NCBI RefSeq assembly: GCF_000148645.1
Contig: NC_014541.1
Location: 2,379,139 to 2,443,138, forward strand
Source: Ferrimonas balearica DSM 9799
GTDB taxonomy: Bacteria > Pseudomonadota > Gammaproteobacteria > Enterobacterales > Shewanellaceae
Direction: 5' to 3'
Length of the DNA stretch: 64,000 nt
Both the position numbers and the translations under genes were made by a program. Positions within the stretch are counted from its first letter, which is position 1. Each line of letters opens with the position of its first letter. The notes under the pieces were generated by a model. The model worked only from the letters and a program-made list of their open reading frames with translations, was not told where the DNA came from and ran no database searches. Of this stretch, positions 1 to 64,000 are shown one piece after another.

Positions 1-2
1 GT

Positions 3-806
3 GGCCTGAACTGGGGCATGGACTTTACCGGCGGCGTGATTACCGAAGTGAAAATGGACGCCCAGTACAGCGGCCTGGATCTGACCAGCCGACTGGAACA
101 GGGGTTGGGCCAGACCGTCAGCCTGGTTCAGGCGGGTGAGCCGGGCCGTTGGCTGATCCGCACCGGCCCGGTCGACCCGCAGGCCAGCAGTGATGTCACC
201 GCCCTGTCGGTGTTGCAACAGATTGATCCGGACGTGCAGCTGATCGCCTCCAGTGTGGTGGGCGCTCAGGTGGGTCAGGAACTGGCAGAGACCGGTGGCG
301 TCGCTGTGCTGTTCTCAATGCTGGCCATCCTGTTCTACCTCTGGTACCGCTTCGAATGGCGACTGGCCTCCGGCGCCCTGTTGGCGCTGCTGCACGATGT
401 GATCATGGTGCTGGGCCTGTTTGCCGTTACCCAGATGGAGTTCAACCTGACGGTACTGGCGGCGGTGTTGGCGGTCGTGGGCTACTCGCTCAACGACTCC
501 ATTGTTCTGTCGGACCGCATCCGTGAGCTGCTGTTGGCCAAGCCCGACTGGCTGCTGGCCAAAATCAACGACACGGCGGTTAAACAGACCTTCGCCCGCA
601 CTATGGTGACCTCAGGCACCACCCTGACCACCGTCGCGGCGGTCTGGATCTTTGCCGGTGCCTCGCTGCACGGCTTCGCCATTGCGCTGTTTGTCGGCAT
701 CATCAGCGGCACCTGGTCCTCCATCGCCATCGGCACCGTGCTGCCCGAGATGGCCGGTCTGACGCCGGAACACTACCGGCCAGAGCCGATTCCGGACCTG
801 CCTTAA
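3..806 (+). CDS. secF: Protein translocase subunit SecF (5' truncated by window edge)
   Basis: SecF is an inner-membrane part of the SecDF complex, which uses the proton gradient to help pull exported proteins across the membrane. The reading frame is open from base 3, so the true start lies upstream. 267 residues are visible. They hold a periplasmic stretch beginning with GMDFTGG, then membrane segments including LLALLHDVIMVLGLFA and the family motif GYSLNDSIVLSDRIRE. SecF is usually about 300-320 residues, so roughly the first TM segment is missing. secD would be expected just upstream. A strong terminator follows the stop, so this is the end of its operon. Confidence 0.95.
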   Translation, partial: GLNWGMDFTGGVITEVKMDAQYSGLDLTSRLEQGLGQTVSLVQAGEPGRWLIRTGPVDPQASSDVTALSVLQQIDPDVQLIASSVVGAQVGQELAETGGVAVLFSMLAILFYLWYRFEWRLASGALLALLHDVIMVLGLFAVTQMEFNLTVLAAVLAVVGYSLNDSIVLSDRIRELLLAKPDWLLAKINDTAVKQTFARTMVTSGTTLTTVAAVWIFAGASLHGFAIALFVGIISGTWSSIAIGTVLPEMAGLTPEHYRPEPIPDLP

Positions 807-811
807 GCGCA

Positions 812-843
812 CAAAAAACACGGCCAACTGGCCGTGTTTTTTT
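812..843 (+). terminator. Rho-independent terminator of secF
   Basis: Inverted repeat ACACGGCC / GGCCGTGT with an AACT loop, followed by a run of T. It starts 6 bases after the secF stop. The A-run on the other side means it could also stop leftward transcripts from the small gene at 862-1032. Confidence 0.9.
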
Positions 844-861
844 ATCGCACGAAAAGTGCCG

Positions 862-1032
862 TTACGCCGTCATTTGCTGTGGAATGGCCACCATTCCCGG
901 CCAGTTCTCTGCCTGTTCGATCAATTCATCCAATGACAGTGTCAGGCAGGCGTCGACGTCCTGCGGCGTCGTACCGGGAGATTCGGTGCCATCCAACAGC
1001 ACCACGGCGATATCCAGTTCAGAAAGGGTCAT
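862..1032 (-). CDS. Small hypothetical protein, 56 aa
   Basis: A 56-residue frame reads leftward from ATG (1032) to TAA (862). It is preceded by a good ribosome-binding site, AAGGAG, six bases before the ATG. The protein is acidic, starts MTLSELDIAVVLLDG and ends WPGMVAIPQQMTA. It has a single Cys and no membrane segment or recognised domain. It sits alone between the secF terminator and the terminator of the neighbouring lipoprotein gene. No function can be assigned. The ribosome-binding site and the isolated position between terminators support a real gene, but homologues would be needed to be sure. Confidence 0.55.
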   Translation of the reverse strand: MTLSELDIAVVLLDGTESPGTTPQDVDACLTLSLDELIEQAENWPGMVAIPQQMTA

Positions 1033-1153
1033 GGGAGCTCCTTGTCACAGGTGACGTTGCTGTCTTAAGTAAAGCGCAGTTGCAACGATGTGCAGAAAAC
1101 CATGCCACCGCTATCTGACAGAACAATGACCCTATCGAGGATAGGAATGGGCA

Positions 1154-1183
1154 CAAAAAAAGCCGGGCAAATGCCCGGCTTCT
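1154..1183 (-). terminator. Terminator of the DUF3332 lipoprotein gene
   Basis: GCCGGGCA-TTT-GCCCGGC stem followed on the minus strand by seven T. It begins about 15 bases after the stop of the leftward lipoprotein gene. Confidence 0.85.
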
Positions 1184-1198
1184 TCCTGCCTGGTGAAC

Positions 1199-1744
1199 TT
1201 AGCTTTGACGAGTCTCGACGTAAGCTTCCAGTTCGGCAACGGATACGGTCGCAATGGCTTCGCCATCGAGGCTGAACTCAACGCGGTCGCCCATACGCTG
1301 ACCCAGCAGCTGACGCTCAGAACCGTCTTCGAAGAACAGGTTCATGCGGGTGCTGTCCTGGTCCAGGTACTCCATCTGGATACGCTCAACCTTGCCCTGG
1401 AGCTTCTGGTCCAGATTCGGGTTTTCGGTCAGGCTGCTGTCCAGGTGCTGGTTTACCTTGAAGATCGCTTCTACCGGCATATCAACCACCGCCGGAGAAC
1501 GACCGGTGATCGGGTTGGTGCCAGTCCAGAACTCGATGCTGTTGAAGATAAACAGGTCAGCCATGCTGGCGATGCCGTATACCGGGCTCATCAGCATAAA
1601 CAGACCGGCGCGGCCGTAACGGTTGTCCACGACGGACAGGTTGGCTTTGGTTACGGCGGCGGATACGCCCATCTGGCCCATGCAGCCAGTCAGGGAGGAG
1701 GTGGTCAGGGCAACGGCCACTGCGCTCAGAACGAGCTTTTTCAT
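1199..1744 (-). CDS. DUF3332 family lipoprotein
   Basis: A 181-residue putative lipoprotein. The signal peptide ends in the lipobox LTGC, with the lipidated Cys at residue 21. The part after the lipobox matches the DUF3332 family known from Vibrio and Shewanella, with SVVDNRYGRAG, VYGIASMADLFIFNSIEFWTG and NPITGRSPAVVD. The family has no established function. Ribosome-binding site AGGAAG lies 6 bases before the ATG. A promoter-like TATAAT lies upstream and a strong terminator downstream, so the gene is monocistronic. The final third is charged and beta-rich in character. Confidence 0.9.
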   Translation of the reverse strand: MKKLVLSAVAVALTTSSLTGCMGQMGVSAAVTKANLSVVDNRYGRAGLFMLMSPVYGIASMADLFIFNSIEFWTGTNPITGRSPAVVDMPVEAIFKVNQHLDSSLTENPNLDQKLQGKVERIQMEYLDQDSTRMNLFFEDGSERQLLGQRMGDRVEFSLDGEAIATVSVAELEAYVETRQS

Positions 1745-1774
1745 CTCAAACTTCCTACGAAAAAAAACGCGCGG

Positions 1775-1780
1775 ATTATA
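1775..1780 (-). promoter_or_regulatory. -10 promoter element of the DUF3332 gene
   Basis: A perfect TATAAT on the minus strand, 31 bases before the start codon. The matching -35 is weak (TAGGTT at 17 bases). Confidence 0.5.
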
Positions 1781-1925
1781 GGCGCAAATTTGAGCTGAAC
1801 CTACTCCCTAAAGAGCGACTGGCGATATTTTAATCCATGCAAATTAACTTATACCGAACATGAAAATAATTCGCGCTGCAATCGTGTGTTAAACAACTGA
1901 TTTCGAATGAGGCTTTCTGCCTGGC

Positions 1926-2333
1926 TTACTTTTTATCCCGATCGCCCATCGGGTTAAAAAAGGCGCCAAACACCTGGGCAGGGTTGAACTCCTGCATCCG
2001 CTTGAGCTCCTGCTGCCACTGCTGCTGTTGCCCCAGCAAACTGACCATCGCCTGCTCCAGCCACTGGCCGGCCATACCACTCATGCGGCTGTCATAGAGA
2101 CGGATGATCTCCTCCAGGAATTTATCGGTGAGAACCGAGGCATGCCCTTCACTCTCCATCTCTGTCAGCACCTGCAGCAACACCTGGCGGGTTAAGGGAT
2201 CACCGGTTTTGGAATCCACCACCTCGAAGCTTTGGTATCCCTTGATGTAATCACGAACGTCCGCCAGCGTAATGTAACGCTTCAGCTCGGTATCGTAGAG
2301 TCGGCGATTGGGGTAACGCTTGATCAACTTCAT
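1926..2333 (-). CDS. phaR: PhaR, polyhydroxyalkanoate synthesis repressor
   Basis: A 135-residue DNA-binding repressor that senses polyhydroxyalkanoate (PHA) granules and represses phasin genes. The start MKLIKRYPNRRLYDTE is the hallmark of the PHB/PHA accumulation regulator DNA-binding domain. The next segment (YITLADVRDYIKGYQSFEVVDSKTGDPLTRQVL) completes that domain. The C-terminal half is Gln-rich, with a QQQQWQQEL stretch. The frame extends upstream to 2756, but that would run through the control region, so the ATG at 2333 is chosen. The gene is divergent from a phasin gene. Two palindromes in the shared spacer are the likely operators. No PHA synthase gene is in the window. Confidence 0.93.
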   Translation of the reverse strand: MKLIKRYPNRRLYDTELKRYITLADVRDYIKGYQSFEVVDSKTGDPLTRQVLLQVLTEMESEGHASVLTDKFLEEIIRLYDSRMSGMAGQWLEQAMVSLLGQQQQWQQELKRMQEFNPAQVFGAFFNPMGDRDKK

Positions 2334-2421
2334 GGTGATGTCCTGTCGGTGTTTGCCCCAGTGTAGGGAGTTGGACTGGGCAAAGAAAGGCCAGCCGTGG
2401 ACGCAGCACAATATGAACTTT

Positions 2422-2436
2422 TTGTGCAGCGCACAA
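2422..2436. promoter_or_regulatory. Candidate PhaR operator, site 1
   Basis: Perfect palindrome TTGTGC-AGC-GCACAA in the phaR/phasin spacer. A second copy lies at 2481-2495. Known PhaR sites are TGC/GCA-rich palindromes. Confidence 0.65.
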
Positions 2437-2480
2437 TTTTGCTTGATCTTTCGCCACCCCGGCTCTAAATTAAGCATTGA

Positions 2481-2495
2481 TTGTGCACTGCACAA
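2481..2495. promoter_or_regulatory. Candidate PhaR operator, site 2
   Basis: Second copy of the palindrome, TTGTGC-ACT-GCACAA. Its centre is 59 bp from that of site 1. It lies 37 bases before the phasin start codon, where it could block initiation. Confidence 0.65.
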
Positions 2496-2531
2496 TTCCA
2501 TTATTGGCCAATTTAGCGGGGAGCATGGCGC

Positions 2532-2909
2532 ATGTTTACTGACGTAAAGACCCAGTTTGATGAGCAGCTGCAACGCAGCATTGATACCAACACCAAAGTG
2601 CGTGAACTGAGCACTCAGTTTGCCAGCGATGCTGCGCTGCGCAATAACGACTTTGTTAACCAGATGGTTCAGAGCAGCCTGGAAAACAGTCAGGCACTGG
2701 CCCAGTGCGCCACCCCCATGCAGCTGGTGGAGAAGCAGGTGGAGCTGTCCAACCAATTCCGCGAAGGGATGGAAAGCTACATGAAAACCAGCATCGAAGC
2801 GCTGACCCAGTATGGCCAGACCGTTGCGGAGCTGACCGGCGAACTGGTGCAGGCCAACAGCCCCAAGGCACCGACGGCCAGCCGCCGTAAGTCCGGCAAA
2901 GACGCCTGA
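2532..2909 (+). CDS. Phasin family protein (PHA granule-associated)
   Basis: A 125-residue, mostly helical, Gln-rich protein with no signal peptide. Its central region (NQMVQSSLENSQALAQCATPMQLVEKQVELSNQFREGMESY) matches the phasin fold that coats PHA granules. The tail is basic and Ala/Pro-rich (SPKAPTASRRKSGKDA), as in many phasins. The gene is divergent from phaR with two palindromic operators between them, giving the classic repressor/target arrangement. Ribosome-binding site GGGGAG lies upstream of the ATG. A strong terminator follows directly, so the gene is monocistronic. Confidence 0.88.
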   Translation: MFTDVKTQFDEQLQRSIDTNTKVRELSTQFASDAALRNNDFVNQMVQSSLENSQALAQCATPMQLVEKQVELSNQFREGMESYMKTSIEALTQYGQTVAELTGELVQANSPKAPTASRRKSGKDA

Positions 2910-2925
2910 CTCTCAGCCTGAATTG

Positions 2926-2956
2926 AAAAAGCCCGCCTTAATGGCGGGCTTTTGTT
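2926..2956 (+). terminator. Terminator of the phasin gene
   Basis: GCCCGCC-TTAAT-GGCGGGC stem with A-run before and TTTTGTTT after. Confidence 0.9.
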
Positions 2957-3076
2957 TGTGCCTGAGTTCAAAATTGCCAAAGAGATCACACGGATAGCAT
3001 CAAACTACCCCCTTTGGGGCAGTGCCTGCCCTCCGTCACTGGGTTACTGTGTCGGCATCGGATTCAGGAGTAACCC

Positions 3077-3421
3077 ATGATCTGGCGAATTGTTCTTGTT
3101 GTGCTGGCCTACCTGCTGCTGGCTGCCCACTTTATGCGCTTTGGCGCTCTGCTGCCCACCGCCCTGCTCGCCCTGGCTCCCCTGCTGCTGTTGGCCCGAC
3201 GTCGCTGGAGTGTCATTGTGCTGCAGGCGGGCCTGGTGGCCGGCGTACTGGCGGTGTGGCTGCCCAGCACTGTCGATTTTATCGCCCTGCGCCAGGCCAG
3301 TGGTGCCCCCTGGCTGCGACTGGCGGCCATTATGTCCAGCGTCATGCTGTTCAGCCTGCTGGCTGCCTGGAGCCTGCGCCCGCTGTTTGCCCGCAAACCA
3401 CCACAGGGCGGAACCCTCTGA
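3077..3421 (+). CDS. Small hypothetical membrane protein, 114 aa
   Basis: A very hydrophobic protein with about four membrane segments: IVLVVLAYLLLAAHF, ALLPTALLALAPLLLLA, VIVLQAGLVAGVLAVWL and LAAIMSSVMLFSLLAAW. A basic C-terminal tail (RPLFARKPPQGG) follows. Ribosome-binding site CAGGAG lies 7 bases before the ATG. It stands alone between two terminators. I do not recognise a specific family and infer only an integral inner-membrane location. Confidence 0.75.
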   Translation: MIWRIVLVVLAYLLLAAHFMRFGALLPTALLALAPLLLLARRRWSVIVLQAGLVAGVLAVWLPSTVDFIALRQASGAPWLRLAAIMSSVMLFSLLAAWSLRPLFARKPPQGGTL

Positions 3422-3430
3422 CATGCCAAC

Positions 3431-3460
3431 AAAAAGACCGGCCCATGGCCGGTCTTTTTT
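3431..3460. terminator. Bidirectional terminator between the membrane protein gene and yebG
   Basis: Stem AAAAAGACCGGCC / GGCCGGTCTTTTTT, with T-runs on both strands and two convergent genes ending on either side. Confidence 0.9.
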
Positions 3461-3471
3461 GATGCAAGCAC

Positions 3472-3756
3472 TCAGGCGGCTTTGCTGGCCTTACTGGCTT
3501 TCGCCGCAGGCTTCGCGGCCGGTTTAGCGGCTTTTCCACCCTTCAGCAAGGCCATCAGTTCCACCTTGCGTTCCGCCAGGAAGAGGGCCAACTCCTCCAG
3601 TTTCTCTTCCTCAACCAGCGTCGACTGGGCCAGCATTGGCTCCAGGCTCTCGGCCAGATCCAGCATCTTGTCGTACGCGTCCGCTTCGGCTTTGGTTGAA
3701 AAGGTCATCCGCTCCTCTCCGTCCCGCTCCACCACGTACTTGACGATCACCGCCAT
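3472..3756 (-). CDS. yebG: YebG family DNA damage-inducible protein
   Basis: A 94-residue protein (E. coli YebG has about 96) matching the YebG family: MAVIVKYVVERDGEERMTF, then STKAEADAYDKMLDLAE. In E. coli yebG is an SOS gene of unclear function. The C-terminus here is a Lys/Ala-rich repeat tail (AAKPAAKPAAKASKASKAA), possibly for nucleic acid contact. A LexA-type box lies about 52 bases before the ATG, supporting SOS control. The ribosome-binding site is weak (GAGGAT). Confidence 0.93.
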   Translation of the reverse strand: MAVIVKYVVERDGEERMTFSTKAEADAYDKMLDLAESLEPMLAQSTLVEEEKLEELALFLAERKVELMALLKGGKAAKPAAKPAAKASKASKAA

Positions 3757-3807
3757 GTCCGCATCCTCATCTGTGAAAACTCATTGCCCAGTCAGGGTAG
3801 CAAACAA

Positions 3808-3827
3808 CACTGGATAAATAAACAGTA
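3808..3827 (-). promoter_or_regulatory. LexA (SOS) box upstream of yebG
   Basis: On the minus strand the site reads TACTGT-TTATTTAT-CCAG-TG. It fits the CTGT-N8-ACAG consensus except for one base, C instead of A in the second arm. Confidence 0.75.
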
Positions 3828-3990
3828 TCCGATATGGGTAGACTGCTGGCGACTGGACTACAGTAAAAGTAACTAGATTAGAGGCATAGCTGCCCCGGAT
3901 AAGGTGCACCATGACCCTTCTTGGTGCAAGTTTAACCACACCGGCTCCCGGTGTAATGGCACTTTCCCAGGTAACCCCAATATCAACGTT

Positions 3991-4995
3991 ATGAACGCCC
4001 CAACGTGGCTGTCGCGACTTCGCTCCCACCTCCGTCTGAGGTGGCGCTTTGGCGTGCGCAACCTGCCGTTTCTGTTAGGACGCCCCCACCTCCATGTGGT
4101 GGTGCAGCAACCAGATCGTTGGCATCTGGCTTTCTTTGACTGGCTGAGTGCCCACCATCCAACGTTATACCGTCATATTCGATTCGGCATCGGTACCGGC
4201 CCCGGTGCCTTGCGCTGGCCCGGCGGCAAAGGTCTGCTGCCCTGGGCGCCCACACCGATGACCGAACCTGGCCCTCACCGATTGGATGAGTTACTGGCAC
4301 TGGAGCAGCACTACCTTGACCATCAACTGCCGGTTTTCAATCCCATTTCACGGCTCAACCACAGCCGTCAGGCTACCGCCATCGCCACCGCACAAGAGCT
4401 GGGGATCGGCTGCAGTCACACCTTACCCTGCGGCCAAAGCAGCGATTTTGATGCGCTCAGTGCCCGCCTCGGGTGCCCACTGATTGTGCGCGATCAGGCC
4501 CAACTCGGACGGCCGCCGCTGTTGGTTGGCAATCGACGTCAGTGGGCCTCCCTGCCCTGGAATGGGATGGTAAAACCGATGGCCTGCCGCCAGGCGGATG
4601 CCAGCCAGACGCCTGAGCATAACGACTTTCTCGGTGTGCTCACCGGTGAGCACTACTACGAAACCCGACCATTTGTGGCGCAACACGGCGCCGGGCGTTC
4701 GGGAGACATCCGGCCACTACGGCAGTTGCAGAACACACTGGGATTAAGTCTGGTGGCATTTGAGTTCAGCCGGGATAACCGGGGCAACCCGGTGATTTGG
4801 CGGGTAACTCCACTGCCCTCTCTGCTCGAGCAAAGCCCGGAGTGGCTCGACCCGACCACTCTGGAGGCACTCTATGACGCCCTGCTCCACGGCCTGTTAG
4901 GCGAACTGCAATGGCAGTACGATGGTTCATCCATTGCGTTCTCAGCGGGTCGACAACGCCCGGCGACACGCACCCTCGACCAAAAGATTCAATAG
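3991..4995 (+). CDS. Hypothetical protein resembling a degenerate ATP-grasp enzyme
   Basis: About 334 residues from the ATG at 3991; the frame is open to a GTG at 3904, and neither start has a good ribosome-binding site. Parts echo the ATP-grasp layout. FNPISRLNHSRQATAIATAQELGI resembles the segment that precedes ATP-grasp subdomain A. LIVRDQAQLGRPPLLVGN and MVKPM resemble the ATP-binding sheets. LGLSLVAFEFSRDNRGNPVIWRVTPLPS resembles the C-terminal metal-binding region, but the usual Glu-x-Asn is replaced by Arg-Val-Thr. It may therefore be inactive or a distant relative. Its last 54 bases overlap the convergent ABC permease gene. No function is claimed. Confidence 0.65.
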   Translation: MNAPTWLSRLRSHLRLRWRFGVRNLPFLLGRPHLHVVVQQPDRWHLAFFDWLSAHHPTLYRHIRFGIGTGPGALRWPGGKGLLPWAPTPMTEPGPHRLDELLALEQHYLDHQLPVFNPISRLNHSRQATAIATAQELGIGCSHTLPCGQSSDFDALSARLGCPLIVRDQAQLGRPPLLVGNRRQWASLPWNGMVKPMACRQADASQTPEHNDFLGVLTGEHYYETRPFVAQHGAGRSGDIRPLRQLQNTLGLSLVAFEFSRDNRGNPVIWRVTPLPSLLEQSPEWLDPTTLEALYDALLHGLLGELQWQYDGSSIAFSAGRQRPATRTLDQKIQ

Positions 4996-6375
4996 TCCAC
5001 TGAGCAGGATCAACGCCATCGCCTCATCAAAACGAAACAGCTCAAACGCACTGTCCACGTAGAACCCCAATGTCGCGATGCCAAGCATCCCCATCATTGC
5101 CGTCTCCCGCACCATCGACTCAAATCGATACATCAGCAGGTTGACCATGCCGGGGTAAACCCGCGGCAACAGTTCGTAGTGGTGCCGGTTCCAGCCTCGG
5201 GGCGCGTCGGGCCGAAGGGTCAGGCGGTCCGCTTCCCGCGCAGTCAGAAAAGCCACCAGCGCACCATTATGCAGCGCCAATGCAAGCGCGGCCGGCAAGG
5301 CACTTGGACCGAGCACCAGCATCAGGACAAAGGCCAGCCACAGCTCGGGCAATGAACGCCCAAACAGCAATACCCCCTGCCCCACGGTGCTGGCGTGTCC
5401 CATCACTGAGCGGCTGGCCCAGGGCCACAGCAGCAGGGTCAGCACCAGACTGATGGCCAGGGCCAGTCCGGACACCAGTAAGGTGTTGACCAGGCCATCC
5501 GCCGCCAGGGGAAACAGGCTGCTGGCCCATTGCCAGAGCCCCGCCCAATCCCCCTGACGCAACGGTGCGGGCCAGATCCCTTCGGTCAGAAACTGGACGA
5601 TCCACTGACCACCCGGCCACACCATTGGCGGCAACCACCACAGCGAGAGCGCCAGTAACAGCAGCAATAGCGCAGGACGCCCCCACCAGCGCAAGCTGCC
5701 GATCAACAGCAGCAGCAGCCACAGCAGCGCGCCCCCCTGTGCGTAAAATCCCTGTCGAAAGGCGGACTCGAGGTAAAAGCCGAGGGTGGGTAAGCCGATA
5801 AAGCCCAGCACGGTGGCGGAACGGATGGCGCACTCGAAGCGGTAGCGGGTATAGCTGGCCAGCGCCGGCCACATCGGTGCCAGACGTCCATAGAGCAAAC
5901 GATCAAGCCAGCGGGTTTGATAAGGCAGAGCCTGCTCTACGGTGGCAGGTGCCTGGGCCAGAAGGTCGGAATAGATGCGGGCAAACATGGCGGAGAATGG
6001 GATCGCCAGCGCCAGTACTCCGGTCAGGCCCGACAAGCCAAACAGCTGCATCAGCAGCAGCGCCCAGAACAGCTCATGCACCGACCGCAACAGGCCGCAA
6101 CCGTATCGCACCAGTCGAAGATGATAGAGCGGCGCCAGCATCGCCCCCACCACGGCCCCCAGCGTCACCCCCAGCAGCGCAAAGGCCACGGTGGCGAACA
6201 GCGCCTCAAACAACCGTTCCGTGGCCAGGAAGTCGGGCATCAACAGCCCCTGGAACAGGCGCAACAGCTCACTGCCCGGCTCAGTGGCAACCAGGCCAAC
6301 ATCGCCAACAACCGCACAAACGCCACCCAGCACCAACAGTCCCAGGGTCAGGCGACGCAAGCGCGGAGTCATCAT
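4942..6375 (-). CDS. Fused (tandem) PhnE-type ABC transporter permease
   Basis: A 477-residue inner-membrane permease made of two PhnE-like halves, roughly residues 1-225 and 265-477. The halves share similar motifs near their ends: RYRFECAIRSATVLGFIGLPTLGFYLESAF in the first and MYRFESMVRETAMMGMLGIATLGFYVDSAF in the second. These contain the EAA-type loop that contacts the ATPase. It overlaps the ATPase gene by 4 bases (ATGA). It forms an importer with the ATPase and binding protein just upstream. The set resembles phosphonate/phosphite uptake systems, but the binding protein points to a selenate-type subfamily. Confidence 0.88.
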   Translation of the reverse strand: MMTPRLRRLTLGLLVLGGVCAVVGDVGLVATEPGSELLRLFQGLLMPDFLATERLFEALFATVAFALLGVTLGAVVGAMLAPLYHLRLVRYGCGLLRSVHELFWALLLMQLFGLSGLTGVLALAIPFSAMFARIYSDLLAQAPATVEQALPYQTRWLDRLLYGRLAPMWPALASYTRYRFECAIRSATVLGFIGLPTLGFYLESAFRQGFYAQGGALLWLLLLLIGSLRWWGRPALLLLLLALSLWWLPPMVWPGGQWIVQFLTEGIWPAPLRQGDWAGLWQWASSLFPLAADGLVNTLLVSGLALAISLVLTLLLWPWASRSVMGHASTVGQGVLLFGRSLPELWLAFVLMLVLGPSALPAALALALHNGALVAFLTAREADRLTLRPDAPRGWNRHHYELLPRVYPGMVNLLMYRFESMVRETAMMGMLGIATLGFYVDSAFELFRFDEAMALILLSGLLNLLVEGACRRALSTR

Positions 6376-7025
6376 CGGTAAAGTTGCGCCAGATCCGCCT
6401 CTGACAGCGTCTCAGCGGGCTTATCGAACAATAACCGGCCGCCGGACAAGCCCAGTACCCGGTCAAAACATGCCCGGGCCAACGCCACGTCATGCAGGGC
6501 CACCACCGCCCCCTGGTGCTGTTCAAGCGCACGTTGCAGTACGGATTTGGCTTGTATCGGATCGAGCGCGGATACCGGTTCATCCGCCACCAGAGTGGGC
6601 TTAGCCTGATGCAAAGCCCGTCCCAGCGCGGTGCGCTGGCGTTGGCCACCGGACAACTGTGCAACCGGCGTCATCAGCTTGCCATCCAGTCCCAGACTGG
6701 CGGCCAGTTCACCAATGGCGCGACGGGGCTTTGGCAAAGGCAGCAGCAGATTGATCAGGTTGTACAGGCTGGAGTGGCGATTCAGTTCGCCCATGTAGAT
6801 GTTGTGGTAAACCGACAGGGGTTCCACCAGGCCCTGAGCCTGGGGGCAGAGCGCCACTTGCTGGGGCGCCTGCTGGTAGAGGTGGTTCAACAGCGTGGTT
6901 TTCCCCACCCCGGAGGGGCCGAGAATGGCCACCCGCTCGTCCGCCTGAATCGCCAGGCTGACCGACTGCAACACCACTTCGTTGCCTTGTCGCAGGGTGG
7001 CCCGGTTCAACGTAAACAGTGGCAT
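6372..7025 (-). CDS. PhnC-type ABC transporter ATP-binding protein
   Basis: A 217-residue ATPase that powers the importer. It carries Walker A GPSGVGKTT, signature LSGGQRQR, Walker B TLVADEPVSALD and the switch His in VVALHDVALA. It is somewhat short for a PhnC, which usually has about 260 residues. It sits between the binding-protein gene (1-base overlap) and the fused permease gene (4-base overlap), so the three are translationally coupled. Confidence 0.93.
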   Translation of the reverse strand: MPLFTLNRATLRQGNEVVLQSVSLAIQADERVAILGPSGVGKTTLLNHLYQQAPQQVALCPQAQGLVEPLSVYHNIYMGELNRHSSLYNLINLLLPLPKPRRAIGELAASLGLDGKLMTPVAQLSGGQRQRTALGRALHQAKPTLVADEPVSALDPIQAKSVLQRALEQHQGAVVALHDVALARACFDRVLGLSGGRLLFDKPAETLSEADLAQLYR

Positions 7026-7876
7026 CAGCGCAACAGGCCAATCGCCTCAGCAACGTCCGAAATGGCCTGATAGTCCTCGTTACTGGCTTCGACAAAGCCC
7101 TGGCGGGGGAAGGCGTTGAGCAGTTCAGGCTCGGTCATGCCCAGCAAGGCGGCCTGAAGGCGACGGGTAAAACCATCACCGAATCGGGCGTCGGCATCCC
7201 CGCGCACGGTCCAGTGGTAATCCGGGTAAGGCGGCGTTTCCCACAGCACCTTAATCTTGGCCGGATCCACCACCCCATCGCGGATCGCCTGTTGCCAGAC
7301 CTTGTAGTTGACCGCACCGGCGTCAAACACACCGGCCTGAACCTGGGCCAGGGTGCGGCTGTGGTCACCGGAGTAGCCCACCCGACTGAACACGTCACTG
7401 TCCCGCCCCAGATGCTTCTCGATGTAGTACTGGGGCATCAGGCGACCGGAGGTGGAGCCCTTGGCACCATAGGTAAAGCTGAGGCCCATCAGGTCTTCCC
7501 GCGCCAGTTCGCGCTGTTTATCCAGGCCGGTGCGGGTATTCACCACAAAGTAGGTACGGAAAAACTGGTCCTCGTAGCCCTGGGCAATGGCCTGGGAGCC
7601 CGGCACCATGCGCCGCGCCTGCAAACCGGAAAGCCCACCAAACCAGGCCAGCTGCACCTGATTATTGCGAAACGCCGTCACCGCCGCCGCGTAGGATTTC
7701 ACCGGCAGGTACTTCACCTCAACGTCGAGGGTTTCGGCCAGGTAGTCGGCCACCTGATCAAAACGGGTTTGCAGGCGACGCTCATCCTGATCCGGAATCG
7801 CAGTGAAGTAGAGGGTTTCAGCCCCGACGAGAGTGGAGAACAGCAGAGCCGTAACGGCGAGCAGCGTGCGCAACAT
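7025..7876 (-). CDS. PhnD-like periplasmic binding protein, putative selenate ABC transporter
   Basis: A 283-residue substrate-binding protein with a signal peptide cleaved after LVGA. The mature start (ETLYFTAIPDQDERRLQTRFDQVADYL), VKSYAAAVTAFRNNQVQLAWFGGLSG, and KGSTSGRLMPQYYIEKHLG match the PhnD superfamily. In particular they match the subgroup annotated as putative selenate transporter binding proteins. That assignment rests on family resemblance; phosphonate, phosphite or another oxyanion remains possible. First gene of a three-gene operon (binding protein, ATPase, fused permease), divergent from phoP. Confidence 0.85.
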   Translation of the reverse strand: MLRTLLAVTALLFSTLVGAETLYFTAIPDQDERRLQTRFDQVADYLAETLDVEVKYLPVKSYAAAVTAFRNNQVQLAWFGGLSGLQARRMVPGSQAIAQGYEDQFFRTYFVVNTRTGLDKQRELAREDLMGLSFTYGAKGSTSGRLMPQYYIEKHLGRDSDVFSRVGYSGDHSRTLAQVQAGVFDAGAVNYKVWQQAIRDGVVDPAKIKVLWETPPYPDYHWTVRGDADARFGDGFTRRLQAALLGMTEPELLNAFPRQGFVEASNEDYQAISDVAEAIGLLR

Positions 7877-8071
7877 CGTCGCATCCTTGTTGGCAAAAGG
7901 TGGCAGGCTATTCTACGTGAATGACCTTTTTTTGCCATTTTTGTTAACAGCAAAAGCGCCCGCCCCGTCACGTTTTGCTACAGTGCCGACACTCTGTTGA
8001 TCAAGTTCAGCCAGGATACAGCCGTTCAGCGTATGCTGTAGTGGATTGAATGGCTTACCCGGACCACCGAT

Positions 8072-8746
8072 ATGCAAATACTTGTAATTGAAGATGACCC
8101 GCTCCTTTGCCACCACCTTAAGGTGCGCCTTTCTGAGCTGGGCAACCAGGTGCAGGCCAGTCAGACCGCCTCTGAAGGCGAGTACCTGGCCAATAACTAC
8201 CCCCTGGACATTGCGGTGGTTGACCTCGGTTTGCCCGACGAAAGCGGCCTGTCCCTAATCCAGCGACTGCGGGATCAGGGCAAAGCGTTCCCCATTCTGA
8301 TCCTGACCGCCCGTGACAGCTGGCAGGACAAGGTGGAGGGTCTGAACGCTGGCGCCGACGACTATCTGGTTAAGCCCTTCCGCATTGAGGAGCTGATGGC
8401 TCGCCTCAACGCCCTGGTGCGCCGCAGCGCCGGCTTTATCAAACCGGAGATCAGTTGTGGTTCGCTGAAGATGGACCTGACCGGCAAAAGCGTCACCCTG
8501 GCCGGTGACCTGCTTGAGCTGACCGCGTTTGAATACCAGATCCTGGAGTACCTGATGCGCCATCATCAGCAGGTGATCTCCAAGCAACGCCTTCTGGACG
8601 TGCTGTACGAGGACCGCGAAGGCGACCCGAACACCGTTGAAGTGATGATCTCCCGACTGCGCAAAAAGCTGGTCAGCGGGGGCATGAACAACCCCATCGT
8701 CACCATCCGTGGCCAGGGCTACCGCTTTAATCAGGCCTGCCAGTAA
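8072..8746 (+). CDS. phoP: PhoP-type response regulator
   Basis: A 224-residue OmpR-family regulator (E. coli PhoP has 223). The receiver domain has acidic residues E7-D8-D9, phospho-acceptor D51 in VVDLGLPDESG, and the Lys in YLVKPF. The C-terminal winged helix has TAFEYQILEYLMRH and VEVMISRLRKKL. The sequence is closest to PhoP, for example HHLKVRLSELG and LTARDSWQDKVEGLNAGADDY. It is followed 2 bases later by a PhoQ-type kinase gene. In enterobacteria PhoPQ responds to low Mg2+, acid and cationic peptides and controls lipid A modification; whether that holds here is inference. Confidence 0.93.
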   Translation: MQILVIEDDPLLCHHLKVRLSELGNQVQASQTASEGEYLANNYPLDIAVVDLGLPDESGLSLIQRLRDQGKAFPILILTARDSWQDKVEGLNAGADDYLVKPFRIEELMARLNALVRRSAGFIKPEISCGSLKMDLTGKSVTLAGDLLELTAFEYQILEYLMRHHQQVISKQRLLDVLYEDREGDPNTVEVMISRLRKKLVSGGMNNPIVTIRGQGYRFNQACQ

Positions 8747-8748
8747 CC

Positions 8749-10122
8749 ATGCAATTTCGCCAACTCTGCCAACGCCCGACCATCTTCCGTCGGGTGATTG
8801 GCACCTCAATGATCGTGCTGACCCTGGCGGTACTGACCCTGGCCGGGGCCGAGCGCTATCTGAACGAGAACGACCTCTATGGTCGTACCGCCCGCACCAT
8901 TCCGGCCCAGCTTGCCTACATTGGCGACGAGCTGCGGGAGGATGGCGTTAATATTGGCTCCGGCGCACTGGCCAACGACGAACGCTTTAAGCCCGGAGCC
9001 AACCTGTTTGCGGTATGCAGCGCAGAAAGAGGATCCATCTTTATCTCCAAAGGCGCGCAGCGCGAAGGGCTCACCGGCTTGTGCGACCTGCTGCCGGACG
9101 ACCCCGACCTGGCCCCCACCCACCCGCTGGTGCTCAACAACAACAAGCCCTATTACCTATACCCCCTGTCGTTCGATACCGATAAGGGCCACGTCGACAT
9201 TCTTATCCTGCGCGATGGTGCTGACGCCGCTGCGGAGCTGAAAACCCTGGACCGGCGGGTGGCCATGAAGGTCGCCATCACCCTGCCCATTATTATGCTG
9301 CTGCTGATCAGTGCGGCATTGTGGGGGATGAAGCCGCTTAAGCACCTCGGTGAGCAGCTGCACCAGATCATCCGCGGTCGACGCACCCGGTTGGACCCGC
9401 CCAAGGCCAACGAACTGCACGAGATCACCCTGGCCCTGAACGAACTGCTGACCCAGTCAGAGCGGCGTAAGGAGACCTACCAGAATGCCATGAAAGACCT
9501 GGCTCACAGCCTCAAAACCCGGCTGGCTGCGGCTCAGGCGATTCTCGACGACGCCAAGGACCCCAGCACCACGCGGGAGGAGCTGTATGAGCAACTTGGC
9601 CAGATGGACCTGCTGGTGCAGTACCAGTTGCGTAAAGCCACCATGGGGCGTCAGGGCCTGAGCCAGGCCACTGCTGAGATAGAGCCTGTGGTTCGTCAGC
9701 TCACCACCATGCTGGATAAGGTGTACCGGGACAAAGGGGTGCATTGCGACATCCAGATCGCCTCCGGTTGCGCCTTCCCGGGCTCCAGAGAGGACCTGAT
9801 GGAGCTGATGGGCAACCTGATGGACAACGCCTATCGCTTTGCCCTCAATACCGTTCGGGTCAGCGCAAGTCGAACCGACGGTGGCCACTGCCTGTTGCAG
9901 GTGGAAGATGACGGCCCGGGCATCGACCCGACAGAACGCCAGCGGGTATTGCGTCGTGGCGAACGCGCCGACGAGCGCCACCCCGGCCAGGGCATCGGCC
10001 TGGCGGTATGTCAGGAGTTGGCCGTGGCCTACGGCGGTGAACTGACCATCGACCAGTCCCCGTTGCAGGGCGCCCGCATCAACCTGTTGCTGCCGTTTGG
10101 TGGTTATTCCACAAAAGAATGA
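8749..10122 (+). CDS. phoQ: PhoQ-type sensor histidine kinase
   Basis: A 457-residue membrane kinase (E. coli PhoQ has about 486). TM1 covers about residues 17-35. A periplasmic sensor domain follows, containing an acidic patch (LCDLLPDDPDLAP). TM2 (VAITLPIIMLLLISAALWGM) is next, then a HAMP-like linker and the H-box DLAHSLKTRLAA with His253. The ATPase domain has the N-box DNLMDNAYRFA, G1 VEDDGPGIDP and G2 GQGIGLAV. Oddly, residue 258, normally the conserved Pro of the H-box (HSLKTPLA in PhoQ), is Arg. The gene starts 2 bases after phoP, so the two are coupled. Confidence 0.92.
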   Translation: MQFRQLCQRPTIFRRVIGTSMIVLTLAVLTLAGAERYLNENDLYGRTARTIPAQLAYIGDELREDGVNIGSGALANDERFKPGANLFAVCSAERGSIFISKGAQREGLTGLCDLLPDDPDLAPTHPLVLNNNKPYYLYPLSFDTDKGHVDILILRDGADAAAELKTLDRRVAMKVAITLPIIMLLLISAALWGMKPLKHLGEQLHQIIRGRRTRLDPPKANELHEITLALNELLTQSERRKETYQNAMKDLAHSLKTRLAAAQAILDDAKDPSTTREELYEQLGQMDLLVQYQLRKATMGRQGLSQATAEIEPVVRQLTTMLDKVYRDKGVHCDIQIASGCAFPGSREDLMELMGNLMDNAYRFALNTVRVSASRTDGGHCLLQVEDDGPGIDPTERQRVLRRGERADERHPGQGIGLAVCQELAVAYGGELTIDQSPLQGARINLLLPFGGYSTKE

Positions 10123-10130
10123 ACACACCC

Positions 10131-10172
10131 GGCCTCCTGTTGGGTCTGTGTATGGGCAGACTACAGGAGGCC
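10131..10172 (+). promoter_or_regulatory. Hairpin that buries the DUF2057 ribosome-binding site
   Basis: Perfect 10-bp arms GGCCTCCTGT (10131-10140) and ACAGGAGGCC (10163-10172), extended inward by GTCTG / CAGAC. The AGGAGG at 10165-10170, 7 bases before the DUF2057 ATG, lies wholly inside the 3' arm, and the 5' arm carries the matching CCTCCT. With no T-run behind it, it looks like a translational control element rather than a terminator. Confidence 0.6.
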
Positions 10173-10177
10173 ACACC

Positions 10178-10594
10178 ATGAAACGCATTACCCTGCTCAG
10201 CGCGCTGTTGCTCAGCGCCACCACCGCGTTTGCCGGACAATTGCAGTTGGGCAGTAATGTCCGGGTGCTGACCCTGAACGGTGAACCCGTTGACGCGTAC
10301 CATCAGAATCTGGACATCGGCCCCGGTTCACAGGTGATCACCGTCCGCTACGATGCGCTGTTTGAAGCCAACGCCGAAGACCACGAATTTGTCCGTTCTC
10401 CGGTTCAGGTCATCCGCTTTGAATCGATGCCGAATGAGCGTTACATGCTGCAGGCCCCGATCATGGATCTGCGCCAGGCCCGCCACTTTGCCGAAGACCC
10501 GCACTTTCAGCTGACTCGCAGTGATGGGGAGCGTATCGCGCACCGGACCTGGAGCCGTGATGAGTTGTTGGCCGAACTGCTCGCCAGGCCGTAA
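10178..10594 (+). CDS. DUF2057 family (YccT-like) exported protein
   Basis: A 138-residue protein with a clear signal peptide (MKRITLLSALLLSATTAFA) and the DUF2057 pattern GQLQLGSNVRVLTLNGEPVD, then PGSQVITVRYDALFE. The family is periplasmic and of unknown role; E. coli YccT is longer, at about 220 residues. The start ATG has an ideal AGGAGG, but that sits in a hairpin (see 10131-10172). It follows phoQ by 55 bases and may be co-transcribed with phoPQ. Confidence 0.85.
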   Translation: MKRITLLSALLLSATTAFAGQLQLGSNVRVLTLNGEPVDAYHQNLDIGPGSQVITVRYDALFEANAEDHEFVRSPVQVIRFESMPNERYMLQAPIMDLRQARHFAEDPHFQLTRSDGERIAHRTWSRDELLAELLARP

Positions 10595-10630
10595 CACTCT
10601 GTATCCTCTAGATATTGGTTCATGTAAACT

Positions 10631-10655
10631 GTCGGCAACATCGTGAGTTGCCGAC
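10631..10655 (+). promoter_or_regulatory. Inverted repeat directly before the HD-GYP start codon
   Basis: Perfect 9-bp arms GTCGGCAAC and GTTGCCGAC around a 7-base loop. It ends 4 bases before the ATG and occupies the place where a ribosome-binding site would normally be. It could be a protein operator or an RNA hairpin. Confidence 0.45.
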
Positions 10656-10659
10656 AAAC

Positions 10660-11907
10660 ATGAGCCAAGCCAGTACCAAACTCGATATTGATAAAGTCCG
10701 TGTCGGACACTTTGTTCGCCTTCCCATCGGTTGGCGAGATCACCCCTTTATGTTCAACAGCTTCCGCATTAAGGAGCCGCAACAGATTGCGCTGCTGAAG
10801 CGGCTGAAGCTCACCTTTGTCTACATCGATCCCGACCGCTCCCGGGTGGCAGCCGATGAGCCGGCTGCCCCGGCAGTCCCGGATGAGGACACCCTGATTC
10901 AGGTGCAGCAATCATTAGCTGAGGCCAAACAGGCCCGGATTGAACGGCTGAAGAGCTACCAGCGATCCCTGAACCACGCCACCAAGAAATACCGGGACAA
11001 CCTGGCCCGGGCCCGTTCGCTTTCCAGCAAGGTGCGGGCGCGCCCGGCGGAAGGGGTGCAAGCCGCCACTGAGGTGGTTCAGGGCATCATTGCCGAGTTG
11101 GTGAACTCCGATGGTCTGGAGTTGCACCTGATGAGCGAAGGGGAGCACAGTGACGCCATCCACCATCACGGCCTGAACGTGACGGTGTTGTCGTTGATGC
11201 TGGCCAAACGCCTTGGCCTGACCGAGATGGAGATGGAAGTGGTGGGCTTGGGTGCCCTGTTCCACGATTTTGGTAAGTTGCGACTGCCCGCTGGCCTCGC
11301 CACCCGAATGCCCAACGACGCCAAAGAGTGGGCGGTCTTTAAAAACCACCCCAATATGGCCGATGCCCTGATAGACGGCGACAATGGACTGCCCTGGCAG
11401 GCTGTGGCCATCATCCGCCAGCACCACGAGTTTCTTGATGGCAGTGGCTACCCGGAAGGGCTCAAGGCCGACCGCATCGATCCGCTGGCCCAGCTGGTGA
11501 CGGTGGTCAATGAATACGACAACCTGGTGCACCACAAAGACCCCCGAAAACGTCGCACCCCCAATACCGCTCTCGGATGGCTCTATAAGCACCGCCAGGA
11601 CCAGCTCAATACCCACTATCTGCAGCAATTTATCAAGATGATGGGGATCTACCCGCCAGGCTCCATTGTTCAACTGGACAGCGGCCAGTACGGCATCGTG
11701 ATGTCACTGGATGAGCAAAACCTGCTCAGCCCCAATGTGATGCTTTACGACCCGGCCATTCCGATGAACAGCGCCGCGGTGATCAGCGTTGGCGAAGAGG
11801 GCCTCAAGGTGGCCAAGTGTCTGCCCCCGGAAGCGCTGTCCAAGGCCGCGTTTGAATACCTTAGCCCGCGCGACCGCATCAACTACTACATCAAAGGCCA
11901 GAACTGA
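10660..11907 (+). CDS. HD-GYP domain protein with DUF3391, probable c-di-GMP phosphodiesterase
   Basis: A 415-residue cytoplasmic protein. The N-terminal DUF3391-type domain (DKVRVGHFVRLPIGWRDHPFMFN) is followed by a charged helical linker. An HD-GYP domain follows, with the metal pair HD at residues 202-203 (FHDFGKLRLP), upstream HHHG, and HHEFLDGSGYP at about residue 255. The full set of metal ligands suggests an active enzyme that hydrolyses cyclic di-GMP. Start chosen at MSQASTKLDIDK because the domain begins there; the frame is open to 10615. No ribosome-binding site is visible, and a perfect inverted repeat lies in its place. Confidence 0.92.
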   Translation: MSQASTKLDIDKVRVGHFVRLPIGWRDHPFMFNSFRIKEPQQIALLKRLKLTFVYIDPDRSRVAADEPAAPAVPDEDTLIQVQQSLAEAKQARIERLKSYQRSLNHATKKYRDNLARARSLSSKVRARPAEGVQAATEVVQGIIAELVNSDGLELHLMSEGEHSDAIHHHGLNVTVLSLMLAKRLGLTEMEMEVVGLGALFHDFGKLRLPAGLATRMPNDAKEWAVFKNHPNMADALIDGDNGLPWQAVAIIRQHHEFLDGSGYPEGLKADRIDPLAQLVTVVNEYDNLVHHKDPRKRRTPNTALGWLYKHRQDQLNTHYLQQFIKMMGIYPPGSIVQLDSGQYGIVMSLDEQNLLSPNVMLYDPAIPMNSAAVISVGEEGLKVAKCLPPEALSKAAFEYLSPRDRINYYIKGQN

Positions 11908-12088
11908 CACCAAAGTGTCCCGTCCCTGTTATGGCAGTGTCGCTCCGTTGCACCCGGTTAAGATAAACCGACACGGCGACGCTGCCATCCACGGTCCCTC
12001 ACCATTCCCCGCCCGGTCTCAGACGGCCTAACGTCCTCATTTGCCTCGCCGAAACCTTGCCAAGGCGGCAACCGGCAACCATGCTTTG

Positions 12089-12114
12089 ATGGCGCGTTCA
12101 GACGGACGCGCCAT
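12089..12114. repeat. Inverted repeat upstream of the DUF3135 gene
   Basis: Perfect 9-bp arms ATGGCGCGT and ACGCGCCAT with an 8-base loop, 55 bases before the start codon. No T-run follows. It may be an operator or a weak hairpin; nothing else is recognised in the 262-base spacer. Confidence 0.4.
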
Positions 12115-12169
12115 GGACGGCACTCCCCGACAACGGACGTTGCGGCATCTCAACGAATCGGAGGGGAGC

Positions 12170-12514
12170 ATGACTTCACTGCCGGATTTCGACACGCTGC
12201 AACAACTGGCCAAAGACGACCCACAAGCGCTGGAGCGTCTGCGCCAGACTCTGATAGACGAGACCATCGCCACAGCCAAACCCGATCACCAGCCTCAACT
12301 GCGGGCGCTACAATCCCATGTTGACCGCACCCTCGAGCGGGCCAGCAACCCCTATCATGGGCTGGTTCAGGTGATGGCGATGATGCAGGACAAACTGTAT
12401 TGCCTGGCCCTGGCACTCAACCAGCCCGATGCCTATTTTGACCAACAAGCCACAATTGTTCCGCTTCGGCCAGATGTTGAGCAAGCGGAGGAACAGGGGC
12501 ATCACGGAGCGTGA
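12170..12514 (+). CDS. DUF3135 domain-containing protein
   Basis: A 114-residue cytoplasmic protein starting MTSLPDFDTLQQLAKDDPQALERLRQ, the typical DUF3135 opening, followed by LQSHVDRTLERASNPYHGLVQVMAMMQDKL. The function of the family is not known. The frame is open further upstream, but the ATG at 12170 has a strong ribosome-binding site (GGAGGGGAG). It ends about 107 bases before a DedA-family gene. Confidence 0.82.
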   Translation: MTSLPDFDTLQQLAKDDPQALERLRQTLIDETIATAKPDHQPQLRALQSHVDRTLERASNPYHGLVQVMAMMQDKLYCLALALNQPDAYFDQQATIVPLRPDVEQAEEQGHHGA

Positions 12515-12621
12515 CCTACCCGACATAAATCACGTTTTTTCGTGTTCGATTTTACTCCTGCTGGCTATGCTGGAAGCCCCCCAAGCGCGCCTTGTCGGCG
12601 CCCGAAGCAGCGTTACTCAGG

Positions 12622-13362
12622 ATGATCGATTTATTTCATGCCATTTGGCACCAGGATGTGGGATTTTTGCAGCAATATCCCCACATCTGGCTCTTGGTGC
12701 TCTGCCTGTTCTTGATCCTGATGATCGAATCGGCCTTTGTTTTCCTGCCCCTCCCCGGGGACAGCATCGTGATCTTTGGCGGTGCCCTGGTGGGACTGGG
12801 CATTGTTGATCCCAGCGTCAGTATCGTGGTGATCCCGGCTGCGGCGGCAGTGGGGGGCTATCTCGCGTATGAACAGGGCCGCTGGCTGGAACAGCGCCCC
12901 TCCCGATTCAATATTGAACGACTGCTGCCTGAGGGCACCCTGAACCGGGCTGCGGAGTTGTTCCGCAAGCACGGTATTCTGGCGCTGTTCGCGGCCCGCT
13001 TCCTGCCATTTGTCCGGGTGCTGGTGCCGATGCTGATGGGTGCCGCGCACCTGTCCCGCCGTCGTTTCGCTCTGGTCAACGCCGTCAGCGCCTGGTGCTG
13101 GGCTGGCTGCCTCGGCTTTTTCGGCGCTTTCGTCGTGAACACCCCGTTCTACGCAGAGCACAGCGCACTGATCGCACGGACCGCCGTGCTGCTGCCATTG
13201 GCGCTGTTTGCCTCCGCCATTGCCGCCGTGCTCTATCGCCACTTCCGTACCCAGCCGCCGGTGCTGCCCAAGGTGACCGTTGAGCCGCCGCTAACCGCTG
13301 CGCCCCCCGTGGATCAGGCTGCCCTGGAGCAGCAGGTCAAACAAGATCACACCGTACGCTAA
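12622..13362 (+). CDS. DedA family membrane protein
   Basis: About 246 residues with the DedA/SNARE-associated layout. ESAFVFLPLPGDSIVIFGGALVGLG comes first. The conserved arm FRKHGILALFAARFLPFVRVLVPMLMGAAHLSRRRF follows, with the Phe-x-Arg and Gly residues typical of the family. Final TM segments and a Pro-rich tail end the protein. Family members act in membrane homeostasis and include undecaprenyl-phosphate or phosphatidylethanolamine transporters. Start uncertain: ATG 12622 is used, but a TTG at 12592 is also in frame and neither has a good ribosome-binding site. The last 72 bases overlap the convergent antiporter gene. Confidence 0.88.
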   Translation: MIDLFHAIWHQDVGFLQQYPHIWLLVLCLFLILMIESAFVFLPLPGDSIVIFGGALVGLGIVDPSVSIVVIPAAAAVGGYLAYEQGRWLEQRPSRFNIERLLPEGTLNRAAELFRKHGILALFAARFLPFVRVLVPMLMGAAHLSRRRFALVNAVSAWCWAGCLGFFGAFVVNTPFYAEHSALIARTAVLLPLALFASAIAAVLYRHFRTQPPVLPKVTVEPPLTAAPPVDQAALEQQVKQDHTVR

Positions 13363-14409
13363 CGACTGCACCGTCCACCAGGCGGGCAAGTCCGTCGGCA
13401 GGGCCAACACCAACGCTAAGGTGATTGGCCCCCGACTCGGCGCCAGCAACCACTGGCGCCGCTCCTCTCCCCGAATCGGCAATCCCCGCCACATCAGCCA
13501 GGGCAGCAACGACAGCAGGCGTACCGCCCCCGCCGCCCCAATGGCCAGCAACATCGCCCAATAGCGCTCGGTGAACATCGCCGCCGTCAGAGTAAACCCC
13601 AATACCACCACCAGGCTGTCGGCCAACCAGGGCGTCAGATTCAGACAGGGCAATGGCGCTGGCCGCCCCCGCCGAATCCATACCGTGGCAGCCAGCACCA
13701 CCACCAGACCGGGGGCCGCCAGCAGCCACTCGGCCCCCAGATAGAGCCACCAAAGCCACACTCCGGTTAACACCGTCCCCCAGCGCGCGCCGCCGGCCAC
13801 TCGCCACACCGCCACGCCACAGGCCACCGCCAACATGGCACCCGCAACGGTTCGCAACAGGTCCGTCATCAGGGTGGCCGTTGACCACTGGCTGACACTG
13901 TCCAGAGAGAGCAACACCATCAGCAACACCAACGCCAATGCATCCACCACGGCCGCCTCCCCCTCGAGCCAGACCTGTACCCGACGGGCTCCCTCAAGGT
14001 AGGGCGTGGCGAACCCGGGGTCGGCGGTCGCCAACAGCGTGGCGGCCACCAACGCCGATAACAGAGGAAAGCCAGCGTGGCTGATGCCAAAGAACAACAC
14101 CGCACTGACCCCGGCCAGCATCATCAGGAAGGTCAGAAGGGCCTGGACCGCCACCGGCCCGCGATAGCGGCGTAAACGGCGCAACGGCAAGCGGGCCGCC
14201 AACTCCCAGACAAGCAAAGGCAGCACCAGATAGAGGATGCCGGTGGTGAGCGACTGCGCATCCCAGCCGCTGTCCCACTGAAGCCGGCTGACCAGTTGCC
14301 CGGCCACGGTGCCCAGGATCAGGAGCAGCGGCAATCGCACCCCGTTTGGCAATGTTCGGCACATCGCCACCAAAGAAAACACCACCGCGGCCGAAACCAA
14401 CCCATTCAC
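13291..14409 (-). CDS. Cation/proton antiporter-like membrane protein (CPA1 type)
   Basis: A 372-residue polytopic protein with about 11-12 membrane segments. The stretch LLATADPGFATPYLEGARRVQVWLEGEAAVVDALALVLLMVLL resembles the CPA1 pattern in which ATDP and an EGES-type motif followed by Asp form the ion site. Here they read ATADPG and EGEAAVVDA, so it is a divergent member. Shorter than usual NhaP proteins and without a soluble C-terminal domain. The substrate ion cannot be told from sequence. Confidence 0.78.
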   Translation of the reverse strand: MNGLVSAAVVFSLVAMCRTLPNGVRLPLLLILGTVAGQLVSRLQWDSGWDAQSLTTGILYLVLPLLVWELAARLPLRRLRRYRGPVAVQALLTFLMMLAGVSAVLFFGISHAGFPLLSALVAATLLATADPGFATPYLEGARRVQVWLEGEAAVVDALALVLLMVLLSLDSVSQWSTATLMTDLLRTVAGAMLAVACGVAVWRVAGGARWGTVLTGVWLWWLYLGAEWLLAAPGLVVVLAATVWIRRGRPAPLPCLNLTPWLADSLVVVLGFTLTAAMFTERYWAMLLAIGAAGAVRLLSLLPWLMWRGLPIRGEERRQWLLAPSRGPITLALVLALPTDLPAWWTVQSLAYGVILFDLLLQGSLIHGGRSG

Positions 14410-14663
14410 CGCCGTTCACTCCCGGTTCGCCACATTATCGAAAAAGAGGCTCAATTCGCTGCCAAGTCGCGCTTTTTCGATGCACGTTCCATGACAGTTA
14501 ATTGAAATTTATATTTCAGGCACCGCTGAAAGCCGCGCCGGAAGCGGGTTTGAATAATTGCTCAAAAACCCAGCGAACAAAATTAACTTTAGTGAAACAT
14601 TCCGAAACTAGCTTGCAACGCCAATTCATCACAACAAACGCAATGCAGTTGCGGAGAACCTCA

Positions 14664-17402
14664 ATGAAACTCAAGAACCTATTCACCCTAAGTGCTCTGA
14701 CTTCGGCCCTGATCCTGGCCGGCTGTGGTGGCGACATCAACATCAATGCCGGTGGCGAAACCACCCCCACCACCCCGACCAATCCCACCACCCCGCCGAC
14801 CAGTTCACCGACGGAAGAGGCGTACGGCAGCTTCGCGACCCGCAGCACCAGCATCGCAACCGTGGACGGCAAAGAGGTGTGGACCCTGTCCGGTAACCTG
14901 ACCGGCAACGCTAACGGCAGCGGCAATCAGACCGAAGACAGCATCACCCTCGGCAACGACGTGGTGTGGGAGCTGTCCGGTGCGGTTGTGGTGGGTGGCG
15001 ACAACACCAACCAGACCGTACTGAACGTTGAGCCCGGCACCACCATTCTGGGCAACTCCGATGCCTATCTGGTGATCAGCCGGGGTTCTCAAATCCAGGC
15101 CGAAGGCACCGCCGACACCCCCATCGTCTTCACCTCCGTGGAATCCGGCCTGGGCTTGTCGACTGACCGCGGTCAGTGGGGCGGCCTGGTGCTGCTGGGT
15201 AACGCTCCGGTCAACGCCTGTGCCGACCTGGCCAGTTGTGACGCCGCGTTTGAGGTGGGTAACCACAGCTACGGCGGCAACATTGAGGACGACAGCTCTG
15301 GCTCCCTCAAATACGTCCGCGTTGAATTCGGCGGCTTCAAGATTAACGACACTCAGGAACTGAACGGCGTCTCGTTCGCGGGGGTGGGCTCCGGCACCAC
15401 CGTCGACTACCTGCAGGTTCATATGAACGACGACGACGGCATTGAGTTCTGGGGCGGCAACGCCACCGTCAAGCATGTGGTACTGACCGGAAACTTTGAC
15501 GACTCCCTCGACTGGACCAACGGCTGGCGTGGCGCCGCTCAACACGTCTACATCCGTACCGACGACAATGGCGCCAACCGGGGTATCGAAGCCGACAGCT
15601 CCAAATCCGGCACCGATGAGCCGATGTCCAAGCCCACTCTGGCCAACCTGACCCTGCAACTGGGCGGAGGCACCAACGGCGGCGGCGACGACGCCGAAGG
15701 TATCCTGTTCCGGGTCGGCACCGGCGCCTCCCTGCACAACGCGCTGGTAAAAGGTGGCCTGGAGACCGGTGAGTGTCTTGAGATCAACGACGCCAGCACC
15801 GTGGCCAACGCCCAGGGTGGCGAACTGGTGATGACCCACAGCCTGATCGACTGTGTGGAAGCCTTTAAAAACCCGAAGGACGACGCCGACAACGTGCTGC
15901 TCGACGTCGAAGCCTGGTTCACCGGCCAAGAGGGCAACATCGTGGGTGCCGCTGCGCTGGAAGGTTATCAGCCTACCGCCGCTTCCCCGGCCCTGACCGG
16001 CGGCAAAGCGGGCCTGGCCAACATCGACAGCCGTCTCGATGACGCCGCCTACATCGGCGCCTTTGACGGCACCAACGACTGGACGCTGGGCTGGACCACC
16101 GCCATCCATGACGAGGAGGACAGCGCCCCGACCGAACTGGCACCGCTGACCTCCTGCCCTGCCGGCACCGCAAATGACGCGGCGGACGCCGCGCTTATCG
16201 AGGGTACCGATCTGGTCTGTACCCTGACCGGCAACATCACCAACAACCTTACCCTGCTGGCAGGCAGCAACGTGAAGTACAAGCTGGATGGCGGCCCGGT
16301 AGTGATTGGCGGCGACAATGAGCAGAGCGCTACTCTGGCGATTCAGGCCGGGGTTGAGGTTTATGGCACCAGCAACAGCTACCTGGTGATCAGCCGTGGC
16401 TCCAAAATCATGGCTCAGGGCAGCGAAGCGATGCCCATCGTGTTCACCTCCTCCGAAGACGTACTGGGCCTGAACACCGACCGCGGCCAATGGGGCGGTC
16501 TGGTGCTGCTGGGGAATGCGCCGGTAAACACCTGTGCCAGCCTGGACGACTGCGACGTGGCGTTCGAAGTGGGTAACCACCTGTTCGGCGGCAACAACGA
16601 CGAGGATTCCAGCGGCCAGTTGAGCTATGTGCAGGTGCGCTATGCCGGCTTCAAGATCAATGACACCCAGGAACTGAACGGCATCAGCTTCGGCGGCGTT
16701 GGCTCGGGCACCCAGGTAGACCACATCCAGGTGCACAAGAACGACGACGACGGCGTTGAGTTCTGGGGCGGCAGCGTCAACCTCAAGTACGTCTACCTGA
16801 CCGACAACTTCGATGACTCTCTGGACTGGACCAACGGCTGGCGTGGCAAAGCCCAGTACGTGTTCATCACCCAGGAAGACAACGCCGCTAACCGCGGTAT
16901 CGAAGCGGACAGCTCCAAGTCTGACCCGCTGGGTACACCGTTCTCCAACCCAACGATCTCCAACGTCACCATCCTGCCTGCCGGTGGCAACAACGGCAGC
17001 GACGATGCCGAGGGCATGGTGCTGCGTGTAGCCACCCGCGCCCAACTCGCCAACTTCGTTATCCAGGGTGGCATCAACACCGGTGAGTGCCTGGAGATTG
17101 ATGACGCCTCCACCCAGCTCAACGCCGAAGACGGCAGCCTGACCCTGACCCATTCGATCATCGATTGTGTGGAGCCGGTGAAGAACGAAGACGCGTTTGA
17201 CACCACCGCCTGGTTCGAAGGCCAGGAAGGCAACGTGATTGGTCCGGTTGAGCTGACCAACGGCATGCCCACCGCTTCCTCCATCGCCCTCGGCACCGGT
17301 AAAGACATGAGCACCGTTGACGCCTTCTTCGACGACACCGATTACAAAGGCGCCTTCGATGGCAGCAACGACTGGACTCAGGGCTGGAGCTACCAGCCGT
17401 AA
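14664..17402 (+). CDS. Large exported lipoprotein with two tandem beta-helix-like repeats
   Basis: A 912-residue lipoprotein. The signal peptide ends ALILAGC with lipidated Cys, then comes a Thr/Pro-rich linker. Two copies of a domain of about 420 residues follow (roughly residues 53-482 and 494-912). Shared blocks include YLVISRGS, DRGQWGGLVLLGNAPVN, CD-x-AFEVGNH, NDTQELNG, NDDDG-x-EFWGG, DDSLDWTNGWRG, NRGIEADSSKS, CLEI-DAST and GAFDG-NDWT-GW. The Asn/Asp-rich, Gly-rich pattern suggests a calcium-binding parallel beta-helix. The start ATG has GGAG upstream; the frame is open to 14502. A TonB-dependent receptor gene follows, so this is probably its surface or periplasmic partner. Confidence 0.87.
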   Translation: MKLKNLFTLSALTSALILAGCGGDININAGGETTPTTPTNPTTPPTSSPTEEAYGSFATRSTSIATVDGKEVWTLSGNLTGNANGSGNQTEDSITLGNDVVWELSGAVVVGGDNTNQTVLNVEPGTTILGNSDAYLVISRGSQIQAEGTADTPIVFTSVESGLGLSTDRGQWGGLVLLGNAPVNACADLASCDAAFEVGNHSYGGNIEDDSSGSLKYVRVEFGGFKINDTQELNGVSFAGVGSGTTVDYLQVHMNDDDGIEFWGGNATVKHVVLTGNFDDSLDWTNGWRGAAQHVYIRTDDNGANRGIEADSSKSGTDEPMSKPTLANLTLQLGGGTNGGGDDAEGILFRVGTGASLHNALVKGGLETGECLEINDASTVANAQGGELVMTHSLIDCVEAFKNPKDDADNVLLDVEAWFTGQEGNIVGAAALEGYQPTAASPALTGGKAGLANIDSRLDDAAYIGAFDGTNDWTLGWTTAIHDEEDSAPTELAPLTSCPAGTANDAADAALIEGTDLVCTLTGNITNNLTLLAGSNVKYKLDGGPVVIGGDNEQSATLAIQAGVEVYGTSNSYLVISRGSKIMAQGSEAMPIVFTSSEDVLGLNTDRGQWGGLVLLGNAPVNTCASLDDCDVAFEVGNHLFGGNNDEDSSGQLSYVQVRYAGFKINDTQELNGISFGGVGSGTQVDHIQVHKNDDDGVEFWGGSVNLKYVYLTDNFDDSLDWTNGWRGKAQYVFITQEDNAANRGIEADSSKSDPLGTPFSNPTISNVTILPAGGNNGSDDAEGMVLRVATRAQLANFVIQGGINTGECLEIDDASTQLNAEDGSLTLTHSIIDCVEPVKNEDAFDTTAWFEGQEGNVIGPVELTNGMPTASSIALGTGKDMSTVDAFFDDTDYKGAFDGSNDWTQGWSYQP

Positions 17403-17414
17403 CCCCCAGGACGA

Positions 17415-17436
17415 CCGGGGTGGTTCACCACCCCGG
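17415..17436 (+). terminator. Intercistronic hairpin between lipoprotein and TonB-dependent receptor genes
   Basis: Perfect 9-bp stem CCGGGGTGG-TTCA-CCACCCCGG, 12 bases after the lipoprotein stop, followed by CATTTCTT. The T-run is weak, so it is likely a partial terminator or an mRNA stabiliser that makes more lipoprotein than receptor. Confidence 0.6.
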
Positions 17437-17509
17437 CATTTCTTGCCGTATCGTCCATCGGGTTGCCTGCTGGCAGCCCGCTTATCCAAGGACTCAGGAA
17501 CGTCTTAGC

Positions 17510-20161
17510 ATGAAATCCCAACCCAAATTCCGCACCAGCAAAACCGGTTTGGCCGTGGCAAAAGCCCTGTCCCTCGCCAGTTTGCTGAGCTTCCCGGCCC
17601 TGGCGGCTGACACCGACACCGAGGCCGGGGCCGACAACCAGCAGGTGGAAGTCATCTCTGTGGTCGGCCGCCTGCAACGCGCCGCCTCTGAGGTGGTGGA
17701 AGAGCGCCGCGAGATCCCCTACGTGGCGGACCTGATGGGCGCCGACCAGATCGCCCGTACCGGCGACAGCGATGCCGCTGCTGCCCTGCGTCGTGTCACC
17801 GGCCTGACCCTGCGCAACGGCCAGTTTATCTACGTGCGCGGCCTCGGTGAGCGCTACTCCAGCACCTCATTGAATGGCGCCCAGGTGCCCAGCCCGGACC
17901 CGACCCGTTCGGTGATCCCGATGGATCTGTTCCCGGCGGCCATCATCCAGTCCCTGTCGGTGCAGAAAGCCGCCTCCCCCGCCAATCCGGCAACCTTCGG
18001 TGGCGGTCATGTCGACATCCGCACCAAGGCGATCCCCAACGACTTCTTTATCAAGTTCTCGGTCGGCGGCCAGTACAACACCAATAACAGCGATGACCGC
18101 CTCACCTACCCCGGTGGCGATGACGATTGGCAGGGCCGCGATGACGGCACCCGTGCCCTGCCCCAGTCGGTCAGTGATGCCTTTGCCAGCTACGGTGGCA
18201 TCTCGGTGACCGACATCTTCCGCGTGGTGCAGGACGCCGATCAGGCGGTGGCCATCAACCGTGGCCTGGCACAGGATATGAACCGCAACATGACGCTGCA
18301 GGAGAAGAGCAGCAATCCCGGGTTCCGCGGCAGCCTCAGCGTTGGCCACAACCTGGATCTGGACGACGCCGGTGACTGGCGCTTCGGCTTTGTTGGCGGC
18401 ACCTATTACAAGAACCAAACCGACAACTACCGTCAGCGTGAAGCCGAGTTGGCCAACGCCGAGGGCGACCTGAACGCCAGCGCCAACGTGCGTGGCAGTG
18501 AGCAGATTGTGCAGTGGTCCGGCATGTGGAATATGGGTCTGGAGTGGACCGACGATCATAAGCTCTCTACCCACACCACCTACCTGAGCGACACCTCCGA
18601 TGACGTTCGAATCACCCTGGAAGAGACCCTCGACACCATCAATGAAGATCGCGCCCTCGAAGTCCACTCAGTGGACTACGAAGAGCGCACCCTGATCAGC
18701 AACCAGATCAGCGGTCAGCACTTTTTCCCCTATCTGTGGGACATCGAAGCCAACTGGCAGTACACCGATGCCCGCGCCCGCCGTCAGGCGCCAAACGAGC
18801 TGGCCTACACCTACTCGGTGCTGCAGGACGACAACGGCGCCATCACAGACCGGGCCATGGCCAAGCGCTCCGACGCAGCGGTGTACCGTTACAGTGACCT
18901 GAAGGACGACACCGAAAACTACGGCTTCGACCTGATGCTGCCGCTCTACATCGGCGACGCCGAACTGAAGCTGAAAGGCGGTTACGAGTACTTTGAGCGG
19001 GCTCGCACCTCCTACTCCACCCGTCTGGCCTTCGACGCCTCCCGTTACCAGGCCGATAACCTGGTGGGGGATTTTGATGAGGTGTTCTCCGACGCCAACA
19101 TCAGCAACCCGGACAACGGTTTCGCCCTGCTCGACACCACCTCGGAAACCGACGACTACATCGCTGCGCAGATGATTGACGCGGGTTTTGCTGAGTTTGA
19201 CCTGAACTGGGCCGACACCTTCCGCATTACCGGGGGGGCCCGTTACGAAGACTTCCGCCAGGTGATGCTGCCGCTGACCCCGGAGGGCGAAATCTCGGAT
19301 GAGGGTGGCCGCAATGATGTGCTGGATTACAGCACCGCCGAAGATGGCTGGTACCCCTCCCTGTCCGCCACCTGGATCATGAACGACGAGATGCAGCTGC
19401 GTCTCGCTTACTCCAAGACTCTGGTGCGGCCGGATCTGCGGGAAGTGGCGCCGGTGCGGTTTAAGGATCCGGTCACCGGCTTTGACATGATCGGCAACGC
19501 CGACCTGGACAGCTCAGACATTCAGAACGTCGATGTGCGCTGGGAATGGTACATGGAGAGCGGCTCCAACCTGAGTGTCGGCGCCTTCTACAAGGATCTG
19601 GAAGCGCCGATTGAATCGGTGCAGGTGGTGACCGAACAGGACACCCTGCTGACCTTCCAGAACGCGGAAAACGGTGAGATCTACGGCCTCGAAACCGAGT
19701 TTCACCAGGAGCTGGGCTTTATCAACGAGGGCTCTGCCATCTGGGACGGCCTGTTTGTTTCCGGCAACCTGACCCTGAGCGACTCTGAGATCACCATCGC
19801 CCCGTCCGGCAACATCAACCCGACCAACAGCAAGCGCCGCATGACCGGCCACTCCGAGTGGGTCGCCAACCTCCAGCTCAGCTTCGATTCACCGGACAAT
19901 CTGCATGCCGCTACCCTGGTCTACAACGTATTTGGTGAGCGCATCGCCTACGCCGGCAGCGCCGGTCTGGATGACGTTCTGGAGCAGCCGTTCCACTCAC
20001 TGGACTTCACCTACAGCGTCTACCCGCTGGACCAAATGGCGGTGAAATTTAAAGCCAAAAACATTCTGGGCCAGGAGACGGAGTATCAGCAGGAGGGCAA
20101 AGAGGTGTTCTGGAAGGAGCCGGGCACCGAATTTACCCTGACCTTCGCCTTCGAGTTTTAA
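17510..20161 (+). CDS. TonB-dependent outer-membrane receptor
   Basis: An 883-residue receptor with signal peptide (cleaved after FPALA). A TonB-box-like segment VEVISVVG is followed by a plug domain with ALRRVTGLTLRNGQFIYVRGLGERYSSTSLNGAQVPSPDPTRSVIPMDLFP. A beta-barrel follows, with a C-terminal Phe (FTLTFAFEF) as expected for barrel assembly. The RGLGERYSS-type plug is typical of a receptor subfamily often paired with exported lipoproteins. It probably imports a nutrient with the lipoprotein encoded upstream; the substrate is unknown. ATG 17510 is chosen, with AGGA 10 bases before it. Confidence 0.92.
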   Translation: MKSQPKFRTSKTGLAVAKALSLASLLSFPALAADTDTEAGADNQQVEVISVVGRLQRAASEVVEERREIPYVADLMGADQIARTGDSDAAAALRRVTGLTLRNGQFIYVRGLGERYSSTSLNGAQVPSPDPTRSVIPMDLFPAAIIQSLSVQKAASPANPATFGGGHVDIRTKAIPNDFFIKFSVGGQYNTNNSDDRLTYPGGDDDWQGRDDGTRALPQSVSDAFASYGGISVTDIFRVVQDADQAVAINRGLAQDMNRNMTLQEKSSNPGFRGSLSVGHNLDLDDAGDWRFGFVGGTYYKNQTDNYRQREAELANAEGDLNASANVRGSEQIVQWSGMWNMGLEWTDDHKLSTHTTYLSDTSDDVRITLEETLDTINEDRALEVHSVDYEERTLISNQISGQHFFPYLWDIEANWQYTDARARRQAPNELAYTYSVLQDDNGAITDRAMAKRSDAAVYRYSDLKDDTENYGFDLMLPLYIGDAELKLKGGYEYFERARTSYSTRLAFDASRYQADNLVGDFDEVFSDANISNPDNGFALLDTTSETDDYIAAQMIDAGFAEFDLNWADTFRITGGARYEDFRQVMLPLTPEGEISDEGGRNDVLDYSTAEDGWYPSLSATWIMNDEMQLRLAYSKTLVRPDLREVAPVRFKDPVTGFDMIGNADLDSSDIQNVDVRWEWYMESGSNLSVGAFYKDLEAPIESVQVVTEQDTLLTFQNAENGEIYGLETEFHQELGFINEGSAIWDGLFVSGNLTLSDSEITIAPSGNINPTNSKRRMTGHSEWVANLQLSFDSPDNLHAATLVYNVFGERIAYAGSAGLDDVLEQPFHSLDFTYSVYPLDQMAVKFKAKNILGQETEYQQEGKEVFWKEPGTEFTLTFAFEF

Positions 20162-20168
20162 AAGGCAG

Positions 20169-20192
20169 CCCCGCCGGCCAGGGCCGGCGGGG
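20169..20192 (+). terminator. GC-rich hairpin after the receptor gene
   Basis: CCCCGCCGGCC / GGCCGGCGGGG, 11 bp with a 2-base loop, 7 bases after the stop. No T-run, so it may act as an mRNA 3' stabiliser rather than a simple terminator. Confidence 0.5.
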
Positions 20193-20193
20193 C

Positions 20194-20239
20194 CAGTGCA
20201 ATGGTCAGCGCTTATGCGTGAGCGCTGACCATTGCACTG
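20194..20239. repeat. Perfect 19-bp inverted repeat
   Basis: Arms CAGTGCAATGGTCAGCGCT (20194-20212) and its exact reverse complement (20221-20239) around an 8-base spacer TATGCGTG. No T-run. The next bases form a further 7-bp stem CTGTCGG / CCGACAG (20237-20256), then CAGAGT / ACTCTG (20261-20277). Confidence 0.8.
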
Positions 20240-20289
20240 TCGGAACCCCCCGACAGATTTCAGAGTCCAACACTCTGGGCAACCGTTTA

Positions 20290-20410
20290 CGCTCCCGCAA
20301 GGGCTTCAGGCATTCTGTTTTCAGGGTGCAGGCGGTGAGATACGGGCACACTGGCTTTCCTTGTTGGTCTGTGTGTCCCTCACCGTGAAGGGTTCAACCT
20401 TGCGGGGGCG
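20290..20410 (+). ncRNA. Candidate structured RNA of unknown class
   Basis: A 13-bp outer helix pairs 20290-20302 (CGCTCCCGCAAGG) with 20398-20410 (CCTTGCGGGGGCG), with one G-U pair. Inside lies a long hairpin: 20332-20339 with 20379-20386, a four-base bulge, then 20344-20351 with 20371-20378, and a 19-base loop. The non-Watson-Crick pairs are G-U on the plus strand but would be A-C on the minus strand, so the plus strand is the likely transcript. No open frame explains the region, which lies between convergent gene ends. It does not look like 6S, tmRNA, SRP or RNase P RNA. It could be the 3' end of the receptor mRNA or an independent small RNA. Confidence 0.5.
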
Positions 20411-20413
20411 AGC

Positions 20414-21430
20414 CTACACCTCCAGTTCGCCCCACTCCCCTGCGTCAATCCGCGCCAGCAGTGGCGACGGCGCATAGCCGTTGCCAAGGTGACGCTGGCG
20501 CACGCTGGCGTGCACCCGGTGCTCCGGTGCCAAGGTGCGCTGATGCTCACCCAACAAACGATAAAACCCGTCGTACTCTTCATGGCGCGGCGCAAGCGGG
20601 TCTTCATCCAGTTGGGCAAACAGGTGACTCTCCACCTCCAGTCCGGCCAACTGGGCCTCCCGCGCCATCCAGCCCAGCGGAATGTCTGACAAACGACCAC
20701 TGCCCGGTTCGCGGTGGTAACCCCCTCCGATGTCGCTGTGCACACCGGCAAACCACACCTGCTTGAGGTCCACGGTCGGACTGGCCTGCCACAGTGCCGG
20801 TACAAAATCCTGGCGCCGCTCGTCCAGCGCCAACGCATGACGGGCGATCTCAACATTGGGGCCCAGTTCGGTGTCGTGAAACAGGTGCTTCTCGTTCAGC
20901 CAACCCAACATCCGCAGCGGCACACCAAGGGCGCCGACGGTGTCGAAGGCACCAATAAATCGCACCCGAACCTCTTCGTTCACCGCGTAGTGAGCGCGGA
21001 ACATCATCGATTGCGGGTCTTGAGGATGGATATTGCGGTCTTTATACAGTTCGAACGCGTCAGGGATACGGTTGGCGTGGATCCGCTGCAGCACCCCACA
21101 GTTGTAGAGCATTCCTGCCAGGCTGCGGACGGTGTAAGCGCCCCGGCTGAAGCCAAACAGGTAGAGGTGATCGCCGGGCTCGTAGTTCTGTACGATAAAG
21201 CGGTAGCAATCCTGCACGTTCTTATCGAGCCCCCGGCCAAATGCACCGCCGGTAATCGGCTGACAGTCTGCCCCGACCCCCCAGTCATAAAACACCACCT
21301 GAGCGCGCCCATGATCGTCAAAGGGCGCGATGGCCCGCGCCAGTTTCAATACGTTGGTGGCGGTGTCTTGCTGAGAGTCCGGCTCCGGCCCGTTCCAGGT
21401 GCCATCGGCACAGATCACGATGTTCTTCAT
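20414..21430 (-). CDS. DUF2235 domain alpha/beta hydrolase
   Basis: A 338-residue protein of the DUF2235 (Tle1-like) hydrolase family. It starts MKNIVICADGTWNG. It has the nucleophile elbow GFSRGAYT, an FDTVGALG segment with the acidic residue, and a His in AGVHSDIGGGY. Members hydrolyse lipids or other esters; some are type VI secretion effectors. No type VI genes, Rhs/PAAR domain or immunity gene are nearby, so a house-keeping esterase is as likely. Monocistronic, ending next to the structured region at 20.2-20.4 kb. Confidence 0.88.
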   Translation of the reverse strand: MKNIVICADGTWNGPEPDSQQDTATNVLKLARAIAPFDDHGRAQVVFYDWGVGADCQPITGGAFGRGLDKNVQDCYRFIVQNYEPGDHLYLFGFSRGAYTVRSLAGMLYNCGVLQRIHANRIPDAFELYKDRNIHPQDPQSMMFRAHYAVNEEVRVRFIGAFDTVGALGVPLRMLGWLNEKHLFHDTELGPNVEIARHALALDERRQDFVPALWQASPTVDLKQVWFAGVHSDIGGGYHREPGSGRLSDIPLGWMAREAQLAGLEVESHLFAQLDEDPLAPRHEEYDGFYRLLGEHQRTLAPEHRVHASVRQRHLGNGYAPSPLLARIDAGEWGELEV

Positions 21431-21576
21431 TGCCCGTCCCTAGTTACTGCTTGCTCGCGGCAGACCCACTATAAAGCACTGGCCTGTCATGAAAAGGCCC
21501 ACTCCTGCCACTCGCGCATTGTATGAGCGAACCGGTGATAAACAGTGACCGCATCAGTCCCTTTCATGAATTGAAG

Positions 21577-21606
21577 TTGAAGAATTTTCAATAGCATGAC
21601 TATAGT
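21577..21606 (+). promoter_or_regulatory. Sigma70-type promoter of the 31-residue gene
   Basis: TTGAAG (21577-21582), 18-bp spacer, TATAGT (21601-21606). It would start transcription about 25 bases before the small gene. Confidence 0.6.
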
Positions 21607-21637
21607 GGTGACGAATTAACCGCGAAAGGAGTGAAGC

Positions 21638-21733
21638 ATGGCACGCAAGATGCGTAATAAACGATTTCGTCAGATGATGAAGGATCTGGACAAGCAAACC
21701 GGCCAACCGGCGCCGAAGAAGCTGGCAGCCTGA
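21638..21733 (+). CDS. 31-residue basic small protein
   Basis: An open frame of 31 codons from ATG 21638 to TGA 21733, beginning MARKMRNKRFRQMMKDLDK and ending QPAPKKLAA. It is strongly basic, with an amphipathic helical first half. It has a good promoter, a strong ribosome-binding site (AAAGGAG, 7 bases before ATG) and a strong terminator of its own, so all signs of an independent gene are there despite the size. No known family is recognised. Nucleic-acid or ribosome binding is a guess from the charge. Confidence 0.7.
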   Translation: MARKMRNKRFRQMMKDLDKQTGQPAPKKLAA

Positions 21734-21750
21734 ACCCGCCATCATCCGCT

Positions 21751-21779
21751 AAGGGGCCCTCCGGGGCCCCTTTTGTTTG
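21751..21779 (+). terminator. Terminator of the small-protein gene
   Basis: AAGGGGCCC-TCCG-GGGCCCCTT stem followed by TTGTTT, 18 bases after the stop. Confidence 0.88.
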
Positions 21780-21833
21780 CCCGCTCACCAGCCCACTACA
21801 CTTGTCTCATCCCGGACAACCGAGAACAGAACG

Positions 21834-22688
21834 ATGCGTTGGCGTGGTCAGCGGCAAAGCCGCAATGTTGAGGACCGTCGCGGGCAACGGCGCCCCCTGG
21901 GGTTGCCCATTCCGCGTGGCAAGGGTGGCCTGATTGGCTTGGCGGTGATACTGGGCGGACTCTATTTTGGCGTCGACCCTGCCCTGCTGCTGATGCTGGT
22001 GGGGGGCGGAGGCGGCGGCACCCCAACCACAGCGGTCTCGCCCCAGGATGATGAACTGGCGCAGATGACTTCCGTGGTGCTGGCCGACACCGAAACCTTC
22101 TGGCACCAGAAGTTCGCCGAGGCCGGCAAGACCTATCAGGAGCCGACCCTGGTGCTGTACCGTGGCAGTACCTCGACCCACTGCGGCCGGGGTCAGGCTG
22201 CCATGGGGCCCTTCTACTGCCCGGCGGACCAGCAGATCTACATCGACCTTAGTTTCTACGACGACATGCGCACCCAACTGGGCGCCCCGGGTGACTTTGC
22301 CCAGGCCTATGTGGTGGCCCATGAGGTGGGTCACCACATTCAAACTCTGTTGGGCACCAGTGCCGAGGTCAGACAACGCCAGCAGGCCGTCGGCCAGGCC
22401 GAAGCCAATGCCCTGTCCGTGCGGCTGGAGCTTCAGGCCGATTGTTACGCCGGGGCCTGGGGCCACTACCTGATGCAACAGAACCGGCTGGAGCCGGGGG
22501 ATATTGAAGAGGCGCTGGGTGCGGCCCAGGCCATTGGCGACGACCGCCTGCAGCGGCGCAGCCAGGGCACTGTAGTGCCGGACAGCTTTACCCACGGCAC
22601 CTCGGCACAGCGGCTGAAGTGGTTCCAGCGCGGCATGGAGAACGGCAACCCCGCCGACTGCGATACCTTCTCTGTGGCCCAGCCCTGA
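21834..22688 (+). CDS. ypfJ: YpfJ-type neutral zinc metallopeptidase
   Basis: A 284-residue membrane-anchored protein of the YpfJ/KPN_02809 family. Start [17 protein letters not shown] is typical of the family. One TM segment ([17 protein letters not shown]) and a Gly-rich linker follow. The peptidase domain carries zinc motif HEVGHH and, further on, [14 protein letters not shown], whose Glu is the likely third zinc ligand. The active domain is probably periplasmic. Physiological substrates are unknown. ATG 21834 is chosen over upstream in-frame starts because the conserved N-terminus begins there. Confidence 0.93.
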
Positions 22689-22712
22689 GCCTGAGCCCCG
22701 CCGTCGCAACAC

Positions 22713-22742
22713 AAAAAAGCCCGACCGTTTCCGGTCGGGCTT
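22713..22742 (-). terminator. Terminator of nrfA
   Basis: AAGCCCGACCG / CGGTCGGGCTT stem followed on the minus strand by TTTTTT. It lies between the convergent ends of ypfJ and nrfA. Confidence 0.88.
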
Positions 22743-22763
22743 GATCACTGTGTGAGAGTCGAC

Positions 22764-24125
22764 TTAGTTGCGCTCAGGCCACTCTTTGTCAACGCGCTGC
22801 TCGAGGAAGGCTTCCTTCTGAGCGTCCAGCTTGGCTTTGTCCCAGCCCACCAGCGCCTGAGCGGCTTCTTTGGTGGAGATGTCCGGGATGGCAACCGGCT
22901 GGGCGACGCCGTACTTGGTCAGTACCTTCTTCAGCTCAGCCTGGGCTTGCAGACCGATCTCCTGAGCAGAGGCCAGCAGACGGAGGGCTTCTTGCGGGTT
23001 GTGAGCGTGAACGCCGTGGGAAGCGATGGCGAAGTCCCAGCGCCACTGAGCGTGACGGATGTGGGTCAGGGCCTGCTTCATCTCAGCTTCGGTCGCACCG
23101 GCTTCCCAGGCGGCGCCCGCTTCGAAGTGGGCACGAACGATGATGGCTTCGGCTTTCAGCTTCTCAGCATTGATCGCTTCTTTGTTCGCTTTCAGGGTGG
23201 CTTTCAGGTCCGCCTGGCTGTCGTGGCAGGAGGAACAGGCAACATCGAAGTTATCCAGCGCATTACCAACGTTGTGCTTGGAGAACTTGCGGCCCTGATC
23301 GTTAGTGACTTTCGGCATGTGACAGGTGATACAGGTCACATCCATCTCAGCGTGAACGCTGGTGGCCCAGGTCTCAAACTCCGGGTGCTGAGCTTTCAGC
23401 ATCGGGGCTTTGGAGATCTTGTGGGTCCAGTCGGCAAAGCCGATGCTGTCAAAGTACTTCTCAGCACCTTCAGCAGTGAAACCGTTCTCCCACGGGAAGC
23501 GCACGTTGTTGTGGTCGTTCTTGTCGAAGTAGTACTCAACGTGACACTGGCCACAGGTTTGCGCCGCTTTCATGTCGCGGGACTGCTCGGAGAAGGTCAG
23601 GTCCACTTTCTCCATGGCGCGCTCAGCGTACGGGCGGGACAGGGTCAGCTTCGGAGTGCCGCTTTCGTGACAGTCAGCACAACCGATGGCGTTGCCCATT
23701 TCGTGGCCCCACTTACCGAATTTGTGGTCGTTGAAGTTGCCTTCACCCACTTCCTGGTACATACGGGCAACGTCAGGAGACTTACAGGACCAGCACGCCG
23801 CCGGCATCGGGCCGTCGGTGTCGTTCATCGGGGCACCGGTACGCAGAGTCTGAATCACGTCGGTCACGGCGTAGTAGTGGCCGCGAGCCTTGTTGTAATC
23901 TTTGGAGAAACCGTAACCGGCCCACAGCACCACGAGGTTCGGATCGTCGGCCAGCAGGTCAACAATCTGATCGGTTTCTGCGGAACTTGCCCAGGAGTCG
24001 TATTGGTTGGGGAATTTCGCCTTCCAGGCTTCGTTATCGGATTCGACCGGTTTGGCCATGGCACCGCCACAGAGGCCGGCAATGGCAACGGACAGCAGCA
24101 GTTTATTAATCTTTTTCATCATCAT
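22764..24125 (-). CDS. nrfA: Cytochrome c552 nitrite reductase, NrfA
   Basis: Periplasmic pentaheme enzyme that reduces nitrite to ammonium with six electrons. Length is 453 residues (E. coli about 478). The signal peptide is cleaved after GGAMA. The active-site heme is bound by the NrfA-specific CWSCK, with Lys as ligand. Four further CxxCH sites follow: CADCH, CGQCH, CITCH and CSSCH. Three consecutive ATG codons open the frame; the ribosome-binding site GAGGG touches the first, so the third (24119) is the likelier start. No nrfB or nrfCD adjoins, so a CymA-type quinol donor elsewhere is likely. A NarP-type box lies upstream. Confidence 0.97.
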   Translation of the reverse strand: MMMKKINKLLLSVAIAGLCGGAMAKPVESDNEAWKAKFPNQYDSWASSAETDQIVDLLADDPNLVVLWAGYGFSKDYNKARGHYYAVTDVIQTLRTGAPMNDTDGPMPAACWSCKSPDVARMYQEVGEGNFNDHKFGKWGHEMGNAIGCADCHESGTPKLTLSRPYAERAMEKVDLTFSEQSRDMKAAQTCGQCHVEYYFDKNDHNNVRFPWENGFTAEGAEKYFDSIGFADWTHKISKAPMLKAQHPEFETWATSVHAEMDVTCITCHMPKVTNDQGRKFSKHNVGNALDNFDVACSSCHDSQADLKATLKANKEAINAEKLKAEAIIVRAHFEAGAAWEAGATEAEMKQALTHIRHAQWRWDFAIASHGVHAHNPQEALRLLASAQEIGLQAQAELKKVLTKYGVAQPVAIPDISTKEAAQALVGWDKAKLDAQKEAFLEQRVDKEWPERN

Positions 24126-24190
24126 CCCTCATCATCGCTTTAAGTTTGCGACTGCAGGCTCAGATTAGGGAGATTGACTCAAGGTGGGCA

Positions 24191-24206
24191 TACCCCGATG
24201 GGGGTA
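24191..24206 (-). promoter_or_regulatory. NarP/NarL-type 7-2-7 box upstream of nrfA
   Basis: TACCCCG-AT-GGGGGTA, two inverted heptamers both starting TACCCC, 65 bases before the first nrfA ATG. The 7-2-7 layout is the one preferred by NarP. Near it TGTGATCACA (24225-24234) is a compact palindrome that lacks the 6-base spacer of a CRP site. Confidence 0.6.
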
Positions 24207-24328
24207 GTTGAAAGGTTATCGGGATGTGATCACACCTCTCGACGAAAAAAATGAAAAGTTCTTTCATTTTCTGCGCTTTGAGATGGGATCCTGCACTGGT
24301 AGACTGGCCGGCGAGAAAAAGGTTCCCC

Positions 24329-24625
24329 ATGTCTGACTGGTTTTTGTATCTGGTTCGCACCCGCAGCGGCCACCTCTATACCGGCATCACCACCGATGTC
24401 GAACGCCGCTTTGCCGAACACCAGGCCGGTGCCCCCAAGGGTGCCCGCGCGCTGCGCGGCAAAGGCCCACTGACCCTGGTCTACCAAAGCCCTGCGGGCA
24501 GTCGCAGCGACGCGTTGAAGGCGGAATACCGCATCAAGCAGCTAAGCAAATCCGCCAAGGAGGCGCTGGTCAACAGTCAGGTGCCGCTTAATCCCGATCC
24601 CGAAGGTACACCACGCCATCCCTGA
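24329..24625 (+). CDS. GIY-YIG nuclease family protein (YhbQ/UPF0213 type)
   Basis: A 98-residue single-domain protein. The GIY-YIG core reads [31 protein letters not shown], including the catalytic Tyr pair and Arg; [18 protein letters not shown] follows with the catalytic-site Glu. YhbQ-like proteins act on DNA, with a role in repair suggested. The start has an AAAGG upstream. The last 38 bases overlap the convergent GNAT gene. Confidence 0.92.
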
Positions 24626-25085
24626 AGGATGTGCCCCAGGGCACAGACTCAGGCAGGCGATAGCCTTCGTGAAACCCCCGCCCACGCAATACCCGGATGC
24701 TGCGCTGGTTATCCGGCAGGCAGAGCGCCACCAGTCGCTCCAGCTTCCACTCAGTAAACGCCCGCTGGCATAGCCAGTCCAGGCCTTGACTCGCCAGCCC
24801 CTGCCCCTCCCCCTGTTTCAGCAACATAAACCCCACTTCTGCGGTGGCCTGCTCCATCGGCAAACGGCGGGCACCCACAATGCCCAGCGCCTGTTGTTCG
24901 GTGTGCAACACCCAACATCCCCAATGGTCAGCCTGCGGGTGCCAGGGTTTGAGCCGCTCCTGCATCAGGCGCTCAATCTGTGGATGAGTCATGGCGGGGC
25001 CAATCGAAGCCATGCGTTCAGGGTCGCCGTAGAGGCGGCGCACCAGACTGTGGTCCTGGCTGGAGATGGGTCGGGGCGTCATCAT
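24588..25085 (-). CDS. GNAT family N-acetyltransferase (RimJ-like)
   Basis: A 165-residue acetyltransferase. The core includes [39 protein letters not shown] (acetyl-CoA loop, with GEGQGLA in place of the usual Q-x-x-G-x-G/A) and [21 protein letters not shown]. This is the pattern of the RimJ/RimL group that acetylates amino groups of proteins or small molecules. Substrate unknown. Confidence 0.85.
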
Positions 25086-25148
25086 GGCTCGAGAAACGGG
25101 AGTTTGCCGGTCAAGGGCGACCGGGCGGTCGCCGCGATTGAATGGGGG

Positions 25149-25328
25149 TCAGGAGGTGCGCTTCATCAACAGCAGGATCTTGGTGGCGGCGCTCAACACA
25201 AAGCCGATGCCGATCAAGCTGGCGATCAGCACCATGCCGCTGACCTGCTGCGCCACTTCGGTGAACATCAGCAAGCCGCCTGCGGTCGCCATCATCAGGA
25301 TGCCAAGCCAAAACAACGCCGTAACCAT
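25149..25328 (-). CDS. Small two-TM membrane protein, 59 aa
   Basis: Reads MVTALFWLGILMMATAGGLLMF, a short polar stretch, then GMVLIASLIGIGFVLSAATKILLLMKRTS, giving two membrane helices. An excellent ribosome-binding site (AGGAGG) lies 4 bases before the ATG. The gene starts 8 bases after the stop of the acyltransferase gene 25337-26269, so the two are likely co-transcribed. No known family recognised. Confidence 0.7.
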   Translation of the reverse strand: MVTALFWLGILMMATAGGLLMFTEVAQQVSGMVLIASLIGIGFVLSAATKILLLMKRTS

Positions 25329-25336
25329 AAGGCCTC

Positions 25337-26269
25337 CTAGTAGAGTCTGGCCTCGCCCGGTGGCCGGGTTTTCAGCACCTTGAGAAACCACATGTACTGG
25401 CCACGATGGCGGTCGATCAACCGCTCCATCTGTTCATTAAGGATGCGCGCTTCTGTGGGTTTGTCGACCCGCTCCAGCTCAAGCGGCGCATCGATGGTGA
25501 CCTGGACGTGCATATTTTCCAGCCCCACCGTCAGCGGTAACACCACCGCGTCAGCGCAGTGGGCGATCCGGCTGATCACCGGCAGGGTCGCTTTTTCGGT
25601 CGAAAAGAAGGGGGCGAACTCGCTCTTGTCGAGGCCGTGGTCCTGGTCCGGCAGGTAGAAAAAGCTGTAGCCCTGCTTCAACTCACGGATCACGGAGGGC
25701 AAACCGGCATTGCGGTGAAACAGTTTGCCACCGAAACGGGCGCGCTGACGGCAGGAGAGCCAGTTGAACACCGGGTTGCGGTGGTGCTTCACCATGCCCA
25801 GCATCGGCAATCCGGCCATGGAGAGCCCAACGCCGGCGTATTCAATACCGAACATGTGCGGCACCAGAAACACAATGGGGCGACCCTGTGCCTGGGCGGC
25901 GCGGACATGCTCCATGCCGGTGAAGTGGATCTTGTCTTCAAGGAACGCCTTATCCCGTACCGCCAGAGTGCCCATGCCCATGCCCACCATCAGGAAGGTG
26001 TAACACAGCTCATTGATCAGGGCATCGCGCTCGGCCCTGTCCATATTCGGATAACAGGCATTGATGTTGGCGGTAGCGATGCGAACGGGTTTGCGTAATA
26101 CCGGGCGGAAGATGGGCACCAGGCAGACGGCAACCCAATGGCGGACCCGAAGGGGGATGTAGGCCAGCACACTGAGTGCGGCGATCACCAGCCAGGCCCC
26201 CCAAAAGCGGGGGTGGAGCATGGAGAGAGAAAAGTCTACGTGGTAGCAGCGACGAGCATCCGTGGTCAT
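25337..26269 (-). CDS. Lipid A late acyltransferase (LpxL/LpxM family), copy 1
   Basis: A 310-residue inner-membrane-anchored acyltransferase that adds a secondary fatty acid to Kdo2-lipid A. One N-terminal TM segment (WLVIAALSVLAYIPL) is followed by the catalytic H-x4-E in VPHMFGIEYAG. Conserved blocks HRNPVFNWLSCRQRARFGGKLF, GYSFFYLPDQDHG and QYMWFLKVLKTRPPGE follow. The last block is typical of LpxM/MsbB. A second homologue lies 145 bases upstream in the same direction. Confidence 0.92.
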   Translation of the reverse strand: MTTDARRCYHVDFSLSMLHPRFWGAWLVIAALSVLAYIPLRVRHWVAVCLVPIFRPVLRKPVRIATANINACYPNMDRAERDALINELCYTFLMVGMGMGTLAVRDKAFLEDKIHFTGMEHVRAAQAQGRPIVFLVPHMFGIEYAGVGLSMAGLPMLGMVKHHRNPVFNWLSCRQRARFGGKLFHRNAGLPSVIRELKQGYSFFYLPDQDHGLDKSEFAPFFSTEKATLPVISRIAHCADAVVLPLTVGLENMHVQVTIDAPLELERVDKPTEARILNEQMERLIDRHRGQYMWFLKVLKTRPPGEARLY

Positions 26270-26362
26270 AGGTAGCGCTGTCCTTAGGGTATTGTCGTTA
26301 TGGTTGTACCTAAAGCTTGCGACTCACCTTAACCCAAACTGAACCGTCTGGGTAGACGCAAA

Positions 26363-26385
26363 CCGCCCGCCAAATTGGCGGGCGG
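26363..26385 (-). terminator. Hairpin between the two acyltransferase genes
   Basis: CCGCCCGCC-AATTT-GGCGGGCGG with only TTTGCG after it on the minus strand; a weak terminator or attenuator after the upstream acyltransferase gene. Confidence 0.5.
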
Positions 26386-26413
26386 TGAAGGAATGCACGA
26401 TGTTCAGCGGGTT

Positions 26414-27385
26414 TCAGCGCTGCTGCAGCTCGTAAGCCCGGTAGGGATCGGGCTCACCTTCCGGCCGACTTTTGAGCAGTTTGAGGTTCCACATGTACTG
26501 TTCCGGGCGGGAGGTCAGCAACACCTCAATCTCTTCATTCATCCGGCGGGCATCGTACTCCCGGTCACCGGAGGGCAGATCCCACAACGGTGGACGGATA
26601 TGGCCTTCGTAGTAGCCGGTGGCCGGGTCATACGTCGCCAGCATCGGCACCACCACGGCGCCAGTGGATTCGGTCATCCGCCCCAGTCCCGGCAGCGTGG
26701 CTTTATGGGTGGCGAAAAACGGCACGTACTCGCTTTTGGCCATACCGTGGTCCTGGTCCGGCAGGTAATAGGCACTGTGACCGTCGCGGATGGCGTTCAG
26801 GAACTGCTTGATGCCGTCTTTGCGGGCAAACAGTTTGCCACCGTAACGCGCCCGCAGACGGCACATCAGCCAGTCCACCAGCGGGTTCTTATCGGGGTTC
26901 ATCATGGTGGTCATCGGGTAGCCGCGTTTGGCCAGCAGCAACCCGGGAAACTCGATGGCCCAGGTGTGCGGCACCATCAGGATCACCGGCTTGCCGGCTT
27001 CCAGCAGCGGCAACAGGTGTTCTTCACCCACCAGCCGTACCCGGCGCTCCAGAAATTCGGGGCTGCGCAGCAGCAAACAGGAGTACGACAACAGCACCTG
27101 GGCGGCCCGCTGATACATCTCCACAATCACCCGGTGGCGCTGGTCATTGTCCCAGTCCGGGAAGCAGAGCTGCAGGTTCACCTGAGCATTGCGGTAACCG
27201 CGTTTGGTCAACCGCGGGCCCAGCTTGCCGATGCTGGCCGCAATCCGGTCACGCAGACGATAGGGCACAAAGGCAAAGACGCCAGCCACCAATACGGCCA
27301 GCCAGACGCCCCAATAACGAGGGGCCAGGAAACGCCACTGGAATTGGGGTCGGTGCTGAGTCTCAGAATTACTGCCTTGAGTCAC
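26414..27385 (-). CDS. Lipid A late acyltransferase (LpxL/LpxM family), copy 2
   Basis: A 323-residue paralogue of the neighbouring acyltransferase. It carries H-x4-E in VPHTWAIEFPG, MNPDKNPLVDWLMCRLRARYGGKLFARKDG, YYLPDQDHGMAKSEYVPFF and QYMWNLKLLKSRPEGE. The pattern fits LpxM, the myristoyl/secondary acyl transferase of lipid A. Start is taken at GTG 27385, which has GGGAG upstream; the frame is open to a TTG at 27418. Two adjacent LpxM-like genes suggest different chain-length or condition-specific enzymes. Confidence 0.92.
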   Translation of the reverse strand: MTQGSNSETQHRPQFQWRFLAPRYWGVWLAVLVAGVFAFVPYRLRDRIAASIGKLGPRLTKRGYRNAQVNLQLCFPDWDNDQRHRVIVEMYQRAAQVLLSYSCLLLRSPEFLERRVRLVGEEHLLPLLEAGKPVILMVPHTWAIEFPGLLLAKRGYPMTTMMNPDKNPLVDWLMCRLRARYGGKLFARKDGIKQFLNAIRDGHSAYYLPDQDHGMAKSEYVPFFATHKATLPGLGRMTESTGAVVVPMLATYDPATGYYEGHIRPPLWDLPSGDREYDARRMNEEIEVLLTSRPEQYMWNLKLLKSRPEGEPDPYRAYELQQR

Positions 27386-27445
27386 AATAGTTTCAACTCC
27401 CGATAACGATGGCGCCAAAATTCGCGACTAAATATCACTAAAATC

Positions 27446-27473
27446 AAAGCAAAACGGCGCCGAAGAGGCGCCG
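27446..27473 (-). terminator. Terminator of the OsmC-family gene
   Basis: CGGCGCC-TCTT-CGGCGCCG on the minus strand followed by TTTTGCTTT. Confidence 0.82.
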
Positions 27474-27498
27474 TAGTCTAGCGGGTCGAACACGAAGT

Positions 27499-27921
27499 TC
27501 AAGCGCTGTGGGTCACCACCGTGGGGCGCAACAAATTATCGTGGATGGGGCAACGATGGCACACCCGACCAAAAAATGCCGCCTTCTCCTCGTCAGACAG
27601 GTCAGCGTCGATGCGCGCGGTGGCGTCGATGCTCTTAAAGCCAACCGGATCTTCGCTGGGTTTCCCCGCCAGACCGGCCGGGTTGAGCACGCCGGTCACG
27701 TCGATTTCGATACCGCGCAGGGTAATGCCTTCATCGCGGGCCGCCATCTTGGCAATGGCAGACAAACAGCCGGCCAGTGAGAACAAGAAGGTTTCCAGCG
27801 GGTTCGCGCCCTCATCGGTGGCGCTGGGTTGATCAATCACCATTTTGTGGCCACGCACGTCGGCGGTCACTTTCCAGCCATGGGTCATGGAACTGGTGAT
27901 GCGGTACTGCTTGTCTGCCAT
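27499..27921 (-). CDS. OsmC family protein
   Basis: A 140-residue OsmC/Ohr superfamily protein. The two redox Cys sit in SLAGCLSAIAKMAA and RVCHRCPIHDNL. Such proteins reduce organic or lipid hydroperoxides with a Cys pair. The NPLETFLFSLAGC context and the extra CHRCPI motif place it in the YhfA-like branch rather than classical Ohr. Ribosome-binding site AAGGAG precedes the ATG. Divergent from a Nudix hydrolase gene. Confidence 0.92.
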   Translation of the reverse strand: MADKQYRITSSMTHGWKVTADVRGHKMVIDQPSATDEGANPLETFLFSLAGCLSAIAKMAARDEGITLRGIEIDVTGVLNPAGLAGKPSEDPVGFKSIDATARIDADLSDEEKAAFFGRVCHRCPIHDNLLRPTVVTHSA

Positions 27922-27988
27922 GATGAACTCCTTACATTAGGGATGCCTTATATTCTTCCCCTGTCGACGGGTAAAGGCAATAGGGCTG

Positions 27989-28045
27989 GCCGTCATTTTG
28001 ACATCTTTGTGGCCCTGCGCCATGCTGCATCGCCGCCATTTTGAC
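27989..28045. repeat. Two 14-bp direct repeats in the OsmC/Nudix spacer
   Basis: GCCGTCATTTTGAC (27989-28002) and GCCGCCATTTTGAC (28032-28045), one mismatch, 43 bp apart (about four helix turns). The second ends 11 bases before the Nudix ATG. They may bind one regulator of the divergent pair. Confidence 0.45.
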
Positions 28046-28056
28046 GAGAATCTACT

Positions 28057-28482
28057 ATGAATCAGCCTCGTGTCGGGATTGGCATTATCGTCCGCCGTGC
28101 CGACGGTAAGATCCTGATAGGTAAACGTACTGGCGCTCACGCGCCCTACTGGTCCATTCCCGGTGGCCACCTTGAGCTGGGGGAATCCTTTGAAGCCGCT
28201 GCCATCCGGGAGATTGAGGAGGAGACCGGACTGCGCATCGCTGACCCGCAAGTGATCGCCGTCACCAATAACCTGCGTACCTTCCGTGAAGAGGGCAAAC
28301 ACTACGTGTCCGTTTGCCTGTTGGCGCACCATCAAGGTGAAGAACCGGTCAATCGTGAGCCAGACAAGTGCGAAGGCTGGGTTTGGGTGGACCCAAATGA
28401 CCTGCCCCACCCGCACTTTGATGCCAGCGAACAATCGGTCGCCTGCTATCTGGCCAACCAGATCTACCTCGGCGCAAGCTGA
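28057..28482 (+). CDS. Nudix hydrolase
   Basis: A 141-residue Nudix enzyme with a complete box, GGHLELGESFEAAAIREIEEETGL, and the metal-binding Glu residues in REIEEETGL. The order GIGIIVRRADGKILIGKRTGAHAPYWSIPGG resembles the NUDT15/MTH1-like group that cleaves nucleoside triphosphates. Substrate unproven. Divergent from the OsmC-type gene. Confidence 0.92.
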   Translation: MNQPRVGIGIIVRRADGKILIGKRTGAHAPYWSIPGGHLELGESFEAAAIREIEEETGLRIADPQVIAVTNNLRTFREEGKHYVSVCLLAHHQGEEPVNREPDKCEGWVWVDPNDLPHPHFDASEQSVACYLANQIYLGAS

Positions 28483-28579
28483 ACAGAAAATAACGGAACG
28501 AGAAAAGGAATTATCCCAGGCGCTCGCGGCGTGCTAACCTGCCCGCGATTTGACCACCATCGCCACGGAGGAAAGCCCA

Positions 28580-29407
28580 TTGAGCCAGGCTCTGCTGCAT
28601 CACAAAATCTACCGCCACCCGGAGCCTCGTGACTGGGTGGTGCTGGTGCATGGTGCCGGTGGCAGTTCCAACATCTGGTTCCGCCAGCTCAAGGCCTATC
28701 GGGCGCAATTCAATGTGCTGTTGCTGGACCTGCGTGGCCACGGCGCCAGTAAGGAGATCGTCAAACACCTGATCGAGGGCAAGTACTGCTTCCGTTCAGT
28801 CACCCGGGACGTGCTGCAGCTGCTGGATCACTTACGCATCCGCCACGCCCATTTCGTCGGGATCTCTCTGGGCACCATCGTGATCCGCACTCTGGCGGAG
28901 CTGGAACCGCATCGGGTTAAAACCATGGTGCTGGGCGGGGCCGTGACCCGCCTGAACCGGTTCTCCCAGGTGCTGGTGAAAGTGGGTAACGCGCTGAAAA
29001 ACGTGGTGCCCTATATGTGGCTGTACCGCCTGTTTGCCTGGATCATCATGCCCAAGAAGGCCCAGGCGCCCTCCCGCCACCTGTTTATCCGCGAGGCGCA
29101 TCGCCTGTGCCAGAAGGAGTTTAAGCGTTGGTTCCGGCTCGCCGCCGAGGTCAACCCGCTGATGCGCTACTTCAAGGAGAAAGAGCTGAGCATCCCTACC
29201 CTCTACATCATGGGGGACAATGACCACATGTTCCTCAAGCCGGTTAAGGAGATGGCCCACGCCCACCGCCATTCCAACCTGGCAGTCATTGAGGATTGCG
29301 GCCATGTCTGCAATGTGGAGAAGGCGGAAGACTTTAACTCTCTCTCTCTGGCGTTCCTCACCGAGCACAGCGAGTTCAGTGCATTGGCAACGCGACGGAG
29401 CGCTTAA
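28580..29407 (+). CDS. Alpha/beta hydrolase
   Basis: A 275-residue alpha/beta hydrolase with oxyanion HGAGGSSNIWF, LLLDLRGHG, nucleophile elbow GISLGT, acidic residue in MGDNDHMF and His in CGHVCNVEKAEDF. A basic, partly hydrophobic lid covers about residues 140-180. The start is taken as TTG 28580 because GGAGG lies 9 bases before it; a TTG at 28550 is also in frame but has no ribosome-binding site. Substrate unknown. The stop overlaps the convergent DksA-like gene by 4 bases. Confidence 0.9.
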   Translation: MSQALLHHKIYRHPEPRDWVVLVHGAGGSSNIWFRQLKAYRAQFNVLLLDLRGHGASKEIVKHLIEGKYCFRSVTRDVLQLLDHLRIRHAHFVGISLGTIVIRTLAELEPHRVKTMVLGGAVTRLNRFSQVLVKVGNALKNVVPYMWLYRLFAWIIMPKKAQAPSRHLFIREAHRLCQKEFKRWFRLAAEVNPLMRYFKEKELSIPTLYIMGDNDHMFLKPVKEMAHAHRHSNLAVIEDCGHVCNVEKAEDFNSLSLAFLTEHSEFSALATRRSA

Positions 29408-29772
29408 TCCTCTGAGTCCTTGGTGACGGTGGTCACCTCCGGCATTGCCATCAGTCGCGCCAGTGGAATCGGCTGGCCACTGCGTTCACACACCCCATAC
29501 TCACCCCGCGTCATCCGGGCCCGTGCTCGTGCGATCTGTCCCAGACGCGTCTGCAACTGCTGTATCTGACGCTCCGCCAACCCCTGACGTCGGCGATAGT
29601 CCGCACGCTCCGCGGCGTCGGCAAAACAGGGGGGACGGCTCTTGAGGCTGGCTACCAACTCATCCATCTGCCGTTGACTGTCCGCTTCGCGCTGTAGCAG
29701 ACGCGCTTTCAATTCGGCTAACTGCGCCTCAGTCAGCACTGCCACTGGGCGCGTGCCTTCACCGCCCTTCAA
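29404..29772 (-). CDS. DksA/TraR-like protein lacking the zinc finger
   Basis: About 122 residues. A coiled-coil body (LTEAQLAELKARLLQREADSQRQMDELV and AERQIQQLQTRLGQIARARARM) is followed by the DksA-type block GEYGVCERSGQPIPLARLMAMPEV. In DksA this block starts a four-Cys zinc finger; here a single Cys is left and the second pair is missing. It resembles the zinc-less DksA2-like proteins, though no experimental role can be inferred. Start TTG 29772 is chosen: GGAG is 7 bases upstream, and the codon overlaps the stop of the preceding gene (coupling). Last gene of a four-gene operon. Confidence 0.78.
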   Translation of the reverse strand: MKGGEGTRPVAVLTEAQLAELKARLLQREADSQRQMDELVASLKSRPPCFADAAERADYRRRQGLAERQIQQLQTRLGQIARARARMTRGEYGVCERSGQPIPLARLMAMPEVTTVTKDSED

Positions 29773-30107
29773 TAGCTTGCTCCATCGATATGCCGTACCG
29801 GCACTGTGGCCAACCACTCTGGTTCCGCCAATCGCATATTGATGGCCGTTACCGCCCTGTCGCAGCGTTCGTTGGTGCGATAGTGCGTGACACAACCGCA
29901 CTCCGGACAGCGGTGAAACTCGACCATATGGTCTCCCCACTGATAAAACGCTGTGGCCCTTCGCTCAACGCGGATCTGTACGGTTTCCGGATCGTAGTAG
30001 GCCCAGCAGGCCGCATAGCGCCGACAGATGGAGCAGTTGCAGATCGCCACCTGCTCCGGTTCCGGTGCCTGCAGGCTGACATTGCCGCAATGGCAGCTCA
30101 GCTTCAT
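29769..30107 (-). CDS. GFA family (glutathione-dependent formaldehyde-activating enzyme-like) protein
   Basis: A 112-residue zinc protein with cysteines arranged as SCHCG, CNCSICRR and CPECGC, the GFA/CENP-V pattern. Family members include the GSH-formaldehyde adduct-forming enzyme, but most have no known substrate. Its ATG overlaps the upstream gene stop (ATGA) and its stop overlaps the next start, so it is tightly coupled. Confidence 0.88.
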   Translation of the reverse strand: MKLSCHCGNVSLQAPEPEQVAICNCSICRRYAACWAYYDPETVQIRVERRATAFYQWGDHMVEFHRCPECGCVTHYRTNERCDRAVTAINMRLAEPEWLATVPVRHIDGASY

Positions 30108-30850
30108 GGCACCTCCAGGCTGACCGGACCGGACAGGGGCAGGTCAAAATAGCGATCCGGATAGGGCTCATCATCGAGGGTAAAGTGCCACCACTCTTTG
30201 TCGTAGTTGCTGAACCCTTCACTCTCCATCAACAACAGCAGCAATAACCGGTTGTGCCGGGCGGCCTCGTCCAGATGCGGGTGACGGGTGTGGGACACCG
30301 CGTCGAAACAGTCATAACCGCTGCCCATCGGCAGCGAGGGATAGCGGCCCCCCTCTTGCGGTGCCCGCCGGCAATCCCCGCCGGTGGTCGACATGGGCTG
30401 CTGGCGCGCTGTGGCCGACACCAGAGTAAGGTCGACAGTGCTGCCACGGCTGTGGCCGGAACGGGCAGCAATATAGCCCTGCGCAAACAGTTCGGACTTG
30501 GGCACCTGCGGATAGTACTGATCCTTCATCCGGGTGTCGGCCAGATCACCGGCCCAATCAACAAAGTCGTCCACCGACCGTTGCGGCCGGTAACAGTCAT
30601 ACACTTTCAGCCCCAGGCCAAACGCCTCCGCACGCTGCTGAACCCGCGCCAGTGCCTGCGCTGCCGGGGGCGTGAGCAGGCATTGTCCCTGTTCATACCC
30701 GACTACGGTGCGGCCCAGGAAGTTGTCGCTGCCCCGGTAACGCATCTCCTGCACCACCTTGGGCGCCACGTCCGCCAGCGGCACCAGAGTGGGCTCGGCG
30801 TGGGCCGACGTGGCAAGCCACACTATCCCCAGCGAGCCCCATCTCCTCAT
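30104..30850 (-). CDS. VanX/DdpX-type D-Ala-D-Ala dipeptidase
   Basis: A 248-residue exported enzyme with a short signal peptide ending ATSAHA. Zinc and catalytic motifs of the M15D dipeptidases are present: SGHSRGSTVDLTL (His and Asp ligands) and KEWWHF (catalytic Glu and His ligand), plus the Arg in CYRPQRS. It would hydrolyse D-Ala-D-Ala or related dipeptides in the periplasm, probably for recycling, as no van genes are near. Second gene of an operon with 4-base overlaps on both sides. Confidence 0.9.
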   Translation of the reverse strand: MRRWGSLGIVWLATSAHAEPTLVPLADVAPKVVQEMRYRGSDNFLGRTVVGYEQGQCLLTPPAAQALARVQQRAEAFGLGLKVYDCYRPQRSVDDFVDWAGDLADTRMKDQYYPQVPKSELFAQGYIAARSGHSRGSTVDLTLVSATARQQPMSTTGGDCRRAPQEGGRYPSLPMGSGYDCFDAVSHTRHPHLDEAARHNRLLLLLLMESEGFSNYDKEWWHFTLDDEPYPDRYFDLPLSGPVSLEVP

Positions 30851-31341
30851 CGTGCCAGCTCCAGCCGCCGGGCGTACCAGCGGTCACAGGCGTTATGTCC
30901 GCTCTCGCCCCAGGGGGCGCTCAGCGGTTCGAACCCCCGGCTCAGGTAGAGCCCTTGCGCCTGACTCATCGGGCCAAAGGTTTCCAGGTAGCAGTGGCGA
31001 TAGCCTGCGGCTGACGCAGAGCTGATCAGCGCATCCAACAGAGCCCGACCTATCCCTTTGCCGCGGGCCTCGGGCAGCAGGTACATCTTTTGCAGTTCGC
31101 ACACCCGGTCATGTTCACAAGGAAATGGGGCAAAGCCGGCTCCACCCACCAGCTCACCCTGCCAAAGGGCAACCAGATAGTGGTGGTTAGGATGGGAATA
31201 GACCTGGCTCAGCCGGTCCAGTTCGGGGTCGGCCCAGGCAAAACCGGGCCGGTTGGCACCGTATTCGGTCAGCACCTGGCGGATAATGGCGGCCAGCCCG
31301 GCGTCATCAGACGGGGTTAAAGAGCGCAGTTGCAGGGACAC
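30847..31341 (-). CDS. GNAT family N-acetyltransferase
   Basis: A 164-residue acetyltransferase: MSLQLRSLTPSDDAGLAAIIRQV opens the fold, CELQKMYLLPEARGKGIGRALLDALI is the acetyl-CoA motif (R-G-K-G-I-G), and YLSRGFEPLS follows. Substrate unknown. It is the first gene of a four-gene overlapping operon running leftward to 29404. Confidence 0.9.
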   Translation of the reverse strand: MSLQLRSLTPSDDAGLAAIIRQVLTEYGANRPGFAWADPELDRLSQVYSHPNHHYLVALWQGELVGGAGFAPFPCEHDRVCELQKMYLLPEARGKGIGRALLDALISSASAAGYRHCYLETFGPMSQAQGLYLSRGFEPLSAPWGESGHNACDRWYARRLELAR

Positions 31342-31423
31342 AGCAGACTCGTTGTCAGGTCAATGGTTTGGCTAACCTAACACGGGTCTGCTGCCCCTGT
31401 CAGTGGAGGGTACCGTGCTCCGA

Positions 31424-31954
31424 TCAGCGGCGCAGTCGCAACGCCAGTGACAGGCCCAGCAAGCCCAGACCCAGGGTGGCCAGCAGGTACCAGGGCGACG
31501 CCGTATCCGGCAGCATCACCACTTCGGCCACGACGACCTCTTCGACGATCTCCACCGGCTCCTCACTGACGGCCTGCACGATCTCGAAGCGGTCATGGGG
31601 GATATAGAGCGTCAACTCATAACCTCGGGGCAGACGGTCGAGATCGATCTGGTCATTCAGCTTCACGTCACGGCCAAAGCGGATGTCCATACGCTCTTTG
31701 GTGCCATCATTTTCATGCACATCCAACGTCACTTCGCCATTGGCATGGGCAGCCACAAAGTCGGCCTTCACCTCAACACGCTCCTCCCCATCACGCATCA
31801 CCACCGCCTGGCAGGCTTTGGCTGCCCCCGGGTAGGCCGCCAACACATCGGCATGCCACTGTACCTCACTGCAATCGGTGGCCTGGGCCAGGGCGCTGAA
31901 CATCGCCAGCACCACGGCGGGCACACTCAATAGCCAGTTTCGCTTGCTCATCAT
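31424..31954 (-). CDS. Sortase substrate with C-terminal LPDTA sorting signal
   Basis: A 176-residue exported protein. The signal peptide ends SALAQA. A compact domain with three Cys and the block RVEVKADFVAAHANGEVTLDVHENDG follows. Then comes a Glu/Val-rich stalk (EEPVEIVEEVVVAEVVM). A textbook sorting signal ends the protein: LPDTAS, one membrane helix (WYLLATLGLGLLGLSLAL) and a basic RLRR tail. Bacillus anthracis class D sortase SrtC cuts LPNTA, so LPDTA fits the class D sortase encoded 12 bases upstream. Start at the first of two ATG codons, with TAGGAG before it. The partner to which it is attached in a Gram-negative cell is unknown. Confidence 0.85.
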   Translation of the reverse strand: MMSKRNWLLSVPAVVLAMFSALAQATDCSEVQWHADVLAAYPGAAKACQAVVMRDGEERVEVKADFVAAHANGEVTLDVHENDGTKERMDIRFGRDVKLNDQIDLDRLPRGYELTLYIPHDRFEIVQAVSEEPVEIVEEVVVAEVVMLPDTASPWYLLATLGLGLLGLSLALRLRR

Positions 31955-31965
31955 CACTACTCCTA

Positions 31966-32778
31966 TCAAGGCTGCGGTGCCGCAGAGCGGACCGCTTTAA
32001 CGATGTAGCGCTGTGGTGCGCTACCAAGAAAATAGAAGGGATAACAGGTGATCAGGGTCAGCTCTGACGGGGCAGAAGGCGCCAGTACCCAAACCTCATT
32101 GGGTTCGACGATCACGCTGTGGTTAACCAGAAATTGCCGCCGCTCACCCTGCGCATCGGTGACCCACAAGGCGTCCCCGGGGGCCAACTCCCCCAACCGG
32201 CGGAAAAAGCCATCACGATGGCCAGCCAGCGCCAGGTTGCCTGCGCCATCCAAGCCGGCACCGTTGTTAACCCGGCCAACCCCCTTATTGAGCTGCCACT
32301 CTTCGGTGCCGTTAAACACCGGCACCGTCAGCGCGATGGCCGGGATCTCCAGCAGCGCGACGGGCGCACCGGTATGGTCAGAGGCCGCCTGATAACTGGC
32401 CCGGCGACTGTCCGACCAAAGGCTGGCTTCCGGGCGCACTGGGGCGGCTTCTTGATCCAGCGACGCCAGGGGCTGAGGCAGATAGAGGGGCTCGGGTTCA
32501 GGCGGCAGTGGTAACGCGGGTTGCGCCGCCGGGACATCGCTGGACAGCGGCAACGGCGAAACAGAGGCGGGTTCCCGCGGGGAAGTGGAGGGCAACACGG
32601 GCTCAGGAGCGGACTGCGGGGCGGATTGCAGCGGCAAACTGGCGGCATTCAGGCGGACCGGTTCAAACTGCGCCATCGCCTGCTGATAGCCCCAATGGGC
32701 ATGCCAGCGGCTTAACGCAAAGGCCGTCAGCAATAACAGCCCCAGCCATAAGCTGAATTTCTCAAGCCAGTAACACAT
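31966..32778 (-). CDS. Class D sortase
   Basis: A 270-residue membrane-anchored transpeptidase. The N-terminal TM segment is FSLWLGLLLLTAFAL, followed by a long Pro/Ser-rich linker. The sortase domain reads LEIPAIALTVPVFNGTEEWQLNKGVGRV, then GNLALAGHRDGFFRRLGELAPGD with the catalytic His, LTLITCYPFYFLGSAPQRYIV with the catalytic Cys and Arg. All three active-site residues are present. Ribosome-binding site GGAG is 5 bases before ATG 32778. First of a two-gene operon with its LPDTA substrate. Divergent from an NlpC/P60 lipoprotein gene. Confidence 0.93.
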   Translation of the reverse strand: MCYWLEKFSLWLGLLLLTAFALSRWHAHWGYQQAMAQFEPVRLNAASLPLQSAPQSAPEPVLPSTSPREPASVSPLPLSSDVPAAQPALPLPPEPEPLYLPQPLASLDQEAAPVRPEASLWSDSRRASYQAASDHTGAPVALLEIPAIALTVPVFNGTEEWQLNKGVGRVNNGAGLDGAGNLALAGHRDGFFRRLGELAPGDALWVTDAQGERRQFLVNHSVIVEPNEVWVLAPSAPSELTLITCYPFYFLGSAPQRYIVKAVRSAAPQP

Positions 32779-33011
32779 CTGAACTCCGATCCTGATTACC
32801 GCGGGGAAGACCACCGAAGTGAGACAAATTTCAGTAGTTCAAGGTGTAGTACAGGTTCGGGCGTTGCACCAAAGTGCGACGGCCAACACATTCCCTGCTG
32901 CTGCGTCGAAGTTCATCGCCACCAAAGCGCACTTTCTCGCGATTTATCGCTGTAACCCACGAATTTATCAACGTAAAATCTGGCCAACTTAGTCTGATTC
33001 GCGAGCCCTTG

Positions 33012-33488
33012 GTGCGCCCTATTTTCGTGCTACTCCTGCTGGTTTTGTCCGGTTGTGCCCAGTCGCCTGCTCCGGTAACGGGTTCGGTCAGCCACACTCA
33101 GAACAACAGTCCGGTACAACAGTTACTCAAGCAGCAATACTCGGTCTGGGCCGGTACCCCTTATCGGTTGGGTGGTGCCAGCAAGCGCGGGGTGGATTGC
33201 TCAGCGCTGGTGCAGCTGACCTATCGCGAACACTTTGATGTCGCCCTGCCCCGCACCACCGAAGCCCTGGCCGAAGTGGGCCGCTCCATCAAGCGCAGCG
33301 CCATCGGCCCGGGCGACCTGGTGTTCTTCAAAACCGGCTTCTCCACCCGTCACGTCGGGATGATGCTGGATGACGTTCGCTTCCTCCATGCCTCCACCAG
33401 CCGGGGCGTGATCGTCTCGCGCCTGGATAACCCCTACTGGGCCAAGCACTACTGGCACGCCCGGCGGGTGATGTCAGCGCATCCCTAA
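33012..33488 (+). CDS. NlpC/P60 family lipoprotein peptidase
   Basis: A 158-residue lipoprotein. From GTG 33012 a short signal peptide ends in LVLSGC, Cys15 being lipidated. The NlpC/P60 domain has catalytic Cys in GVDCSALVQLTY and His in TRHVGMML, with a third polar His in FLHAST. It resembles the Spr/MepS and NlpC group, which cut peptide cross-links in peptidoglycan. The frame is open further upstream, but only this start gives a proper lipoprotein signal. Divergent from the class D sortase operon with a 233-base shared spacer. Confidence 0.9.
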   Translation: MRPIFVLLLLVLSGCAQSPAPVTGSVSHTQNNSPVQQLLKQQYSVWAGTPYRLGGASKRGVDCSALVQLTYREHFDVALPRTTEALAEVGRSIKRSAIGPGDLVFFKTGFSTRHVGMMLDDVRFLHASTSRGVIVSRLDNPYWAKHYWHARRVMSAHP

Positions 33489-33543
33489 CTTCAGGTTTTC
33501 GCGCGCTCGGATAAACAGAGTCAGGTCAATCCCAAACCACCAC

Positions 33544-33570
33544 AAAAAAGCCGGCCCTGAGGCCGGCTTG
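33544..33570 (-). terminator. Terminator of the ricin-lectin hydrolase gene
   Basis: AAGCCGGCC-TCAG-GGCCGGCTT followed by TTTTGTGG on the minus strand. Confidence 0.85.
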
Positions 33571-33587
33571 GTGATGACAAAGTGTGC

Positions 33588-36554
33588 TTACAAACTAGAG
33601 CGCCACTTCTGGTTATCGCCGTCATGACGGCCATACAGGATAACCGCGGCACCCGCGCCCTCTCCGGAGGCATCCAGCACCTGACCCGAGGCCAGACGAG
33701 CACTGAAGATCTTACCCTCCTTGTCGAACGCCTGTTCCGGCGCATTGGCGTCACAGGCGGCCAGTGCCAGCTGTTGGCCCTCGACGGCATTACCGTTGGG
33801 GATGCTCAGGCACAGGTTGCCGGCCAAATCACTGCGCAGCGTGCCTGCGATGGGGTCGAAGTACCACTTCTGACCCGGACGGTTCTGGCACGCCTGCACC
33901 GTAATGGGCGAGCCCGCCGCACCGGACTCGGGTGCGGAGATGCACAGGCCGGCGCGCTTGTCCCGCAGGCTGACCCAGCGATGGATGGTCATCTCCGGAC
34001 GCAACAGCCACTGCTGATTGGCTTTGCCGTGCAGACTCCATTGTCCGATCTCGGAATCGTTGCCGGTGCCATAGGCGTCAGCAACGATATTCGGGTTGTG
34101 AGCACTGCGGATAAACCGACCATCGTAGTCCCAGCGCAGATTGTCGCTGTCGACACACTCCCATACCACCACTTCGCCGCCGTCATAGGCTTGGCCACGA
34201 TTGTCGAGGCAGAGCGCACGATTGGCCTTGTTCTGGAACTGACGGGCGGTTTCATCGTAGAACCAGCGTTGATCCCAGGCGTTCTTCTCACAGTCATAGA
34301 GGATGACATCGGTGCCATTGACCATCTCAGAGCCGTTGCCGGGGATGTCCATGCAGCGGCCGGACTCACGATTCACGATGCGCACAAAGGTGGGCAGCGG
34401 ATTCACGTACTGCGGGTCATCATGGGCTTCAGCCCGCTCCCACATCTGCAGGTAGGCTTCGGCGGAGTTCATCACCGCTTCGTACACCGCCCCACCCTGT
34501 TGCTGGCGCACATCTTCGATGTGGTCCGCCAGCATGCCGTAGTGGGCCATGCCGTCCTGGTTGAAATCGAAGGTGCGGTTGCCGGACTGCTGACGGTCAA
34601 AGGTAATGCCGAATTCACTGGTAAAGGGATAGAGCAGCGGGTCGACATCCGAATCGCTCCGTGGGCCTGCCTGGCCGCCCAGCCCGCTCATGTCGGTGCC
34701 CAGCCCCACGCCCGCCAGATAGGGGGTGTTGGTGATGACATCAAGGTAGCGCTGGATGGCGCCTCCCACTGAGTTGGCGTTGCTGTTATACGGTGCAGCA
34801 AAGCCACCGGCTTCCAGCAAACGTACGGTGTTGGGGTGCAGGCCGTTGGTGCCACCGTTCATCCAGCTGTGGGAGGTGATCACCCCGCTGTAGCCCCGCG
34901 CCTCAACAATGTCCATCACCTCGGTAGCGGTATGGGCAGACATGTGGTCAAGCTCGATCAGCATGCCCATGTCGATCATGCGGTTAACCAGATACACCCC
35001 TTTTTCGCTCAGGCCATGCTTGTTGCAGTGCTGAATCGACTCGTCGTACTGGGGGTTCAGCCCCACGCCGTCGAGAATGTCTTTCAGCACCGGCACTTCG
35101 CCGATCAGCGGGAAGCCCGAGGTAAAGCTGTTGCCACGAGTCTCCGCATCACACTCTTCGGTTTCAAAGAAATGGCCGGTACTCAGCACCTGGCCGAGAT
35201 TGATAAAGCCATCTTCAACCCGTGAGCCCGCCAGCTGGTTGTCGAACTTGTGGGTTGGGTACAGCACCCGCACGCCCGCGTCATAGACCGCCTGCAGCTG
35301 GGCCTCAATCTGGCGGCGGTTACAGTCGTCCTTCTCGCCGCAGTTGAACACCTCTGAAGCCTCGATGCCCATCAGCACCGCCAGTTTGCCATCGGCGATC
35401 ACCGCACGCGCTTCCTCGGGCGAATGCACAATACGGAAGAACCCCTGGCCGGGCCCGCCGGACTGCACGTCGATGTACTCCTCAATCTCGTGCATCCGCT
35501 GGATCTGCAACTGGATGCTCTCCATGGTGTTGCAGCTATTCGGGTTAACCCAACTGGCCGGATTGATGGTGGCTTGTGCCGTACACAGCACCTCGTTTTC
35601 CACCAGGTGGGTCACCATCAGGCGCAGACCGCCAGCCCAGGCGCGCTCCATCCACTTGTAGTAGTAGCCGCTGTGGGTCAGCTGCACATGGTTGGGCCAG
35701 AACGGGAAATCCGGCCAACCCCGCGTGTCGTAGCGGAAGTTGGCATCGCCGTAGGCGTAGAGGTTGCCCACAAGGTCCAGCGAGCCATCAGGACCGTGGA
35801 TCGGCTCACTGTCCGGCAGCGCATGACTGACACCCCAGCGGTGGAACGGCTTGCCGTGCATCAGCTTGCCGCCCATAAACTCGTACGACGTGATGTGGGT
35901 GTGGGGGTCCGCCAGCCCGCGAACCGGCGCCGACACATCGCCCTTCAGGGCATCCAGGTCGCCCTCGGCATTGACCATGATCTCGGGGAAAGGCTCACAG
36001 TCGTCCTGCGCCACCAGTGTAAAGCTGGCTTCGGAATTGTTGTCATTGGGGTTCAGCAGGTCAAAGAAGTAGAGGCCACCGCCGCTGTAGTTATGGCGCA
36101 ACTGACGGTCGAGGCCGATGCCGTGGAATCGGTACTGCACCCCTTCCCCAACTTCAGCACTGATGCGCCATTCCGCATACTCACCCGGGTAGCGACCGGC
36201 GCTCACTTCGGCGGGCAGATGGCTGGCGAGAAAGCGGCCGCCCCGGTCGGTGAGCATAAAGTGCTGGGCCCGACTGGGCTTGAAATAGAAGTGGCTGGCG
36301 TCGGCCAGGTCGACCGCGTCGAAGCGATAGCTCAGGCCATCATCCACCGTCCCTCCCTGATGAAACTGGCGCATATAGTGGCCATTGGTGGGTGACTGGA
36401 TGGCGTAACAGCCCTGAGCCAACTGATTTACTGCGGATTCAGCAGAATCCGCTAACGCGGCCGAAGGAGAGAGCAAAGGGAAAGCGACGAGTGCGACAAC
36501 GCCGAGATGGCGACGATGTCCGGCAGCAAAACTGCCTATGGCGGAAAGGTCCAT
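33588..36554 (-). CDS. Exported M19/amidohydrolase-type metallohydrolase with ricin-type lectin domains
   Basis: A 988-residue exported protein (signal peptide ending SAALA). An N-terminal beta domain of about 170 residues is followed by a metal-dependent hydrolase barrel. The barrel shows DPHTHITS, GIEAS, IELDHMSAHTATEV, VITSHSW and GLGTDMSG, the metal and active-site pattern of renal-dipeptidase-like amidohydrolases. The C-terminal third, from about residue 710, contains two beta-trefoil ricin B-like regions with repeated DQRWFYD, NQQWLL, GQKWYFD and NQKWRS (QxW) motifs. The lectin part suggests binding to a sugar polymer. Start M at 36554 is chosen for the signal peptide. An 8-bp inverted repeat upstream may be an operator. 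Confidence 0.87.
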   Translation of the reverse strand: MDLSAIGSFAAGHRRHLGVVALVAFPLLSPSAALADSAESAVNQLAQGCYAIQSPTNGHYMRQFHQGGTVDDGLSYRFDAVDLADASHFYFKPSRAQHFMLTDRGGRFLASHLPAEVSAGRYPGEYAEWRISAEVGEGVQYRFHGIGLDRQLRHNYSGGGLYFFDLLNPNDNNSEASFTLVAQDDCEPFPEIMVNAEGDLDALKGDVSAPVRGLADPHTHITSYEFMGGKLMHGKPFHRWGVSHALPDSEPIHGPDGSLDLVGNLYAYGDANFRYDTRGWPDFPFWPNHVQLTHSGYYYKWMERAWAGGLRLMVTHLVENEVLCTAQATINPASWVNPNSCNTMESIQLQIQRMHEIEEYIDVQSGGPGQGFFRIVHSPEEARAVIADGKLAVLMGIEASEVFNCGEKDDCNRRQIEAQLQAVYDAGVRVLYPTHKFDNQLAGSRVEDGFINLGQVLSTGHFFETEECDAETRGNSFTSGFPLIGEVPVLKDILDGVGLNPQYDESIQHCNKHGLSEKGVYLVNRMIDMGMLIELDHMSAHTATEVMDIVEARGYSGVITSHSWMNGGTNGLHPNTVRLLEAGGFAAPYNSNANSVGGAIQRYLDVITNTPYLAGVGLGTDMSGLGGQAGPRSDSDVDPLLYPFTSEFGITFDRQQSGNRTFDFNQDGMAHYGMLADHIEDVRQQQGGAVYEAVMNSAEAYLQMWERAEAHDDPQYVNPLPTFVRIVNRESGRCMDIPGNGSEMVNGTDVILYDCEKNAWDQRWFYDETARQFQNKANRALCLDNRGQAYDGGEVVVWECVDSDNLRWDYDGRFIRSAHNPNIVADAYGTGNDSEIGQWSLHGKANQQWLLRPEMTIHRWVSLRDKRAGLCISAPESGAAGSPITVQACQNRPGQKWYFDPIAGTLRSDLAGNLCLSIPNGNAVEGQQLALAACDANAPEQAFDKEGKIFSARLASGQVLDASGEGAGAAVILYGRHDGDNQKWRSSL

Positions 36555-37058
36555 GTTGAGGGGTCCGTGAAGTGGGTTGACGTATAGGTGTACGCAACTG
36601 CTGACTTCTGCGACGTTCAGATATAGGCCAGCCAAACGCTTAATTCAAGCAAGCGTTTAGATACAGGTTCGTCATCAAAATATGGAGTAAACACTTAAAA
36701 CAGCGGGTTTTAACAGGAGGGCCGGGGGATCCTCTCAATTGCCACAAAGTGAATCGGCCAGGTTTCCCGCATTGCTGGCTGAGTGAGCCGGGGCAAACAG
36801 CAAAACCGCCCTGGCTTACACCTGTCCGCCCAAAATCTTATTTGGACACCCACTTTTACAGGAGCCGCTTCGACACTCCTATTTTTCAAAAAATCCCTAG
36901 CTGGGTACGGTTTTTTAACCACAAGCTCAGCCAAAACGCCGTCCTCCGAAGCCGATCTGTCCCCTGATGCACCTAACGTCTCATATCTCCCGCTCAACGG
37001 ACACGGCTCCACCTACACCAGGGTGCATTGCGATAAAGGCTGGAGTGAAACGATATCT
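36555..37058. other. Gene-free stretch between hydrolase and transposase genes
   Basis: 504 bases with no supported gene. It holds an inverted repeat AAACGCTT / AAGCGTTT (36634-36641 and 36651-36658) upstream of the hydrolase gene. It also holds a hairpin-forming pair AGCCGGGGC / GCCCTGGCT (36786-36816) and the left 14-bp end repeat of the transposase element (36845-36858). Short frames here look spurious, with no ribosome-binding sites or coding character. Confidence 0.6.
36634..36658. promoter_or_regulatory. Palindromic candidate operator upstream of the hydrolase gene
   Basis: Perfect 8-bp arms AAACGCTT and AAGCGTTT, 9 bases apart, about 80-105 bases before the start codon. Layout typical of a dimeric repressor or activator site. 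Confidence 0.45.
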
Positions 37059-38146
37059 CTATGCGGCAAACAAACGCCTGGCGTTACCTGAGCCACGTAT
37101 TCGAGCCGCCTCATGATGACTTTGGCAACGGCGCAAACTGGTTAAGGTGCCAACACGACAGCCGAACTGGTACTCAAAGCCCTGAGTCAGGGTGAGCCAG
37201 TTGGTAATAGAAATGCCCAGGCGGGTGGTTAAATCAGGTGTGATATCGGTGATGTGCCCAGGTTTGTCCAGTCGTTGAGCGCGTCCGGTAAACTCCACCA
37301 CCTCCAGATAGTCATTCAGATGACAGGGCAGCGTTTCTTCGTCGGCATCGTCTTCGCCTGTACGAAACCGCTTTAGTGGTTGCGGCTGCAGGCCGTTAAG
37401 CGCCGCTTTGATGCGCAGTTGAATACTGGTGTGGTCTGAGGTTTCTGGTGTGCGGGCGATATTGGCTCGAATGGGGTTGAGGTCGACATACGCCATACAG
37501 GACAACAGCGCTTGTTCATCCAATAGGGCTTGATATTTAAATCGACCCTCCCAGAAACGGCCTGTGCAACCATCTTCTCGATTCGCCATCCGGGCGATGG
37601 GTTCGTTCAGTGCCCGCATAAACCAACTGATGTCCATCAGGCGTTGCCGATAGGTCTCTGCCAACAACTCAACCCTAAGACGCTCTGCCTTTGGCATAAG
37701 GTCGTACTCTTCAGGCTGACAATATCGTTGAGTGAGAAGCGTACCGTTATAGAGCGTGTGCCAGCGTTCTAATACGGTGTGAGTATCCCAATCATCCGCT
37801 TGCTGACTCTCCACGCATAACACCACGTGGGTGTGGTTGCTCATCACCGCAAAGGCGCACACGCTGATGGCAAAGATATCCGTCAGCCTGAGCAGTCGCT
37901 TCTCTACCCATCCCCGGCGGTGTTCATAGCTTTTCCCGGTGTAAGGGTCCTGGCCACACAAAAAGCTTCGGCGCACACAGCGACTGACACAGTGGTAATA
38001 GCATGTGTCCTGCAAACTGACTTGGTTTCGACGGGGTTGGGGCATGGGACACTCCAGGGTCAGCGGTGGTCACTAACCAACAACCTACCCGCCTCCTAAC
38101 CTGAAATGGCGTAACTTCGAGTTAAATCAGATTAAAAGTGGGTGTC
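36845..38146. mobile_element. Y1 transposase element bounded by 14-bp inverted repeats
   Basis: GACACCCACTTTTA at 36845-36858 is repeated in exact inverted form at 38133-38146, enclosing the Y1 transposase gene and about 200 bases of flank at its 3' side. IS200-type elements usually end in subterminal hairpins rather than matching inverted ends. The repeats may therefore be REP-like sequences linked to the transposase, not true element ends. Confidence 0.5.
37059..38045 (-). CDS. REP-associated tyrosine transposase-like protein (IS200/Y1 HUH family)
   Basis: A 328-residue single-strand DNA transposase. The HUH pair is in VMSNHTHVVL (His71, His73). The opening SLQDTCYYHCVSRCVRRSFLCG, GRFWEGRFKYQALLDEQALLSCMAYVDLNPIRANI and the long C-terminal extension are typical of the marine-gammaproteobacterial Y1 transposases related to RAYTs. 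Ribosome-binding site GGAG lies 7 bases before the ATG. It appears intact. A flanking pair of 14-bp inverted repeats is described separately. Confidence 0.9.
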   Translation of the reverse strand: MPQPRRNQVSLQDTCYYHCVSRCVRRSFLCGQDPYTGKSYEHRRGWVEKRLLRLTDIFAISVCAFAVMSNHTHVVLCVESQQADDWDTHTVLERWHTLYNGTLLTQRYCQPEEYDLMPKAERLRVELLAETYRQRLMDISWFMRALNEPIARMANREDGCTGRFWEGRFKYQALLDEQALLSCMAYVDLNPIRANIARTPETSDHTSIQLRIKAALNGLQPQPLKRFRTGEDDADEETLPCHLNDYLEVVEFTGRAQRLDKPGHITDITPDLTTRLGISITNWLTLTQGFEYQFGCRVGTLTSLRRCQSHHEAARIRGSGNARRLFAA

Positions 38147-38213
38147 TCATTAGTTCTCTGCCAACCTTACAGCACCGAGGGTCTGCGGTTTTCAACGATT
38201 GCCGGGAAGGTTG

Positions 38214-39581
38214 ATGGGGCGATATGTGTGGGGGATGTGTGGATGGCTGTGTCTGCTGCTGGCGACCCTCGGCGCCCAGGCAGCTGCCGGACAAGCTGAA
38301 GACAACGAGGCCATCTATCGTCCCGCCATCACCAACAGCAGCTGGGAGCAAAAAACCGTCTCTCCGGTGGTGTATCGCGCCCCCTACTCCGTCGCCCTGT
38401 TTAACGCCCCCCATGGTGAAGACCGCGAACGGCTCAACTCTCAATCCAAACTGGTAGGGGCATTTATTGTCACCACCGCAGGCGTTCTGGCGCTGCTGCC
38501 CAGCGACTTTACCCAGTGGGAGGATTCCGATGAGCCGCTGCATAAACGGTGGTGGGATAACGTCCGGGCCGGGCCAACCTGGGACCGGGACGAGTGGTAT
38601 CTCAACTGGCTTGGTCACCCCTATCTCGGCGGCATGTTCTATCAGGTGGCCCGCAAGTCGGGATATCGACAATGGGACGCCTTTATCTACTCCGCGCTGA
38701 TGTCGACCTTTGGTTGGGAATACGGGGTGGAAGCCTTTGCCGAGGTGCCCTCCATTCAGGACTTGGTGATGACACCCCTGCTGGGCTGGGTCTATGGTGA
38801 ATGGGCCTTTCAGAAAGAGCGGGAGATCATCCAGCGCGGCAGTACTGTGTGGGGTTCACGCTTTCTGGGCAATACCGCCCTGCTGTTTCTGGACCCCATT
38901 GATGCACTCGGTGCGTCGGTGAACAACCTGTTCGGGCGGGAGGTGTTTATTGCCGGAACCGGTTATTGGGGTTATCAGGAAGCGCCCCGGGCAACCGGCG
39001 AAAGCGACAAGCAGGTCTACCTGCAACTGAACTACCGGTTGGGGTCAGGAAAACCGGTCACCGGCGGGCGGTACGTCCCCTCAAGCGCCTACACCACCCA
39101 CAGTAAAGACCCGGTGGACTCCAGCATCATCAGTGTCTCCCTGGGCACCACTTACCTGAATCTGGACAGCCGCTGGCAGGTGGCCAACGGTTGGGCCCCC
39201 ACCTACACCTTCGGCATCCATTTCTACCCCTCTCTCTCCGCCCGTTTAAGCTATTCCCGCGCCAAATTGAACTCGACCCGTGGCGGCAGCCAGGTCATCT
39301 ATGAAAACTACAGTGCCGACATGCAGTACTACTTCCGTGCTCAGCAGCAACTCCGGCCCTTTGTCACCCTGGGGTTCGGTGAAACTCTGCTGGAGGAGGA
39401 GCAGGATACCAGTGCATTCCAGTGGAATGGCGGGTTGGGCCTGCACCTCAAGCTCAACCGCCATTGGGCCTTTCAGATGGACTGGCGCCACTTCTACGGC
39501 ACCCGAAACCATCATCAGGATGACCTCATTACCGGCCAAGTCATCTACCGTTTCGGGCGAGGCGAAAACGGGCAACTTTAA
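38214..39581 (+). CDS. DUF3943 domain-containing outer-membrane protein
   Basis: A 455-residue exported protein with signal peptide ending LGAQA. The middle contains the DUF3943 block NWLGHPYLGGMFYQVARKSGYRQWDAFIYSALMSTFGWEYGVEAFAEVPSIQDLVMTPLLG. The C-terminal 180 residues alternate in beta-barrel fashion (STRGGSQVIYENYSADMQYYF, FVTLGFGETLLEEE, LHLKLNRHWAFQMDWRHFYGTRN). The function of the family is unknown; an outer-membrane location is inferred. The ATG at 38214 has GGGAAGG close by. It begins 67 bases after the right transposase repeat. Confidence 0.85.
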   Translation: MGRYVWGMCGWLCLLLATLGAQAAAGQAEDNEAIYRPAITNSSWEQKTVSPVVYRAPYSVALFNAPHGEDRERLNSQSKLVGAFIVTTAGVLALLPSDFTQWEDSDEPLHKRWWDNVRAGPTWDRDEWYLNWLGHPYLGGMFYQVARKSGYRQWDAFIYSALMSTFGWEYGVEAFAEVPSIQDLVMTPLLGWVYGEWAFQKEREIIQRGSTVWGSRFLGNTALLFLDPIDALGASVNNLFGREVFIAGTGYWGYQEAPRATGESDKQVYLQLNYRLGSGKPVTGGRYVPSSAYTTHSKDPVDSSIISVSLGTTYLNLDSRWQVANGWAPTYTFGIHFYPSLSARLSYSRAKLNSTRGGSQVIYENYSADMQYYFRAQQQLRPFVTLGFGETLLEEEQDTSAFQWNGGLGLHLKLNRHWAFQMDWRHFYGTRNHHQDDLITGQVIYRFGRGENGQL

Positions 39582-39787
39582 GCCATCCAATCGGTTCAAC
39601 TCAGCTCACTGTGGGGAAGTTCTGGCCACAAACCCGACATCAGATTGGTCGTTTTTCTCGCCGAATCTCAGTCATGGCTCACATTTATCGTGATCAAATG
39701 CACGTTCCCCTCAAAGTTTCTTGAACTTCCTGTTCGCGACCCTAAACTCCCGCGCAATTTGTCTGGAGCTTAACGACGGGAGAAAAC

Positions 39788-41035
39788 ATGTCGGCAGATA
39801 CTGAGTACGGATTGGAACCGGTACCACAACACGCACGTAAGGGATTTGTGCCATTAACCCTGGTGATGCTGGGACTGACCTTCTTTTCCGCCAGTATGTG
39901 GACAGGCGGCACACTCGGCACCGGACTCAGCTTTAACGATTTCTTCCTCGCCGTTCTTATCGGCAATCTGCTCCTTGGTTTCTACACCGCCTTCCTCGGT
40001 TACGTCGGTGCCTCCACCGGCCTCTCTACTCACCTTCTCGCGCGTTACTCCTTTGGCACCAAAGGCTCATGGCTGCCCTCCGCTCTGCTTGGCGGCACTC
40101 AGGTTGGCTGGTTTGGTGTCGGTGTGGCGATGTTTGCCCTGCCGGTGGAGAAGTTTACCGGCATCGATGCCCAGATCCTGATTCTGGTGGCCGGGGTGGC
40201 GATGACCGTCACCGTGTTCTTCGGCATCTCCGCCCTGATGGCGCTGTCGGCCATCGCCGTACCCGCTATTGCCCTGCTGGGCGGTTACTCGGTCTACCTG
40301 GCCACCGAATCCGCTGGCGGCGTCAGCGCTCTGGCCCAACTGACCCCGGAGCAACCCATCTCCTTTAACCTGGCTCTGGCCATGGTGGTGGGTTCCTTTA
40401 TCAGCGCCGGCACCCTGACCGCCGACTTTGTCCGTTTCGGCAAAAGCCCGCGCGCTGCGGTGGCCATCACCCTGATCGCCTTCTTTATCGGTAACTCGCT
40501 GATGTTCATCTTCGGCGCTGCCGGCGCCGCGGTGACCGGCCAGTCCGACATCTCCGAAGTGATGGTGCTGCAGGGCCTGCTGATCCCGGCCATCATCGTG
40601 CTGGGTCTGAACATCTGGACCACCAACGACAACGCGCTATACGCCTCCGGGCTGGGCTTTGCCAACATCACTGGCGGCAATGCCAAGATCCTCTCCATTA
40701 TTAATGGCCTTATCGGTACCCTTTTCGCGATGTGGTTGTACAATAACTTCGTCGGTTGGCTGACGTTCCTGTCCGCCGCCATTCCGCCCATCGGCGGCAT
40801 CCTGATCGCCGATTATCTGCTTAACCGCGCACGCTACCATGACTTTGCCAACGCCCAGTTCCAGACCGTACGCTGGAGCGCACTGGTGGCGGTGGCCATT
40901 GGCGTGGCTGCCGGCCATTTCCTGCCCGGCATCGTTCCGGTTAACGCCGTATTGGGCGCCGCCCTCTCTTACCTGGTGCTGAGCCGTCTGGAACCCAAAG
41001 CGGTTGCCCCGCTCAGCCAAACCGAAGGAGCCTGA
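39788..41035 (+). CDS. codB: Cytosine permease CodB
   Basis: A 415-residue NCS1-family importer (E. coli CodB has 419) with about 12 membrane segments. It shows [59 protein letters not shown] and [19 protein letters not shown], all typical of CodB. It brings cytosine into the cell for deamination by the product of the next gene. Ribosome-binding site GGGAG, 5 bases before the ATG. The stop and the codA start are 4 bases apart. Confidence 0.95.
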
Positions 41036-41039
41036 GCCG

Positions 41040-42302
41040 ATGCTCATCAATAATGTTCAGCTCGAAGGCCGCAATGGCCTGTGGCAGATCCAATCCGAAA
41101 ATGGCGTCATCAAGGCGCTGGTGCCTATGGCCGACGCCCAGTCCGGCGACGCCATTGATGGCGAAGGTGGCCTGGCCGTGGCGCCGTTTATCGAGCCCCA
41201 TATCCACCTCGATACCACCCAAACCGCAGGGCAACCCAACTGGAACCGTTCCGGCACCCTGTTCGAAGGGATTGAGCGCTGGGCTGAGCGCAAAGCGATG
41301 CTTACCCCGGAAGACGTGAAAGCCCGCGCACGCCAGACCCTCAAGTGGCAGATCGCCAACGGTGTACAGTTTGTCCGCACCCACGTTGACGTCTCTGACC
41401 CGGAGTTGGTTGCCCTCAAGGCGATGGTGGAACTGCGCGAAGAGATGAAGCCCTGGGTGACACTGCAGATCGTGGCGTTTCCGCAGGAGGGGATCCTCTC
41501 CTACCCCAACGGCAAGGCGCTGATGCGTCAGGCCATGGAGTTGGGTGCCGACGTAATTGGCGCCATCCCCCACTTCGAATTCACCCGTGAATATGGGGTG
41601 GAATCACTGCACTACATGTTTGATCTGGCCGACGAGTTTGACTGCCTGGTGGACGTGCACTGCGATGAGATTGACGATGAGCAGTCCCGCTTTGTCGAAA
41701 CCCTCGCCACCCTCGCGCTGGAACGGGGCGTAGGCCATCGCGTGACCGCCAGCCACACCACCGCCATGCACAGCTACAACGGCGCCTACACCTCGCGACT
41801 GTTCCGTCTGCTGAAGATGTCCGGCATCAACTTTGTTGCCAACCCGCTGGTCAACATCCACCTGCAGGGCCGTTTCGACACCTATCCGAAGCGCCGCGGC
41901 ATCACCCGGGTGAAGGAGATGCTGGAAAGCGAGATCAACGTCTGCTTTGGCCACGACGACGTGTTCGACCCCTGGTACCCGCTGGGCACCGCCAACATGC
42001 TGCAGGTGCTGCACATGGGCATGCACGTATGCCAACTGATGGGTTACGACCAGCTGGACGACAGCCTCAAGCTGATTGGCCGACACAGCGCCCGCACCCT
42101 TCAGGTGGAAGACCAGTACGGCATCGAGGTGGGCAAACCCACCAGCCTGCTGATCCTGCCCGCTGAGAGCCAGTTCGATGCCCTGCGCCGACAGGTGCCG
42201 GTGCGCTACTCCATCCGTCACGGTCGGGTACTGGCCGAGACCCAACCGGCCCGGACTCAGCTCCATCTGGAGCAGGTGGAAGCTGTCGATTTCCGACGCT
42301 GA
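41040..42302 (+). CDS. codA: Cytosine deaminase CodA
   Basis: A 420-residue enzyme (E. coli 427) that converts cytosine to uracil and ammonia. Metal ligands and catalytic residues are seen in [47 protein letters not shown] and [15 protein letters not shown], all near-identical to CodA. The ribosome-binding site AAGGAG lies inside the end of codB, so the two are coupled. A strong terminator follows. Confidence 0.96.
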
Positions 42303-42316
42303 TACGCCTTTCTACA

Positions 42317-42349
42317 GAAAAAAAGCGAGCCACCCGGCTCGCTTTTTTT
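42317..42349. terminator. Bidirectional terminator after codA
   Basis: AAAAAAAGCGAGCC / GGCTCGCTTTTTTT around ACCC; serves codBA and the convergent acyltransferase gene. Confidence 0.92.
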
Positions 42350-42361
42350 GTCCCCCGCCCC

Positions 42362-44320
42362 TCAGCGCGCCAGCGCTGAACGCCGCAGTGGCGTGACCAA
42401 CGCCTGTTCAATCATCGGTTGCAGCAATGCCGCGCCGTCGGTAGAGAGGTGGTCGTCATCAAAGTAGTAGGAGCGCTCGGTACTGCCCACCAGGCACTTA
42501 CCCTGCTGGCATAAACGTTGGCTGGGGTCGATGATCACCACATCGGTGTGGCCCTCGCTGGCGTTGCGGATGATCTCATTGGTAAATGCCTGCAGCTGCT
42601 CACTCTTGCTGTGATCCACTGACGCCTGCGCCAGCTTGTCCGCGTCCACGTCCTCCCCCTCCAACGCCTGATAATAGAGCCGGGGCGGGATGTCATTCTG
42701 CAGCGGCGCCTGCAGCATCAACACCACCCGGATCCCCGCCTCGCGAAATGCGGACAGGGTTTTATCAATGCCGTAGCGGAACACCTCGATGGAGCGCTGC
42801 TGTGAGCCGGTTTCCTGGGCACTCATCTTCAGGAACTGCACATCCTTGCCCAGGTAGTCACCGTCGGTGTAGAGCGTCCAGCGGGCGGCAAGGAACACCG
42901 TATCCACCTTCTGCTCAATGGCGTAAGCCAGGGTTCGATCATTCAGCGCCTTGCAGTTTTTCTTGTGCTGATCCGAGCGCTCGGTGTGCACCGTGAGAAT
43001 GGGGGGACAACCGCTGTAACCGGCGTATTCCAGCACCACGTTATGGCGTCGTGCCATGCTCTCCAGCGCCGGAAGAATTGAGAACATATGTGAATCACCC
43101 AGCGCCAGCACCCGCTCTCCCCGGCCTGAGCCCAGCGAGCACACCGCCTGCTCCTCGTCTGACTTCACCGCCCGGTCAAAGCAATCGTAAGGTTTTACCT
43201 GCATCGAACTGGCCACCGACTCCGGCAGGTAGGCGCCTGCGTCTTTGGGCATATTCACCATCCAGACCAACGCCACAATCAGCACAGCGCCGTAGGTGGT
43301 GGCCCACACCCGTCCCATGCGGGAACACTCGATATAGCGGTAGGACAACCAGCCCAGCAGCACACTGGCAAGATAAAACAGCGGCAGCGCCTGGTAGACC
43401 CCGGGCTCCAGCTTGGCCATCTGGTACAGCATCACCACCACCACCCAATGCCACAGGTAGATCGAGTAAGACCAGGTGCCAATCCACTGGAACAGGCGGT
43501 TATTGGTGGCGATGCTGTCCTGACGGTTCGCCACCAGAATCAGCGCGGTGCCCAGCACCGGCCCCAGCGCCAGGGCACCGGGCCACGGCGTACTGGCTGA
43601 CACCCAGAAGCAGGTCAGGATGATCAGGGTCAGCCCCATCCACTCCAGCGTTTTCTGCCAGCGGGGTGAGATGGTCAGTGGATAGAGGTAAACCACCCCG
43701 CCGGCCAGCATCTCCCAGGCTCGGGTCGGCAACAGGAAGTAGGTCGGGTCAGGCCAGCGTTTGGCGGCATAGACGTTGAACAGAAAGCCCGCCACGGTCG
43801 CCAGCAACACCAGGCACTTCAGGCTCAGCAGCCCCATCAGTCTGGCCAGCCCCAGTAACACCAGCGGGTAGATCAGGTAAAACTGCCACTCCACAGAGAG
43901 CGACCAGGTGTGCAACAGCCACTTATCGTGGGCACCCAGATCGAAGTAGCCGGACTCTCGCCAGTACACGATGTTGGAGACAAACAGCAGACTGGCCGCG
44001 ATGTGGTCCAGCAGAGTCCGGTAGTCAAAGGGAGGCAGGTAGAGGTAGCCGAACAGGGCAAGAAAGGCGCACACCAACACCAACGCGGGGACAATGCGAC
44101 GGGCGCGAGCCCGATAGAATGCCCACAGGGAGAAGTTACCCTGCTCGAGTCCGCGAAAGATGATCCCGGTCATCAAGAAGCCGGAGATCACAAAAAAGAC
44201 ATCGACCCCGGCAAAGCCGCCGGGCATCCAGGCTGGGTCAAAATGGAAGATCACCACCACTAGCACGGCGACGGCTCTCAACCCATTGATGTCAGCCCGG
44301 ATCGGATGTGTGTGACGCAT
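42362..44320 (-). CDS. Acyltransferase 3 family protein with C-terminal SGNH domain (OafA type)
   Basis: A 652-residue inner-membrane protein. The N-terminal acyltransferase-3 domain has RADINGLRAVAVLVVVIFHF, FFVISGFLMTGIIF, RARRIVPAL and WSLSVEWQFYLIYPLVL with about 10 TM segments. A periplasmic SGNH domain follows, with VLALGDSHMFSILPAL (Ser) and YYFDDDHLSTDGA (Asp/His). Such fusions O-acetylate LPS O-antigen, capsule or other glycans. It is monocistronic, and the acceptor is unknown. Confidence 0.93.
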   Translation of the reverse strand: MRHTHPIRADINGLRAVAVLVVVIFHFDPAWMPGGFAGVDVFFVISGFLMTGIIFRGLEQGNFSLWAFYRARARRIVPALVLVCAFLALFGYLYLPPFDYRTLLDHIAASLLFVSNIVYWRESGYFDLGAHDKWLLHTWSLSVEWQFYLIYPLVLLGLARLMGLLSLKCLVLLATVAGFLFNVYAAKRWPDPTYFLLPTRAWEMLAGGVVYLYPLTISPRWQKTLEWMGLTLIILTCFWVSASTPWPGALALGPVLGTALILVANRQDSIATNNRLFQWIGTWSYSIYLWHWVVVVMLYQMAKLEPGVYQALPLFYLASVLLGWLSYRYIECSRMGRVWATTYGAVLIVALVWMVNMPKDAGAYLPESVASSMQVKPYDCFDRAVKSDEEQAVCSLGSGRGERVLALGDSHMFSILPALESMARRHNVVLEYAGYSGCPPILTVHTERSDQHKKNCKALNDRTLAYAIEQKVDTVFLAARWTLYTDGDYLGKDVQFLKMSAQETGSQQRSIEVFRYGIDKTLSAFREAGIRVVLMLQAPLQNDIPPRLYYQALEGEDVDADKLAQASVDHSKSEQLQAFTNEIIRNASEGHTDVVIIDPSQRLCQQGKCLVGSTERSYYFDDDHLSTDGAALLQPMIEQALVTPLRRSALAR

Positions 44321-44612
44321 CTACCCTCCATACACGGCAACAAGCCATGACAACTGAGCGGCGACCACAAGTTCCGGTGGTTATGGGTGTGTTCGGCATG
44401 GGTAGGACGAGCCAAAGCGGGCGACATTTTCGCGTCGATTCACTTTGTTACCCTGCCTTTATGGAATAGCTGAGGCTGGCCCTTACCGCCAGCCCAATTC
44501 GCACAGGACCGACAAGAAAATGGGGCCAAAAGCGGCCGGAAACGGCCACGGAAAGGGGGTGGTGACGGGGTAGACGGCCCGTCGGCGAAAAACCGATGGA
44601 CCGGGGAGAAAT

Positions 44613-45323
44613 TCAGACCACGTGATCCGGCTCGCAGGTGCCGCACACCATCAGCTCACGCAAATTCGCGGGCTCAGGGATGGCCGATTTGTCGATGCCC
44701 AGCATCGGCGCAAGCAACCGGGCAAACAGGCGCCAGTGCTCCAGCAGCGCCTTGTCCTGCTCCGGGCCATAGGTCTGGCTCAGCAAGGGGCGCAGGGTCG
44801 CGGGGGCGTCCGAGAACAGGCAGCAGAACCACTTCAGCTCCTCCATGCTGGAGTCGGTCAGGTAACCGGCCGCCTGAGCGCGTTCCAGCTCCATGGCAAA
44901 GGCTTTTTCGGTTTTGCCGGTCAGGTCATAGAGGTAGTCAAACAGCTCCTCTTTTGACCCCATGGCACTGGCCGCCAGCCGGGAGGGGCGAGGGTCCACC
45001 AGCAGACTGGCCATCAGCCGGATCATCATCTCAAACAGCCGCTCATTGGGCGGCAGATTGGGGTCCGCCTCCTCCACCAGGGTTTCCATCAGGCCCTGGA
45101 TGTAGAGATGAATCTCATCGCAGATGCGATGCCAAATCTGCTCCTTGCTGCCGAAATGGTGACGGATCAGGCCGTGGGACACCCCAGCCACTTCGCTGAT
45201 TTCACGCACCGACACCTTATCGAATCCCTTCTGGCTAAACAGATCGGCAGCCGCGCACAGAATCGACTTTTTGGTCTGCTCCGCCGCTTCGGCGCTTTGG
45301 CGGCCGCTTCGTTTATCTACCAT
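44613..45323 (-). CDS. TetR family transcriptional regulator
   Basis: A 236-residue repressor with N-terminal helix-turn-helix DKVSVREISEVAGVSHGLIRHHFGSKEQIW and a helical ligand domain. It is divergent from an RND efflux operon and very likely represses it through the palindrome at 45445-45464. Start ATG 45323 has AAAGAG upstream; the frame is open to 45350. Confidence 0.9.
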   Translation of the reverse strand: MVDKRSGRQSAEAAEQTKKSILCAAADLFSQKGFDKVSVREISEVAGVSHGLIRHHFGSKEQIWHRICDEIHLYIQGLMETLVEEADPNLPPNERLFEMMIRLMASLLVDPRPSRLAASAMGSKEELFDYLYDLTGKTEKAFAMELERAQAAGYLTDSSMEELKWFCCLFSDAPATLRPLLSQTYGPEQDKALLEHWRLFARLLAPMLGIDKSAIPEPANLRELMVCGTCEPDHVV

Positions 45324-45431
45324 ATCGGGTCTCTTTCTTCGTTGTATCAATGAACTGCATTATGCCTGCCGCACCCTGAACTTGGCCAGTGACGGCGTTC
45401 TCAGCCTTTATTATCCACATGTAAAGTAAAT

Positions 45432-45460
45432 TTGCTATCCACAGGGAGAGTAAATATACT
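45432..45460 (+). promoter_or_regulatory. Promoter of the RND efflux operon
   Basis: TTGCTA (45432-45437), 17-bp spacer, TATACT (45455-45460), about 60 bases before the first adaptor gene. Confidence 0.6.
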
Positions 45461-45464
45461 TTCC
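45445..45464. promoter_or_regulatory. Candidate TetR operator overlapping the -10 element
   Basis: Arms GGAGAGTA and TACTTTCC around AATA; seven of eight positions pair. It covers the -10 box, so bound repressor would block RNA polymerase. Confidence 0.55.
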
Positions 45465-45522
45465 GACCGTATAGTAAAGTACAGTTCGTTAACTCGTCGT
45501 TTTCAATGCAGGAACGCTCTCC

Positions 45523-46590
45523 ATGATGGACCGACCCACGCCCCACCCGACCGTGATGCTGGCCACGCTGCTGGCCGGGGCTCTCACCCTCTCAGGCTGC
45601 ACCGAAGTGCAGTCATTTCCCGCCGAAGAGAGTGAAAAACCGGTGAAGATCCTCGAAGTGCCGCAAGCGCAAGGCACCCTATCCCATCGTTTCTCCGCCC
45701 AGATTGAAGCCAGCAACCGGGCACAGTTGGCGTTTCGGGTGGGCGGCCAGATTGACCAGATCGACGTGCGCATGGGCGAGACCGTTAAACAGGGACAGGT
45801 ACTGGCCACGCTCGACCCCACCGACTACCTGATCGCGGTAGAAGCGCGTCAGGCCGAATTTGAATTGGCCAATGTGCGCCTGCAACGGACCGAGCGACTG
45901 TTTGCCGAGCAACTCACCAGTGAAGACCAGCGCGACCGCGCCCAAACCGAACTGACCGTGGCCCAGGCGCGGCTGGAACAAGCCAAAACCGACCTGGCCT
46001 ACACCCACCTTGTCGCGCCGTTTGATGGTGCCGTCTCCCTGACCCACAAGCGCGCCTTCGAGGTTGTCGGTGCCAATGAGCCGGTGATCAACCTGCAGGG
46101 TGACCGGGTGCTCGATATCGCTTTCAACCTGCCCAGCCAGTACGCCCGTTTACTCAGTCAGGCCGATCAGGCGCAGTTCAGCGCCCGCTTTGCCGACCGT
46201 CCGGGCCTGCAACTGAGCGCGCGATTCAAAGAGAGCGACGCCCAGCCGGATCGCGACACCAACAGCTTCCGCGTCATCCTCTCGGTGGACCGCCCCGAAG
46301 CGGAAAACCTGCTCCCGGGCATGGCCGCAGAGGTGACCATCAGCCTGCCTCAGGACGGCGACAACGCCTGGTTCCTGCCTGCCGAAGCCATTGTGGCCCG
46401 GGACGGTCAACGGGTGACGGTATGGCAGGTCGATGAGGGTGATCGCCTGATCCCGCTGGACCTGATCCTCGACAACCGCGGTGCGGTGTTGTCCGGTGTC
46501 GAACCGGGCACACGACTGGTGGCCGCCGGCGCCGATGAACTGGAGGCGGGCCAGCGGGTTCGTCACTGGGTTCGGGAGGGAGGGCTGTGA
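45523..46590 (+). CDS. RND efflux periplasmic adaptor (lipoprotein), first copy
   Basis: A 355-residue membrane fusion protein. Signal peptide with lipobox LTLSGC, then barrel-sandwich half RAQLAFRVGGQIDQIDVRMGETVKQGQVLATLD, a long helical hairpin (residues about 100-160), YTHLVAPFDGAVS and beta-barrel domains. It links an inner-membrane RND pump to an outer-membrane channel. It is followed by a second adaptor (1-base overlap) and the pump. No TolC-type gene is in the cluster. Confidence 0.92.
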   Translation: MMDRPTPHPTVMLATLLAGALTLSGCTEVQSFPAEESEKPVKILEVPQAQGTLSHRFSAQIEASNRAQLAFRVGGQIDQIDVRMGETVKQGQVLATLDPTDYLIAVEARQAEFELANVRLQRTERLFAEQLTSEDQRDRAQTELTVAQARLEQAKTDLAYTHLVAPFDGAVSLTHKRAFEVVGANEPVINLQGDRVLDIAFNLPSQYARLLSQADQAQFSARFADRPGLQLSARFKESDAQPDRDTNSFRVILSVDRPEAENLLPGMAAEVTISLPQDGDNAWFLPAEAIVARDGQRVTVWQVDEGDRLIPLDLILDNRGAVLSGVEPGTRLVAAGADELEAGQRVRHWVREGGL

Positions 46591-47669
46591 TGATGTTTGA
46601 ACGTCACCTGATTCGACTCTGGCCCGTACTGTTCCTGTTGACCCTGTGGCTGATGGTTGGTTGCACCCCGCAGCAACCCCGTCAGGACGCCCCCGCGTTG
46701 GCGGTTGCCACCCTGACCGTCAGCACCCCGGAGCAGGCACCGCAACGCAGCTTTAATGGCCGGGTGGTCGCCGCCGACCTCACCCGACTGGCATTCCGCA
46801 TCGATGGCAAGCTGGCGCAACTGACCATTCGGCCCGGCCAGTCGGTTCAGCAGGGCCAGGTGCTGGCCACGCTGGTGGATCGCACTCAACAGCAGGCACT
46901 GACCGACGCCCGCGCCCAGTTCAACCTGATTGAGCGGCAGCTCCGCCGAGCGGAGAAGTTGCTGATTCAGGGCTCCGTCTCCGACGCTGAGATGGACGAA
47001 CTGCGTGCCAACTGGCGCCTGGCCCGAGCCAACCTCAAGGCGGCGCAAGCCCAACTGCGTTACACCACCCTGACCTCGCCCTTTGATGGCGTGATCGCCG
47101 AGCTTTACAAAGAACGGTTTGAAACCCTCAGCCCCGGCGAGCCGATCGCCACCCTGTATCGCGCCGACCGCATGGACGTGCAGATCCCGGTGCCGGACAG
47201 CCTGCTGACCCAGATCGACCCGGAAGCCCCCAGCATCGGTTACGCCCCCGAAGCGCGCATCGACGGTTTCGCAGAACCGGTGGCGATGCGCTACCTCGAA
47301 CACACTCTGGAGCTGGACCCGCAAAGCCGTGCCTTCCAGCTGTGGTTGAGCATGCCCGCCCCCAGCCAGAAATGGCGTCCGGGCCTGCCCGCCACCATCA
47401 CCGTGGACATGGCCAGGGCGGGGCTCAGCCTGCCCCAGGGCTACCGCGTGCCGCTGAGTGCCCTGCAGGCGGCAGAGCAGCCCGGTACGTTCCGGGTTTG
47501 GAAAGTGGTGGACAACCGTGCCCAACCCCATGCCGTGAGTGTCAGCGCCGTCACCCAATCCGGCGCACTGGTGGACAGCGGCCTGAATCAGGGCGACGTG
47601 CTGATCCTGTCGGGCTTGTCCCGCCTGATGGCCGATATGGCCGTTAACCCCAAGCCCATGACTGAGTGA
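46590..47669 (+). CDS. RND efflux periplasmic adaptor (lipoprotein), second copy
   Basis: A 359-residue adaptor with lipobox LMVGC, LTRLAFRIDGKLAQLTIRPGQSVQQGQVLATLVD, helical hairpin and YTTLTSPFDGVIAELYKE. The ATG overlaps the TGA of the first adaptor gene, so they are coupled. Two different adaptors for one pump suggests a mixed adaptor ring. Confidence 0.92.
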   Translation: MMFERHLIRLWPVLFLLTLWLMVGCTPQQPRQDAPALAVATLTVSTPEQAPQRSFNGRVVAADLTRLAFRIDGKLAQLTIRPGQSVQQGQVLATLVDRTQQQALTDARAQFNLIERQLRRAEKLLIQGSVSDAEMDELRANWRLARANLKAAQAQLRYTTLTSPFDGVIAELYKERFETLSPGEPIATLYRADRMDVQIPVPDSLLTQIDPEAPSIGYAPEARIDGFAEPVAMRYLEHTLELDPQSRAFQLWLSMPAPSQKWRPGLPATITVDMARAGLSLPQGYRVPLSALQAAEQPGTFRVWKVVDNRAQPHAVSVSAVTQSGALVDSGLNQGDVLILSGLSRLMADMAVNPKPMTE

Positions 47670-47680
47670 GAGCCAGAGCG

Positions 47681-50600
47681 ATGAACATTGCGCAATACGC
47701 GATTAAACACCGGGTGATCAGCTGGATGTTCCTGATCATTCTCGCCATCGGCGGCGTGCTGGCGTTCCAGGATCTCGGTCGTCTTGAAGACCCCGCCTTT
47801 ACCATCAAGGATGCCATGGTGATCACCCAATACCCGGGTGCCACCGCCATGGAGGTGGAGGAGGAGCTGACCTACCCGCTGGAAAAGGCGATCCGCCAAC
47901 TGCCCTACGTCGACAAGATCAACTCCACCTCAACGCCGGGCATGTCACAGATCATGGTCAGCATGAAGATGGACTACGGCGCCGATGAGCTGCCGCAGAT
48001 CTGGGACGAGCTGCGCCGCAAAGTCGCCGACGAGCAACCCATGCTGCCGCCGGGCGCCTATCCCCCCAAGGTGATGGACGACTTTGGCGACGTGTTTGGC
48101 ATCCTGCTGATGGTGACCGGCGACAACTACAGCTACAGCGAACTCAAAGAGTACGTGGACTACATGCGCCGCGAGCTGGAGCTGGTGGACGGCGTCGGCA
48201 AAGTGGCGCTGGCGGGCGACCAGCAGGAACAGATCCACATCGAGATCTCGCTGAAGAAACTGGCCGCGCTGAACCTGGACGTCAACACTGTAGTGGGCCT
48301 GCTGAACCAACAGAACGCGGTACTGGACGCCGGTAAGATCACCATCGACGGTGAGTCCCTCTACCTGCGCCCCGGCGGCTTTGACTCCAGCGTTGACCCC
48401 ATCATTCACGGCCGCGATACCGGCCAGTTGGTGCGCCTGACCGACGTGGCCACCATCCACCGCGGCTTTCAGGAGATCCCCACCAACCTGGTGCAGTACA
48501 ACGGCGACAGCGCCATCAGCCTCGGCATCAGCTTTGCCACCGGAGTGAACGTGGTGGAAGTGGGCCAGCGCATCGACGCAGTACTGGCAGAACTGGAATC
48601 CGCCAAACCCGCGGGGATCCACCTGCACACCCTCTACGACCAGCCCAAAGAGGTCGACCAATCGGTCAACGGCTTTATCATCAGCCTGGCTGAAGCGGTG
48701 GGCATCGTCATCGTGGTGCTGCTGTTTGCCATGGGGCTGCGCAGCGGCCTGATCATCGGCCTGGTGCTGCTGCTGACCGTGCTCGGCACCTTTATGATGA
48801 TGCAGTGGACCAACGTGGAGCTGCACCGCATCTCCCTCGGGGCACTGATCATCGCGCTGGGGATGCTGGTGGACAACGCCATCGTGGTGGTGGAAGGCAT
48901 TCTGGTGGGCCGCCAGCGCGGCCTGTCCAAGCTGGAATCGGCCACCGCCATCGTCAGGCAGACCGCCTGGCCACTGCTCGGTGCCACGGTGATCGCCATC
49001 ACCGCCTTTGCCCCCATTGGCCTCTCTCCGGATGCCACCGGGGAGTTTATGGGCTCACTGTTCTGGGTGCTGTGTTACTCGCTGTTCCTGAGCTGGATCA
49101 CCGCCCTGACCCTCACCCCCTTCCTGGCCGATCTGCTGATGCCGGCAACGGACAGCAAGAGCGATAACACCGATGCGGCGGATCCCTATCAGGGCTTTAT
49201 CTTTACGCTGTTCCGGGGTTCCCTGCGCTTCGCGCTGCGCTACAAAGCCCTGACTCTGGGCGCCATGCTGCTGTTGCTGGTGGGCGCCGGGGCGGGCTTC
49301 GGCTTGGTGAAAAACGCCTTCTTCCCGCCCTCCAATACGCCGATTTTCTACCTCGACCTGTGGATGCCGGAGGGCACCGACATCCGCACCACCCATCAAA
49401 CCGTGCAGGCGGTGGAAGCCACCATCCTTGATAAACCCGGAGTGGACTTCGTCACCTCCACCACCGGCCAGGGGATGCAACGCTTTACCCTCACCTACCA
49501 GCCGGAGAAACAGTACGCCGCTTTCGCCCAGTTGCAGGTGCGCACCGACACTCGTGAACGGATGCAGGGGCTGATGCGGGAACTGGATACCGAGTTGTCG
49601 CAACGGTTCCCGCAGGCGCAGTTCCAGCAGCGCCTGATGGAGATCGGCCCGTCACCGGCCTCGAAGATTGAAGCCCGCCTGAGCGGCCCGGATCCGGATA
49701 CCCTGCGCACCCTGGCCAGCCAGGTGGAGACGGTGTTCCGGGCCGATGCTGGCGCCCGCAATGTGCGCCACAACTGGCGCGAACGTACCAAGGTGCTGGT
49801 GCCGGTGATCAACGAGTCCCAGGCCCGACGACTCGGCATCAGCAACGAAGAGCTGGCCGGTACCCTGCAGATGGCCTTTGGCGGCACCCAGGTGGGGCTG
49901 TACCGCGACGGCACCCGGATGCTGCCCATCGTGGTGCGCCTGCCGGAAGCGGAGCGGGTCGATTTCGGCAGCTTCGACAACATCACCATCTGGAGCCCGA
50001 CCCTGCAGACCTACGTACCGGTCCAGCAGGTGGTCAGCCGGGTTGATCTGGTGTGGCAGGATTCGGTGATTCAGCGTAAGGATCGCAAACGCACCCTGAC
50101 GGTAATGGCGGACCACGACATTCTCGGCGACGAAACCGCCGCCAGCCTGTTCAACCGATTGCGCCCGCAGGTAGAGGCGATCAGCCTGCCGCCGGGTTAC
50201 AGCCTTGAGTGGGGCGGCGAGTTTGAAGCCCAGAACGACGCCCAGAGCATGCTGTTCAGCTCACTGCCGATGGGCTACCTGTTTATGTTCATCATCACGG
50301 TGTTCCTGTTCGATTCCCTGCGCAAGCCGGTGGTGATCTGGCTGACGGTGCCGCTGTCGGTCATTGGCGTGACCGTGGGGCTACTGGTGACCAACCAGCC
50401 CTTCACCTTTACCGCCTTGCTGGGCTTGCTGTCGCTGAGCGGGATGGTACTGAAGAACGGCATTGTGTTGCTGGACCAGCTCAATCTGGAGCTGGCTTCA
50501 GGCAAGCGCCCCTATGACGCGGTAATGGACGCCGCCATCAGCCGGGTCCGGCCGGTGAGCATGGCCGCGCTGACCACCATCCTGGGGATGATCCCACTGG

Positions 50601-50773
50601 TGTTCGACGCCTTCTTTGCCTCCATGGCGGTGACCATCATGTTTGGCCTTGGCTTTGCAACGGTTCTGACCCTGGTGGTGGTGCCGGTGTTGTACGCCAC
50701 CTTCTACCGCATCGCCCCACCCGCAAAGGAAGCGCAGCCAGAACCGACCCCGCTTCAGCCGGTGGCCGCCTAA
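47681..50773 (+). CDS. RND family efflux pump
   Basis: A 1030-residue inner-membrane proton-driven exporter with 12 expected TM helices. ITQYPGATAMEVEEELTYPLEKAIRQLPYVDKI lies in the first porter loop. The TM4 motif is IIALGMLVDNAIVVVEG (one Asp then Asn, where AcrB has Asp-Asp). A TM10-12 block with LLSLSGMVLKNGIVLLDQ and RPVSMAALTTILGMIPLVFDAFFASMAV follows. Substrates are probably hydrophobic drugs or bile-like compounds, but this is not visible in the sequence. Third gene of the TetR-controlled operon. A terminator follows. Confidence 0.94.
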   Translation: MNIAQYAIKHRVISWMFLIILAIGGVLAFQDLGRLEDPAFTIKDAMVITQYPGATAMEVEEELTYPLEKAIRQLPYVDKINSTSTPGMSQIMVSMKMDYGADELPQIWDELRRKVADEQPMLPPGAYPPKVMDDFGDVFGILLMVTGDNYSYSELKEYVDYMRRELELVDGVGKVALAGDQQEQIHIEISLKKLAALNLDVNTVVGLLNQQNAVLDAGKITIDGESLYLRPGGFDSSVDPIIHGRDTGQLVRLTDVATIHRGFQEIPTNLVQYNGDSAISLGISFATGVNVVEVGQRIDAVLAELESAKPAGIHLHTLYDQPKEVDQSVNGFIISLAEAVGIVIVVLLFAMGLRSGLIIGLVLLLTVLGTFMMMQWTNVELHRISLGALIIALGMLVDNAIVVVEGILVGRQRGLSKLESATAIVRQTAWPLLGATVIAITAFAPIGLSPDATGEFMGSLFWVLCYSLFLSWITALTLTPFLADLLMPATDSKSDNTDAADPYQGFIFTLFRGSLRFALRYKALTLGAMLLLLVGAGAGFGLVKNAFFPPSNTPIFYLDLWMPEGTDIRTTHQTVQAVEATILDKPGVDFVTSTTGQGMQRFTLTYQPEKQYAAFAQLQVRTDTRERMQGLMRELDTELSQRFPQAQFQQRLMEIGPSPASKIEARLSGPDPDTLRTLASQVETVFRADAGARNVRHNWRERTKVLVPVINESQARRLGISNEELAGTLQMAFGGTQVGLYRDGTRMLPIVVRLPEAERVDFGSFDNITIWSPTLQTYVPVQQVVSRVDLVWQDSVIQRKDRKRTLTVMADHDILGDETAASLFNRLRPQVEAISLPPGYSLEWGGEFEAQNDAQSMLFSSLPMGYLFMFIITVFLFDSLRKPVVIWLTVPLSVIGVTVGLLVTNQPFTFTALLGLLSLSGMVLKNGIVLLDQLNLELASGKRPYDAVMDAAISRVRPVSMAALTTILGMIPLVFDAFFASMAVTIMFGLGFATVLTLVVVPVLYATFYRIAPPAKEAQPEPTPLQPVAA

Positions 50774-50776
50774 ACC

Positions 50777-50808
50777 GAAAAAAGCCCCCACATTGGGGGC
50801 TTTTTTAT
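50777..50808. terminator. Terminator after the RND operon
   Basis: AAAAAAGCCCCCA-CAT-TGGGGGCTTTTTT; symmetrical, so it can also serve the convergent amidohydrolase gene. Confidence 0.92.
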
Positions 50809-50824
50809 GGCGCACATTACGGCG

Positions 50825-52222
50825 TTACTGGCCCAGAGTGTTTTTGTAGATCACCCCATCTTTCATGATCAATCGGATGGTTTCCGGGCTGTCCGGCCGG
50901 GGCTCCGCCCCAAACCACTGGTCGCCGGTGCCCACCACGGAAAAATCTTCCAGCGGATTGCCATCCAGAATCAGAATGTCCGCGTAAGCGCCCTCCTCAA
51001 TCACTCCCAGCTTGCCTTCGGTGTAGGGGTTCATAAAGTCGCCGGACAGCGCGGCGATCTCACCGCCCACCGAGGTCATGGCCACCAGTGACGCATGGGG
51101 CCCGAAGAAGTGGTTATTCAGGTGTTTCTCGTACGCGATCTGGATATTGCAGGCGGCCACCGTGCCAACGCAGTCGGTATGAAAACCGCGCTTGGCGGGA
51201 CAGCGCTTCATGTTGTCGATGTAGTCCGCAAACGCGGCACTGGCGGATTTGGCCTTGGCCAGGCTGGCTGGCACATCGCGTACCGCCGGAATGTCCAGCA
51301 GGCCCGGATCAAAGGCGGTCAGGTTGGTGGTGATGTAGGCCCCCTTCTCCTCCATCAGCTCGGAGATTTCGCAGTCGAACATAAAGCCATGCTCAATGCT
51401 TTTTACCCCCGCTTCCAGCGCACTCATGATCGCCTCCTTACGATAGGAGTGCGCCATCACGTAGCTGCCGTACTCGTTGGCCACCTGCACCGCGGCTTTG
51501 ATCTCCTCTGGCGAACCGGCCAGCAGTTGCCAGGGGTCAAACGCGGAGACCACACCACCGGACTGCATGTACTTCAGTTGGGTGGCCCCCATCCGGAAGT
51601 TGTTGCGGGCAAACTTGTGCATCGCCGCCACACTGTCCACTTCCTGGGCCATATTGAGGCGACTGAAGTTGGAATCTTCACCGGGGGGCGAGGTGTAATT
51701 GGCGAAATCCGCGTGGCCGCCCCGGGTGGAGAGAAACGCGGCCGAGGGATAGAAACGGGGGCCGTTGATCTGGCCCGAATCGATGGCGCGGCGCAACCCG
51801 GCGTTGGCCCCACCGGCGTCACGCACCGTGGTAAAGCCCTGCATCAGGTACATTTGGGCCATCTGGGTACCGTGAATGGCGAGGTCTTCCCAGGTACTGT
51901 TCGCCTCCATCGACGGCAGCGTCGGGCCCGGCAACATCAGGTGGGCATGATTTTCGATAAAGCCGGGCAGCAGAGTGCCGCCACCGCCATCAATGACGGT
52001 GGCACCGGCCGCGGACAGCGAACCGGTGGAAACGGTTTTGATCAGGTTGCCTTCAACCAGAACCTGGGCGTTGCGCACCAGCTTGTCATTGACGCCGTCA
52101 AACACGTTGACGTTGGTAAACAGCACCTGTTGAGGTGCAGTGGTTTCCGCCTGCGCTGCGCCGTCTGATGCCAACCCGATGGCCAGCCCGACGGCCAGCG
52201 CCATTGACCCAATTGGTTTCAT
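50825..52222 (-). CDS. Exported amidohydrolase family protein
   Basis: A 465-residue protein with signal peptide (ending GAAQA). The amidohydrolase fold has GFIENHAHLML (HxH), GFTTVRDAGG, KYMQSGGVVSAFDPWQLLAG, VMAHSYRKEAIMSALEAGVKSIEHG and DGNPLEDF. It resembles imidazolonepropionase-like and Xaa-Pro/Xaa-Arg dipeptidase-type enzymes; the substrate is not clear. Start M at 52222 has GGGAGG 5 bases before. The frame is open far upstream but that part lacks coding character. Confidence 0.9.
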   Translation of the reverse strand: MKPIGSMALAVGLAIGLASDGAAQAETTAPQQVLFTNVNVFDGVNDKLVRNAQVLVEGNLIKTVSTGSLSAAGATVIDGGGGTLLPGFIENHAHLMLPGPTLPSMEANSTWEDLAIHGTQMAQMYLMQGFTTVRDAGGANAGLRRAIDSGQINGPRFYPSAAFLSTRGGHADFANYTSPPGEDSNFSRLNMAQEVDSVAAMHKFARNNFRMGATQLKYMQSGGVVSAFDPWQLLAGSPEEIKAAVQVANEYGSYVMAHSYRKEAIMSALEAGVKSIEHGFMFDCEISELMEEKGAYITTNLTAFDPGLLDIPAVRDVPASLAKAKSASAAFADYIDNMKRCPAKRGFHTDCVGTVAACNIQIAYEKHLNNHFFGPHASLVAMTSVGGEIAALSGDFMNPYTEGKLGVIEEGAYADILILDGNPLEDFSVVGTGDQWFGAEPRPDSPETIRLIMKDGVIYKNTLGQ

Positions 52223-52302
52223 CCCGTCCTCCCATCCCATTGCTATTTCGGTATTAATGCAACGGAGTATAGGCAAAGAGGGAATTGGTGGCGGTTTGGC
52301 CG

Positions 52303-52680
52303 TCAGCCCAGTACCAGTTCGGCTATGGCGCGCTGAATGCCCACCACATCGGTGCCCTTTTTCAGTTCCCGGGTCAGCGGTTCGGACTGGCCGGAGATCC
52401 ACACTTTGAGCTCGGCATCCAGGTCAAAGCGGCCGCTGGTTTCCACCAGAAAGTGGGTGATCGACTTAAACGGGATGGAGTGGTACTCCACCTTTTTGCC
52501 CGTCACCCCCTGCTTGTCGATCAGCAGCAGCCGTTTATTGGTAAACACGAACATGTCCCGCACCACACGATAAGCCAGCTGCACCTGCTCCTGGCTCGCC
52601 AGAATGGGCGCCAGCTCATCCTGCAACTCTGCGGCGTTCACTTCGGTGGCGTTTCCCATCAATCCATCGAGCAATCCCAT
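52303..52680 (-). CDS. PH domain-containing protein (bacterial PH type)
   Basis: A 125-residue cytoplasmic protein. VQLAYRVVRDMFVFTNKRLLLIDKQGVTGKKVEYHSIPFKSITHFLVETSGRFDLDAELKVWI is the bacterial PH-domain (bPH_1/YokE-like) strand pattern. The family's role is unknown. It follows the add gene, separated by a terminator, so it may be transcribed on its own. Confidence 0.85.
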   Translation of the reverse strand: MGLLDGLMGNATEVNAAELQDELAPILASQEQVQLAYRVVRDMFVFTNKRLLLIDKQGVTGKKVEYHSIPFKSITHFLVETSGRFDLDAELKVWISGQSEPLTRELKKGTDVVGIQRAIAELVLG

Positions 52681-52696
52681 CGTCTCTCCTTAATAC

Positions 52697-52724
52697 AAAA
52701 AAGCCCGGAGCAAGGCTCCGGGCT
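52697..52724 (-). terminator. Terminator of add
   Basis: AGCCCGGAGC-CTT-GCTCCGGGCT followed by TTTTTGTATT on the minus strand. Confidence 0.9.
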
Positions 52725-52731
52725 GGGGGTA

Positions 52732-53730
52732 TCAGGCTCGTTTGGCCTGACGCAGTTCATCCCGCTCGCGCTCCGACAGGAACGCGGCCTTAAGGCCATT
52801 CTCCTGCAGGGTTCGGCAGTCCTGTGCGGACAAACCGGCGGCCGGCGCGGCCACCTCATACTCATGGCCCAGATCGACCCCTTCGACACCCGGGTCGTCG
52901 GTGTTCAGCGTGACGGTGATGCCATGCTTCAGGAAGGTGGTGATCGGATGATCCGCCAGGTTTGCCACCGTGGTGGTCTGCACATTGGAGGTCAGGCAGG
53001 ATTCCAGTGCAATGCCGTGTTCCACCAGGTAATCCATCAGAGCCGGGTCCTGAACCGCTTTCACACCATGGCCAATCCGCTCAGCGCCCAACTCACGCAC
53101 CGCATGCCAGATGCTCTCCGGGCCCGCCGCTTCACCGGCGTGGATGGTCAGTCGGAAACCGGCATCACGGGCGATGCGGAAGTGGTCTTCAAACTGCGGC
53201 CCAGGTTGGCCCAGTTCATCACCGGCCAGGTCCATGGCGGTGAGCTTATCCCGAAATGCCAGGCAGGCCTGCAGCTCGGCATGGCAGGCGTCGGCGCCGA
53301 AGGTCCGGCTCAGGATACCAATCAGCTTGGCTTTCACCCCAAAGTCCCGGCAACCCGCCTGAACGCCATCCACCACCGCTTCCACGACACCCTCGGGTTC
53401 GAGACCGTGGGTCATGGCCATGTAGGCGGGGGAGAAACGCAGTTCGGCATAATCGATGCCATTGAGTTTCAGGTCTTCGGCGTTTTCATAGGCCACGCGG
53501 CGCACCGCGTCGTAATCCTTAAGAACGGCGACACCCCAGTCGAGCTTGGCCAGAAAGGTGACCAGGTCCGGGGCGTTATCGGTGATCTGCACATGGGGGA
53601 TCAATGCCTCAAAACGGTCGGCTGGCAGCACCAGGTTGTGCTGCTGTCCCAGTTCCCAGATCGTTCTGGGTCGGATATTGCCGTCGAGGTGGCGATGCAG
53701 ATCCACCAAAGGCAACGAAGTATCAATCAT
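52732..53730 (-). CDS. add: Adenosine deaminase
   Basis: A 332-residue zinc enzyme (E. coli Add has 333) that converts adenosine or deoxyadenosine to inosine. Motifs: [12 protein letters not shown] (zinc His pair), [11 protein letters not shown] (His/Glu), [10 protein letters not shown] (catalytic His), SNVQT and [12 protein letters not shown] (zinc/catalytic Asp pair). Ribosome-binding site AGGAAA, 7 bases before the ATG. I looked for an adenine riboswitch, as in some Vibrio add genes, and did not see one. Confidence 0.96.
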
Positions 53731-53967
53731 CTGGAGTTTCCTGTTGGTTTTTATGTTGCTCTACGGTGCGGGTGATCTGTCGTCGCCCTGATGTGTCACT
53801 ATAGAGTGCGCTCAGGATAACCGAAAGGTGATCAAATTGGCAGAATTGCCCCGCCATTCGTGCTGGCTAAGCCCTTGCTGTGACTGCGTTATTGGCCCGA
53901 TATCGTCGTCCTGACATCAGAGTTTCACTCAATCAGAGCCCCGCCTCGCCTGCCGTTATTCATCCCC

Positions 53968-55554
53968 TTGACTATATTCATTGACGGTCCTCCCGTTCAT
54001 CGGACTGTTTTTGTTGAACTTCAGTCGATTCAATTAAACGTTTATCCGGGGCATCCAGGTTTGGCATCAAAAATTCACTCTCTGGCACCACAGCACCCTC
54101 CTGGCCGCATCAGTCAGGCTGGTGTGCCGTTGTGCGTTGATCTGGATGGCACCCTGTTGAAGACCGACCTGCTGCTGGAGCAGCTGGTGGTCCTGCTGCG
54201 AACCCGGCCCATGGCGCTGTTCGGCCTGTTCTGGCTGGCGTTCACCCAGGGTTTGGCCGCGTTTAAGCGGTCGCTGGCCGATCAGGTCAATCTCAATGTC
54301 ACCACCCTGCCCTACCACAAGCCTCTGCTGCATTATCTGGAGCAGCAGGCCCGCAAAAGGCCACTGTGGCTCTGTACCGGTACCGACCAGCATCTGGCGG
54401 AGGCGGTGGCCCGGCACCTGCGGCTGTTTGATGGGGTGATCGGCTCCGACGGCACCACCAATATGACCGGTCACAACAAAGCAAAACACCTGCTGGAACG
54501 GTTTGGCTCTGCGGGCTTTGATTACATCGGCAACGAGAAGAAAGACCTGGCGATCTGGCAACACAGTCGCCGCGCCCTGGTGGTGACCCGCTCCCGCCAG
54601 TTTGCCCGGTGGGTGCGAAACCACGCCAACCTGCGGGGGGTCTTCTGGACCAAGCCTCTGGCCGCCAAGCACTACATCAAGGCGGTGCGGGCCCACCAGT
54701 GGAGCAAAAATGTCCTGATCCTGGTGCCGCTGCTGCTGGGCCACGGCAGTTTGCAGCCGCAAACCATTGGCCTGGCACTGGCCACGCTGGTGGCGTTCTG
54801 CGCCCTGGCCTCCGCCACCTATATCTTTAATGACCTGATGGATCTGGAATCCGACCGTCAGCACCATGAAAAGCGCAATCGACCCTACGCCTCCGGACAG
54901 ATCTCGCTGGCAACGGCGCTGGCGCTGATCCCGGCGCTGCTGATGGGCTGCCTGCTCATCGCCAGCCAACTGCCCACTGCCGTGGGCCTGACCATGCTGC
55001 TCTACGGTGTCGTCACCCTCTCCTACACCCTCTGGTTGAAACACCAGATGTTGATCGACGTGTTTGTGCTGGCCGGGCTGTATACCCTCAGGATCGTTAT
55101 CGGCATGATGATTGTGGGCGGCCCACCGTCGTTCTGGCTGATGGCCTTTTCGCTGTTCTTCTTCCTCAGTCTGGCGATGGCCAAGCGGGTCACCGAAATC
55201 ACCAATAAGTTGCGCCTGCAACCGAAGGTGGTGCGGGTGCGGGGCTATCAGCCTCAGGACAACCCCCTGCTCACCATGTACGGCAGCGGCTGCGGCATCG
55301 TCTCCACCCTGATCATCACCCTCTACATCAACAGCGAAAAGGTGCGCACCCTTTACGCCCTGCCGGAGCTGCTGTGGCTGCTCTGCCCGGTGCTGCTGTT
55401 CTGGCTGGCCCGGATCTGGATGCTGACCTACCGGGGCGAACTGCATGAAGACCCGGTGTTGTTTGCCATCCGGGACCGCACCAGCCAGGTGCTGATCGGG
55501 CTCAGTGCCCTGATTGTTCTGCTGGCCGCCAATGGGGAGGTGTGGTTTGGCTGA
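53968..55554 (+). CDS. HAD phosphatase-UbiA prenyltransferase fusion (DPPR synthase-like)
   Basis: Up to 528 residues; the start is uncertain (TTG 53968 gives the longest form, TTG 54061 is also possible). The N-terminal HAD domain begins at about residue 55 with CVDLDGTLLKTD. The C-terminal UbiA domain has RAHQWSKNVLILVPLLL and NDLMDLESDRQHHEKRNRPYASG. This is the two-part Asp motif in the form found in mycobacterial Rv3806c, which makes decaprenylphosphoryl-5-phosphoribose. About nine TM helices. The HAD part may remove the 5-phosphate, joining two steps in one protein. First gene of a six-gene operon. Confidence 0.87.
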   Translation: MTIFIDGPPVHRTVFVELQSIQLNVYPGHPGLASKIHSLAPQHPPGRISQAGVPLCVDLDGTLLKTDLLLEQLVVLLRTRPMALFGLFWLAFTQGLAAFKRSLADQVNLNVTTLPYHKPLLHYLEQQARKRPLWLCTGTDQHLAEAVARHLRLFDGVIGSDGTTNMTGHNKAKHLLERFGSAGFDYIGNEKKDLAIWQHSRRALVVTRSRQFARWVRNHANLRGVFWTKPLAAKHYIKAVRAHQWSKNVLILVPLLLGHGSLQPQTIGLALATLVAFCALASATYIFNDLMDLESDRQHHEKRNRPYASGQISLATALALIPALLMGCLLIASQLPTAVGLTMLLYGVVTLSYTLWLKHQMLIDVFVLAGLYTLRIVIGMMIVGGPPSFWLMAFSLFFFLSLAMAKRVTEITNKLRLQPKVVRVRGYQPQDNPLLTMYGSGCGIVSTLIITLYINSEKVRTLYALPELLWLLCPVLLFWLARIWMLTYRGELHEDPVLFAIRDRTSQVLIGLSALIVLLAANGEVWFG

Positions 55555-56842
55555 AACCTGTGATTACTTGCCTTGGGGCCATCTGCCTACGCCACCCCAG
55601 CGGGTTCACCGCCTTGATAGCCCGGAACAACTGAACACCCTCAGCGGCAGCCTGCTGCCGTTTGGGCTGGGACGCAGCTATGGCGACAGTTGCGTCAACA
55701 GCGAAGGGCTGCTGGTGGACACCCGCAGCTGGGACCACTATCTCAGTTTCCAGGACGGGCGATTGCGCTGTGAAGCGGGGGTCACCCTGGCGCAGGTGGT
55801 ACAGACCTTTGTGCCCAAAGGCTGGTTTCTGCCGGTCACTCCGGGCACCCAGTCGGTCACCATTGGCGGCGCCATCGCCAACGATGTCCACGGCAAAAAT
55901 CATCACAGCGCCGGCACCTTTGGCTGCCATGTCCGGGAGATCGGTCTTTGGCGCAGTGACCGGGGCGAAGTGGTGTGCTCCGCCGAACAGGAGCCAGAGC
56001 TGTTTGCTGCCACTATTGGCGGACTGGGGCTGACAGGACTGATTCTGTGGGCCGAGATCCAGCTTAAGCCCATCCCGGGCAATCAGGTGACGGTACAGAC
56101 CCAGCCCTTCCAGGATCTGGATGAATTTATCGCCTTGTCCGCCCGGCACCAGAACACCGAATACACCGTCGCCTGGCTCGATTGCTTCTCCGCCAAGGCC
56201 GGTCGATGTCGCGGGCTGTTTTACGCTGGCGAGCACAGCGCAGCCAGCAAGCCACTGCGCCAGGGGTGGCGGCCCAGAATGCCCTTTAATCTGCCCGGCG
56301 GGGTGATGAACCGCGCCACCATCTCGGCCTTTAACGAGCTCTACTACCGGCAAGGCTTGCGCCAACCCAACAAGCAGCAATCGCTGATCCCCTTCTTCTA
56401 CCCGCTCGACGGTATCGACCAGTGGCACCGGCTTTATGGCCGTAAGGGATTCTTCCAGTACCAGTGTGTCATGCCACTGGAAGCCAAGGCGGGCATGCAA
56501 TCGATTCTGGAGCGGATCCAATCCGCGGGCACAGGCTCCTTCCTCGGCGTGCTGAAGGTGTTTGCCGACAAGCCCTCTCCGGGCCTGCTGTCGTTCCCCC
56601 AGCCCGGCATCTGTCTGGCACTGGACCTGCCCAACCGGGGCGAGAGCACACTGAGCCTGATGCGGGAGCTGGACGCCATCCTGCGGGACCACAGTGGTCG
56701 ACTCTACCCCGCCAAGGATGCCCGAATGGACCCCAACGACTTCCAGCGCACCTACCCGGCGCTGGAGCCCTTCCGTCACCAATGCGATCCCCGTTTCAGC
56801 TCCGATTTCTGGCGCCGGGTCGATAATGGAGCCCGCTCATGA
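55547..56842 (+). CDS. DprE1-like FAD-dependent oxidase (polyprenylphosphoryl-ribose 2-oxidase)
   Basis: A 431-residue flavoenzyme (M. tuberculosis DprE1 has 461). PFGLGRSYGDSC, VTPGTQSVTIGGAIANDVHGKNHHSAGTFGCHV, ATIGGLGLTG, YHPLD-like FFYPLDGIDQWHRLYG, FFQYQCVMP and GRLYPAKDAR closely follow DprE1, including the active-site His and Lys. The DprE1 Cys387 position (ICVDFP) reads LALDLP here, so Ala. It would oxidise the 2-OH of polyprenylphosphoryl ribose. Start TTG 55547 has GGGGAGG 6 bases before it and overlaps the end of the previous gene. Confidence 0.88.
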   Translation: MAETCDYLPWGHLPTPPQRVHRLDSPEQLNTLSGSLLPFGLGRSYGDSCVNSEGLLVDTRSWDHYLSFQDGRLRCEAGVTLAQVVQTFVPKGWFLPVTPGTQSVTIGGAIANDVHGKNHHSAGTFGCHVREIGLWRSDRGEVVCSAEQEPELFAATIGGLGLTGLILWAEIQLKPIPGNQVTVQTQPFQDLDEFIALSARHQNTEYTVAWLDCFSAKAGRCRGLFYAGEHSAASKPLRQGWRPRMPFNLPGGVMNRATISAFNELYYRQGLRQPNKQQSLIPFFYPLDGIDQWHRLYGRKGFFQYQCVMPLEAKAGMQSILERIQSAGTGSFLGVLKVFADKPSPGLLSFPQPGICLALDLPNRGESTLSLMRELDAILRDHSGRLYPAKDARMDPNDFQRTYPALEPFRHQCDPRFSSDFWRRVDNGARS

Positions 56843-57573
56843 TCGTGTTGTTACTCGCCGCCACCTCCGCCATCGCCAAACCTCTTGCCCGGCACCACGC
56901 CGAACAGGGTGATGAGCTGATTCTGGTGGGGCGTAATCAAGCGAAACTGGAACGCCTTGCGGCCGATCTGACCGTCCGCGGCGCGGCACAGGTGCAAACC
57001 GAAGTGGCTGATCTGGCGGATCCGGAAGCGATCGCCATGCTGATGGCCCGCTGTTGCCCGGAAAACCGCGTACCGGACCTGACCTACTGCTTTCAGGGGG
57101 TATTGCCGGATCAGGCCCAATGCCAGAGCAGTCCAGAGGCCGCTCTGGACAGCATCCGCGTTAACGCGCTGGGTTTGATTGCACTGCTGACGCCGCTGGC
57201 CAACCGGCTGGAACAGGCCGGGCGCGGCACCCTGGTGGTGATCAGCTCCGTCGCAGGGGATCGCGGCCGCCAGAGCAACTACGTCTACGGCAGCGCCAAG
57301 GCCCTGCTCAACACCTTTCTTGAGGGGCTGCGCCATCGCCTCGCCCCAAAAGGCGTCACGGTGATCACCGTGAAACCCGGCTTTGTCGATACGCCGATGA
57401 CCGCCGAATTCAATAAGGGCCCGTTGTGGGCGCAACCGGACACCGTCGCCCAGGGCATTCTCAGTGCGGTGCGCCGCCGCCGAAGCGAGGTTTACGTGCC
57501 GGGATACTGGTGGGCCATCATGGCGCTGATCAAAGCCATTCCCCAACCCCTGTTTAACCGGCTGAAACTGTGA
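56839..57573 (+). CDS. DprE2-like short-chain dehydrogenase (2-keto reductase)
   Basis: A 244-residue classical SDR. An unusual nucleotide loop (LLAATSAIAKPLARHHAEQG) replaces the standard T-G-x3-G-x-G. The catalytic region is ISSVAGDRGRQSNYVYGSAKALLNTFLEGL, with Ser, Tyr and Lys. The end VKPGFVDTPMTAEFNKGPLWAQP, then IMALIKAIPQPLFNRLKL, matches DprE2 (Rv3791). With the DprE1-like enzyme it would epimerise polyprenylphosphoryl ribose to arabinose. It overlaps the DprE1-like gene by 4 bases (ATGA). Confidence 0.87.
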   Translation: MIVLLLAATSAIAKPLARHHAEQGDELILVGRNQAKLERLAADLTVRGAAQVQTEVADLADPEAIAMLMARCCPENRVPDLTYCFQGVLPDQAQCQSSPEAALDSIRVNALGLIALLTPLANRLEQAGRGTLVVISSVAGDRGRQSNYVYGSAKALLNTFLEGLRHRLAPKGVTVITVKPGFVDTPMTAEFNKGPLWAQPDTVAQGILSAVRRRRSEVYVPGYWWAIMALIKAIPQPLFNRLKL

Positions 57574-57580
57574 GGCGACC

Positions 57581-57949
57581 ATGGCGCACTACATCCCTGC
57601 CATACTGTTTACGGTATTCACCAATTTTCTCTCTCAGATCATGCTGAAAAAGGGCATGACGGTGATCGGTCCGGTGGAGCTCAATCCCACCGGGCTAAAA
57701 CAGATGGGCGCATCCGTTCTGCTCAACGGCTATGTCATGGGTGGTTTGCTGGTAATGGTGATCAGCATGGCCTCCCACCTCTACGTGCTGTCGAAAGTGG
57801 AAATCAGCTACGCCTATCCCTTCCTTGGCCTGTCCTTTGTGCTGACAACGGCCTACGGCTATTGGGTGCTGTCTGAGGGGGTCAACGCCTGGCGGGTGCT
57901 GGGTGTGCTGTTTATCTGTACCGGCGTAGCCATCGTGGCAAAAAACTGA
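57581..57949 (+). CDS. SMR/EamA-type four-TM transporter, candidate lipid-sugar flippase
   Basis: A 122-residue membrane protein with four TM helices of the SMR/EamA type: PAILFTVFTNFLSQIMLKKGM, LLNGYVMGGLLVMVISMASHLYVLSKVEISYAYPFLGLSFVLTTAYGYWVLSEGV and WRVLGVLFICTGVAIVAKN. The size and motifs recall ArnE/ArnF, which flip undecaprenyl-phospho-aminoarabinose. Inside this cluster a role in flipping polyprenyl-phospho-pentose is a reasonable inference. Starts 7 bases after the DprE2-like gene. Confidence 0.82.
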   Translation: MAHYIPAILFTVFTNFLSQIMLKKGMTVIGPVELNPTGLKQMGASVLLNGYVMGGLLVMVISMASHLYVLSKVEISYAYPFLGLSFVLTTAYGYWVLSEGVNAWRVLGVLFICTGVAIVAKN

Positions 57950-57961
57950 CAGGAGACTGGC

Positions 57962-58966
57962 ATGAGACACATCATTCTTGGCGGCGATGGTTTTCTCGGC
58001 ACCGAGTTGTGCAAAAAACTGATCGCCCGGCAGGAAACCGTGGTAATCGCCGACATTAAACGCAGCGAAGACTCGCCCATCTACCAGAGCCCGCTGGTCA
58101 GCTATGTTCCGGTGGATGTGTGCCAGGCGGACAGCCTGAAGGCGCTTGAGGTCACCCCAGAGGACCATGTTTACCACTTTGCCGCGCGCCTGCTGGTGCC
58201 CATTCTGCCCCGGGCTCAGCGCCAATCCTATTTCTGGACGGTGCTCTACCAGGGCACCGAAAACGTGCTGAACTACCTGAAGCAGCGCGGCGCGAAACGG
58301 TTGATCTACTTCACCACCGATATGGTGTACGGCCATACCCGTGAGCACCCCCGCACCGAGTCCCATCCCCGGGTCCCGCTGGGACCCTACGGCGAGGCCA
58401 AATACCAGAGTGAACTGCTGTGCGAACGCTACCGCCAGGAGGGCTTTGATATCACCATATTCCGGCCGCGACTGATCATCGGCCCGGGCCGGCTGGGGAT
58501 TCTGGAAAAGCTGTTTAAGCTGATCGACATGAACCTGCCGGTGCCCACCATCGGCAGTGGCAATAACCACTACCAGTTCATCTCGGTATCCGATTGTGCC
58601 GAAGCCTGCCTTGCCGCCATCGATGCGGGCTATCCCAACCGGGCCTTTAACCTCGGTTCCGCCAATCCGCCCCCCGTCAACGTTCTGCTCAGGCAACTGA
58701 TTGTGCACGCTCAAAGCCGTTCGATTCTGATGCCGACCCCGGCCTTCTTGGTCAAAGCGGTACTGGCCGGGCTGGACCGCATCAACTCACCGTTGATGGA
58801 CCCGGAGCAGTACCTGATTGCCGACGAAACCTGCGTACTGGATATCCAGGCCGGTAAAAAGGAGCTGGGGTGGGAACCTCAGGACAATGACCAGACCATG
58901 CTGATTGCCGCGTACGACAGTTACCGTAGCCAACAGCAGGATGACCCTGACCTGGAGCGCGCCTGA
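57962..58966 (+). CDS. NAD-dependent epimerase/dehydratase (extended SDR)
   Basis: A 334-residue extended short-chain dehydrogenase. NAD-binding GGDGFLG (GxxGxxG) at residues 8-14, DVCQADSLKALEV, FTTDMVYG and catalytic YGEAK, followed by FRPRLIIGPGRLG and NHYQFISVSDCAEACLAAID. It likely acts on a nucleotide- or lipid-linked sugar. It is not a counterpart of any core step of arabinose-lipid formation, so it may tailor the product. Ribosome-binding site AGGAGA, 6 bases before the ATG. Confidence 0.87.
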   Translation: MRHIILGGDGFLGTELCKKLIARQETVVIADIKRSEDSPIYQSPLVSYVPVDVCQADSLKALEVTPEDHVYHFAARLLVPILPRAQRQSYFWTVLYQGTENVLNYLKQRGAKRLIYFTTDMVYGHTREHPRTESHPRVPLGPYGEAKYQSELLCERYRQEGFDITIFRPRLIIGPGRLGILEKLFKLIDMNLPVPTIGSGNNHYQFISVSDCAEACLAAIDAGYPNRAFNLGSANPPPVNVLLRQLIVHAQSRSILMPTPAFLVKAVLAGLDRINSPLMDPEQYLIADETCVLDIQAGKKELGWEPQDNDQTMLIAAYDSYRSQQQDDPDLERA

Positions 58967-58969
58967 TCG

Positions 58970-60124
58970 ATGCTGATTCAGAACCCACCACAACGAATCG
59001 ATTGGCTGCATGTTGCCAGCGTACCCGCTCTGTTGATGCTGTTTTCGCTGGTGGGGTTGGTGATGCTGATGAACACCCAGCCCTTTTCGTTTGGCGATGC
59101 CGAGCGCTACCTGGCCATGGCGCAATCCCCCTGGGTGTTTACCGACGCGCCCTGGGGCTACCGCATCGGGGTGCCCTACCTGGCGGCGTGGTTAAGCCCG
59201 CTATTTAACGACATTCACAGTGCGTTTTTTGCGCTTCAACTGCTGTTCTATGCGACGTTCCTGACCACCCTGTATCTGTGGCTGCGTTGGGGACTGAAGC
59301 TCAATATCCTGGCCTGCGCCTGCGCCTGCCTGCTGTTTATCTTCTCCTATCCCGGCGTCTACAACCTGCATAACAGTGTCCACGTCGGACTGGCTGAGCA
59401 CCTGGGCATTCTGCTGGGGTGCATCGCCATCTACCACCGCTCGTTCCGAAGCCTGCTGCTGTTGCTGGTGGTCACCGCGTTTGTGAAAGAGAACATCGGC
59501 TTGTTGCTGATCCCCACCTGGGCCTGGGTGACCTACCGCAGCGAAGGTTGGCGGCCGGCGCTGTTAACCACCCTGCCCCTGCTGGCCGTCTTTTTCTCGC
59601 TCTACCTGCTGCTGCGTTCCGGCGTGCTGTTCCAGGGCGGCATCGATCTTTCCACCTACACCGGTTTCTACAATGCGGCCTGGCTGGCCTACGTCTACCA
59701 GTATTGGGGCGGGGCATTGGGCGCCATCAAGCTGGTGGTGGCCACCTTCGGTCCGCTCTGGCTGACCTACGCATTGGCGATGTGGCAGAACCCGGGCCAG
59801 CAACGGCTGCGTTGGATGGGCATATTGCCTTTGCTGGCCTGTGGCCAGATCCTATTGGCCACCGACGTTTGGCGGATGGTGGGGCTGGGCGCCCCGATGG
59901 TGATTGCGCTGTCGGCCGTGGTGATGGACCGGTTGCCGCGCCACAGTTGCGTGGTGCTGGTGTGCCTGAACACCCTCTATTTCCTGGCCTTCAACAATAC
60001 CCTGAAAACCCTGATGGCCGCCCTGTTTGCGCTGGCGTTTGTGGCGCTGTGGTTCTACCGCCAGCGCCTGAACTTCTCCCTTGACCAGCCGCAGCTGGAC
60101 CCTCAGCTCGATAAGTTCTCCTGA
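58970..60124 (+). CDS. Polytopic membrane protein, possible GT-C-type glycosyltransferase
   Basis: A 384-residue protein with about 10 TM helices. After TM1 a loop reads TQPFSFGDAERYLAMAQSPWVFTDAPWGYRIGVPYLAAWLSP. An acidic Asp-x-Glu pair (GDAER) in the first periplasmic loop is the usual GT-C metal/donor site. A charged loop (FVKENIGLLLIP) follows later. As last gene of the cluster it is a good candidate for transferring the lipid-linked sugar to an acceptor. It starts 3 bases after the epimerase gene. Its last 22 bases overlap the convergent ABC exporter gene. Function is inferred, not recognised with certainty. Confidence 0.75.
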   Translation: MLIQNPPQRIDWLHVASVPALLMLFSLVGLVMLMNTQPFSFGDAERYLAMAQSPWVFTDAPWGYRIGVPYLAAWLSPLFNDIHSAFFALQLLFYATFLTTLYLWLRWGLKLNILACACACLLFIFSYPGVYNLHNSVHVGLAEHLGILLGCIAIYHRSFRSLLLLLVVTAFVKENIGLLLIPTWAWVTYRSEGWRPALLTTLPLLAVFFSLYLLLRSGVLFQGGIDLSTYTGFYNAAWLAYVYQYWGGALGAIKLVVATFGPLWLTYALAMWQNPGQQRLRWMGILPLLACGQILLATDVWRMVGLGAPMVIALSAVVMDRLPRHSCVVLVCLNTLYFLAFNNTLKTLMAALFALAFVALWFYRQRLNFSLDQPQLDPQLDKFS

Positions 60125-61869
60125 GGGTCGGCCATCAGTTGCAGCTCCGCGAGTTGACGGTACAGCGGACTGCTCTGCAACAGGCTGCGGTGGTCTCCGA
60201 TTGCCCGTATCTCGCCCTGTTCCAGCACCACCAATCGGTCGGCGTTCACCACCGTGGCCAAACGGTGGGCAATCACCAGCGTTGTGCGACCCGCCATCAG
60301 CTGCTCCAGTCCCGCCTGCACCGCCGCTTCGTTCGCCGCATCCAGCGCGGAAGTGGCCTCATCCAGCAGCAGGATGGGACGGTCCGCCAGCAGCGCCCGG
60401 GCAATGGCAATGCGCTGTTTCTGGCCACCGGACAATCGCACTCCCCGCTCACCCAGGTGGGTGTGATACCCCTGTGGCAGCGTCGCCACAAACTCGTGGG
60501 CACGGGCGGCGCGACAGGCCTGCTCCACCTCCGCCTCACTGGCGTCAGGGCGGCCGTAACGCACGTTCTCCAACACCGAATCGGCAAAGATCACCGGCTC
60601 CTGAGAGACCATCGCAAACTGGCGCCGCCACTGTACCGGGTCGCACTCGTGGCTGCTGACACCATCGAGCAACACCTGCCCCTGGTCAGGCCGGTAAAAC
60701 AGTTTCAGCAACTGGAACAGCGTGGTTTTGCCGGCGCCACTGGGGCCCACCAGCGCCACCCGTTCACCAGGCTTGATGGAGAGGGATAGCGCCTTCAGCA
60801 CCGGCTGGTCCGGCGCCATCGGGTAGGCGAACGACACGTCGTCAAACTGCAGAGCGCCCCGCAGAGGCATGGGGAGTGGCTTCGGAGCCTGGGGCGCGAC
60901 AATGGCTGGTGTAACGGTCATCAGTTCCCGCAGCCGCTCTGTCGCTCCGGCGGCCCGCATGATTTCACCTATCACTTCACTTAACGTCGCGACGGCGCCC
61001 GCCACCAGCACCGCGTAGAACATAAAGGCGGTCAGTTGGCCGGCACTGAGTCCGCCCGCCATCACCTCCAACGCCCCCATCCAGCTGACCAGGGTAATGG
61101 CGGTCACAGACAGCAGCATCACCGCGGCGATCAGCCCAGAACGATAGCGGATACGGCGCACCGCGGTCGCCATCACCGACTCCACATCGGCCCGGAACGC
61201 CCGATTATCCAGCGGTTCATGGCCATAGGCCTGCACCGTCTGGATCTCATGCAGGGTTTCATCCACCCGGGCACCCAGGTCCGCCACCCGGTCCTGACTG
61301 TCCTTGCTCAATCGCCGCACCCGCCTTCCGAAAAACAGGATGGGGCCCAGCACCACCGGGACAGCCACGGCCACCGCTAGAGTGAGTTGCCAGCTGGTGA
61401 TTGCCATCATGACTCCACCGCCGACCAACGTCAGCGCAGAACGCAGTGCCATCGACAGACTCATCCCCACCACGGTTTGCAACACGGTGGTGTCGGCGGT
61501 AAAGCGGGAGATCACCTCACCGGTGCGCTGCTCAGCAAAGAACGAGGGGGGCAGTTGCAGCAGATGGTCGAACACCGCTTTACGCAGATCAGCGCTGACC
61601 CGCTCGCCCAGCCAGGTCATCAGGTAAAAGCGCACAAACACCGCGACCGCCCCCACCAGGTTGATCAACAGCACCAGTAACATCAGCCGGTTCAGTGCTG
61701 CCGGATCACCGGACAGGAACCCCTCATCCACCAGCAGGCGAACCCCCTGCCCCAGCACCAGCCAGGAGGCGGAACCCACCGCCAGCGCCAGCAACGCCAA
61801 CAGCACCCGGGGACGGTGCGGACGGAGGTATTCCCATAACCAGGGCAGAATGGCGGTGCGGGTTTGCAT
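60103..61869 (-). CDS. MsbA-related ABC exporter (fused TM and ATPase domains)
   Basis: A 588-residue half-transporter with six TM helices and a C-terminal ATPase: Walker A GPSGAGKTT, Q-loop VSQEPVIFADSV, signature LSGGQKQR, Walker B ILLLDEATSALD and switch His in VIAHRLATV. It resembles the MsbA-related subgroup of lipid/drug exporters. It would act as a homodimer. Convergent with, and slightly overlapping, the sugar cluster, so co-function is not implied. Confidence 0.92.
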   Translation of the reverse strand: MQTRTAILPWLWEYLRPHRPRVLLALLALAVGSASWLVLGQGVRLLVDEGFLSGDPAALNRLMLLVLLINLVGAVAVFVRFYLMTWLGERVSADLRKAVFDHLLQLPPSFFAEQRTGEVISRFTADTTVLQTVVGMSLSMALRSALTLVGGGVMMAITSWQLTLAVAVAVPVVLGPILFFGRRVRRLSKDSQDRVADLGARVDETLHEIQTVQAYGHEPLDNRAFRADVESVMATAVRRIRYRSGLIAAVMLLSVTAITLVSWMGALEVMAGGLSAGQLTAFMFYAVLVAGAVATLSEVIGEIMRAAGATERLRELMTVTPAIVAPQAPKPLPMPLRGALQFDDVSFAYPMAPDQPVLKALSLSIKPGERVALVGPSGAGKTTLFQLLKLFYRPDQGQVLLDGVSSHECDPVQWRRQFAMVSQEPVIFADSVLENVRYGRPDASEAEVEQACRAARAHEFVATLPQGYHTHLGERGVRLSGGQKQRIAIARALLADRPILLLDEATSALDAANEAAVQAGLEQLMAGRTTLVIAHRLATVVNADRLVVLEQGEIRAIGDHRSLLQSSPLYRQLAELQLMADPQENLSS

Positions 61870-61932
61870 AGGAAGCCTTACAGCGTTGGATTCAAATCAA
61901 TAACATACTAACGCAACGCCGACGGCGGCGAT

Positions 61933-61963
61933 CAAAAAAGGGCGCCATTGGCGCCCTTTTTCT
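61933..61963. terminator. Terminator after gltS
   Basis: AAAAAAGGGCGCC-ATT-GGCGCCCTTTTT. It lies just past the gltS stop on the minus strand; it is symmetrical but only gltS ends there. Confidence 0.9.
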
Positions 61964-61974
61964 GGTGGGGGAGA

Positions 61975-63201
61975 TCAACTCAGAAAGGTCAGGTAACCCT
62001 GCAGGATGATCAGGTTAACGATGTCGATAAAGAACGCCCCCACAATCGGCACCACCATAAAGGCCTGTGGTGACGGGCCATAGCGGTTGACCACCGACCC
62101 CATGTTCATCACCGCCGTAGGGGTTGCCCCCAGGCCAAAACCGCAGTGACCACTGGCGATAGTCGCGGCGTCGTAGTTGCCCCCCATCGCCCGGAAAGTG
62201 ACAAGATAGGTAAACACTCCGATGGCAATGGACTGTATGGTCAGAATAATCAGGAACGGGATAGCCAGGTCGAAAATATTCCACAACTTCAGGCTCATCA
62301 GCGCCATCGCCAGGAACAAAGAGAGCGACACCGTTCCCAGAATATCCAGGGTTTCCGTTTCAATCTTTCTGACTTTGGTGACTTCCAGAATATTGGTGAT
62401 AACCACACCAATAAACAACGCGTAGACGAAGTCCGGAATCATCAGCCAGCTAATACCGAAGCCTTTTACCCAACCTTCAAGGTACTTAGCGCCGTTAACG
62501 CAAATCAGCAGAATAAACAGAACCTCAATCACCTTTTTAGCCGTGACCTTGTCCTCTTCATACTCGTTATAGGTCACCACTTCCGGATGCTGGCGACGAT
62601 GGAGGTTCACATTGCCGTACTCCGACTTGAGTTGGTGCTTCTCAATCAGGCGCTGTGCCACCGGCGTGCCGATGATGCCACCGGCAATCAGGCCAAAGGT
62701 GGCCGATGCCATGGCGATCTCCAGCGTATTGCTGAGGCCAAACATCTGCTCCAACGTCTGGGACCAGGCCGCACCAGTACCGTGACCACCAGACAGGGTA
62801 ATGGAGCCGGCAATCAGCCCCATCAGAGGATCAAGCCCCATCAGGCTGGCCAGGGATACGCCGATGGCATTCTGCATCACAATGCACAGTGACGCGATGC
62901 CCAGAAAGATAAACACCTTGGCACCGCCTTTAACCAACTGGGTGTAGTTGGCAGCCAGGCCCACCGTGGCGAAGAACATCAACATAAAGGTGTTCTGCAG
63001 CGGCAGATCAAACACCAGGTCCACGTCCTGAAAGTGCAATATCGTGATACCACACGCGACAACCAGTCCCCCAACAATGGGCTCCGGAATATTAAAACGT
63101 TTCAGAATGGGAAGTCGGGCATTAATAATATGTCCGAGAAACAGGACGCTGATGGCGATCATAAATGATTCCAGCGCACCGATAGAGATGACCGTTTCCA
63201 T
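61975..63201 (-). CDS. gltS: Sodium/glutamate symporter GltS
   Basis: A 408-residue importer (E. coli GltS 401) that takes up glutamate with Na+. Conserved segments are GGLVVACGITILHF, MLMFFATVGLAANYTQLVKGG, GSITLSGGHGTGAAWSQTLEQMFG and SGHCGFGLGATPTAVMNMGSVVNRYGPSPQAFMVVPIVGAFFIDIVN, the two GG-type pore loops of the family. It is monocistronic, with its terminator directly downstream. Confidence 0.96.
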   Translation of the reverse strand: METVISIGALESFMIAISVLFLGHIINARLPILKRFNIPEPIVGGLVVACGITILHFQDVDLVFDLPLQNTFMLMFFATVGLAANYTQLVKGGAKVFIFLGIASLCIVMQNAIGVSLASLMGLDPLMGLIAGSITLSGGHGTGAAWSQTLEQMFGLSNTLEIAMASATFGLIAGGIIGTPVAQRLIEKHQLKSEYGNVNLHRRQHPEVVTYNEYEEDKVTAKKVIEVLFILLICVNGAKYLEGWVKGFGISWLMIPDFVYALFIGVVITNILEVTKVRKIETETLDILGTVSLSLFLAMALMSLKLWNIFDLAIPFLIILTIQSIAIGVFTYLVTFRAMGGNYDAATIASGHCGFGLGATPTAVMNMGSVVNRYGPSPQAFMVVPIVGAFFIDIVNLIILQGYLTFLS

Positions 63202-64000
63202 AATACCTCAAACCACTTTATTTATTATTGTCCACCGTCCTTAGTGATTTTTAGATAGGGCTTCCCTTCGGGTCGACATCCGCCGTCCGCTCGATTAAGT
63301 CAGAAAGGCGCTTGTTATCGACGCTATATAATCAACGCCGGAACCGGATTTTGCGCAAGAAAAATCTGATGTCAAAAGGGCTCACTCAAAGCAAAATTTA
63401 GAGCCAGTTCAAAAAACGGATAAAAATCCCATCATCCTTCGTACATTAACCGTCCAATCATGAAAACTCTGTTCGTATCAAAGTCGCCTTTGGTGGCCGG
63501 ATTAAGCGCCTTGTTGAGCCCCCATCCGTTATCTTAATGGTGGAAAATATCCCCGTTGGTAACGCTCGATGTACCTCAGTAAGCAAGCTGACTTTGACGG
63601 CCCTCTAAAGGTTCAAACCCACAGGCGTGACACGCAGTTTTGAGCGAGTTAAGCGGAATCGCGCGTTTTACATAACCGAACCGAATGAGCTCAGAACAAT
63701 TGGTTGCTTTTTGTTCTGGTCAATTTGTGACAGGCAATAATGGATAAACTTTGTCTCTTATAAGCCTGTTTCCTTGCCTCTGCTCACCCTTTTTTACACG
63801 CCGCCTCGGCCTACCCCAGTTAACTCAATACCTCAAGTTTACTTTTTGTTCACATTATTTGCTTTGCGTGATCACTGTCACGTCAAATTCGGAAGCAGCT
63901 GCTAATTTTCAATTACCTAATTTAGCCAAGGGAACTTTAGAAGGAACTACACAAACCGCTCAAAAAGAAGCAACACAGAGCCCACTGAGAATGCAGGGGC
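63202..64000. other. Gene-free, AT-richer region at the window end
   Basis: About 800 bases with no convincing gene on either strand. The first part would hold the gltS promoter. An inverted repeat CAGAACAA / TTGTTCTG lies at 63692-63699 and 63711-63718. A CRP-like site lies at 63867-63882. The last 120 bases look like the 5' leader of a rightward gene starting beyond the window. Confidence 0.6.
63867..63882. promoter_or_regulatory. CRP-like binding site
   Basis: CGTGA-TCACTG-TCACG, a symmetrical match to TGTGA-N6-TCACA with one change in each arm, flanked by TTTG and TCAAA. Probably controls the next rightward gene outside the window. Confidence 0.5.

Follow-up and report, generated by a model that had tools for sequence, protein, structure and literature searches.

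Gene content and neighbourhood of the cassette

The window analyzed here is a stretch of 64 000 nucleotides from the genome of Ferrimonas balearica DSM 9799. Six tightly packed open reading frames (g1–g6) are located at positions 53968–60124 on its plus strand, between an adenosine deaminase gene (add) and a gene for an MsbA-related ABC exporter. Intergenic gaps are at most 12 bp, with overlaps of 4 and 41 bp when the listed starts are used. The frames, coordinates, strand and family matches all confirm the original prediction of six co-directional, closely spaced genes. The features are as follows.

add, 52732..53730, minus strand: adenosine deaminase, flanking gene (family matches)
Stretch missing in the sister genome G003, 53845..60120, no strand: replaced there by 95 bp (blastn, both flanks against L158)
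g1, 53968..55554, plus strand: fusion of a HAD domain (phosphoribose phosphatase-like) and a UbiA domain (polyprenyl-phosphate phosphoribosyltransferase-like) (profile, PDB matches, conserved residues)
g2, 55514..56842, plus strand: DprE1-like FAD oxidase (profiles, PDB match, tree)
g3, 56839..57573, plus strand: DprE2-like SDR reductase (profiles, PDB match)
g4, 57581..57949, plus strand: 122-residue ArnE/ArnF-like SMR protein, candidate flippase (profiles, census)
g5, 57962..58966, plus strand: extended SDR of the epimerase/dehydrogenase family (profiles, PDB matches, census)
g6, 58970..60124, plus strand: orphan polytopic protein without a family match, candidate GT-C glycosyltransferase (hydropathy)
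ABC exporter, 60103..61869, minus strand: MsbA-related, flanking gene (family matches)

The order of all six genes is retained in the sister genome G004, and that of g1–g5 in G006 and in four loci of other Gammaproteobacteria, which indicates that the linkage of the cassette exceeds chance. A promoter and terminator scan of the cassette gave counts no higher than those for shuffled sequence (1 versus 1.6 and 5 versus 5.2).

Early enzymes of the proposed pathway

The true start of g1 is probably downstream of TTG 53968, with GTG 54013 and TTG 54061 appearing as likely. In Pfam, the UbiA domain was matched at 3.4e-22 and the HAD domain weakly (24.3 bits, below the cut-off of 27), while the protein reached 582 bits against PRK08238, above the cut-off of 351. 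The best matches in the PDB sequence search were solely DPPRS entries of the Rv3806c type (two distinct sequences, 4.4e-22), with no match to any further UbiA structure. Furthermore, the UbiA domain scored 132 bits against the DPPRS model versus 35 against heme o and 28–30 against 4-hydroxybenzoate models; these 132 bits lie below the NCBI equivalog cut-off of 207 for decaprenyl-phosphate phosphoribosyltransferase (NF008978). The original prediction had singled out the grouping of this domain as a check, and on these comparisons the UbiA half groups with the Rv3806c-type phosphoribosyltransferases and not with the quinone or heme enzymes. That g1 is nevertheless a quinone or heme prenyltransferase accompanied by unrelated oxidoreductases would agree with its membership of the UbiA superfamily, but the best DPPRS score is approximately four times those of the heme o and 4-hydroxybenzoate models, and a DprE1 homolog is found in 66 of the 87 census loci described below; this reading was rejected on the model scores and PDB matches and is extremely improbable.

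In an alignment of six g1 rows, the motifs NDxxDxxxD and RxxE are invariant, as are the counterparts of N247, D248, D251, D255, R366 and E369 of ORF15, residues that Kelly et al. (2024, PMC11127046), along with D18, either mutated or assigned to the active site. The conservation of R366 and E369 says little, since the ORF15 variants R366A and E369A retained activity (Kelly et al., 2024, PMC11127046). The HAD motif DLDGT is present in g1, and the HAD aspartate is invariant in five of the six rows, the sixth being incomplete. Across the 87 census proteins, the looser patterns NDxxDxxxD and [KH]Rxx[ED] occur in all 87 and the HAD pattern in 84.

The start of g2 at TTG 55514 is uncertain, ATG 55532 being as likely. 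Its product matched FAD_binding_4 in Pfam, and its best PDB match was mycobacterial DprE1 (1.6e-71); at 351 bits it falls under the DprE1 equivalog cut-off of 500 (NF053785). The counterparts of the flavin-site and catalytic residues Tyr60, His132 and Lys418 (Y60, H132 and K418) of DprE1 are conserved in 66 of 66 DprE1 rows of the census. At the counterpart of Cys387, presumably the site in the tuberculosis enzyme that is bound by covalent inhibitors, g2 carries Ala, and the 66 DprE1 relatives examined have Ala or Thr. The g3 product matched the SDR family and PRK07102 (296 bits, above the cut-off of 267), lies under the DprE2 equivalog cut-off (NF053786; 176 versus 250 bits) and has as its best PDB match the DprE2 chain of a DprE1–DprE2 entry (1.6e-22).

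Homology and active-site residues bear out the original assignment of a route from PRPP through polyprenyl-phospho-ribose to polyprenyl-phospho-arabinose. We consider the cassette to be a three-component pentofuranose glycosylation system of the Citrobacter and mycobacterial kind, with a probability of about 0.7. The UbiA half of g1 would transfer ribose-5-phosphate from PRPP to polyprenyl (probably undecaprenyl) phosphate, and the HAD half would take off the 5-phosphate. The g2 and g3 enzymes would then invert C2 by oxidation and re-reduction to give polyprenyl-phospho-arabinofuranose, which g4 would bring to the periplasmic side. A further NAD-dependent step may be catalyzed by g5, perhaps on the lipid-linked sugar prior to flipping, and g6, as an enzyme of the GT-C type, would attach the sugar to a glycan or protein at the cell surface.

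Candidate flippase and transferase

The g4 protein resembles ArnE and ArnF, which are lipid-sugar flippase subunits, with matches to the ArnF and ArnE models (8.6e-9 and 3.4e-7) that are both below cut-off; none of the six cassette genes matched the MATE family. For g6, no family match was obtained in Pfam/NCBIfam. Its hydropathy profile contains ten hydrophobic segments with a 51-residue loop following the first, and the transferases of three-component systems are described as GT-C enzymes with 7–13 membrane helices, the first of which is followed by a small outer domain (Kelly et al., 2024, PMC11127046). On hydropathy, g6 is a candidate GT-C glycosyltransferase. Among the genomes searched, a g6 homolog was found in G004 alone, so that the gene is present in two genomes. 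In G006 the last gene is exchanged for one encoding a 556-residue protein with a DUF6798 match, as would be expected of an acceptor-specific transferase. The polytopic partner proteins differ between loci, and profile comparison of g6 with the others was weak (best probability 25%, the rest at most 0.5%).

Relatives of the cassette and a proposed aminotransferase branch

The original prediction highlighted a mycobacterial-type cluster in a gammaproteobacterium. That such a cluster is exceptional is not supported, and the pathway is not a rarity: g1 relatives are common in Pseudomonadota (at least 543 loci), and 81 plasmid records contain them at an E value of 1e-40. Nor is it new, such systems having been published in 2024 (PMC11127046). 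The census comprises 87 loci, its 80 named loci being the best 80 of the at least 543, and its counts therefore describe near relatives of g1. Several groups among them (Mesorhizobium, Aminobacter, Roseibium/Labrenzia, Nitratireductor, Xanthomonas and Dyella) consist of close kin rather than independent cases, and L160 was not counted because its compared parts are identical to the DNA of L016. The order g1-g2-g3-g4-g5 occurs in seven of the 87 loci, the DprE1 rows of which form one supported group in the tree (98/87). In the Erwinia family, two of 295 genomes matched the Yersinia relative of g1: one match is a DprE1/E2 locus and the other is the Erwinia locus L063, where no SDR was seen by eye adjacent to the g1 relative.

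A class III aminotransferase is located beside DprE1, in the place of DprE2, in 15 of 15 testable loci versus 0 of 50 loci with DprE2; L042, where the contig ends 1.4 kb past g1, was excluded from this count. The absence of DprE2 was checked genome-wide in 13 genomes and within the local stretch for L058, L100 and five later-found loci. In two genomes DprE1 and the aminotransferase lie within one open frame. The aminotransferase label requires three changes in the first DprE1 tree, all three forced by starred branches, and four in the second, with two forced (L065 dropped as a long branch, L042 unlabelled); in the second tree the DprE1 proteins of the five later loci occupy their own long branch. 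The keto-lipid made by DprE1 thus appears to have an alternative fate, amination instead of reduction. We lean towards a lipid-linked 2-amino-2-deoxy-pentofuranose as the product of this branch; lipid-linked sugar donors of this class would be new.

Possible roles of the extended SDR

The most interesting part of the cassette is g5, to which the original prediction gave no role. It matched the Pfam Epimerase family (5.7e-37) and has a YxxxK motif and a glycine-rich nucleotide-binding start, and its closest named PDB relatives are nucleotide-sugar epimerases and dehydratases. It co-occurs with DprE2 in seven census loci and with the aminotransferase that replaces DprE2 in 14, and its presence in both sets argues that it is not simply a C2 reductase. 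L058, L161, L162 and L163 combine DprE1 and an aminotransferase with no g5 match in the stretch examined, and the cassette itself also contains DprE2; for these reasons a role as a C2 ketoreductase in place of DprE2 was not retained as the simplest reading. Of the genes shared by the two sets, g5 is conserved best (mean 55% between them, compared with 42, 46 and 47% for g1, g2 and g4), which suits a common pentose-lipid substrate.

It is possible, though doubtful, that g5 serves the acceptor by acting on a sugar nucleotide or on some other sugar of the envelope, the transferred sugar then being plain D-arabinofuranose. The PDB relatives named above are consistent with this, as are two Sinorhizobium plasmids on which a 27–30% relative, accompanied by an SMR gene and a GMC oxidoreductase, is situated some 5 and 12 kb away from g1. 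However, Rhizobiales and Ferrimonas would be expected to have different acceptors, and the polytopic partners do differ, whereas g5 is conserved better than the other genes; in addition, it adjoins g4, at most 96 bp after it, in 21 of the 22 census loci that have g5.

A second lipid-stage epimerization, at C3, is suggested by analogy with Citrobacter ORF13 (ribo to xylo), a lone SDR that decides between xylofuranose and ribofuranose (Kelly et al., 2024, PMC11127046). With C2 inverted by g2 and g3 and C3 by g5, the donor would be D-lyxofuranose and not arabinofuranose. The YxxxK motif, the nucleotide-binding start and the conserved association with both DprE2 and the aminotransferase agree with such an enzyme, whereas an Azospirillum protein 45% like g5 comes from a 21-kb stretch without a g1 match, and we regard this role as unlikely. 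The name AZOBR_p60025 was not found among the literature matches listed.

An SDR in addition to DprE1/E2 would allow a doubly epimerized sugar such as lyxofuranose, a sugar that is reported to be absent from all carbohydrate structures solved so far (Kelly et al., 2024, PMC11127046). The DprE1 keto-sugar lipid might even be a branch point for a range of pentofuranose donors, with a second inversion by g5 giving polyprenyl-phospho-D-lyxofuranose as the substrate of a transferase from a new GT-C family, although the chance of this is slightly smaller still. Modification of the lipid-linked pentose by g5, if it occurs, would add to the bacterial pentofuranose donors known so far. The substrate of this well conserved extra SDR is accessible to farnesyl-phosphate assays such as those in PMC11127046, and the complete, small and exchangeable cassette is present in a cultured, sequenced type strain.

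Comparison with known systems and the acceptor

Kelly et al. (2024, PMC11127046) described three-component pentofuranose systems in which homologs of DprE1/E2 account for arabinofuranose. The cassette shares with ORF12–ORF15 of Citrobacter youngae O1/O2 (PMC11127046) an N-terminal HAD domain fused to UbiA, a lipid-linked pentofuranose (predicted here), SDR or DprE1/E2 epimerases and a polytopic last enzyme. It differs in having an SMR protein instead of the MATE flippase ORF14, DprE1/E2 together with a further SDR, and a last protein of 384 rather than 652 residues, set beside GT136 by description; no O-antigen locus was seen adjoining it. With the mycobacterial decaprenylphosphoryl-arabinose pathway (Rv3806c, Rv3807c, DprE1, DprE2) the reaction order would be alike by homology, but the HAD domain fused in g1 stands in for the phosphatase Rv3807c, the cassette proteins fall below the NCBI equivalog cut-offs and Cys387 is replaced. 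The rhizobial noeCHOP system of Nod-factor arabinosylation is reported to cover three of the four donor steps with noeC, noeH and noeO (PMC5080398) and has a separate candidate phosphatase, noeN, in contrast to the HAD fusion; its transferase noeP is set beside g6 by description. Apart from the SMR protein and the further SDR, what differs from known systems is that the cassette is absent from a sister genome and that its last gene is exchangeable and was seen in just two of the genomes covered by the searches.

Pseudomonas paraeruginosa PSPA7_6245–6251/TfpW likewise has a UbiA-family enzyme and an arabinofuranose donor (PMC12369383), with TfpW set beside g6 by description. The early enzymes are similar (PMC12369383; Kelly et al., 2024, PMC11127046), as would be expected if the cassette also arabinosylated type IV pilin. 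However, a profile search of the whole genome gave 0 matches to the pilin family PF00114, and no pilin was present among the family-searched flanking proteins, the flanks being add and the ABC exporter; a pilin acceptor is very unlikely here, and the acceptor stays open, as originally stated.

Flagellin modification probably takes place in the cytoplasm, and L013 had no flagellin match; flagellin was therefore set aside as an acceptor. The three flagellin genes and the Maf-like gene (MptE-like domain) located beside the cassette in G006 are recorded as an oddity.

Identity of the six genes

The six genes constitute a real, exchangeable cassette for the synthesis and transfer of a putative pentofuranose donor. 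Cassettes of this kind have already been published; within that kind, this one stands out by a conserved extra SDR without an explained role and an orphan last enzyme. The genes lie at positions 53968-60124 of the window with intergenic gaps of at most 12 bp:

g1, + strand, HAD-UbiA fusion
g2, 55514-56842, + strand, DprE1-like FAD oxidase
g3, + strand, DprE2-like SDR whose best PDB match is DprE2
g4, + strand, SMR protein of 122 aa, closest to the ArnE/ArnF flippase subunits
g5, + strand, extended SDR
g6, + strand, polytopic protein of 384 aa

The original prediction of a mycobacterial-type polyprenyl-phospho-arabinose cluster depended on the UbiA half of g1 being distinct from quinone and heme enzymes, and this distinction held: the half scored 132, 120 and 101 bits against phosphoribosyltransferase models versus 35 bits against the heme o synthase model and 28-30 bits against 4-hydroxybenzoate enzyme models, and the only structures matched in the PDB search were two DPPRS sequences. 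The NDxxDxxxD and RxxE motifs of g1, which are invariant in a six-row alignment, are the counterparts of residues in Citrobacter ORF15 that are described as mutated or assigned to the active site, the R366A and E369A variants still being active (Kelly et al., 2024; PMC11127046). Patterns for these residues were found in all 87 g1-type proteins of the census described below, and the HAD pattern was found in 84, the exceptions being L041, L067 and the truncated frame of L017. In g2 and its homologs, the counterparts of Y60, H132 and K418 were kept in 66 of 66 rows, while that of C387 was Ala in 51 rows, including g2, and Thr in 15; the residue numbers are those of mycobacterial DprE1, in which Cys387 is the site of covalent inhibitors. 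We infer from the sequences that g1-g3 function like the mycobacterial enzymes, yet they are not certified members because all three scored below the NCBI cut-offs for those enzymes.

Prevalence and census of related loci

With the six-row g1 alignment as the query and one genome per species, at least 543 loci were found to encode a g1 relative; in addition, 81 plasmid records matched. In the systems outlined by Kelly et al. (2024; PMC11127046), a HAD-UbiA fusion makes PRPP-dependent lipid-linked ribofuranose, followed by epimerization via an SDR or DprE1/E2, flipping and GT-C transfer, and the cassette shares the pathway logic of this outline. Given these counts and the published systems, a pathway of this kind in a gammaproteobacterium is already known.

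The census comprised 87 loci, namely the window, L013-L017, L100 and the 80 best of the at least 543 loci, with preset E-value limits. DprE1 and DprE2 occurred with a flavin amine-oxidase-like module in 24 loci and alone in 19, whereas DprE1, DprE2, SMR and g5 occurred together in seven (the window, two same-genus genomes, L020, L048, L059 and L062). DprE1, SMR, g5 and an aminotransferase without DprE2 were found in 14 loci, SMR only in eight and none of the modules in 11; four patterns occurred once (L031, L042, L058 and L090). The seven window-type DprE1 proteins formed one supported group (98/87) in a 66-row tree. The early enzymes were constant across these kinds, and the flippase candidates varied (SMR, GtrA or LPG-synthase-like).

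The module found with DprE1/E2 in the 24 loci combines a flavin amine-oxidase-like protein (NCBI PRK07233) with an SDR of 312 aa, and GtrA is mostly present too. On two Sinorhizobium plasmids, the genes grouped with HAD-UbiA encode an SDR, an SMR protein, a GMC oxidoreductase, a large protein without annotation and a distant relative of g5; DprE1/E2 gave no match at these two loci, where another flavin oxidase perhaps takes the place of DprE1.

L016:888-4513, example of the flavin amine-oxidase-like module (24 further loci, including L090, the 25th, cut by a contig end)
L165:9824-17741 and L166:15824-30184, Sinorhizobium plasmid loci

Aminotransferase in place of DprE2

The main surprise of the cassette is the comparison that it opens with related loci. 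Among the 66 DprE1 loci, 50 carried DprE2 and none of these 50 carried a class III aminotransferase. A class III PLP aminotransferase stood beside DprE1, with no DprE2 in the stretch, in all 15 testable DprE1 loci lacking DprE2 (L042, cut by a contig end, was excluded):

L044, L056, L058, L068 (aminotransferase locus at L068:14366-15829), L069, L072, L073, L077, L078, L087, L089, L091, L096, L098 and L100

In whole-genome searches with the NCBI DprE2 model, 12 of the 13 aminotransferase genomes searched stayed at or below 71.4 bits, a background level (Yersinia 72.6 and Erwinia 66.1 bits, both without DprE1 at the locus). The exception, genome G110, had one match of 190 bits away from its aminotransferase locus. 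Four DprE2-bearing genomes gave 151-180 bits; the model cut-off of 250 was reached by none of 19 genomes, and 13 of 14 control genomes showed some SDR match. Searches for the aminotransferase at E = 1e-150 identified two of 385 alphaproteobacterial genomes (one already in the census) and four of 369 gammaproteobacterial genomes, and a plasmid search at E = 1e-120 identified one record, already in the census. In the five newly found genomes a DprE1 homolog lay immediately upstream of the aminotransferase, and DprE2 gave no match in their stretches, each bounded by a contig end on at least one side. Furthermore, DprE1 and the aminotransferase shared a single open frame in two genomes of different families, in which an internal start is possible:

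L163:5597-8488, + strand, 963 aa
L164:2844-5714, - strand, 956 aa

The most economical interpretation of these loci is amination, rather than reduction, of the 2-keto lipid, and the aminotransferase beside DprE1 predicts a lipid-linked aminopentofuranose donor.

The extra SDR

In 21 of the 22 census loci with g5 (the exception being L031), this gene directly followed g4, the spacing never exceeding 96 bp. Mean identity between the DprE2 set (n = 7) and the aminotransferase set (n = 14) was 55% for g5 versus 42% for g1, 46% for g2 and 47% for g4, making g5 the best conserved of the common genes; it contains YxxxK and TTDMVYG motifs. A C2 reductase is unlikely, because g5 is present whether C2 is reduced or, as argued, aminated. 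A C3 epimerase resembling the SDR ORF13 has a precedent in Citrobacter (Kelly et al., 2024; PMC11127046). Acting on top of DprE1/E2, it would yield lyxofuranose, a sugar in no solved carbohydrate structure according to a statement in the same source; this role is a possibility of low probability. That g5 serves the acceptor is tentative and, on present evidence, more likely than the epimerase role.

Cassette placement in related genomes and the last gene

Alignment of both flanks placed 6,276 bp (window 53845-60120) against 95 bp at the same place in the sister genome G003, where add and the MsbA-related exporter are adjacent and the add protein is 89% identical to that of the window. All six genes lie between the same two flanks in G004, and g1-g5 lie at the opposite side of add in G006. 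Within the genus, g1 was found at above 50% identity in three of 14 genomes, F. balearica included. Beside the G006 cassette (L014:3100-9213) lie genes for three flagellins in tandem, a Maf-like protein and an acyltransferase.

In G006, the place of g6 is taken by an unlike polytopic protein of 556 aa that matches DUF6798. No match to g6 was found in Pfam, NCBIfam or PDB searches; it was present in two of 97 relatives searched and in one of 369 genomes class-wide, F. balearica itself, and was absent from all plasmid records searched. Profile comparison with other partner proteins was weak (best 25%). Its ten hydrophobic segments and the 51-residue loop after the first would fit a GT-C enzyme. 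An acceptor-specific transferase would be expected to be swapped while the rest of the set is conserved, which makes g6 a candidate for this role.

Acceptor and genome surroundings

The F. balearica genome contained no PF00114 pilin. Lipopolysaccharide or another polysaccharide is a possible acceptor, since three Wzy_C (ligase/polymerase-type) matches occur in the genome, all far from the window. Inspection by eye of 20 kb outside the window showed no glycan genes. Of ten window proteins outside the cluster subjected to family searches, one was glycan-related: an acyltransferase-3/SGNH protein of the O-acetyltransferase type (window 42362-44320), approximately 10 kb from the cassette.
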